From positions 1-26,220 of the IMG/VR virus record IMGVR_UViG_3300046002_003145: a stretch of DNA of 26,220 nt, one strand, 5' to 3'. This DNA comes from a virus. This document shows positions 1 through 26,220 of this stretch, piece by piece (position 1 is the stretch's first letter; each line of letters starts with the position of its first letter). A program made the position numbers and the translations under genes. The notes under the pieces were generated by a model. That model was not told the DNA's origin. It worked only from the letters and a program-made list of their open reading frames with translations, and made no database searches.

Positions 1-2252
1 GTTGGTGGTATTAGTGGTGCCGTAGATGTGAAATAAGGTAGTTTTAAGAAGGTACAAGACACGATAGATAAATCTGTTATATCTGCGTCGCTCATCTGTA
101 GTAATCTCCACCACGCTCCTAAAAAGTATATCTTATCGTTAAACTGAATATTGTTTATTTCCGTTGGGGTAAGTTGAAAATTACCTGTTAGGATTTTAAC
201 ATCATCAGCATACAAGGGGTCAATTCGGTCAGCCCAACAATTATTCCATACATCATTTACAGTAAAGCCTTGGTAAGTATCATTTGGTGCTTGCCAGAAG
301 TCATACTGATTACCGATGTTTAAGTCGCTAAATGTTGATGGGAAATATTCATAAGCCGACAAATGTGATATTGATGGATATGTTGTGTGTGCCACAGATG
401 TTAAACCAGATAAAATATAGATTTGGTTGAACTCGGGACTTTGGTAAAACTCTACCTCCATTAAACCATTATAGAACCCCAATCTTAAATCACTTCCAAG
501 TGGAGTGTAAGTATTAGGGTCAGTACCACCACCGGCATTCCAAGTGTATAAATGTGGAACTAAAACATTACTCTTTGTTTCATTATCAAATGTGGATATT
601 GGTAATGGTTGAAATGGTATTTCTATATTCACAGTCCCACTATGAAATGGTGCTTTTGATAAATAACGATATGTCCCGAATTGTTGATTCCTATTCTGTT
701 GATTGACTTGAGATAATCTATCTGTTGAATTGGCAAAAGAAATAATATACTCCTTCTTTAATATATTGGTTGGGGATAAACTATATTCACTTGATAAATC
801 TATTTTCTGCGACCAGTCCCTCGTTGTTCCCGATGAGAAATAGTCCGACCATCTTTCAATTAAAAATGATTTTTCACCATTAGGAACAACAACTAAATTA
901 AACATAGATATTATACCCTTGAAAAAATCTAAACAGGACACCTCTTTTGGTAAATTATCCTGTAATAATACATCACCCCCGAACGATAATGGTGGTGATT
1001 GCCATAATTCCCAATAAGCACTATAAAAGATTAAATCGGCATATGGATTACCTGCTGTATTTTGTCTTGAATAAAATAATGCTACTCGTCTTCCTGCCGG
1101 TATTGTTGCCGTTAGGTAGGCATCGTTCATAATGTTATTCGCACCGGCTAATAAGATAATACCTTGAACCTGTCTATAAATTGTTCCATCATCAACATCT
1201 TTAATTGCTATATTAAGTGCTGTAAAGAATATACCATTACTGGGTTTGATATTATAACCATACTTAAACTTATACTCACCAGAAACTGCTGTCGTAAAGA
1301 AGTGTCCCCTACCTACAACATTATTGGTATTTCTTGGTGGGGTTCTTGTTGATGGTGAGAATATTGCTAATGGGTTATTATCAACATTTCTAAAAATGAA
1401 ACCATAGTAGTAATTGGTATTAAAGTTTCCACCAGGTATATCAAGCCATGCTCTACTATCACTCGCTCTAAAAACATTTTGATTAGTTGATGAACCTGAA
1501 GCAATCTGTGCTCCTTGTGTATCGTTTGTTTTTGCTATTGTGAATATACCCTTGAAATATTCACTATCAAAAAAACTACTATCATAGTTAAATCCTGACC
1601 TTGTGAATATACTATCAACAAGATATTTTACATTCACCCACGGCGCAAATTGATTTACGGCAAGAGCAGACGCACTATTTGTAAAACCTGAATTACTTAA
1701 ATCAAATAAAGAATAATACTTGGTACTATCATAACCATAAAATCCTAATGGATAAACTATCTTTCCGGTAATACCGGCATAGTCATTATAGTTTCCCCCT
1801 GAATAAGACCAAGTTGAAACAATAGTATCATAATCTAATGTGTGTGTAAGTCCTGAATAATCTAACTCAACAAGTTTTACATCTTGAATTAGTTGTGTAA
1901 AATCCGGTAATGATTGTGTTAAGAATATTTCATAATACCCACCCTCTAACGAATTGACTATTCTATTTAATCTTATCTCACCATTAAACACATCAGCACC
2001 GCCATACTTTACAACAGCGGGGACAACAACATCAGCAGCAAAGCCAGAAGCATTTACCAAATAAGTTGATGAGAAAAAGTTATTATTGATTAAAGTTTGA
2101 GGGATTGTAAATGTCTTTGAGTAAGTTGATTTTCTTGTTGTAAAGTCCTCTACCTCCTCAAAAGATTTGGTAATAGATATTGCTACATCATTACCAATAT
2201 CTAACGCAACCCAATCCCCACTAACATTTGATTTTAACCATAATTCTACCAT
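1..2252 (-). CDS. Large tail/baseplate hub-like virion protein, 3' end cut by the window edge
   Basis: The minus-strand frame is open from the ATG at 2252 to the first base, giving about 750 codons with no stop, so the C-terminus lies outside the window. I translated it by hand. Near residues 25-45 it reads SFEEVEDFTTRKSTYSKTF then TIPQT, a pattern I associate with Bacteroidota-phage tail proteins (a short beta segment, then YSKTFxIPxTxxNN). Around residues 440-500 it reads CLDFFKGIISMFNLVV, then a DWSQKIDLS segment, also typical of that family and suggesting a tail hub or baseplate role. The start lies 4 bases after the stop of the preceding gene (TAAGATATG). The exact tail function is inference. 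The family resemblance rests on remembered motifs, not a search. Confidence 0.75.
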   Translation of the reverse strand, partial: MVELWLKSNVSGDWVALDIGNDVAISITKSFEEVEDFTTRKSTYSKTFTIPQTLINNNFFSSTYLVNASGFAADVVVPAVVKYGGADVFNGEIRLNRIVNSLEGGYYEIFLTQSLPDFTQLIQDVKLVELDYSGLTHTLDYDTIVSTWSYSGGNYNDYAGITGKIVYPLGFYGYDSTKYYSLFDLSNSGFTNSASALAVNQFAPWVNVKYLVDSIFTRSGFNYDSSFFDSEYFKGIFTIAKTNDTQGAQIASGSSTNQNVFRASDSRAWLDIPGGNFNTNYYYGFIFRNVDNNPLAIFSPSTRTPPRNTNNVVGRGHFFTTAVSGEYKFKYGYNIKPSNGIFFTALNIAIKDVDDGTIYRQVQGIILLAGANNIMNDAYLTATIPAGRRVALFYSRQNTAGNPYADLIFYSAYWELWQSPPLSFGGDVLLQDNLPKEVSCLDFFKGIISMFNLVVVPNGEKSFLIERWSDYFSSGTTRDWSQKIDLSSEYSLSPTNILKKEYIISFANSTDRLSQVNQQNRNQQFGTYRYLSKAPFHSGTVNIEIPFQPLPISTFDNETKSNVLVPHLYTWNAGGGTDPNTYTPLGSDLRLGFYNGLMEVEFYQSPEFNQIYILSGLTSVAHTTYPSISHLSAYEYFPSTFSDLNIGNQYDFWQAPNDTYQGFTVNDVWNNCWADRIDPLYADDVKILTGNFQLTPTEINNIQFNDKIYFLGAWWRLLQMSDADITDLSIVSCTFLKLPYFTSTAPLIPP

Positions 2253-2255
2253 ATC

Positions 2256-4523
2256 TTATTCGTGATTTTGTCTAATCGTATTATATCCTGATTGATATTC
2301 AATTTGGATTTGATATTTGTTTGAGTTGATTTGATAATTTGGAACAGCAACCTCTGTATTTGTAATTACAATAGGTTCAAGTATTCCATCATCATTTACC
2401 ATATAAACAGATGGGGATTGGAACAACTCGTCCGACAACCATATACTCTCTGCTTGAGGCATAAAATCTGTGTATAATATTCCTGATTTTATTACCTGTT
2501 GATTCCATACTCTTCGTTGTGAGTTCCAACCTGAATAACTACTACTATCCCAACCTTGAGCGTATAATGTTGGTGCTGCTTGATAAACTTGTTTATTCAC
2601 ACTATAACCACTATCCTCTTTTGCTCTAAAGTTATAACTATCCCAAGTCCCCATTTTATTCACAAAGAATATTACTCTATCACCTGCCGAACATATATCA
2701 TCAACATAATAATAAAAGGGTTCTGATATAATTGTAGTTGATAAACAACTTCCCGATGTGTAAATAGGACAAGGGAACGCTGCCAAGGCTTCCTCTTCTG
2801 TGTTAAATACATAAGGTAATACAACATCAATAAATGCTGCTCCACCGACCCCTGTAATCAAATATGCTGTATTTTCGTAGTTGATGTATTGTCCCACATC
2901 TATCGTGTCTCCTGTGTATCTAAAAAACATCGTAGAACCATCACAAAGATTAGTTGCTTGAAGTGCTGCTCCCCACGCAAATACTTCAGGTGAAGGAGGG
3001 GTTGGAGATGGAGGTTCAGGGCACGGGTCAGGAGTACAAGTAGAAGCACTAACAACAACTAAACTACTATAAGTTGTTGGAAATGGAACTTTCGCACATA
3101 ATGTATAAAGTGTAAATGGTGATGCTCTAAAAGATATTTCTTCATTACAACATCCAGTATAAGTAATGTCTCTTGCTCCGAACGATGTAGATTCAACTAA
3201 ATAAGTCGCACACTCAATAACATCAGGTAAAGGACAAGCCCCAAGTGTAGTAATAGAAAAAGCATCACTATCTATTGTATCTTGTGCCGCACATAATACT
3301 ATTGTTTCTTCATCAGGTAAATAACCTACTTGTGCTACACCATTACAATCATCATAAAAAAACTCGGGGTCGTGTCCGTTATTATAAAGTTCATAAGTAA
3401 TACAAGTTGGTAAAGGACAAGCACCCATATTATCAAAAGACATTACCCCACTTGTAAATCTAATAGTGTTCTGGCAAGCACAAAATGAAACAGGAGTATC
3501 AGCATCAACAAATAAAGTTTCTACTATACCAGTTTCACAATCTAAATAAGTTAAATATACTTCACCACCATCATTAAATCCTGAATATGAATTACAAGAA
3601 CAACCAGAGAAAGTATCTATCTCTGGTTCAGGTGGGGTTGGTTGTGATGATGTCGCCTCAAGTTGAACCGAATAGTATTTTGTATTTGATGGATAATTGA
3701 TTCCGTGTGCTGCCAAGTTAGGTGTTCCAACACCTATATAAACAACTTGTTCTTCAGCCCAATTTGTAGGTAAATCCCAAAACCTATCATAGTAATTACA
3801 GAAAGGTCTTGTTCCACATAACGATTCAACATTATAAGTTCTACCTGTTGAAATTAAGTTATTACTAATATCATAAAAACTAAATAAAGAAGAATAGATT
3901 TGTCTTGCTGGCAAGTCAGTCGTGGCATCATACCAATTTAACGCAGCCATTACAGCATAATCCCCTTCACGAATATATCTTGTTCTTGGAGAGTTGGTTA
4001 AAAATCTACTGGTAAGTTGTGGGAATACTCCTGTTGAACCAGTTAAATAATATGGCTCAAAGTTATAACTCTTTCCATTAAACCACTCCTTCACACCATT
4101 AGTGGCATAACAAGTATCAGATGGAACTGCTGGAAATCCAACATTTCCATAACCAGTATAAACCTCAACAATACCGGTAATTGATGTGGCATATTCCTCA
4201 CCAATCATAACATTATAAACGATTTGATTATCTTTAATATAACCCCACGCTATTTCGTGTATTGGTGTCTCACCCGAACAACCGATATTCACGGGAGCGG
4301 TCGCAGTATAGTTCATCAAGATTGGGGATAAATCTACTTGTCCCCACCCTTCAGTTGAAGGTGTTATTTTAAGTTGGGCTATTTGTCCGTCTTGAGTATA
4401 AACATCAACAACATATCTATAACGATAATATGATGGGTCAGTTGCTGCTGTTGATTGGAACTGAAACACCAAATTACTATAAACTGGTTGTATTGTTTCT
4501 GGTTGTGATAAAAATGTAATCAT
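2256..4523 (-). CDS. Large virion protein with three Cys-rich repeats
   Basis: 755 residues. Residues 1-120 form a beta-rich head (ITFLSQPETIQPVYSNLVF) like the N-termini of Bacteroidota-phage structural proteins. Residues 308-370, 374-432 and 438-500 are three related modules of about 60 residues. Each has a cysteine at the start, a DC or CC pair in the middle and a CA or CAC element; the first two end in GACPLP. Pro-rich linkers flank the set (292-303 and 498-514). A fourth domain spans 515-590. The C-terminal domain (607-750), with VIFFVNKMGTWDSYNF and later LSDELFQSPSVYM, matches a module I know from phage tail proteins of this host group. Its start overlaps the stop of the preceding gene by one base (TAATG), indicating translational coupling. 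It is probably a tail-associated or receptor-contacting protein; the target is unknown. Confidence 0.75.
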   Translation of the reverse strand: MITFLSQPETIQPVYSNLVFQFQSTAATDPSYYRYRYVVDVYTQDGQIAQLKITPSTEGWGQVDLSPILMNYTATAPVNIGCSGETPIHEIAWGYIKDNQIVYNVMIGEEYATSITGIVEVYTGYGNVGFPAVPSDTCYATNGVKEWFNGKSYNFEPYYLTGSTGVFPQLTSRFLTNSPRTRYIREGDYAVMAALNWYDATTDLPARQIYSSLFSFYDISNNLISTGRTYNVESLCGTRPFCNYYDRFWDLPTNWAEEQVVYIGVGTPNLAAHGINYPSNTKYYSVQLEATSSQPTPPEPEIDTFSGCSCNSYSGFNDGGEVYLTYLDCETGIVETLFVDADTPVSFCACQNTIRFTSGVMSFDNMGACPLPTCITYELYNNGHDPEFFYDDCNGVAQVGYLPDEETIVLCAAQDTIDSDAFSITTLGACPLPDVIECATYLVESTSFGARDITYTGCCNEEISFRASPFTLYTLCAKVPFPTTYSSLVVVSASTCTPDPCPEPPSPTPPSPEVFAWGAALQATNLCDGSTMFFRYTGDTIDVGQYINYENTAYLITGVGGAAFIDVVLPYVFNTEEEALAAFPCPIYTSGSCLSTTIISEPFYYYVDDICSAGDRVIFFVNKMGTWDSYNFRAKEDSGYSVNKQVYQAAPTLYAQGWDSSSYSGWNSQRRVWNQQVIKSGILYTDFMPQAESIWLSDELFQSPSVYMVNDDGILEPIVITNTEVAVPNYQINSNKYQIQIEYQSGYNTIRQNHE

Positions 4524-5062
4524 TATCCTATTGCTAATTTATATGTCTTATTGCCAAATATATTTATTCTATCAAAAATATCTCCTAATACTAATTCTTG
4601 ATATTGTGGCTGTTCTAATAATTCCTCTATGTAATCTGCTGTATCGTTTTGGAAATCATCTGTAAATAAGTTATAACCTTTATAACCCACCTTTGATAAG
4701 TTCTTTGATATGGCAAAGGCTATACCTGTTGCTTTTGGTTTTGCTATATTTAATTTTTTAACAACCCACTCTGTAAGTTGTCCTTTTGTTGTTGCTACTG
4801 GTAATGGTCTTTTTGGTTTTGAGCCACCACCAAATACGAAATCAACACCATAATCTACCATCAAAATATCTATCTCCCCATCTCTTATTACATACTCAAC
4901 ACTATTGTATAAAGTTCCACTTCTTTCGTTGGAACTAAAGTTATATCTTGGTGGGGTTTTTGGTGCCCCCGTTTTTGTGTATCTAGCAGTAGGAGTTAAA
5001 ATCCTTTCTTTGATTTTCTCAACAAGAAACTTTCCAATAAGATTTAATAACTCTTCTTCCAT
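4523..5062 (-). CDS. Hypothetical virion assembly protein, possibly tail completion
   Basis: 179 residues, with no firm family. The segment KATGIAFAISKNLSKVGYKG (about residues 110-129), followed by FTDDF, resembles the basic loop in HK97-gp10-like tail-completion proteins, where an xAxAISxxIxxxG element precedes the last helix. The N-terminus is helical (LLNLIGKFLVEKIKERI). The gene is coupled on both sides by one-base TAATG overlaps and sits between a small acidic protein and the Cys-rich virion protein, so a structural or assembly role is likely. The gp10-like assignment is weak inference. Confidence 0.6.
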   Translation of the reverse strand: MEEELLNLIGKFLVEKIKERILTPTARYTKTGAPKTPPRYNFSSNERSGTLYNSVEYVIRDGEIDILMVDYGVDFVFGGGSKPKRPLPVATTKGQLTEWVVKKLNIAKPKATGIAFAISKNLSKVGYKGYNLFTDDFQNDTADYIEELLEQPQYQELVLGDIFDRINIFGNKTYKLAIG

Positions 5063-5256
5063 TATTCTTCTATATCTTCCTCTGGTTTAACTTCTATGTT
5101 GTAATGGGACATAGCGTCCTCTTTGGAATTAAACTCGTCCCAGCCAAAGTTTATACCCTCTGGTGTGTAAGCAATTTCTCCCTCTAACATATTACGAGGT
5201 TCTTTGGTTGTGATGTCTAAATAATCACCCTCTTCTATAAATAATTTGTATATCAT
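5062..5256 (-). CDS. Small acidic hypothetical protein
   Basis: 64 residues, strongly acidic at the C-terminus (KPEEDIEE). I recognise no domain, signal peptide or membrane segment. It is probably real because it fills the space exactly: it starts two bases after the stop of the leucine-rich-repeat gene (TAATATG) and its own stop overlaps the next start (TAATG). Its role is unknown. Confidence 0.6.
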   Translation of the reverse strand: MIYKLFIEEGDYLDITTKEPRNMLEGEIAYTPEGINFGWDEFNSKEDAMSHYNIEVKPEEDIEE

Positions 5257-5257
5257 A

Positions 5258-7450
5258 TTATCCTATAATAGTCCAACCTTTACCTGTTGCGATTGCTCGT
5301 TCAGGTGCGGTAAGTGCTGCTGCTCCGGTTGCTCCGGTAATGTTTATTGTCTTGGAAGTAATTGTAGGTAAGTCGTTGAATACTTGAACGAGTGCTGCCT
5401 GTCCTAAATCTGTATAAGAAATATTGATTTGTGGTGATGTTCCTGCGTATTGTCCCGCTCCGTTATTTCTTAATCTTAATGAATTAAGTTTTGAGTATAA
5501 TAATGGACTAGCACTATTACCATAAGCCTCAAACTTACTAAACTTGGTATAAAAATCTAATGATGTTAATACTTGATTTTGATAAAGTAATCCTGTTCCA
5601 TCAACATATATGGTTGAAGAGGTTGATGGATTACCTAACTTATCAACATTATTTATTGTTTTAAGTTTATATGTATTTGAGAATGCCAAGTTTAATGTTG
5701 TAAGAGCCGTTGATTGTGGTGATGTTGGTAATGTTAATGTTTCTAAAGAATAACAATCTCTAAATACTGAATTATAATTGGTAATATTTCCTGTTGTTGC
5801 TGGTAATGTTATAGATTGTAGTTTAACACAAGCGTTAAATGTTAAGAAAAATGCTGTATTGGAAGACATAGATGTTGGAAATACAAATGATTCCAAATTA
5901 TAACAACCATTAAAAACCTGTGAAGCATCAGTACAAGCGTTCATAGTTGATGGAAATATTACGGATTGTAAAGCCGAGCAATTAGCAAATACTCCTGTTA
6001 AAGAGGTACAAGCATTTAATGATGTTGGCATTACAACAGATTTTAAGTTGGAACAAAAATTACACATACTATTCATACTTGTTAAACTATTTTGTGCGTT
6101 ATTTGGTAATATTAGTTCGTTTAAGGTACGACACGCATTAAATGCTGATGCTAAAGTTGTAATATTATATGTTGATGGAATAGTTATTTTTGATATAGAA
6201 TTACAGTTAGTAAAAGTATTAGCCATAGATACAGTTGGATATACTGATGTTGGTAATTCTATTTCTTGTAGAGCAAAACAACCACTAAACATAGTATTCA
6301 TATTTGCTAATCCTGGCATATCAATATTTAACCCCACAACTGTAGATAATGAATAACAATTTTGGAACATAGCTGGAGCAAAATTACTCCTAAAATTATT
6401 TGGAAGTATAATTGATTTAAGATTACCACAAGTACTAAACATATTACTTGTGTTAAATACACTTCCATCTACTACACTTGTAGGCATCTTAATATATTCC
6501 AAAGAACTACAATTATTAAACATATTACTTGCGTTTATTGTTGTTGCCCCTGATGTAAATGATGGTATTTCTATAGTGATTAAACTATTACAACTTTGGA
6601 ATGCTGAAGTATAAGTAGTACATAAAGGTAATGGTGGTAAAATAATTGATGTTAAGTTTCTACAACCATTAAATGCTAATCCGAAAGTATAAGCGTTATT
6701 TAATGTTGGTGGTAAAATAACACTTCTTAAAACAAAACAAGAATCAAAAGTTTCCTCCCATCTAGATAATAATACCGCATCTTGTGGAAAAATTATTTCT
6801 TCTAAATTATAACAGCCGTAAAATGTTCTGTATAAATCTGTCGCATCAGAACAAGATATAGGCATTACTACTTTTGCTAAAGAATAACAAAGCATAAATG
6901 ATATATTAAAAGTATTTGCTCCACCACCAAACATTACAGATGGTAATTTAACATATTCTAATATTGGAAATCTCGCAACAGAACCCGAAAAATTATTACT
7001 AAATAAATTGATTGCGGTAATGATTGTATCATCACCATAATATGCTTCTAATATACCACAAGGTATAGCTAATGATGATATATGACCTAATTGACTACGA
7101 GTTATTCTTGTTCCAGCATCACCATAAACTCTAACTTTATATGTATCATATCCCAAAGAACAAGGTGTTCCTGGTGTTGTATATGTGTGTGATGTTTCAG
7201 TTGCTGCTATTGTTGAAATCGTATCTATTGTTCCATCACCCCAATCAATATAAATGTTTTGTGTTCCTAATGTTCTTGTAAAAGTTGTTGTGATTGTATA
7301 TGCCGAACCAACCAAATTACTTGTGAGGAATTGAACCTCACCAGGAGTATCGGTTATGGTAATCCAATCAGGTTGTCTCGTCCAAGCAGTAGCAGGACTA
7401 ACCGGTCTTTGTTTAATATAAGATGTTTGATTTGGAATATTAAAAGCCAT
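5258..7450 (-). CDS. PKD-like plus BspA-type leucine-rich-repeat virion protein
   Basis: About 730 residues from the preferred start. The frame extends upstream to an ATG at 7483, but the ATG at 7450 (MAFNIPNQTSY) sits two bases after the previous stop (TAATATG), the coupling used by its neighbours, and avoids a 32-base overlap. Near residues 65-110 there is a PKD-like fold (IYIDWGDGTID, then SHTYTTPGT). The rest is about twenty repeats of 22-25 residues with the pattern F-x-x-C-x-x-L-x-x-I-x-L/F-P, the LRR_5/BspA type. The C-terminus (LTAPERAIATGKGWTIIG) is the usual cap of such proteins. This family is known from Bacteroidota surface proteins and phage tails, so adhesion to the host surface or to glycans is a reasonable inference. 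There is no signal peptide, which fits a virion part. Confidence 0.8.
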   Translation of the reverse strand: MAFNIPNQTSYIKQRPVSPATAWTRQPDWITITDTPGEVQFLTSNLVGSAYTITTTFTRTLGTQNIYIDWGDGTIDTISTIAATETSHTYTTPGTPCSLGYDTYKVRVYGDAGTRITRSQLGHISSLAIPCGILEAYYGDDTIITAINLFSNNFSGSVARFPILEYVKLPSVMFGGGANTFNISFMLCYSLAKVVMPISCSDATDLYRTFYGCYNLEEIIFPQDAVLLSRWEETFDSCFVLRSVILPPTLNNAYTFGLAFNGCRNLTSIILPPLPLCTTYTSAFQSCNSLITIEIPSFTSGATTINASNMFNNCSSLEYIKMPTSVVDGSVFNTSNMFSTCGNLKSIILPNNFRSNFAPAMFQNCYSLSTVVGLNIDMPGLANMNTMFSGCFALQEIELPTSVYPTVSMANTFTNCNSISKITIPSTYNITTLASAFNACRTLNELILPNNAQNSLTSMNSMCNFCSNLKSVVMPTSLNACTSLTGVFANCSALQSVIFPSTMNACTDASQVFNGCYNLESFVFPTSMSSNTAFFLTFNACVKLQSITLPATTGNITNYNSVFRDCYSLETLTLPTSPQSTALTTLNLAFSNTYKLKTINNVDKLGNPSTSSTIYVDGTGLLYQNQVLTSLDFYTKFSKFEAYGNSASPLLYSKLNSLRLRNNGAGQYAGTSPQINISYTDLGQAALVQVFNDLPTITSKTINITGATGAAALTAPERAIATGKGWTIIG

Positions 7451-7451
7451 A

Positions 7452-9152
7452 TTATAATGTTGTGTTAAAAATAACAATATCACCAGTCATATCATTACTA
7501 GGTGCGTATTGAGAATTAAATGTTGATGTGCCTAAAGCCACAGAATTATATGGTTGAACTCTTGATGTAAGAGCAGTATAAACAGAATTATTATATGGGG
7601 TAAAATCTACCAACGATGATGTGGTAATACCTGTGTGTGAATATACATAATCATAATAAGTTGTTCCACTATTATAAGTAAAACCTGTATAATATAGAGT
7701 TTGATTTGGAACTCTAATAGGTGTTGCCCCATCTATACCAGATGTCCCTGATGAACCACTAGTTCCTGATGTTCCGCTTGCTCCAAGTGTTGCTAAAATT
7801 ATCTTATGATTATTTGAGAATTGTGGATTACCACCAGCACTTACCAAAGATACGGGGACTTCCCAATAATTACTTGCTCCTACTATTTGTGTTGTCGCAC
7901 CTGTTATATTCCATACTTGATAATTCGCACTATCGTTTTGGTCTTGAATTGTAATCTGTTGTCCTACTTGTAATAAAGCCAAGAATATATCTATATCTGT
8001 TATTGGCGTGTCTGTAAGATGGTTGATGTTGATTTCGGTTGATGCGGTCATCGTAATATTATTCCAAAGAATATGTCCGTTGCCAGGATTACCTGATTGT
8101 GCGTTGTCCTTTGCTTCATAATAAAAGACACTTGAAGATACACCATTTATACCGCTAGTTCCTGAAGAACCACTTGTTCCCGAAGACCCTGATATTCCAA
8201 TACCAGATGTTCCTGAACTACCTGATGAACCATCTACCCCACTAGTTCCTGAACTACCACTTGTTCCTGAAGACCCCGCACTACCTGATGAACCACTAAT
8301 ACCACTAGTCCCCGAACTACCATCTGTTCCTGATGTTCCACTAGTTCCTGAACTACCACTTGTTCCTGAAGAACCAGCACTACCTGATGTTCCACTACTT
8401 CCACTTGTTCCTGATGAACCAGATGTTCCTGAAGAACCATTTACCCCACTCGTACCTGATGAACCACTTGTTCCTGAACTACCTGATGCTCCAATAACAT
8501 CTTCTCGTAATACCTTATAAGTTATTGTCTCACCTGAATTATTCATAATGAAATAAGCCCCTGTTGTGTCGCCAGTATAAAGGGGTAATTCACTTATTTT
8601 AAGATTGCCTGGTGGAACAACTAACGGCATCTGTTGATATATTACAGGCTCATAACTTTCGTTGTTTATAATGTCCCCATTTTCGTATAACAAATAAAAT
8701 GCGTCCTCAATATAAGGGGGAATACAAGATGTCTGTTCTACTTGAATTGTAATTGTTGCCTCAATACCTACAACACTTTCCTTGAACCTATCGTTAAAGG
8801 GTGCGTATTGAACTGGCATTTGTAAGTAAAAACCATATTGAGTAAGTTGATTGATAAATGTATCAATAAAGTCATTTAAGATTTGTTGAGTTAAAGACAA
8901 ACTATCTAATTGATTACTCAACTCTGGCTCACCCGTATATTCATTTAACTTGTCGTAAATTAAACAAGTAAAATTATATGATGTTAATGTATTATCTATT
9001 GTTGATGGTTGGGGAACAAAGTGTATCGCAGGATACTCTGTGATATATGTGTCTCTTGAATAATCCGATAAATTACCCCAAGAAAAAGTTCGTAGCATCG
9101 GGTGTTGTGATGCGAATACCTTGAATATTTTTATAATGTCTATGTAGGTCAT
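7452..9152 (-). CDS. Tail protein with collagen-like Gly-X-Y stalk
   Basis: 566 residues. Residues 1-145 form a compact domain (YIDIIKIFKVFASQHPMLRT; YPAIHFVPQP) like a small structural or tail-completion domain I know from Bacteroidota phages. Residues 183-220 contain GNLKISELP and GAYFIMNNSGETITYKV, a motif often preceding glycine repeats in phage fibre proteins. Residues 221-338 are collagen-like, with glycine every third position and Ser/Thr elsewhere (GSSGTSG units). A second short tract lies near residues 455-475. The C-terminal part is beta-rich. The gene starts three bases after the stop of the -1 frame coding stretch. It probably forms a trimeric fibre or stalk, which is inference from the repeat. 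Confidence 0.8.
   Translation of the reverse strand: MTYIDIIKIFKVFASQHPMLRTFSWGNLSDYSRDTYITEYPAIHFVPQPSTIDNTLTSYNFTCLIYDKLNEYTGEPELSNQLDSLSLTQQILNDFIDTFINQLTQYGFYLQMPVQYAPFNDRFKESVVGIEATITIQVEQTSCIPPYIEDAFYLLYENGDIINNESYEPVIYQQMPLVVPPGNLKISELPLYTGDTTGAYFIMNNSGETITYKVLREDVIGASGSSGTSGSSGTSGVNGSSGTSGSSGTSGSSGTSGSAGSSGTSGSSGTSGTSGTDGSSGTSGISGSSGSAGSSGTSGSSGTSGVDGSSGSSGTSGIGISGSSGTSGSSGTSGINGVSSSVFYYEAKDNAQSGNPGNGHILWNNITMTASTEININHLTDTPITDIDIFLALLQVGQQITIQDQNDSANYQVWNITGATTQIVGASNYWEVPVSLVSAGGNPQFSNNHKIILATLGASGTSGTSGSSGTSGIDGATPIRVPNQTLYYTGFTYNSGTTYYDYVYSHTGITTSSLVDFTPYNNSVYTALTSRVQPYNSVALGTSTFNSQYAPSNDMTGDIVIFNTTL
8138..8494 (-). repeat. DNA repeat tract encoding GSSGTSG units
   Basis: This stretch repeats a short unit on the plus strand (close to ccacttgttcctgaa) many times with small changes. 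It encodes residues 221-338 of the collagen-like protein. The internal repetition also creates a spurious open frame rich in Val and Gln. Slippage or recombination here would change the length of the stalk. Confidence 0.8.
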
Positions 9153-9154
9153 TA

Positions 9155-9460
9155 TTACTTTTTGTTTGATTGTTGTTTTTCTTTATTTGACTTATCAATC
9201 CTATACGATAAATACCCCAACACCTCGTTCAACTCTAATTTTAAGACACTACCAATATTTAAGATATTGTCTTGAGCGCACAACATAAGGGATTGATAAT
9301 AGAAATCCACTACAGATTGTATTACTTCTTGAGGAGTGCTTTTTTCTTTTTCTCTATCTCTTGCTTCATCTCGTTCGTCTTGTTCTCCATAGATGATAGT
9401 ATAGTTTCCATAAGTTTCTCGCCGAAAACTGCTAAAAAAAAAAGGGCTGATAAGACAGAT
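9155..9460 (-). CDS. -1 frame extension of the tail-chaperone-like gene, probably reached by programmed frameshift
   Basis: The frame one base back from the gene at 9322-9924 is open from 9460 to a TAA at 9155-9157, where the next gene's ATG follows at 9152. Beyond the frame-0 stop it gives a protein-like sequence (STPQEVIQSVVDFYYQSLM, then LKLELNEVLGYLSYRID), and it has no suitable upstream ATG. In frame 0, ten consecutive T (9443-9434) followed by A form the slippery heptamer T TTT TTA at 9439-9433. A second candidate is the A-rich run at 9351-9340, just before the frame-0 stop. Slipping at either site gives a 256-residue fusion instead of 200 residues. A single missing T in the assembly is the main alternative. 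Confidence 0.65.
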   Translation of the reverse strand: MCLISPFFFSSFRRETYGNYTIIYGEQDERDEARDREKEKSTPQEVIQSVVDFYYQSLMLCAQDNILNIGSVLKLELNEVLGYLSYRIDKSNKEKQQSNKK

Positions 9461-9924
9461 TTAACAGGGAACTTTCTAAACTCGTGTTCTCTTGAAGCAC
9501 ACTCATCTAAAGAATAAGAAATCAATTCTCTATTATCCCCATACTTATTACTCGTAATTGGTTTGTATAAATGTGTTGCCAGTTTAACAAGGTTCAACGG
9601 CTTCTCTGCCATAAATACTTCCAAGTTAATCCACTCCTCATAAGAAATCTTTGAGGGGATAATTAAACCATATTTCTTTTCGTTAAAAACTACTACTTGA
9701 TGTAATGGTTCTATATCATCTTGTGCTGCCCAATCAGACATCAACATCTTTGATACAAACTTTACATCACTAAACGGGGCTGACTTTATTTCATCTACCG
9801 GTGCTCCTGTTAATAGATGGATTAGTTCATAATCTTTTAACTCCTTATTTGTCTGTAAGAGTTCATATTGTTCTATGGTTAAACTTTTAACCAGGTATTC
9901 TTTCTTATCTAATACTACTTTCAT
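9322..9924 (-). CDS. Tail-assembly-chaperone-like protein (frame 0 product)
   Basis: 200 residues. The N-terminal 110 residues are a mixed alpha/beta domain (KVVLDKKEYLVKSLTIEQYE). The middle part reads YSLDECASREHEFRKFPVK, followed by a hydrophobic helix (VLSALFFLAVFGEKLM, about 156-171) and a charged coiled-coil tail ending in KKKKALLKK. Its size, its position among tail genes and the -1 frame continuation suggest the two-product chaperones (lambda G and GT type) that act on the tape measure during tail assembly. No tape measure is visible here; it may lie beyond the left edge. The frame-0 protein is secure; the chaperone role is inference. The gene follows the large terminase by 11 bases. 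Confidence 0.7.
   Translation of the reverse strand: MKVVLDKKEYLVKSLTIEQYELLQTNKELKDYELIHLLTGAPVDEIKSAPFSDVKFVSKMLMSDWAAQDDIEPLHQVVVFNEKKYGLIIPSKISYEEWINLEVFMAEKPLNLVKLATHLYKPITSNKYGDNRELISYSLDECASREHEFRKFPVKSVLSALFFLAVFGEKLMETILSSMENKTNEMKQEIEKKKKALLKK
9433..9439 (-). promoter_or_regulatory. Candidate -1 slippery heptamer T TTT TTA
   Basis: In frame 0 the codons read CTT TTT TTT TTA. The last seven bases are in the correct phase for a canonical X XXY YYZ slip site, where both tRNAs re-pair perfectly with UUU after moving back one base. It lies inside a ten-T run (9434-9443), so transcriptional slippage is also possible. Confidence 0.5.
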
Positions 9925-9935
9925 ATCTATACATT

Positions 9936-11111
9936 TTACATAAACGAATATTTCGTCTTTGATTTATTACTCATCTCCATTACCACATATCTCATACTAT
10001 CTATTAAGTGGTCTTGTCCTGCCGTCTTTGATGTAATCCTACCACTTCTGTCCTTGAACCATTTGTAGTTTTTCATCTCATCTATAAGATTAGTTGATGT
10101 TGCGTCAATTTGTATCTTATATTTCTTTAACTCTGTTATACCAAATAATACTGACCCCGCTTCTTTCTTTACCCCTCGTGCTTTATTCCACTTTCGTTTC
10201 TTTAACTCATCTATCATTCGGGGTTCTGAACTATCACATATTAAATCAAATGACTTTTGTACTCCTGTGTCGTCTAACTTGTAGGCAATATCATCTGTGG
10301 TAAGTCCCTGTTCGTAAAACAATTCTTTAACATAAAGGATATTATCTGGCTCGTTTATCAATACTAACACACAAGCACAAGGGTCAGAGGAATAACCCCA
10401 GTCCAATCCAATACCTAACATCTTTGAGTATCGTGGTGCTTCACTAACAATACTCCAATTCATAAATATTGTTTCTCTTGGTTTAACCTTCTTTCCTAAA
10501 GCATATATCTCATATAGTTCGGGGTCAATATCTTTTAAGTCCTCTATGGCTTTAACAACTGACTTTTCTAAAAAAGGATTTTGTTTATAAGTTGATATGA
10601 TTAGTTGTGCTTCATCTTTCTCTTCCATTTGATAAACATACCAGTCATCTTGTTCTGATGGGTTATAATCACATATCATAAACCCTGTTGTTCTAATATC
10701 TAATTGTAGGAATGCGTCTTGTGATACTGATGTGATTTCATTTATGAAAACTATATCTTGTTTCATTCCGCGAAGCTTACCACTATTATCATCGGCTCCT
10801 AAAAATCTAACCATACTACCATTATCAAATCTATAAATCACTTCTGACTTATTAAACTTGTCGGGGCTGTATAATCCCATTTGGTTCATAACCTCTTGAA
10901 AGTCAATTAAAACTGAATTACGAATTGATACTAATGTATCTCTAACGATTGTTATTGTTGTCTGTGGATTTTGTAATGCGTATAGAACAAGGTAAGATAT
11001 TGTCTGGTAGGTTTTACCAGAACGAGATGAACCCCTCAAGAAAATATATCTCTTATTTTCTTTAACTGCTTTATCTATGTCTAAATATAATGTTGATACA
11101 CTTACTTCCAT
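9936..11111 (-). CDS. terL: Terminase large subunit (Terminase_3/PBSX type)
   Basis: 391 residues, usual for the family. This is the DNA-packaging motor. It has an N-terminal ATPase with Walker A GSSRSGKT (27-34), Walker B IVFINE (120-125) and coupling motif DYNPS (148-152). The C-terminal RNase-H-like nuclease has candidate acidic residues in LDWGYSSDP (Asp237), ICDSSEP (Asp293) and GQDHLIDS (Asp367 or Asp371). It starts at 11111, downstream of a terminator at 11164-11188, so it probably has its own promoter. It lies more than 4 kb from the small-terminase-like gene, an unusual separation. The next gene (tail chaperone-like) begins 11 bases after its stop. Confidence 0.95.
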   Translation of the reverse strand: MEVSVSTLYLDIDKAVKENKRYIFLRGSSRSGKTYQTISYLVLYALQNPQTTITIVRDTLVSIRNSVLIDFQEVMNQMGLYSPDKFNKSEVIYRFDNGSMVRFLGADDNSGKLRGMKQDIVFINEITSVSQDAFLQLDIRTTGFMICDYNPSEQDDWYVYQMEEKDEAQLIISTYKQNPFLEKSVVKAIEDLKDIDPELYEIYALGKKVKPRETIFMNWSIVSEAPRYSKMLGIGLDWGYSSDPCACVLVLINEPDNILYVKELFYEQGLTTDDIAYKLDDTGVQKSFDLICDSSEPRMIDELKKRKWNKARGVKKEAGSVLFGITELKKYKIQIDATSTNLIDEMKNYKWFKDRSGRITSKTAGQDHLIDSMRYVVMEMSNKSKTKYSFM

Positions 11112-11154
11112 TTCAATACCCCCAGATTTAACTATAAATATAAGTATATCTTAA

Positions 11155-11194
11155 AAAAATAAAACCCCTAATGTTTTAAGTTAGGGGTATTTTA
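11155..11194 (-). terminator. Rho-independent terminator after the 60-residue gene
   Basis: On the minus strand ACCCCTAA (11188-11181) pairs with TTAGGGGT (11171-11164) around a nine-base loop, followed by TTTATTTTTTT. The flanking A-rich 5' side could also let it work on the plus strand. It separates the small accessory genes from the large terminase gene. Confidence 0.75.
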
Positions 11195-11377
11195 TTATCT
11201 ACAATCACCTAGCATCTCTTCATATGCCATTTGTTCGTAAGATATTCGTTCTAATTCTTGTGCTTGATAATCTAAATCTCTTATCTCACCATAGGTTAAA
11301 CCTCTTGTTGAGTAAGTATCAAACCATTCTACATCTATTAGTTCTGTAATGATGTCGTCTTTTGTTTTTTCTGCCAT
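11195..11377 (-). CDS. Small acidic hypothetical protein
   Basis: 60 residues, acidic and probably all-helical, with DIITELIDVEWFD near the N-terminus and YQAQELERISYEQMAYEEM near the C-terminus. I recognise no family. It is bounded by rho-independent terminators on both sides, so it appears to be a separate transcription unit, but I see no clear TATCTTTG-type promoter before it. The phage-packed context and sensible amino-acid composition support it. Confidence 0.55.
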   Translation of the reverse strand: MAEKTKDDIITELIDVEWFDTYSTRGLTYGEIRDLDYQAQELERISYEQMAYEEMLGDCR

Positions 11378-11430
11378 TATAATAAGTTTTTAAGTTCATA
11401 ATAATAATAGAGAAAATTATTTTAATAGTC

Positions 11431-11459
11431 AAAAAAAAAGAGAACTAATTGTTCTCTTT
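11431..11459 (-). terminator. Rho-independent terminator after the 123-residue gene
   Basis: On the minus strand AAAGAGAAC (11459-11451) pairs with GTTCTCTTT (11445-11437) around a five-base loop and runs directly into nine T (11439-11431). This is a textbook intrinsic terminator. Confidence 0.8.
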
Positions 11460-11485
11460 CTTTAATGCTATATTACTAAAATTAT

Positions 11486-11857
11486 TTACGCCATTTTTAC
11501 ATAAGTGCTAATATTTTTTAATGCTTCGTTCGCAATAAATGTATTACTAATTTCATTACAAGAACCAATTAAAATGGTAATAGCGAGATTATGTGGTATA
11601 TCTTGTATATTTGTATATGAATTATAAACTGCCTCTACAAAGTCATCAATTACCATACCATCTTTTTTATATTGTTTCCATTCAGAATTAGTTAATTGAA
11701 TTGCTTGTATAAATTGAATACAAATAGAATCATCATTAAAAGTTTTCATCCAGATAGAAATTAGTGTATCAGAATAAGGAGAGTTTTTTAATTTGGATAA
11801 AAATACTCGTTTTTTGTTTTTGTAATCTTGAGCGATTTGGTCGTTTGATTTTTTCAT
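11486..11857 (-). CDS. Hypothetical protein in promoter-cassette cluster
   Basis: 123 residues, mostly helical, no signal peptide or membrane segment and no family I recognise. Its start carries Lys-rich MKKSNDQIAQDYKNKKRVF. It is the last of four small genes that each follow a near-identical promoter and leader, and it ends at a strong terminator. The individual promoter suggests expression early or in dose-controlled amounts, as for small host-takeover proteins; that is inference only. Confidence 0.65.
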   Translation of the reverse strand: MKKSNDQIAQDYKNKKRVFLSKLKNSPYSDTLISIWMKTFNDDSICIQFIQAIQLTNSEWKQYKKDGMVIDDFVEAVYNSYTNIQDIPHNLAITILIGSCNEISNTFIANEALKNISTYVKMA

Positions 11858-11919
11858 TATTTCTATTTTTTAATTGTGTCCTACAAAGATACTAATTTAT
11901 TTTGATACTACCAAATTAT
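11851..11919 (-). repeat. Promoter-leader direct repeat, copy 1
   Basis: 69 bases that recur at 12119-12187 with one mismatch (a at 11910, g at 12178). The unit holds the start codon, an A/T-rich leader with the shared GGACACAATT element, the TATCTTTG box and the upstream TTTGG. Confidence 0.85.
11884..11915 (-). promoter_or_regulatory. Bacteroidota-type promoter for the 123-residue gene
   Basis: On the minus strand TTTGG (11915-11911) is followed after 19 bases by TATCTTTG (11891-11884), matching the Bacteroidota -33/-7 pattern. The leader is about 26 bases. Confidence 0.8.
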
Positions 11920-12125
11920 TATGAACCAATTACCCAAAACTCACTTTCAGCAAAAACCCAAGTAATATCTTCAACAACATAATCACTATAATCGTGTGAA
12001 GGACTTTCAACTTTTTTTTTACGCAATACCTGATTAAGATGTTGTGTTCTTTCTTCATTAGTAGTAAATGTTTTCTTTGTCTTAAAAGAAAAATCTGTCG
12101 GGTAATCAATAAATATTGTTTTCAT
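11919..12125 (-). CDS. Hypothetical protein in promoter-cassette cluster
   Basis: 68 residues with no recognised family. It contains a basic stretch (RKKKVES) and ends in ITWVFAESEFWVIGS. It begins with MKTIFIDYPTDFSF, a likely beta strand. It is preceded by its own TATCTTTG promoter and followed within bases by the next gene's promoter. Function unknown. Confidence 0.65.
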   Translation of the reverse strand: MKTIFIDYPTDFSFKTKKTFTTNEERTQHLNQVLRKKKVESPSHDYSDYVVEDITWVFAESEFWVIGS

Positions 12126-12187
12126 TATTTCTATTTTTTAATTGTGTCCTACAAAGATACTAATTTATTTTGATACTGCCAAATTAT
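12119..12187 (-). repeat. Promoter-leader direct repeat, copy 2
   Basis: Near-perfect second copy of the 69-base unit at 11851-11919. Here the unit also overlaps the 3' end of the 86-residue gene, whose last codons read through the promoter box. Confidence 0.85.
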
Positions 12188-12409
12188 CTCAAATAATTCA
12201 TCTTGAGAAAAACCATCTTTAATTGCTGTATCGCTTTTAAGATATTTGGTAATTGTTTTGTTATTATCAATTTGTTTAACAGTCAATTTCAAGTCATAGA
12301 ACATACGAGGTAGTGTTGATTTCTTGTAATTATCCATAATAAATGTTGTATTAGTATAACCCTTACCAATATAAGATTGAGATTGTTTCATTTGTTCTAT
12401 TGTAGTCAT
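12149..12409 (-). CDS. Hypothetical protein whose 3' end overlaps the next promoter
   Basis: 86 residues, helical C-terminus (FSQDELFEIIWQYQNKLVSL), no recognised family. The final codons TTA GTA TCT TTG TAG contain the TATCTTTG box of the following gene, so the promoter and the C-terminus are encoded by the same bases. It has its own promoter upstream (12435-12466). Function unknown. Confidence 0.65.
   Translation of the reverse strand: MTTIEQMKQSQSYIGKGYTNTTFIMDNYKKSTLPRMFYDLKLTVKQIDNNKTITKYLKSDTAIKDGFSQDELFEIIWQYQNKLVSL
12152..12183 (-). promoter_or_regulatory. Bacteroidota-type promoter for the 68-residue gene
   Basis: TTTGG (12183-12179), 19 bases, then TATCTTTG (12159-12152) on the minus strand. 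It lies inside the second copy of the 69-base repeat. Confidence 0.8.
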
Positions 12410-12434
12410 AAGTTCTATTTTTTAAGTGTGTCCC

Positions 12435-12466
12435 CAAAGATAAAAAGAATATTTTAATTAAACAAA
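12435..12466 (-). promoter_or_regulatory. Bacteroidota-type promoter for the 86-residue gene
   Basis: TTTG (12466-12463), 20 bases, then TATCTTTG (12442-12435), followed by GGGACACA and an AATAGAA leader shared with the sister promoters. Confidence 0.8.
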
Positions 12467-12490
12467 TATATTTTATTATAATTCTTTAAT
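12461..12490 (-). repeat. Gene-end/promoter repeat, copy A
   Basis: 30 bases that recur at 12856-12885 with one mismatch. It spans the end of the 108-residue gene (codons for IKEL and stop) and the -33 box of the following promoter. Confidence 0.7.
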
Positions 12491-12802
12491 CAATTCATAA
12501 AGATAATCTATGGCTTGAACGCCTTGCTCGAAAGTATTATGGAACTCACGCCCTTTTAAGTAATACTCCAGATAATCTGTTTTACTTAAATCAACTAAAT
12601 CAATAGAAAAACTATTGCCTTTAATACCAATACTAATATCAATACATAAATGAGAGTGTGGAACATTTCGTTTTACTTGAACTATGTTTAGTTCATTATT
12701 CCATTCTGTATAACAAGTGCCACCAAAATAGGTGTGATATACAATAGATTCCCAATTCTTAAAAAATTGTTTTTGTTGTGTTGTGATTTCTTTGTTTGCC
12801 AT
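12476..12802 (-). CDS. Hypothetical protein in promoter-cassette cluster
   Basis: 108 residues, soluble, with a beta-rich middle (LNIVQVKRNVPHSHLCIDI) and a helical C-terminus ending LYELIKEL. No recognised family. It is the first of four small genes with individual promoters, and the DNA at its 3' end is nearly identical to that ending the second methyltransferase-module gene, suggesting recombination between cassettes. Function unknown. Confidence 0.65.
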   Translation of the reverse strand: MANKEITTQQKQFFKNWESIVYHTYFGGTCYTEWNNELNIVQVKRNVPHSHLCIDISIGIKGNSFSIDLVDLSKTDYLEYYLKGREFHNTFEQGVQAIDYLYELIKEL

Positions 12803-12829
12803 AAGTTCTATTTCTTTATTTGTGTCCTA

Positions 12830-12861
12830 CAAAGATAAGAATAATATTTTAATCTAACAAA
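12830..12861 (-). promoter_or_regulatory. Bacteroidota-type promoter for the 108-residue gene
   Basis: TTTG (12861-12858), 20 bases, then TATCTTTG (12837-12830), then GGACACA. The leader also carries AATAGAA just before the start, as in the sister cassettes. Confidence 0.8.
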
Positions 12862-12885
12862 TATATTTTAATATAATTCTTTAAT
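12856..12885 (-). repeat. Gene-end/promoter repeat, copy B
   Basis: Second copy of the 30-base repeat at 12461-12490, with one mismatch, spanning the end of the 128-residue module gene and the next -33 box. Confidence 0.7.
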
Positions 12886-13254
12886 TATTTTATCAAACCA
12901 TTTATCTAAATCATAATACCTTGATGATGAACCACTATCACCAATTCCTTCTCCGTGTGCTTGGGGACTATTACCAAATAAAGAACCTTGATGTGATGTT
13001 GGTTTATATGTTCTCTTACTTTGTTTTGTTATAACACCATCATTTAACATATCATCACATACTAGTAAATTAGGAGTGAATCTACCTTTTGTGTCTGGTT
13101 CATTTACCTCATACTTACCATCTGCCGAACCAGTATTTTCATAAGAACTAAATGTGTCGTGATATTCTTTATACCTTCTAATATCAAACTTATCGTCTGC
13201 CTCAAAAGGAATCCTACAATCTGCGAGCCACATTATACCTTTACTGTATCTCAT
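12868..13254 (-). CDS. Stand-alone methyltransferase recognition-module-like protein (copy 2)
   Basis: 128 residues. It shares three blocks with the upstream paralogue: YSKGIMWLADCRIPF (3-17), GRFTPNLLVCDDMLNDG (57-73) and GDSGSSSRYYDLDKWFDK (105-122), with different sequence between them. In one-piece phage DNA methyltransferases the equivalents (GxxxIDxCRIP, GRxPANLL, GDSGSASRFF) lie between the DPPY half and the FxGxG half, the part thought to contact target DNA. Here they form a separate small protein with no catalytic motif. It overlaps the paralogue by 14 bases. A role as a trans-acting specificity subunit for the adjacent methyltransferase is inference; a decayed fragment is the alternative, but its open frame and tight coupling argue against that. 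Confidence 0.7.
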   Translation of the reverse strand: MRYSKGIMWLADCRIPFEADDKFDIRRYKEYHDTFSSYENTGSADGKYEVNEPDTKGRFTPNLLVCDDMLNDGVITKQSKRTYKPTSHQGSLFGNSPQAHGEGIGDSGSSSRYYDLDKWFDKIIKELY

Positions 13255-13606
13255 CTATTACTTTATCAAACCATTTATCAAGGTCGTAGTATCTACTATT
13301 TGTTCCTTTATCACCATATCCTTCCATCTTAAATGTTGCTCCTCCAAAATGTGCTGTATCCCTTGTTGTTTTACCACCTTCACTTATAGATATTTTACCA
13401 TCATTTAACATATCATCACATACCAGTAAATTAGGAGTGAATCTACCTAAACCTGCTTCTCTATCTAATCTCTTAAATCCCCAACCTTGATTATTAGTAT
13501 CCATCTTACCATTATCTCTACCACTTATTCCATTTTGTAATGGGTCAGTTTCAACAAAAGGAATCCTACAATCATCTAACCACATTATACCTTTTGAGTA
13601 TTTCAT
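13241..13606 (-). CDS. Stand-alone methyltransferase recognition-module-like protein (copy 1)
   Basis: 121 residues, paralogous to the following gene. Conserved blocks are YSKGIMWLDDCRIPF (3-17), GRFTPNLLVCDDMLNDG (54-70) and GDKGTNSRYYDLDKWFDK (98-115). The stretches between them (18-53 and 71-97) differ, as expected for target-specificity segments. It contains neither DPPY nor FxGxG. Its ATG overlaps the stop of the methyltransferase gene by four bases (ATGA), so the two are almost certainly translated together. The N-terminus begins exactly where the equivalent segment would leave the core in one-piece enzymes. The link to DNA recognition is inference from remembered alignments. Confidence 0.75.
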   Translation of the reverse strand: MKYSKGIMWLDDCRIPFVETDPLQNGISGRDNGKMDTNNQGWGFKRLDREAGLGRFTPNLLVCDDMLNDGKISISEGGKTTRDTAHFGGATFKMEGYGDKGTNSRYYDLDKWFDKVIDEIQ

Positions 13607-14622
13607 TTCTTATCCTTAAAAAACTTTATTAGTTCCTCTCTTGAAACAGATAATCTTTCATTACAAATATCAAAGTATTCTTCTTCTCTTTCCACTCCAA
13701 TAAAGTTTCTGTTTAATAACTTTGAGGCCAGACCAGTTGTTCCGCTGCCTAGGAAGGGGTCAATAACCCAATCACCTTCCCTTGTGAATAAGGTAATGAT
13801 GTAAGACATAAGTTTAATAGGTTTAACCGTTGCGTGAATATTCTTTGCTGTATTCGGTCTGTTCTTAAATGGAACATCAAAGTTCTCTTGTCCTTCGTCT
13901 CGTTGTGGTTTTTTCTTTTCTTCACCGGTCATTCCAAAATCTTTTTCCTTCTTTGCTGGTTTAGGAACTTGTAGAAATGGATAAGTCATTTTAATATTAT
14001 CAGGTAGTGCCTCAAAGTTTAATACATTATCAATATAACTTTTTTGTTTGTGTGGTTTCATACCAATAATAATATGTTCCACAGCAGGTTTAGGTTGGAA
14101 TCCTAATTTGCTTCCTTCGTATTTCTTTGCCAGGTCTGTTGCTGGTTCTGTAATATCAACCTCACTCTTGAATACACCAGTATCACCACCAATATAATCT
14201 GTATTATTACTAACATAAGAATTACCAGTTGTTCCTGCTCCTTTAGCTTTACCTAAAACCTCTCGTTCAGCATTAGCTCTCTTATCAATCATCTTGCTTG
14301 TGTCTGATGCTTTTGGGAACCCTGTGTGATAAGTAAAATACAACGGACTAAACGACATATCAAACCCCGAATCTTCCAAGTCCTTAATCATACGATATAA
14401 TACATCACTACGAGGACTACTCATTACAGCGATAAATGAACCAGGTTTTAATACCCTATAACACTCTTGCCAAATCTCTTTTGGTGGTAGTGTTTTATCC
14501 CAATCTTTACCCATAAAGTTTAAGGCATACGGGGGGTCGCACGCAAGCATATCTATTGATTCATCTTTGAGTGTTTTAAGTACCTCCGCACTATCTCCAT
14601 TAAATAAGTGTTGTTCTATCAT
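13603..14622 (-). CDS. Beta-class DNA methyltransferase (N6-adenine or N4-cytosine) lacking its usual central module
   Basis: 339 residues. Motif IV DPPY is at 29-32 (MLACDPPYALNF), motif I DPFLGSGTTG at 288-297, and GVEREEEYFDI at 309-319. This IV-then-I order is the beta class, which transfers a methyl group from SAM to an exocyclic amino group. Between them come GFQPKPAVEHIIIGMKP (174-190), a short SYIDNVLNFEALPDNIK, then YPFLQVPKPAKKEKDFG (214-230) and HATVKPIKLMSYI (263-275). In related one-piece enzymes a block of about 100 residues with CRIP, GRxPANLL and SRYF motifs sits near residue 200; here it is absent and occurs as two separate downstream genes. It probably protects phage DNA from host restriction; specificity cannot be read from sequence. 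Confidence 0.9.
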   Translation of the reverse strand: MIEQHLFNGDSAEVLKTLKDESIDMLACDPPYALNFMGKDWDKTLPPKEIWQECYRVLKPGSFIAVMSSPRSDVLYRMIKDLEDSGFDMSFSPLYFTYHTGFPKASDTSKMIDKRANAEREVLGKAKGAGTTGNSYVSNNTDYIGGDTGVFKSEVDITEPATDLAKKYEGSKLGFQPKPAVEHIIIGMKPHKQKSYIDNVLNFEALPDNIKMTYPFLQVPKPAKKEKDFGMTGEEKKKPQRDEGQENFDVPFKNRPNTAKNIHATVKPIKLMSYIITLFTREGDWVIDPFLGSGTTGLASKLLNRNFIGVEREEEYFDICNERLSVSREELIKFFKDKK

Positions 14623-14623
14623 A

Positions 14624-15112
14624 TTATTTTTTATTAAAAATTGAGAGCATTAGTGGTTTTATGTATCCTATTTTTGTTGGGTCATCTTCAATACCCCCAT
14701 CGTGTAAAAATCTAAAACCCTTAACAGGTTTCTCCAAAAATCTAATTTCCACATTTGGTTTTTTATAAATGTATTTGTGAAAATATCTTGTGTGAGTTGA
14801 TGATGGAATTAACATAACAGAACAAACATCGTGTTCTATCATTTCTTTATAACACTTTTCAGCAAACTTGCCGATGTAAATATCAAATAGAGGGTGGCAA
14901 TAAACAACCTCACCAGTCCAATCTTTATCTAAACAACTATTATCTTTTGTGTAATATTTTTCTAACAAATGGTTCTCATCTGAAGCACAAGCATCTAATG
15001 TAAAGTTAAACTCTTTTGATATTGATTCCCATATATCAGTTGGGGTTCTTAAATACATCATAGTTTTTGATGTCGTAAATGATAATGTATTTTTTGCTAT
15101 TGTTCTTTTCAT
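14624..15112 (-). CDS. Phage Dam-like N6-adenine methyltransferase homologue with altered catalytic motif
   Basis: 162 residues resembling the phage N-6-adenine-methyltransferase family (PF05869). TPTDIWESISKEFNFTLDAC (23-42) matches its TPxxlwxxlxxeFxftlDaca signature, and LDKDW (61-65), the later serine-rich turn (IPSSTHTRYFHKYI) and FLEKPVKGFRF (about 125-135) also fit. Where active members have the N/D-PPY/F catalytic motif, this protein reads YCHPLFD (71-77), so it may have lost activity or use a divergent site. The start overlaps the stop of the small basic gene by four bases (ATGA). An internal Met pair at 18-19 is an alternative start. It ends one base before the next methyltransferase start. 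Confidence 0.75.
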   Translation of the reverse strand: MKRTIAKNTLSFTTSKTMMYLRTPTDIWESISKEFNFTLDACASDENHLLEKYYTKDNSCLDKDWTGEVVYCHPLFDIYIGKFAEKCYKEMIEHDVCSVMLIPSSTHTRYFHKYIYKKPNVEIRFLEKPVKGFRFLHDGGIEDDPTKIGYIKPLMLSIFNKK

Positions 15113-15234
15113 CTTCCTTGTCCGGCATATTTGCTGGTCTTTGGTGTTCTTTTATTCACCTTCTTTTTATGAACCCCTTTTTTTCTTTTACCGAAAGTTG
15201 TTCTAGCGTTCTTTAATGTTTTTGTTTTAGCCAT
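15109..15234 (-). CDS. 41-residue Lys/Arg-rich small protein
   Basis: A short gene reading MAKTKTLKNARTTFGKRKKG and ending KTSKYAGQGR. It is highly basic with almost no acidic residues, so it probably binds nucleic acid. I recall similar small basic proteins ending near K-Y-x-GQGR in Bacteroidota phages, but cannot name a function. Its start abuts the stop of the upstream gene (TAGATG), and its TGA overlaps the next ATG by four bases (ATGA), strong evidence that it is translated. It fills an otherwise empty 120-base gap. Confidence 0.75.
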   Translation of the reverse strand: MAKTKTLKNARTTFGKRKKGVHKKKVNKRTPKTSKYAGQGR

Positions 15235-15690
15235 CTAAATTGTTTTATCTTTACAATCACAATCATACTCATCATTTACATCTTGAATCCATCTATCAAC
15301 TTTCCATAGATTCTCCATAGTAAAATATTCTGTTGTGTCTTTATAGTTTATTTTAATCTTATTACTTCTACCCAATTCTATTTTGTAATCATACTCACCA
15401 TAAGGTATTTGTAGTTTCTTCCATATGGTAGAACTTTTCATATTCTCTGTGAAAGCCCAAACATCTATACCCTTTGTCTTGGATTGTTTGTTGTATAATA
15501 ATTCAAGAAAGTTGATATTGATTTCGTGGTGTCTAAAACTCTCATAGATGTCCTGTAATGAACTATCTTTGGTAAGTTGGGGGATTGTGTTGAGAAGGTA
15601 AGAATTGATGCCAGCGTCCCCATTTGTGAATACGATGATTCCGATGATGAACTTATGTCTTTTATAAAATCTAAATGTTGCTCCCGTCAT
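15235..15690 (-). CDS. Hypothetical protein
   Basis: 151 residues with a basic N-terminus (FRFYKRHKFIIGIIVFTNGD) and an acidic Cys-containing C-terminus (YDCDCKDKTI). The N-terminal hydrophobic stretch IIGIIVF is too short for a membrane helix and is more likely a strand. No family recognised. It follows a terminator at 15711-15744, so it probably begins the transcription unit containing the basic protein and both methyltransferases. A TATATTTATA motif lies 6-15 bases before the start. Confidence 0.65.
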   Translation of the reverse strand: MTGATFRFYKRHKFIIGIIVFTNGDAGINSYLLNTIPQLTKDSSLQDIYESFRHHEININFLELLYNKQSKTKGIDVWAFTENMKSSTIWKKLQIPYGEYDYKIELGRSNKIKINYKDTTEYFTMENLWKVDRWIQDVNDEYDCDCKDKTI

Positions 15691-15710
15691 AATATTATAA
15701 ATATAAGAAT

Positions 15711-15744
15711 AAAAAAAAAAGGATAAACATTTCTGTCTATCCTT
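15711..15744 (-). terminator. Rho-independent terminator after the small-terminase-like gene
   Basis: On the minus strand AAGGATA (15744-15738) pairs with TATCCTT (15725-15719) around a 12-base loop and runs into a run of ten or more T (15720-15711). Confidence 0.8.
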
Positions 15745-15786
15745 AAAACCTCTTTGATAATTTCTTTATAATGGCGTATAGAACAA

Positions 15787-16230
15787 TTATACAGTTGTAG
15801 GTTTTTGTTCGGCTTGGTATTCTTCAGGTAATATAACCTTTACAACGATTTCGTCAAGACCTTTATGGTTCAATTCTATTGATTGTTTTTGTTTGTATTC
15901 TGTGTGTCTATGTTTCAAGAAAAACTGAAGGAGATTCGGGTCGTCCTTCATTTGATTCATAAGTAGTTCTTCTGCCAATTCTAATTTTAATTGGAACTGC
16001 TCGTCAATTTTCTTTCCAAACACATCGTCGTATTTTTTCCATCTATGGTAAGATACAGCAGAACATTTACAAAACTTGCTTGATTCGTTAATACTATTAC
16101 CAGCCGCTATTTGTTTCAACAAACAATTCTGTTTATTGGTAGTTTTTTCTTGGTTCCTAGGCTTACGAGAAAATATGTATCCTCGTTTCTTTTTTGGCTC
16201 TTCGTTATTTTCTTGATTTTGCGTCTCCAT
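15787..16230 (-). CDS. terS: Terminase small subunit-like DNA-binding protein
   Basis: 147 residues from the preferred start METQNQENNEEPKKKRG. The open frame continues upstream to an ATG at 16299, but that would add 23 residues overlapping the preceding small gene. A basic, Lys/Arg-rich N-terminus is followed by a predicted helix-turn-helix (about 34-70: LLKQIAAGNSINESSKFCKC, then AVSYHRWKKYDDVF), then a helix (KLELAEELLMNQM) and PNLLQFFLKHRHTEYKQ (98-114), a pattern common in small terminases, where the last helix precedes a beta strand (IVVKVILP). It would recognise the packaging site. It is followed by a terminator and lies about 4.7 kb from the large subunit gene. Confidence 0.7.
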   Translation of the reverse strand: METQNQENNEEPKKKRGYIFSRKPRNQEKTTNKQNCLLKQIAAGNSINESSKFCKCSAVSYHRWKKYDDVFGKKIDEQFQLKLELAEELLMNQMKDDPNLLQFFLKHRHTEYKQKQSIELNHKGLDEIVVKVILPEEYQAEQKPTTV

Positions 16231-16375
16231 ATTTGTTTTGTCTATCTTCTTGTGATGAAGGTCTGATTCCCAATTTGGAAAAAATAAACTCATCAACAAT
16301 AGCCAACTCTGAATTGGCTAATCTACTCCAACCTGAACTAGTGAGCCTGCGTTCCACTTTCTGTAGTGGGGTCAT
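16205..16375 (-). CDS. Small hypothetical protein between HNH and small terminase genes
   Basis: 56 residues from MTPLQKVERRLTSSGWSRLA, ending in a basic tail (GDAKSRK). The preferred ATG (16375) lies one base after the HNH stop; the frame reaches another ATG at 16390. Its end overlaps the small-terminase start by 26 bases in another frame. No family recognised. The alternative is that these bases are an N-terminal extension of the small terminase, but close spacing to the HNH gene and the sensible composition favour a separate gene. Confidence 0.5.
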   Translation of the reverse strand: MTPLQKVERRLTSSGWSRLANSELAIVDEFIFSKLGIRPSSQEDRQNKYGDAKSRK

Positions 16376-16376
16376 T

Positions 16377-16841
16377 TTACAAGAGCACATTTGTTCTTTG
16401 TTCTAAAAAATCTTTATATGATTTACCATTACACACTCTCCAAATTGTCTTACCATCTCTATTCATTTCTTTAGCAATATTAACATAAGTCCTGCCAGCG
16501 TCTCGTTGTTCTAAAATATAATAAACCTGTTGTTTAGTAAATGATGGAATACCTAATTGTTTTGGTTCTGAAAAACCATTTAATCTTGCGTGTTCTAAAT
16601 TGTCTCTGTTGGTAATCCACTCAAGGTTCTCAATTCTATTATCGTGTTTAACCCCGTTCTTGTGATTTACACAACAATAGTTATTTGGATTTGGAATATA
16701 TTTTTCAGCCAATAACCTATGAATATATTTCATTTTACCTCCCATAGAAATAACTTTATATCCTTTGTTATGGTTGGATTGTTTCCCCTTCTTTCCATCT
16801 TTATAGAAATTGCCATCTATGTCTATATCGTATTCTGCCAT
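16377..16841 (-). CDS. HNH endonuclease with C-terminal HTH
   Basis: 154 residues. The HNH_3-type core reads YIHRLLAEKYIPNPNNYCCV with NHKNG (39-63), then N-x-x-I-ENLEWITNRDN (68-81) and H84. His41 and His59 are the likely metal-site residues. An NUMOD-like start (YDIDIDGNFYKDGKK) and a helix-turn-helix (about 101-145: FTKQQVYYILEQRDAGRTY with IAKEM, IWRVCNGKSYK) frame it. This is typical of phage homing endonucleases, which nick or cut a specific site, and of HNH proteins that assist terminase. It starts two bases after the preceding stop (TAATAATGGC) and lies next to the small-terminase gene, so either role is possible. No intron boundary is visible. Confidence 0.88.
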   Translation of the reverse strand: MAEYDIDIDGNFYKDGKKGKQSNHNKGYKVISMGGKMKYIHRLLAEKYIPNPNNYCCVNHKNGVKHDNRIENLEWITNRDNLEHARLNGFSEPKQLGIPSFTKQQVYYILEQRDAGRTYVNIAKEMNRDGKTIWRVCNGKSYKDFLEQRTNVLL

Positions 16842-16843
16842 TA

Positions 16844-17131
16844 TTATATTTGTTGTGCCTGATTTATTCTCTTTAATAATCCAAATTGTAATTCCGTCAT
16901 ATAATAACAGAGTTCATAATTTTCGTCTTCTTTATACATTTCCAAATGAAACTCAATAGATGCTAATGTATCGTTGAGAACCTTTGATAATTTTATATTA
17001 GTTGTTTTACTGGTTAGTATTGCGTTGTTTAATAACACCTCAACACCACTTTCAATAATCTTTTTTCTTACTTCAACATCAACCTTGAATAAATCTTTTG
17101 CGTCAATATTTTCAATATCAATATCGGTCAT
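16844..17131 (-). CDS. Hypothetical helical protein
   Basis: 95 residues from MTDIDIENIDAKDLFKVDVE. The ATG at 17131 is preferred over the one at 17200 because it follows the upstream stop by one base; the longer frame would overlap that gene by 68 bases. It is mostly helical, no membrane segment, no recognised family. Its stop (TAA) is next to the HNH start. Possibly part of the same operon as the membrane coiled-coil protein. Confidence 0.65.
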   Translation of the reverse strand: MTDIDIENIDAKDLFKVDVEVRKKIIESGVEVLLNNAILTSKTTNIKLSKVLNDTLASIEFHLEMYKEDENYELCYYMTELQFGLLKRINQAQQI

Positions 17132-17132
17132 A

Positions 17133-17402
17133 CTATAATGTTTTTCCGTATCCTCGTAATTTAGTGTTTTCTTCTGTAAGAAAATCAACTTTCTTTTCAA
17201 GTTGTTCTACCTTGATATTAAGTTGGTGTATCTCCTCTTTCAAGTCCTCAATTATAGTTTGATAAATCTGTATTGATGTAGCAAGATTATTCAATATCGC
17301 ATTATCACTATCGGCTACTGACTTTCTCCTACCCACAAAAAATGAGGCAAGAGCAGTTAAAGCATTTGATATGATTAAAATAATTCCTTCGTTCATAAAC
17401 AA
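17133..17402 (-). CDS. Single-pass membrane coiled-coil protein, possibly holin/spanin-like
   Basis: 89 residues (the second Met, residue 3, is an alternative start). Residues 5-24 form one membrane helix (EGIILIISNALTALASFFVG), followed by basic GRRKS and a long coiled coil (37-83) with heptad-like Leu/Ile (IIEDLKEEIHQLNIKVEQL). Short proteins of this layout are common in Bacteroidota phages and are sometimes placed in lysis, but I see no lysin nearby to support that. It is expected in the inner membrane with the coiled coil on one side. Confidence 0.7.
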   Translation of the reverse strand: MFMNEGIILIISNALTALASFFVGRRKSVADSDNAILNNLATSIQIYQTIIEDLKEEIHQLNIKVEQLEKKVDFLTEENTKLRGYGKTL

Positions 17403-17408
17403 TAAATA

Positions 17409-17711
17409 TTACTTGTTTCTACTATGTTGTATTTTCTTTGCTTCGTACCACTCATTACTATCTTTGTAGTTGAAAAACCCCATATCAGTTAATATCTCAT
17501 TTTTTAATCTTTCAACATTATCTTCTTTAATAGTTTTAATTTTTCCGTGCTTACACTTTTTACATAATAAACAATTAGCATAAGCATCAACTGCTTTACG
17601 ACAACCAGAAAAACTAACCTTTGGGAACCAGTTAAGGCAAATGGCACATTCATATTCCCACTCACCTTCAGTTGATACTCGTTTTTTTCTTACTAATAGA
17701 TTTGATGCCAT
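17409..17711 (-). CDS. Cys-rich zinc-finger-like protein
   Basis: 100 residues. Cysteines at 22, 25, 37, 47, 50 and 53 (ECAIC, SGC, NCLLCKKC) give two CxxC pairs about 25 residues apart, the spacing of a small zinc ribbon, in a Lys/Arg-rich chain (KHGKIKTIKEDN). It probably binds zinc and nucleic acid. The start is immediately preceded by the poly-T end of a large hairpin at 17715-17821, so its expression may be controlled by that structure. Seven bases separate its stop from the next start. Confidence 0.7.
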   Translation of the reverse strand: MASNLLVRKKRVSTEGEWEYECAICLNWFPKVSFSGCRKAVDAYANCLLCKKCKHGKIKTIKEDNVERLKNEILTDMGFFNYKDSNEWYEAKKIQHSRNK

Positions 17712-17714
17712 ATT

Positions 17715-17821
17715 AAAAAAGGAAGGGGGATTTATAGATATGAGTTAAAAAAAAATTAAATACAAGAATATAATTTAATAAATGTGGGAGCATTATTAAA
17801 TAAAAGACATACCCCCTTCCT
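17715..17821 (-). ncRNA. Structured leader element: 10-bp GC-rich stem enclosing a second hairpin
   Basis: On the minus strand AGGAAGGGGG (17821-17812) pairs perfectly with CCCCCTTCCT (17729-17720), followed by TTTTT and then the ATG of the zinc-finger-like gene. Inside, ATTTAATA and an ATG/CAT pair form a second stem around a six-base loop (CTCCCA). The GC-rich arms stand out in AT-rich sequence. It could be a leader regulator, a conditional terminator or a small RNA. No other gene is present in 17712-17858. Confidence 0.45.
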
Positions 17822-17858
17822 ACAATAAATATATTATTCTTTTCTTAAAGTTAAATAA

Positions 17859-18071
17859 CTAATCCTTGATAAAACCTTTTACTACTTCTTCTTCATTATT
17901 CGTTGAAGGAGGGTTTATAATTTGTTCTATACTCCATTTGTTATATTCCAAATATAACTGGTTTATATTACTCCTTTGTAATGCTCCCATCTTACTTTCA
18001 TTTCCACTACTCCAACTTACATCTGTAAATAAGATATGGAATCTTTCCGGAATATTTGTTAAATCTCTCAT
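17859..18071 (-). CDS. Small hypothetical protein
   Basis: 70 residues with no recognised family. It carries DVSWSSGNESKMGALQRSNI, then a Pro-rich, acidic C-terminus (NPPSTNNEEEVVKGF). Its ATG overlaps the stop of the preceding gene by four bases (ATGA), so translation is coupled. A structured element follows its stop. Function unknown. Confidence 0.6.
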   Translation of the reverse strand: MRDLTNIPERFHILFTDVSWSSGNESKMGALQRSNINQLYLEYNKWSIEQIINPPSTNNEEEVVKGFIKD

Positions 18072-18280
18072 AAATTATTTAATACTTTTCCAACTGCTTC
18101 ATCTCTCCTCATACCTTCTTTAACTAATTGTTTAACCCTATCTAATTCTTCATAGGTTAAAAAACAAGTATTAGTAATTGGTGGTGGTTGTGGAACATTA
18201 GTTTTATTCTGTCTTTCGTTGAATAATTCTTTTAATCTTTTATTCCTCGCTTGTTCTGTTGCTGATAATAAGTTTCTCAT
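18068..18280 (-). CDS. Small hypothetical protein
   Basis: 70 residues. A basic N-terminal helix (ATEQARNKRLKELFNERQNK) is joined by a Pro-rich linker (PQPPPI) to a helical C-terminus (LDRVKQLVKEGMRRDEAVGK) that resembles the last helices of small regulators. It overlaps the upstream ribbon-helix-helix gene by 41 bases in a different frame and the next gene by four bases. Function unknown. Confidence 0.6.
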   Translation of the reverse strand: MRNLLSATEQARNKRLKELFNERQNKTNVPQPPPITNTCFLTYEELDRVKQLVKEGMRRDEAVGKVLNNL

Positions 18281-18434
18281 TTTTGTCTCCCACTTTAGTT
18301 TTTAATAAATCTAATTCTCTTTTAACTAACCTTTCAATAAAGGTTTTAAGGACTAATCCTTTCTCTACACAATAGAGCCTTGCTTCATCGTGTATCTCTT
18401 CTTTTAATAATATACTTTTTAATTTCATATACAT
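18240..18434 (-). CDS. Ribbon-helix-helix-like transcriptional regulator
   Basis: 64 residues (Met3 is an alternative start at 18428). Residues 3-42 fit an Arc/CopG ribbon-helix-helix: a short strand (MKLKSILL), helix 1 (EEIHDEARLYCVEK), a GLVLKT turn and helix 2 (FIERLVKRELDLL). Such proteins bind DNA as dimers and often control small phage regulators. It is the first gene after the structured region at 18486-18740, which could hold its operator or a terminator upstream of it. Targets cannot be predicted. Confidence 0.65.
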   Translation of the reverse strand: MYMKLKSILLKEEIHDEARLYCVEKGLVLKTFIERLVKRELDLLKTKVGDKNEKLIISNRTSEE

Positions 18435-18485
18435 AAATATACAACAATATTATTAAAAGTCAAATAAAATATAAATTATTATTAA

Positions 18486-18579
18486 ATAAAAAAAATCTAG
18501 TCTAGTAGAGGTTTAATATAGTTCGGGACTTAATTAAACTTAAATAATTTTACTTATTTATTCTCTACTAGACTAGATT
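18486..18579 (-). terminator. Long-stem terminator with 52-base loop
   Basis: AATCTAGTCTAGTAGAG (minus, 18579-18563) and its exact complement CTCTACTAGACTAGATT (18510-18494) form a perfect 17-bp stem, followed on the minus strand by TTTTTTTATTT. A smaller stem (TAAATAA/TTATTTA, 18541-18547 and 18554-18560) sits in the loop. Confidence 0.6.
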
Positions 18580-18740
18580 AAATATCTGAATGCTAGTTTC
18601 TTTTAATACTTTAATTCCCTGAAGGGAATGGAAAAGTGATAAGTCCCCCCAGCCCCCCAGTATAATCTGGTATTTAGCAAGGTTCCTTTTCACTTTATAA
18701 CCTGAATGGTTATGGTTGTCCTTTATAAGTCCCGAGAATT
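18486..18740 (-). ncRNA. Candidate structured non-coding RNA ending in a long-stem terminator
   Basis: The 381-base stretch 18435-18815 has no convincing gene but many paired elements. On the minus strand, in order: TCGGGACTTA (18735-18726), a hairpin ATAACC/GGTTAT (18713-18697), AAAGTGAAAAG (18696-18686), CCAG/CTGG, a G-rich CTGGGGGGCTGGGGGG (18660-18645), a hairpin TTCCC/GGGAA (18628-18615), then a perfect 17-bp stem (18579-18563 with 18510-18494) followed by eight T. The loop of that stem contains TAAGTCCCGA (18532-18523), exactly complementary to the first element, giving a possible pseudoknot. No RNA family was recognised. An origin or packaging site is an alternative. Confidence 0.45.
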
Positions 18741-18815
18741 ATTACGACAAGTGAGTAGTATTTAACTACAATAATAAATATATTGTAATATTAAAAAAAG
18801 TGAAATGATTATGAA

Positions 18816-19013
18816 TTATTTTTTTCTACTCAATTTTGATGTAGATGTGAAGGGCTGACGCATAGCGTCCCTCATTTGATTTGCGTGTTCCTTACAAATA
18901 TCAAGTCGTGCCTGAACCGAAGGAACAGCAGTAATTAAATCTCTGCCAGTAGAACATCTAGCAGAATATCCAATTAAACTTTCTCCACGCTTGTAGTCTG
19001 GTAAATAATTCAT
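18816..19013 (-). CDS. Small protein with G-S-Y-A-C motif shared with the prohead protease tail
   Basis: 65 residues. The core RGESLIGYSARC (9-20) and ARLDICKEHANQM (35-47) match the C-terminal motif of the protease in this window (GQSKEDYIAEC, then EAAGMCYGMW) with the same G-x-S-x-x-x-Y-x-A-x-C spacing and a second Cys 20 residues later, compared with 18 in the protease. The C-terminus is basic (STSKLSRKK). Such a module is common at the ends of phage head proteins but its function is not known to me. It follows the connector gene after about 90 bases without another gene and is followed by the structured region. Confidence 0.6.
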   Translation of the reverse strand: MNYLPDYKRGESLIGYSARCSTGRDLITAVPSVQARLDICKEHANQMRDAMRQPFTSTSKLSRKK

Positions 19014-19101
19014 AGTAGAACCTATTTTAATGAGTTTTAAGACACTATCTATATTGAGGTAATAGATTGTATCATTTTAATATTATCGTTTAACCAGAGG
19101 T

Positions 19102-19659
19102 CTAATACCAACACATATTATTCCAAGAGAAACGAGGTCTTGCGTCCAAGATTAAACCACCTGATTTATACTTGTCTCTTGGATTAGCAGGTTGTAATCC
19201 GTTTTGGATAAAATATTGATATTCTGGATATAAGTTTTGATTAAAATATAACCAGTCCTTACATCTTTGAGAATAATAACCAGCAAGTTCAATAAACTCG
19301 TTCTTTAATGTTCTATACAAAGATAAGTCAGCATTAGTTGAGAACTCACTTGTTTCAGTTGATAAACCACGATTAGCATATTTTGCCAATAAGTTTGTAG
19401 TCATATAAACTTGCGTCCAATATAAAACAACATCAGTCAAATATGTATCCAACAAAAACTTATAATCCAAATTACTTGGGTCGTTAATATCCCCTGTCGT
19501 AATCAATAAGTTTATTTGGTCGTATAATAAATCACCAAGTAAATCTCTTGCGTTAATAAAGTGTGCCTGTTGTAAAGCAGGTAATATATTACCCGACAAT
19601 AAAGAATATTCAACAGGTAAATTATTTAAGACATAGTCAGTACTAATCCAGTATATCAT
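19102..19659 (-). CDS. Head-tail connector-like protein
   Basis: 185 residues. The helical pattern (LLSGNILPALQQAHFINARD, then LLGDLLYDQINLLITTG) is the signature I associate with Bacteroidota-phage head-completion proteins (DUF6712-like), where NIxPAxxxAQxxxxxxxLGxxLYxxL precedes a helical bundle. Residues 85-135 continue with long helices (YKFLLDTYLTDVVLYWTQVY). It is coupled to the portal, ending just downstream of it, which fits a connector that docks on the portal ring. The family name is from memory. Confidence 0.7.
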   Translation of the reverse strand: MIYWISTDYVLNNLPVEYSLLSGNILPALQQAHFINARDLLGDLLYDQINLLITTGDINDPSNLDYKFLLDTYLTDVVLYWTQVYMTTNLLAKYANRGLSTETSEFSTNADLSLYRTLKNEFIELAGYYSQRCKDWLYFNQNLYPEYQYFIQNGLQPANPRDKYKSGGLILDARPRFSWNNMCWY

Positions 19660-19660
19660 A

Positions 19661-20782
19661 TTAGTTTAAGATTGGTTTGTGAAACTTGTTTATAATTTTA
19701 ATTGGTTGATTGTATTTCAACGATAATACATTTTGTAATCCCATATTCATTTTTGTAATAGCCGGTTTAATAACGAACTCTAACATATGATTTGTTGCCA
19801 CTACTAACTCATCTGCGTTTTGTGAAAATGGATTACTCCCGAATGTCTGAATGCCTAATAATAAGGGCGAACTTATCTGAAACGCTGTTAGTGTGGATTG
19901 AACGGACATTTGTAAAACCTCAAGATAAAAATTATCATTACCACTATTAGCGATTGGTTCTATCACCGGTCTTTCCTCTGATGAATCTGAAAAAGACAAC
20001 ATAACTTTTGTTCCGAACTTTCCTTGATATGACCTAACCAACTCTTCATATACCTCTTGTTTTTCAGTAGGGGTAGGGTCTCCAATAAGCGAAACAAACA
20101 GATTTGGCATAAGTGATGTAGCAATATTTCTTTTGTGAAAGTCAAATATCTCTGCTTCAAGAACGATGGCATTTACTGCTGATTGATATGGAGTTTCCGG
20201 ATAATGTTTATTATCACTTGGAATATATGACTTCCAATAATAGATTTGTCGTCCTTCATTACGGGTTAAATCTAATCCGTGAAACTTAACAATCTTTTTT
20301 CTAAACGCAGACCAATTTTCACAATAATAAAACCAGTCAAGTTCCATATCTGTCTTATCGTCATCATCGTCTTTTCCAACACGGATATTCTGAAATGGTA
20401 AATGGTAAATACTTTCTATTCTTGTTCCATCACGAGAAGGGATACACTCAAGAGCAAACCCTCCAAAAATATTCACATCATAAAGTATCTTGTAATACAA
20501 CTCTGAAATGGTCTCAAAACGATTTACAAGGACATTACCGAGACCTTCTATATCAACACCATCACCAATACCCATATTGACTTTGGAATCAATACACACG
20601 GACATAATGGGTGATGCTGTTTTTAGTTGTAATAAGAATTGTGGATAGTCATTATTGATATTACCCCAGTTAATCCAAGCATCTTGGCGTCTTTCTATCT
20701 CAACATTTTCTCTTGTATCAATACGATTGATACGAGGAATATTGTAAGTGTTGAATGAATAATTTGATTTTTTATCGTCCAT
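19661..20782 (-). CDS. Portal protein
   Basis: 373 residues, forming the dodecameric ring through which DNA enters the capsid. The N-terminal region (57-75: SPIMSVCIDSKVNMGIGDG) and the central FGGFALECIP (106-115) are typical of phage portals, as are the stretch SYIPSDNKHYPETPYQSAVNA (near 185-205) and the C-terminal QSTLTAFQISSPLLLGI (about 293-309). An unusual DDDDD run lies at 138-142. The portal is followed within bases by the connector and preceded by small virion genes. Placing it downstream of the capsid gene is unusual for this type of head module. Confidence 0.88.
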   Translation of the reverse strand: MDDKKSNYSFNTYNIPRINRIDTRENVEIERRQDAWINWGNINNDYPQFLLQLKTASPIMSVCIDSKVNMGIGDGVDIEGLGNVLVNRFETISELYYKILYDVNIFGGFALECIPSRDGTRIESIYHLPFQNIRVGKDDDDDKTDMELDWFYYCENWSAFRKKIVKFHGLDLTRNEGRQIYYWKSYIPSDNKHYPETPYQSAVNAIVLEAEIFDFHKRNIATSLMPNLFVSLIGDPTPTEKQEVYEELVRSYQGKFGTKVMLSFSDSSEERPVIEPIANSGNDNFYLEVLQMSVQSTLTAFQISSPLLLGIQTFGSNPFSQNADELVVATNHMLEFVIKPAITKMNMGLQNVLSLKYNQPIKIINKFHKPILN

Positions 20783-20809
20783 ATATGTATAAATATCTTT
20801 AAGTTTGTC

Positions 20810-21250
20810 TTATGTTCTGTAATAAATTACATTATCTGCTGTAAGAGCAGGATTACCCGAATAGAAAATACTATTACTACTAACAAATATAAATGCTAAA
20901 GATGTTAGTAATTTAGCTGTAGTGTAATCCACATTTAAGTTTGTTGGTGATGATTGTTCGTATATCCCAACCCAGTATTGGTTGTTGTCCTCCAAATGTA
21001 GATTACAAGCAGAAGCCCCAGAAGCAATATAATTTACAGGTTGATTTTTATTTGTGTTAAACTCAAATACATCATACTTGTTGGCATACTTTGATGGGTA
21101 AGTATCTGTTATGTTGAAAGGAATAAAACTCGTATAAATTAAAGATTGTGAGTTCTGTATCCTCCACAAATAAGTTGGTGATGATAATGTTTTATACTCA
21201 CTAACATTTACGAATATTTGATTGTTTGCGTTTTGTTCTATGTATATCAT
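20810..21250 (-). CDS. Small virion-like hypothetical protein
   Basis: 146 residues, beta-rich. The layout SPTYLWRIQNSQSLIYTSFI, PFNITDTYPSKYANKYDVFEF and NNQYWVGIYEQ resembles small Bacteroidota-phage structural proteins made of one beta-sandwich, with the YxWxI and YDxFxF elements. Its start lies three bases after the stop of the repeat protein, so the two are probably coupled. Location on the particle is unknown. Confidence 0.65.
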   Translation of the reverse strand: MIYIEQNANNQIFVNVSEYKTLSSPTYLWRIQNSQSLIYTSFIPFNITDTYPSKYANKYDVFEFNTNKNQPVNYIASGASACNLHLEDNNQYWVGIYEQSSPTNLNVDYTTAKLLTSLAFIFVSSNSIFYSGNPALTADNVIYYRT

Positions 21251-21253
21251 TTG

Positions 21254-22603
21254 TTATAAATATATCGGGGGATAAAGATTAGGGGCTGGATGAGAATTGA
21301 TTACAGTTGTTCCATAACTAGTAGGTGTTCCACTAAATATTGTATTACCATTTGTGGAAGCAGACCAAGTTATACCATCATAAGAATATAATGGAGCATT
21401 TACTGTGGCGGCACTAGCACTATAAATTACTGCCATAACAAACATACTTCCATTCCAAACAATATCATAACCAAATCCTGTAGAACCAATTAAACTTTGT
21501 CCGTTAGGTGAGGCAAACCAATTTATTCCATTATAAGAATATCCCACGCCACGATTACCAGCGGCAGCCCATAATGTTCCATTCCATGCTAAACCTATAG
21601 TATTTCCTGTAAAAATACTATTAGCAGATGTAGCAATACTCCAATTATTACCATTATAAGAATATCCTATTCTATTTGTTCCACTTCCACCACCAACCCA
21701 CATAGTTCCATTCCAAACAACTCTATTTAATGAAATAGTCCAAACACTATTACCATTACTCGTGGCAGACCAAGTTATACCATCATAAGAACGAGCAACT
21801 CTATTATTTGCTCCACTATGAGTTCCACCAGCAACAAATAAATCACTACCATTCCAAGCAATAGTATTCATATAATTTTGGAAATAAGTATTACCATTTG
21901 TAGAAGCAGACCAAGTTATACCATCATAAGAATAATTTATTCTTGATAAAGCACCAGAACTACCAGTAGCAATAGTAAAATATTTACTTCCTGTGAATAT
22001 TAAAGAACCTGGATATGTAGTACCACCGTAAAAATTATTTATATTTGAGTTGATTGATTGCCAATTTATTCCATCATAAGAAGATGTTATTATTGAGGTA
22101 AATGGAGGAGTACTACCAGAATTACCACAAGCATACCATTTTGTTCCATTATATATTATACCACCGACAGTTGTGGAAGTTCCACTAAATAAACTATTAC
22201 CATTTGTAGAAGCAGACCAAGTTATACCATCATAAGAATAACCTAATCTGTTTATCATGTTTCTAGATGCTCCAGCAACAAATAAAGGTATTGGTGTTTC
22301 TCTTGGTGTTGGGGTTATGGTTGGTGTGATAGTATTTGTTGGAGTAATACTTGGTGTATTAGTATTTGTTGGTGTATTAGTTGGTGTTAAGGTAGGCGTA
22401 GGAGTTAAAGTTTTAGTTGGGGTTATGGTATTTGTTGGAGTAATCGTTGGCGTAGGGGTCGGAGTTTTAGTTGGCGTCTGCGTGGGAGTTGCGCTTGGTT
22501 CAGGAAATAAAATTGGTGGTACGAAGCCTCCATAGTTATAGATTTTTCCACCCTCAAAATATTCACTCTCTAATGTCTTGAACTTTTTATTTATTATTGC
22601 CAT
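21254..22603 (-). CDS. Thr/Pro-stalked protein with SYDGITW repeats (propeller-like)
   Basis: About 449 residues, using the second Met as start (the first is one codon earlier). Residues 1-35 form a short head. Residues 37-110 are a Thr/Pro-rich stalk ([10 protein letters not shown] type). Residues 111-440 hold about seven repeats of the form [18 protein letters not shown], followed by a WNGxxWVxxG strand, suggesting a beta-propeller or sialidase-like fold; similar SYDGxxW repeats occur in proteins of large viruses and phages. Three repeats are almost identical at DNA level. It is probably an adhesin or decoration fibre projecting from the particle. The position in the head module, next to the capsid and portal genes, suggests a capsid fibre. 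Confidence 0.75.
21344..21388 (-). repeat. SYDGITW DNA repeat, copy 1
   Basis: 45 bases near-identical to 21890-21934 and 22196-22240 (one difference), encoding [16 protein letters not shown] more diverged copy lies at 21745-21788. Confidence 0.85.
21890..21934 (-). repeat. SYDGITW DNA repeat, copy 2
   Basis: Second near-identical 45-base copy inside the repeat protein gene. Confidence 0.85.
22196..22240 (-). repeat. SYDGITW DNA repeat, copy 3
   Basis: Third near-identical 45-base copy, identical to copy 2 over its length. Confidence 0.85.
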
Positions 22604-22829
22604 CAATTATTCTATGGGTTTTTTCTATTAGTATATCCACATCAACATCTCCCTTCTCATTAAATAAATAACCCCTTGAAAATAGGAGTATATCATTTCT
22701 AAAAAAATCAACATTTATGGTTATGTCTGACTTCTTAAAATCAACAAGCATAGTTTGTATTCTATAACTTGTTATTGGCACATATAAATTATCTCGTCTA
22801 ACTTTGAGATTTTTTATTACTTCTAACAT
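22587..22829 (-). CDS. Small hypothetical protein directly after a terminator
   Basis: 80 residues from [20 protein letters not shown]. An earlier ATG at 22874 exists, but its extra codons would read through the terminator stem, so 22829 is preferred. It contains basic and beta-rich segments ([14 protein letters not shown]) and no recognised family. The ATG lies almost directly after the T-run of the terminator. Its end overlaps the start of the repeat protein gene by about 17 bases. Function unknown. Confidence 0.65.
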
Positions 22830-22832
22830 ATG

Positions 22833-22860
22833 AAAAAAAGGGGGAGTTTTTACCTCCCCC
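22833..22860 (-). terminator. Strong rho-independent terminator between head and fibre genes
   Basis: On the minus strand GGGGGAG (22860-22854) pairs with CTCCCCC (22846-22840) around a seven-base loop, followed by seven T (22839-22833). It follows the gene at 22884 and precedes the next ATG (22829) by three bases. It probably lets capsid-level transcription stop here, with partial readthrough into the fibre and portal genes. Confidence 0.85.
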
Positions 22861-22883
22861 ATTAAACCTTTCAAGTTTTATTT

Positions 22884-23459
22884 TTAGTTCTCTCTATCAA
22901 TAGCGATGTTTGAGTTCGCAGCCAACCACGCAGTTAAGGTAGTTGTAATATCCATTTCTGGAATACTGATGCTCTCATTACCCGTTAAGGTCAAAGTGTA
23001 TAGTTGAGAATCTCCTGGTAATGAACCTGAACCGATTGTAGCCGAAGATACAAACAATCCTGAAGGAGATACGAAAAAGAATCTACCTGTCTTTAATTTT
23101 ACAATAAAGAACGAAGCAGTATTTTTTACGATTTCTTGATATAAATTGGTATTTTCTTGAGAATAACCAGGGATAGTGAAAATTAAAGTCGGGTTAAATG
23201 AGAAGCCTAACGATTCTAAATTGATAGATGTTTCTTCATTTAATGCTGCCGAACTATTTCTCACAATATCTACCTTCTTAAACTCTAAACCTGCTGTCGC
23301 TCCTGAAAGAGCATCAACCATACCAATAACATCATAAGTGATACTCGCTAAAGCATCAGTAGTTCCTGTTGAGGTTAGTACCCAAATACCATCTAAACCC
23401 GGAACATTATTAGCACAACTGTTAAGTTGTAAGCCATTTGTGATTACACAATTACTCAT
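22884..23459 (-). CDS. Virion protein downstream of the capsid gene
   Basis: 191 residues. It has an N-terminal MSNCVITNGLQLNSCANNVPG, a beta-rich middle, and GRFFFVSPSGLFVSSATIGS followed by SQLYTLTLTGNESISIPEM. The motif GDSQLYTLTLTGNE is one I associate with Bacteroidota-phage major tail-tube or head-decoration proteins, but I cannot decide between them. It ends just before a strong terminator and lies next to the capsid gene, so it is probably made in high amounts. The gap to the capsid gene is 36 bases. Confidence 0.7.
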   Translation of the reverse strand: MSNCVITNGLQLNSCANNVPGLDGIWVLTSTGTTDALASITYDVIGMVDALSGATAGLEFKKVDIVRNSSAALNEETSINLESLGFSFNPTLIFTIPGYSQENTNLYQEIVKNTASFFIVKLKTGRFFFVSPSGLFVSSATIGSGSLPGDSQLYTLTLTGNESISIPEMDITTTLTAWLAANSNIAIDREN

Positions 23460-23495
23460 AATATTTTTGTTTTGTTTTTTTAGTTTATTTTATTA

Positions 23496-24422
23496 TTAAG
23501 AAGCAAATACTACTTGAGAACCGAAACTTACAGCCCCACCGAACTTTGCCGCCAATTTAATTCTATTCTCTTGAAAATCAAGTGAATACCAAGAAATAGG
23601 CCCAGTTATGTCGGACATTAAATCTGTGCCAATTAAAAAGTTCTCGGGATTAGTTAAACACATATAACCTGCCGCAATCTCACAAGAAATAGCGATAGTG
23701 TTTGTAAATGGAATCTGAATTGCCATTTGTCCGTTCGCTAATTGGATTGGGTTAAAGTTAAATAAGTTTTGGTCTCTTAAACCTAATTGTAATGCTTGAA
23801 AATCTGAATGATTAAGAGCCATAATTGTAGTAATGGTTTTTAATGTATCAGGTAAAGCCAAGATGTAAGCGTTAGTAATTGCTACAGAGTTAGCAGGGGT
23901 CATAGCTGTATATGTTTCATTTACTACTGAACCTGAAAGTGCTGCTGATTCTAATTGCTCGATAATACCCGAACAACCATCAGCCGCAATAGTTCCGTTC
24001 CAGAACTTTCTAGACATATAAACATTTGCCTTCTTTGAGATGTCTGCCATAAATGCTTCTTCAACACCAGGTCCAGCACTCTCTCCGTAAGAACCAGGTT
24101 GTAATCTAATAGACATAATTGTTCTATTCAATTCGTCAATACAATAGTTCTTTTGGATATTGTATTGGCATACCTTTAATTCTACCTCTGTTAATGCGAT
24201 TGTTCCGCCTGTGAATTGGCACGATGTGCCAGGGAAAGCGATAGTATCAATATCACCTGTCTCAAATACCGGGATTAACTCACCATATTTGATATTTGGA
24301 ATAACTTTGTAGTATTGTGCTTCTACAGTATCCATTACGATTTTGTGTAATAATAAATCCGCATTAGCATTTAAGAAATCGGATAAACCATTTGTATCAA
24401 AATCAAAATTAAATTGTTTCAT
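23496..24422 (-). CDS. Major capsid protein
   Basis: 308 residues, a reasonable size for an HK97-fold capsid protein without a delta domain. The order (protease, scaffold-like, this gene) is the usual head-shell order. The N-terminus is helical and the protein ends with NFLIGTDLMSDITGPISWY, then SLDFQENRIKLAAKFGGAVS, the pattern of an HK97-like C-terminal domain. The central segment (KANVYMSRKFWNG, 131-143) resembles the spine-helix region with a subsequent NG turn. Assembly would be scaffold- and protease-dependent. The assignment rests on position and layout, not on a search. Confidence 0.82.
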   Translation of the reverse strand: MKQFNFDFDTNGLSDFLNANADLLLHKIVMDTVEAQYYKVIPNIKYGELIPVFETGDIDTIAFPGTSCQFTGGTIALTEVELKVCQYNIQKNYCIDELNRTIMSIRLQPGSYGESAGPGVEEAFMADISKKANVYMSRKFWNGTIAADGCSGIIEQLESAALSGSVVNETYTAMTPANSVAITNAYILALPDTLKTITTIMALNHSDFQALQLGLRDQNLFNFNPIQLANGQMAIQIPFTNTIAISCEIAAGYMCLTNPENFLIGTDLMSDITGPISWYSLDFQENRIKLAAKFGGAVSFGSQVVFAS

Positions 24423-24445
24423 AATTTTTTAATTTATTTTTATTT

Positions 24446-24991
24446 TTATTTTTTGTTTGCTTCTTTCATACTTTTTAACACCTCATAACGAGCGTCAGAG
24501 AAATTAGTAGAAACAATTTTATCCTCTTTAAGAGGTTTGTGTGATGCCGACTTCTTGAACGATTCAAGGTCTGCTCTTAACTCGTTGATAGATTTTGATT
24601 GAGCCTCAAATGCGAACAATACATCGTGTATTGCTGCTTTTAATTCCTCAATTTTCGTGCTTTCCATTTCTTCTGATTTGGCATCTTCTGTTTCAATAAC
24701 AGGTTCTTCCATCATAGAATCTCTCATCTCTGCTAATTTTCCTTCAGCATCGGTAATGAAAATACGACCATCAACTAATTTGTGTTCTCCCGCTCCTACG
24801 ATTGTAAAAGTTCCATCATCATTTTTGATACTGATTGTATCTCCTACCATAAAATCTCCTTCAGTTGAGTTAGTGATGATTAAACCACCATCTAATTCTA
24901 CTTCAGCAAACTTTAATGATACTACCTCTGATGAAAACTTAAAACCTACCAAGTCAGCGACTTTTTGTAATATTTCAATATTTTTTTTCAT
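24446..24991 (-). CDS. Scaffold-like head assembly protein
   Basis: 181 residues. Residues 30-90 have GDFMVGDTISIKNDDGTFTI and AGEHKLVDGRIFITDAEGKL, a beta domain typical of Bacteroidota-phage proteins located between protease and capsid genes. The rest is an acidic, helical tail with a coiled coil (EELKAAIHDVLFAFEAQSKS, then INELRADLESFKK). This fits a scaffold that directs capsid assembly and may be cleaved by the protease. It starts 51 bases after the protease gene, with a TATATTTATA motif in between. The function is inferred from position and layout. Confidence 0.72.
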   Translation of the reverse strand: MKKNIEILQKVADLVGFKFSSEVVSLKFAEVELDGGLIITNSTEGDFMVGDTISIKNDDGTFTIVGAGEHKLVDGRIFITDAEGKLAEMRDSMMEEPVIETEDAKSEEMESTKIEELKAAIHDVLFAFEAQSKSINELRADLESFKKSASHKPLKEDKIVSTNFSDARYEVLKSMKEANKK

Positions 24992-25041
24992 AATATTAGT
25001 TATTGTTTATTTTATTTATAAATATATGGAGCAAACACTAA

Positions 25042-26220
25042 TTATAGTGTTTTATCCATTTCTTTTAGTAATTCTTCTAACATCTTAACAAGTTCTTCTG
25101 CGTTCTTTTCCATCATATCCTCTTCCTCAATATCCACGAACTTATTATCCCACATACCATAACACATACCAGCAGCTTCGTCTTGTGTCTTACCTTCTTT
25201 AATTGCGTAAGGGATACACTCTGCGATATAGTCCTCTTTTGACTGACCTGGTTTTGGTTCAATAAAATCTTCCTTTTTAATATCAAAGAAATTAAAAGGG
25301 ACTTCCTCAAATAAACCTTCCAAAGAAATACCCGATGTTTTATTACTTAAAATAAACTCATCAAATAATCTCTTATCTCTAAAATGAATTGTTGTAATCC
25401 AAGTACCAGGTTTCATTTCTCTACCGAATATTTCATAAGATTTATCCATTAAAGGATTATCTCCAACAATCCAATTCTCGTAGGTATAAACATCATCACC
25501 ACTAAACACCATACCGGAATGTTCCAAGTTGATTAGGTTTTTTGGTTTTAACCTTGAAATCTTCATCAACATTTTACGGATTGTTTCCTTACTCATAAAG
25601 ACATAATAAGGGGACATCGTCTCTGTATCATAACGATAGATGTGAGTATCTGGCTCAAATACTACTGCTGTAATATCACCTCTAAACTCATCACTAGAAA
25701 ACTTGATATTCATTTCTACTGCTTTTTTCATTTCTTTTTCAGCCCAAGATAAAGCGGCTTCACCGCCCCAAGAATCATACATTAAGCGACCACAGCCCAT
25801 TTCATAAGATTTTGAGCTTTCTAAATCTACTTTATGACGAGACAAATAAGAATACATACGAGTAATAGTTTCAATAGATAAATTATCACCCTTTGCTAAT
25901 TGGTTTGCTCTTGTCTTTCCAACAGCAGTTCCACAATCACCCCAACCATTTTCTTCAGTCCAATCAAGAACTCTCTGTGCTGTTTCTTGTATTTCTTTTG
26001 TTGGAATAACAAATGTTTCACGAACCTTAAATCTTTCTAACACATCACCAGTTCCCTCAAAATATTCATCTGTAATATCAACAGGACAATAACCTTCCAT
26101 AATACCAAGTTTAACCTTTGATATTGTTTTTGCTAATGGTTCTGCTACTAACGCAGAAAATCTTGTTGGATAAACAAATAATCCCATATGGAAACCAATA
26201 GGTTTTAATTGATTTTCTTC
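25042..26220 (-). CDS. Prohead protease with XkdF-type serine protease domain, 5' end perhaps beyond the window
   Basis: The ATG at 26187 gives 381 residues, but the frame is open to the right edge and the codons before it (KPIGFH then MGLFVYPT) look coding, so the true start may lie outside. Residues 60-150 (numbered from 26187) include GTAVGKTRANQLAKG, ITRMYSYLSRH and SWGGEAA, a conserved region found in phage head morphogenesis proteins. Residues 170-292 are the XkdF-like protease (ITAVVFEPDTHIYRYDTETM; LEHSG; TYENWIVGD; GTWI; GISLEG), with His223 and Ser288 as likely catalytic residues. The C-terminal PKPGQSKEDYIAEC ... CYGMW motif and acidic tail follow. It would cleave the scaffold during head maturation. 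Confidence 0.88.
   Translation of the reverse strand, partial: EENQLKPIGFHMGLFVYPTRFSALVAEPLAKTISKVKLGIMEGYCPVDITDEYFEGTGDVLERFKVRETFVIPTKEIQETAQRVLDWTEENGWGDCGTAVGKTRANQLAKGDNLSIETITRMYSYLSRHKVDLESSKSYEMGCGRLMYDSWGGEAALSWAEKEMKKAVEMNIKFSSDEFRGDITAVVFEPDTHIYRYDTETMSPYYVFMSKETIRKMLMKISRLKPKNLINLEHSGMVFSGDDVYTYENWIVGDNPLMDKSYEIFGREMKPGTWITTIHFRDKRLFDEFILSNKTSGISLEGLFEEVPFNFFDIKKEDFIEPKPGQSKEDYIAECIPYAIKEGKTQDEAAGMCYGMWDNKFVDIEEEDMMEKNAEELVKMLEELLKEMDKTL

What the first reader, a model, noticed from the sequence alone, without database searches (positions are those of the whole stretch)
9155..9460. Probable programmed -1 frameshift in the tail-chaperone-like gene
The -1 frame is open from 9460 to 9155 and continues with protein-like sequence past the frame-0 stop, filling a 170-base gap and ending 3 bases before the next ATG. 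The slip site T TTT TTA sits in frame inside a T10 run; an A-rich run near the stop is a second candidate. Tail chaperones of other phages use -1 frameshifts, but the family here is not one I can name.
Basis: partly seen in the sequence, partly recalled or inferred. Interest (0 to 1): 0.7.

Follow-up and report, generated by a model that had tools for sequence, protein, structure and literature searches.

The report
Slippery T-run extends phage tail chaperone
A gene next to the phage packaging motor carries a run of ten T's that lets the phage make two proteins from one gene, and hundreds of related phages never let this run fall below nine T's, which points to slipping by RNA polymerase rather than by the ribosome as the usual textbook case would have it.

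Summary
The gene at 9924-9322(-) has a T10 run (9443-9434) and a -1 frame open from 9460 to 9155. Three separately assembled contigs with the same protein also read T10, and 41 distinct diverged relatives keep the run. The -1 frame evolves as a protein and has no start codon of its own before its conserved domain. A deeper family, including cultured Nonlabens phages P12024L/S, was then sampled: 161 of 163 distinct junctions, found without reference to the run, carry T9-T12 and none carries fewer; the two exceptions are motif misassignments and have T9. All three codon registers occur. When the codon upstream of the run loses its T's, the codon downstream gains one (5/5 versus 16/156). So selection acts on a run of at least 9, which is longer than a ribosomal slip heptamer needs, and no conserved RNA structure follows. 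I therefore favour programmed transcriptional slippage (about 0.65) over ribosomal -1 frameshifting. Gene position, weak HK97-chaperone structural similarity and the short/extended layout support a lambda G/GT-like tail assembly chaperone; curated family models did not confirm this. It is a new variant of a known kind. No RNA or peptide data exist.

The parts
9322..9924 (-). Frame-0 gene, 200 aa: short form of the putative tail assembly chaperone (G-like)
   Evidence: ORF; confident AlphaFold model, pLDDT 85.5; best PDB match HK97 tail assembly chaperone 2ob9, weak; directly downstream of the terminase.
9434..9443 (-). T10 slippage run, in frame C TT TTT TTT TT A; at least 9 T's in every relative examined except one T8 assembly
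9155..9442 (-). -1 frame extension (T-like domain, about 95 aa, stop TAA at 9157-9155), joined to frame 0 at the T run to give a 256-aa fusion
   Evidence: conserved motif QSVVDFYYQSLMLCAQDxIL...EVLxYLSYRxDK in the -1 frame in all relatives with a complete gene.
9936..11111 (-). Terminase large subunit (neighbour that anchors synteny)
   Evidence: phrog_2 E 5.6e-40.
7452..9152 (-). Next gene: N-terminal domain matching a separate 150-177-aa gene in relatives, fused here to a collagen-like tail-fibre region; its ATG lies 2 bases after the -1 stop

Best explanation
The gene encodes a tail assembly chaperone in two forms, like gpG and gpGT of phage lambda. Standard decoding gives the 200-aa short form. 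At the T run the RNA polymerase of the host slips on part of the transcripts and inserts one extra U (a nine-base RNA-DNA hybrid made only of A-U pairs can realign). Ordinary translation of those transcripts runs from frame 0 into the -1 frame and adds the C-terminal domain of about 95 aa. The fusion would help the tape measure and tail tube proteins assemble, and the run length would set the ratio of the two forms. Shown by sequence: the -1 extension is a conserved protein domain joined at a T run that never falls below 9 in relatives (one T8 assembly apart). Inferred: that RNA polymerase rather than the ribosome slips, that a single U is inserted, the ratio, and the chaperone role.
For: (1) Run length, not a heptamer, is conserved. 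In an unbiased junction scan 161 of 163 distinct loci have T9 (131), T10 (27), T11 (2) or T12 (1) and none shorter; the two others are motif misassignments and have T9. (2) Over 161 taxa codon 1 base 1 changes 31 times and codon 4 bases 2 and 3 change 20 and 34 times by parsimony, while the T's from codon 1 base 3 to codon 4 base 1 change 0 to 1 times. (3) Compensation: in the 5 sequences (4 origins) where codon 1 does not end in TT, codon 4 begins TT (5/5 versus 16/156, Fisher p 2.4e-5, not corrected for phylogeny), keeping at least 9 T's; GGT...TTG in L110 and GCT...TTC/TTT in L065/L071/L092 do the same. All three registers occur. (4) In the window's own family CTT at codon 161 is 34/34 while other Leu columns use 4-6 codons, with 0 third-position changes against a mean of 10.7. 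(5) Elsewhere in the genes of 23 contigs T runs are depleted the more the longer they are (T6 70 versus 90 expected, T7 13 versus 27, T8 1 versus 5.7, none of 9 or more in a true CDS), while 42 in-frame T TTT TTN heptamers are tolerated. (6) No conserved stimulatory RNA structure: the consensus fold of all 41 downstream regions is empty, and single-sequence z-scores average about -1 with different folds. (7) Literature: slippage runs are generally 8-9 or more (PMC3711429, PMC5009743); E. coli RNA polymerase slips preferentially on poly(T), with insertion above deletion (PMC6260861), which is the direction needed here. (8) Chaperone role: position after the terminase and upstream of a tape measure gene, weak HK97 chaperone fold match, sub-threshold Phage_TAC_7 in 2 of 28 members.
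Against: Every T run of 9 or more also contains an in-frame U UUU UUN heptamer, so ribosomal slippage at the same site is possible and may contribute. Some of the T's are also fixed by the amino acids of the two frames (Phe-Phe; Leu/Phe in the -1 frame). The compensation rests on few events. Length thresholds come from E. coli-type RNA polymerase (one reporter study, PMC6260861, sees slippage from T7 upward), and the host polymerase here is untested. Known tail chaperone frameshifts are described as ribosomal. The chaperone fold match is weak (Z 3.8, 79 residues). One locus (L091) assembles with T8.
Confidence: 0.65

Rival explanations
1. Programmed -1 ribosomal frameshifting at U UUU UUN inside the run, as in lambda G/GT: tRNAs re-pair one base back on the U run, with no RNA made longer.
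For: In-frame U UUU UUU or U UUU UUA is always present. Tail chaperones elsewhere use ribosomal -1 shifts (PMC5009743). In-frame T TTT TTN heptamers are mildly depleted elsewhere in these genomes (42 versus 75 expected), so they may cost something.
Against: It needs only 6-7 T's, yet none of the about 160 distinct junctions has fewer than 9. It does not explain the exchange of T's between codon 1 and codon 4. No conserved downstream structure, and no purine-rich Shine-Dalgarno-like element seen by eye before the run.
Confidence: 0.3
2. Sequencing or assembly error: the true gene has eleven T's and is a single frame.
For: Homopolymers are error-prone; one relative (L091) assembles as T8 where the related L086/L087/L088 have T10.
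Against: Independent assemblies of the same phage agree on T10, and the run gives a -1 frame at T9, T10 and T11 in different lineages because the surrounding codons shift with it. Deposited genomes of cultured phages P12024L/S show the same arrangement.
Confidence: 0.01
3. Phase variation: replication slippage at the run switches the fusion on and off between virions.
For: Long T runs mutate readily, and phase variation by poly-A/T tracts is known (PMC3711429).
Against: All contigs of each phage show the same length and all sampled junctions are in the same off-by-one phase. A phase switch should leave some in-frame fusions among about 200 loci.
Confidence: 0.02
4. Two separate genes: the -1 part is translated from its own start.
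For: The P12024L depositors annotated the part after the frame-0 stop as a separate ORF.
Against: No start codon between the run and the conserved domain in 41 of 41 of the window's family, although conserved codons begin at the run. In the P12024 group an internal ATG exists but the conserved -1 residues (SFRERLRDLYPELY) lie upstream of it.
Confidence: 0.02

Closest known systems
Lambda gpG/gpGT and the tail assembly chaperone frameshift of dsDNA phages (Xu, Hendrix and Duda 2004; review PMC5009743)
   Same: A short form and a -1 extended form from overlapping frames, upstream of the tape measure gene, with the shift near the end of the first ORF.
   Different: No sequence family match; the gene sits straight after the terminase with several tail genes before the tape measure; the slip site is a T run of at least 9, not a GGGAAAG-type heptamer; probably polymerase slippage.
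Programmed transcriptional slippage genes: Shigella mxiE/spa13, Citrobacter tssM1 (A11), Thermus dnaX (A9)
   Same: Homopolymer of 9 or more, one-base change of frame, two length variants, no RNA structure needed (PMC4256274, PMC5009743).
   Different: Here in phage structural genes, with a T run kept across a very wide family.
Nonlabens (Persicivirga) phages P12024L/S, genes P12024L_40 and _41 (phrog_32199 and phrog_38404)
   Same: Full-length profile match including the -1 part (hhalign probability 92.7, E 4.3e-7), same place after the terminase, T9 run.
   Different: About 20% identity; annotated as two hypothetical proteins, with no frameshift noted.
HK97 tail assembly chaperone (PDB 2ob9)
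   Same: Best structural match in the PDB second look (Z 3.8, rmsd 4.0, 79 residues).
   Different: Weak and partial; no sequence similarity.

Membership tests
Phage tail assembly chaperone with -1 extension (lambda G/GT-like) | Two overlapping frames, the second reached by a -1 change of frame near the end of the first | tested here: met
   conserved -1 extension in all relatives with complete junctions.
Phage tail assembly chaperone with -1 extension (lambda G/GT-like) | Gene lies in the tail module upstream of the tape measure gene | tested here: met
   tape measure-like 1062-aa protein a few genes downstream in L081 (PHROG E 2.6e-5), with a syntenic 1122-aa protein in L089 (itself no hit). 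In lambda the tape measure is the next gene; here it is not. The window ends before it.
Phage tail assembly chaperone with -1 extension (lambda G/GT-like) | Sequence match to a curated chaperone family | tested here: inconclusive
   no match above cut-off; Phage_TAC_7 in 2 of 28 members at E 0.018 or worse.
Phage tail assembly chaperone with -1 extension (lambda G/GT-like) | Chaperone fold | tested here: inconclusive
   Foldseek finds nothing significant in the PDB; the VIA second look ranks 2ob9 first, Z 3.8.
Phage tail assembly chaperone with -1 extension (lambda G/GT-like) | Both products needed in a set ratio for tail assembly and absent from the virion | not testable with these tools
   Needs genetics and mass spectrometry.
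Programmed transcriptional slippage | Homopolymer of about 9 or more A or T kept by selection at the frame junction | tested here: met
   at least 9 T in 161/163 distinct junctions (the other two misassigned), with compensation between flanking codons.
Programmed transcriptional slippage | Transcripts heterogeneous in length at the run | not testable with these tools
   No RNA data.
Programmed -1 ribosomal frameshift | In-frame X XXY YYZ heptamer | tested here: met
   U UUU UUN is present, but any T run of 9 or more contains it in any register.
Programmed -1 ribosomal frameshift | Stimulator (downstream hairpin or pseudoknot, or upstream Shine-Dalgarno-like element) | tested here: inconclusive
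   no conserved downstream structure; pseudoknots not modelled; upstream element judged by eye only; not all bacterial sites need one.

The most novel reading that the evidence does not exclude
A very large, mostly uncultured phage family (at least 500 contigs; its cultured members infect Flavobacteriia) makes its tail chaperone pair by transcriptional slippage on a T run held at 9 or more, the first tail chaperone family in which RNA polymerase rather than the ribosome sets the ratio.
Probability: 0.6. Interest if true: 0.78.

Novelty: new variant of a known kind. Interest (0 to 1): 0.66.

Why it matters
The tail chaperone frameshift is a textbook ribosomal recoding event. A family-wide change to polymerase slippage would show that phages conserve the outcome (two forms at a ratio) rather than the decoding mechanism, as with dnaX. 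It gives a simple search rule, a T run of at least 9 with a -1 continuation, for annotating many tail chaperones now recorded as two hypothetical proteins or missed. It can be tested directly in the cultured phages P12024L/S by sequencing transcripts.

Tried and rejected
A-rich run near the stop as the slip site: rejected, -1 conservation starts at the T run. Sequencing error, phase variation and independent initiation: rejected (see rivals). The window's family in cultured phages by tblastn: none; found only through fold similarity to P12024S. Bacterial genomes: none. A2 profile against the P12024L and 6H records: nothing, although hhalign joins A2 with P12024L. The -1 domain alone gives a poor model (pLDDT 62). 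Conserved RNA structure: none found (the upstream part stopped on an error). PDB Foldseek: no significant match. Seven loci first scored as lacking the run were a script artefact: the four inspected (L137, L144, L148, L162) have T9; L139, L143 and L147 were not inspected. In one search, 51 of 252 loci were missed by the motif filter; about 20 of these were covered and all have T9-T10, the rest were not examined. Literature searches found no tail chaperone reported to use transcriptional slippage; only open-access papers were searched.

Full report
WHAT WAS CLAIMED.

OBSERVATION. All coordinates hold. Frame 0 reads GCC CTT TTT TTT TTA GCA over the run at 9443-9434. The -1 stop is at 9157-9155, two bases before the ATG of the next gene at 9152. 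The gene directly follows the terminase large subunit (11111-9936; phrog_2, E 5.6e-40).

NOT AN ERROR. IMG/VR holds three other contigs of the same phage with a 100% identical frame-0 protein, all with T10. Terminase-anchored and alignment-anchored scans gave 41 distinct fusion proteins down to 41-45% identity. All keep an unbroken run: T10 in most, T9 in L065/L068, T11 in L066/L067. One locus, L091, assembles with T8, while the closely related L086/L087/L088 have T10, so this may be an assembly error.

THE -1 FRAME IS A PROTEIN. In the -1-only region differences at codon positions 1/2/3 are 0.294/0.152/0.512. The domain carries a conserved motif, QSVVDFYYQSLMLCAQDxIL...EVLxYLSYRxDK. It ends at or just before the next start, often as TAATG. 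No ATG, GTG or TTG lies between the run and the motif in any of the 41. In L070 the frame-0 tail after the run is only about a dozen residues, so that tail is dispensable.

DEEPER RELATIVES. The window's family has no match in cultured phages or bacterial genomes by sequence. An AlphaFold model of the frame-0 protein (pLDDT 85.5) matched viral models including Nonlabens phage P12024S. In the sister phage P12024L (JQ823123) the gene after the terminase, P12024L_40, ends over a T9 run, CTT TTT TTT TAT, and its -1 frame continues for 86 codons; the depositors annotated the end of it as a separate gene. hhalign joins the two families over 212 columns, -1 part included (probability 92.7, E 4.3e-7). 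Scans from P12024L and relatives reach more than 500 contigs, limited by the tool.

RUN LENGTH IS THE CONSERVED FEATURE. Junctions were located by protein motifs on both sides, without using the run. Of 163 distinct junctions 161 have T9 (131), T10 (27), T11 (2) or T12 (1); the two others are motif misassignments and have T9. The run starts at codon position 1, 2 or 3. Codon 1 is GTT, CTT, ATT, TTT, GAT, GCT, AGT or GTC; codon 4 is TAY, TGG, TGC, TCG or TTN. By parsimony over 161 taxa the variable flanking bases (codon 1 base 1, codon 4 bases 2 and 3) change 20-34 times while the T's from codon 1 base 3 to codon 4 base 1 change 0-1 times. When codon 1 does not end in TT (5 sequences, 4 origins) codon 4 begins TT in all, against 16 of 156 otherwise (Fisher p 2.4e-5; phylogeny not corrected). 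In the window's family codon 161 is CTT in 34 of 34 Leu cases, while other conserved Leu columns use four to six codons, with 0 third-position changes against a mean of 10.7. Elsewhere in the genes of 23 contigs T runs are depleted with length and no T run of 9 or more was found in a true CDS.

MECHANISM. A ribosomal slip needs only U UUU UUN. The floor at 9 matches the length of the RNA-DNA hybrid and the reported threshold of about 8-9 for polymerase slippage (PMC3711429, PMC5009743; PMC6260861 reports a minimum of 7 T's in a reporter). E. coli RNA polymerase prefers poly(T) and inserts more than it deletes (PMC6260861), and insertion of one U gives exactly the -1 frame. No conserved stimulator was found. 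I put transcriptional slippage at about 0.65 and ribosomal frameshifting alone at about 0.3; both may act at the same run. Every run of 9 or more includes a slippery heptamer, so sequence alone cannot exclude the ribosome.

FUNCTION. A tail assembly chaperone is the best reading: two forms by -1 extension, position after the terminase, a tape measure-like gene a few genes downstream in L081, a weak HK97 chaperone structural match and a sub-threshold Phage_TAC_7 match. It works like lambda G/GT; family membership by sequence is not shown.

LIMITS. No RNA, protein or read-level data. Host not established (terminase relatives include phages of Bacteroidota). Polymerase thresholds are taken from E. 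coli. Parsimony counts and the Fisher test are rough. Fifty-one loci were not placed by the motif filter; about 20 of them were checked another way and have T9-T10.

Noticed in passing
L096 23946-24640 (JQ823123, P12024L_40/_41) and the matching genes of P12024S: Deposited as two hypothetical proteins (phrog_32199 and phrog_38404); they should be one gene with a -1 extension.
   Followed up: yes
L091, junction near the T run: Only T8 here, while the closely related L086/L087/L088 have T10; probably an assembly error, but it could be a real variant.
   Followed up: partly
L097 10927-10040 (Flavobacterium phage 6H): The weakly fold-similar gene also has a long -1 frame after its stop, but with a -1 stop close to the T6 run; either another mechanism or a sequence error.
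   Followed up: partly
window 9157-9150 and relatives: In most relatives of the window's family the -1 stop overlaps the next start (TAATG), so translation of the next gene may be coupled to the fusion.
   Followed up: no
window 7452-9152: A roughly 150-aa domain that is a separate gene in L044, L081 and L089 is fused here to a collagen-like GTSGSSG repeat region.
   Followed up: no
L011, L026, L027, L028, L057 between terminase and chaperone gene: Extra genes (DNA methyltransferase-like genes, small ORFs) are inserted between terminase and chaperone in some relatives.
   Followed up: no
window 12868-13254 and 13241-13606: Two adjacent paralogous small genes (MxYSKGIMWLxDCRIPF...) beside a DNA methyltransferase; similar genes follow methyltransferases in L057 and L089.
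   Followed up: no
fusion codons 4 and 239 (window family): Val4 and Leu239 columns show no third-position changes among the majority residue; codon 239 lies near the end of the -1 frame and could overlap a signal for the next gene.
   Followed up: no
window 21254-22606: Thr-Pro repeat followed by repeated [10 protein letters not shown] units: probable tail spike or fibre in the head module.
   Followed up: no

Follow-up and report, generated by a model that had tools for sequence, protein, structure and literature searches.

Within a 26,220-nt stretch of viral DNA (the window), a beta-class DNA methyltransferase gene lacks the central block of its one-piece relatives, and the block is encoded instead, twice over, by small separate genes immediately downstream. 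We consider it quite probable that this is a phage catalytic core which exchangeable specificity modules, each made of two parts, complete in trans. Of two points we are confident: the modules represent the insert of one-piece enzymes in transplanted form, and selection acts jointly on core and modules.

The core and its two module genes

The core gene (13603-14622, minus strand) encodes 339 aa and matches PF01555 (3.2e-31, spanning aa 23-321) and phrog_67 (1.2e-58). Its motif IV, DPPY (aa 29-32; 14527-14538, minus strand), precedes the FxGxG motif I, here FLGSG (aa 290-294; 13741-13755, minus strand), and HATVKP (aa 263-268) occupies the HPTxKP position ahead of motif I, the arrangement of the beta class. 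By family the protein is an amino-methyltransferase, probably specific for adenine N6 to judge by its DPPY motif. Two further genes on the minus strand encode the modules M1 (13241-13606, 121 aa) and M2 (12868-13254, 128 aa), which are 47% identical and are built from three conserved blocks (B1 to B3) alternating with two variable segments (V1 and V2). In M1 these parts lie, on the minus strand, at 13556-13606 (B1), 13448-13555 (V1), 13397-13447 (B2), 13316-13396 (V2) and 13244-13315 (B3), and in M2, likewise, at 13204-13254 (B1), 13087-13203 (V1), 13036-13086 (B2), 12943-13035 (V2) and 12871-12942 (B3). Core and M1 are joined by a 4-nt stop/start overlap, ATGA (13603-13606, minus strand), and M1 and M2 by the 14-nt overlap ATGAGATACAGTAA (13241-13254, minus strand), in which the M1 stop falls within the YSK codons of M2. 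A first-pass annotation of this DNA had reported the three reading frames, the retained DPPY and FxGxG motifs and both gene junctions, all of which we find as described.

Neither module has a significant match in Pfam, NCBIfam or PHROGs, nor did 35 module relatives searched in PHROGs return one. An Rfam scan of the whole window was likewise without a match, so that the split is not accounted for by any known family of introns, and a promoter scan gave many consensus-like sites. Directly upstream of the core (14624-15112) lies a Dam-like methyltransferase gene (PF05869), whose place is taken in many relatives by a further PF01555 methyltransferase that lacks the central block, as at L003:723-1559. 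Elsewhere the window contains an HNH endonuclease gene (16377-16841) and, within a predicted protein adjoining the structural genes, a long GSSGTSGSSGTSG repeat (7452-9152). Among cultured phages, its large terminase is most similar to Bacteroides phage terminases (34% identity), which makes a Bacteroidota host possible.

The block missing from the core

In beta-class enzymes, the target-recognition region lies between the DPPY half and the HPTxKP motif. In the core of the window, the two halves are not separated by such a region on the same chain. The closest one-piece relatives that we found are L181 (Desulfobacula) and L182 (Deltaproteobacteria), both from bacterial metagenome-assembled genomes. 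Aligned with them, the core shows a gap flanked by about aa 201 (KSYIDNVL) and aa 206 (LPDNIKMTYPF), at 14005-14022 on the minus strand (NVL/NFEAL), where one-piece relatives have about 100-130 aa. Split cores have SYID(N/K)VLNFE.LP and TYP in common, with nothing inserted between.

When the three proteins are aligned jointly with the one-piece relatives, the core runs to ...SYIDNVLNFEA, is interrupted, and resumes at LPDNIKMTYPFLQVPKPAKKEK..., and the modules span exactly this gap, filling it with KGxxWLDDCRIP, GRFxxNLLVxDDxLNDG and DKGTxSR(F/Y). In L181, the order is ...QALDNGKGVTWLDDCRIPY...GRFPANLLVSDDVLNDG...DKGTYSRFFSLDAWAQ...PFLIVSKASKKEK... M1 is 39% identical to residues 152-267 of L181 (E=8e-18), and the module family matches a profile of twelve one-piece enzymes, from which L181 was left out, with a probability of 96.8% (E=2.8e-10). 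The first-pass annotation had stated that a block of the one-piece relatives was absent near core residue 200, that its CRIP, GRxPANLL and SRYF-type motifs sat in the two small genes directly downstream, and that the module edges coincided with the expected cut edges. Its account of one-piece relatives was correct, in that L181 and L182 do carry the block, and the alignment it had proposed as a check places the modules as the complement of the core gap. Judged from sequence, the departure is from the one-piece form, and membership of the catalytic family is unaffected.

In the predicted structure of one-piece L181 (pLDDT 71.7, pTM 0.73), confidence is high in the core, fair in the blocks and low in the V1 and V2 loops; among solved structures, M.BceJIV and DNA-bound CcrM have the most similar folds. 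A natural module-core chain from locus L111, with the intervening stop read as Gln, was predicted with its core folded but its module disordered (pLDDT about 30-45) and undocked, from a shallow alignment in which modules and cores were mostly unpaired, so that the outcome counts neither for nor against docking.

Two variable segments, independently exchanged

Across 104 distinct modules, the three conserved blocks have a mean identity of 76%, with certain residues invariant, and V1 and V2 have 24% and 30%. The first-pass annotation had noted differing sequence between the conserved blocks; this holds and yet understates the matter, for there are two variable segments per module and they recombine independently. 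Module pairs have only V1 in common in 65 cases, only V2 in 191 and both in 9. At the chosen identity threshold of 55%, on which the counts of types depend, a non-redundant set of 102 modules resolves into 57 V1 and 46 V2 types in 88 combinations.

Both modules of the window illustrate the exchange. V1 of M1 is 86% identical to that of L015:1695 (V2 17%), and its V2 is 94% identical to that of L028:5918 (V1 29%). Similarly, V1 of M2 is 97% identical to that of L002:4223 (V2 20%), and its V2 is 91% identical to those of modules in L003, L009, L013 and L088 (V1 at most 30%). At the nucleotide level, M2 and the L002 module agree at 96% in B1, 98% in V1 and 94% in B2 before a sharp fall to 46% in V2, and M2 and the L088 module agree at 36% in V1 and 92% in V2. 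Some segment types also reach into one-piece enzymes: the KPNKGHRAKSKVTGYGEFGGG V2 is found in L181 (76% identity to V2 of L036:6187, 5e-17), whose V2 type is also that of the GHRAKSKVTGYGEFGGG modules, and the V1 type NPATNPKYRL occurs in one-piece L059 (50%, 8e-7). V2 is cleanly deleted in a few modules (L039, L235, L128) and in one-piece L183 and L185. Movement from V1 to V2 is rare, with 3 matches; a stretch of about 20 aa, IEQTIYGGGKGIP, present in both V1 of L111:5493 and V2 of L276:68 hints that the two can trade places. Modules of the same array are almost never alike in these segments, V1 being in common in 1 of 34 same-array pairs and V2 also in 1 of 34.

Occurrence and layout of the arrays

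Four scans of viral sequence (IMG/VR), in which near-identical sequences were merged into non-redundant groups, yielded 60 groups in which the split core is complete, and every such group has at least one module. There is one module in 28 groups, two in 27, three in 3 and four in 1; in the remaining group, L239, the contig end truncates the start of a module. In record G012, five modules lie at one terminus and the core lies at the opposite one, an order that a permuted circle would give. Arrays comprise up to four modules and probably five. The recurrence of the arrangement in tens of viral contigs excludes chance. No modules were found in cultured phages, plasmids or 84,980 bacterial and archaeal genomes, and the genome matches to the core that we inspected were one-piece or truncated relatives.

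Neighbouring genes nearly always overlap, by 1-23 nt. The 64 tabulated core-module junctions include overlaps of 4 nt (42), 23 nt (15) and 1 nt (5), and the 39 tabulated module-module neighbours include overlaps of 14 nt (21), 8 nt (8), 4 nt (5) and 11 nt (2). Some loci are ordered module-core-module, and at L117 a core flanked by modules (m-M-C-M) is followed by a further module about 1.2 kb on. Elsewhere, the core itself is in two reading frames whose halves are separated by several hundred bases (L113:1103-2701 and L049:1002-2648). Several cores (L037:245-1471, L038, L041:1713-2945, L044, L119 and L245) have a helix-turn-helix-like insert within the variable loop after GFPKA, a second exchangeable segment, in this case within the core; the insert of L037 gave a Pfam match to HTH_19/HTH_31 that is weak and below the cut-off.

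Given such tight junctions, one could ask whether a frameshift at ATGA or read-through of a stop joins module and core into a permuted single chain. The ATGA overlaps could permit slippage, and in L111:4121-5515, L232:2012-3457 and L245:79-1716 an upstream module and the core are in frame with one stop codon between, the read-through of which would yield a module-core fusion. Overlaps of 4, 8, 11, 14 and 23 nt, however, put neighbours in different frames, no common slippery site was noticed among them by inspection, one locus has its module 486 nt away, and close overlaps of this kind are usual where translation is coupled; we regard a fused product as very unlikely.

Nor does the split look like decay, in which a one-piece methyltransferase was broken and rearranged and the modules are non-functional leftovers. 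Decay does occur in the family: L131 and L133 each have a truncated module fused to an apparent core start between HNH genes, and both loci look decayed. From these flanking HNH-like genes, it is conceivable that HNH endonucleases help to move or erode modules. The absence of a core from record G001 points the same way. Against this stand the 60 groups with intact reading frames and conserved overlaps, the invariant block residues, and a core dN/dS of 0.10-0.31 relative to related cores, indicative of purifying selection, and we hold decay to be scarcely credible as a general account.

Record G001 deserves separate consideration. In its 32 kb, modules occur in the order TerS-M-X-M-TerL-M, the gene names TerS, TerL and X having been assigned by eye, and a search of the whole record revealed no detectable N6/N4 methyltransferase. 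Its ends (L173/L170) overlap at 85-88%, being strain variants of one region with different gene content, from which the record is best taken as approximately one genome of mixed strains. Together with L178, where a module adjoins TerL and the core is not in view, G001 raises the idea that modules act independently or work with a core that the host or a co-infecting phage provides in trans. Yet of the seven longer records searched, six match PF01555 and G001 is the sole exception, and L117 has a similar module layout with the core present, which makes it likelier that in G001 a different gene has taken over the place of the core; X, a SAM-dependent enzyme by its look, may be that gene. An independent role for the modules is therefore, in our estimate, highly improbable. 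The first-pass annotation had named small proteins occurring without any methyltransferase as evidence against its proposal of a core with exchangeable, trans-acting modules, and G001 partly fits that description, beside 60 of 60 split-core groups with a module. It is a minority case that weakens the pairing of core and modules without overturning it, and anatomy, homology, recurrence and recombination lend that proposal strong support.

What the blocks and variable segments may do

The division of labor within a module can be approached through co-variation. Between loci, identity in the blocks follows core identity (Mantel r=0.80 for B2, 0.59 for B3 and 0.35 for B1), whereas V1 does so weakly albeit significantly (r=0.10, p~0.003), an effect perhaps of modules common to very close phages, and V2 not significantly (r=0.03). 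This pattern is expected if the blocks dock on the core and V1 and V2 face outside. The same co-variation would also suit modules that act as a structural lid or clamp, with the target chosen by the core itself, through the loop after GFPKA or a CcrM-like Loop-2B, and with V1 and V2 varying for other reasons, such as escape from a host inhibitor. CcrM indeed reads its bases by loops, among them Loop-2B and Loop-45 (PMC6787082), and the core has a variable segment of its own, sometimes with the helix-turn-helix-like insert. A lid of this kind would not lead one to expect V1 and V2 types common to distant one-piece enzymes, or arrays in which a V1 or V2 is almost never repeated, and we think it unlikely.

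A pool of segments shared with one-piece enzymes best matches a role of V1 and V2 in target recognition, and non-repeating arrays are expected if each module adds a new specificity. The recognition role is inferred from the variability, exchange and position of the segments. Each core-module pair would likely methylate a motif of its own, with V1 and V2 each setting part of it.

A proposed combinatorial mechanism

We propose, as a reading with reasonable though lesser odds in its favor, a combinatorial system in which a core with a hole is filled by any module of the array, each module pairing two independently exchanged half-specificity loops, and in which tens of V1 and V2 types would serve the phage population as a common stock for evading restriction. 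In the more probable reading given at the outset, the target-recognition insert, which in one-piece relatives separates the DPPY half from the HPTxKP/FxGSG half, has moved onto separate small proteins, which would be co-translated with the core via the overlapping stop and start codons. By docking on the core, the three blocks of a module would restore the structural element that it lacks, leaving V1 and V2 as two loops in contact with the DNA, each responsible for part of the target. If modules compete for the core, n modules would have n sequences marked and could protect the phage against n restriction specificities. New specificities might come from recombination within the conserved blocks, B2 above all, that swaps V1 or V2 between modules, as well as by gain or loss of whole modules.

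If this is true, nature has provided a split methyltransferase that is retargeted by swapping a protein of about 120 residues, the catalytic subunit remaining untouched, or by swapping one of two segments of about 35 residues. Since the same V1 and V2 types occur in one-piece enzymes, the recognition code of PHROG 67, a large phage methyltransferase family, would become testable, and the modules would be small parts for programmable DNA methylation.

Comparison with known systems

By homology, the system is a split, modular form of one-piece PHROG-67-like beta-class methyltransferases. With the one-piece PF01555/PHROG 67 enzymes (L181, L182; M.BceJIV, CcrM) it has in common the catalytic core and motif order, the central block (CRIP / GRFPANLL / SR(F/Y)(F/Y)) and some of the V1 and V2 types; it differs in that the core lacks the block, which resides on separate, often multiple genes. 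In open-licence papers we found analogues of such a system and no description of it.

One analogue is catalytic subunits with detachable specificity. HsdS of Type I systems is several times larger than these modules. Its layout is TRD1-CR1-TRD2-CR2 (PMC12707154), duplicated hsdS genes switch by recombination (PMC7394358), and the hsdM and hsdS genes of EcoKI overlap by 1 nt (PMC3510504). Common to both are a catalytic and a separate specificity subunit, overlapping genes, new specificities by recombination and, as the V1/V2 exchange of the modules attests, two exchangeable variable regions between conserved ones. The modules nonetheless take the place of a segment inside the core and come in arrays of 1-4 or more; neither core nor modules matched the HsdM N6_Mtase or HsdS families, the core matching PF01555 and, weakly, general methyltransferase families and the modules none. 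The likeness is one of working, by analogy, and not of descent.

The other analogue comes from Bacillus temperate phages, whose multispecific C5-methyltransferases carry arrays of target-recognizing domains in a single polypeptide, according to a passage in PMC12707154 that cites Trautner et al. 1996. As that passage portrays them, they resemble the present system in combining one phage catalytic unit with several specificities, probably against several restriction systems, and differ in modifying cytosine C5 with domains in cis, where here an amino-methyltransferase would use trans modules with two exchangeable segments each. Consistently, the core matched PF01555 and no C5 family, and the modules are separate reading frames, not tandem domains. 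If our reading is true, the system joins, in the beta class, the logic of the Type I specificity subunit with that of the multispecific phage methyltransferase.
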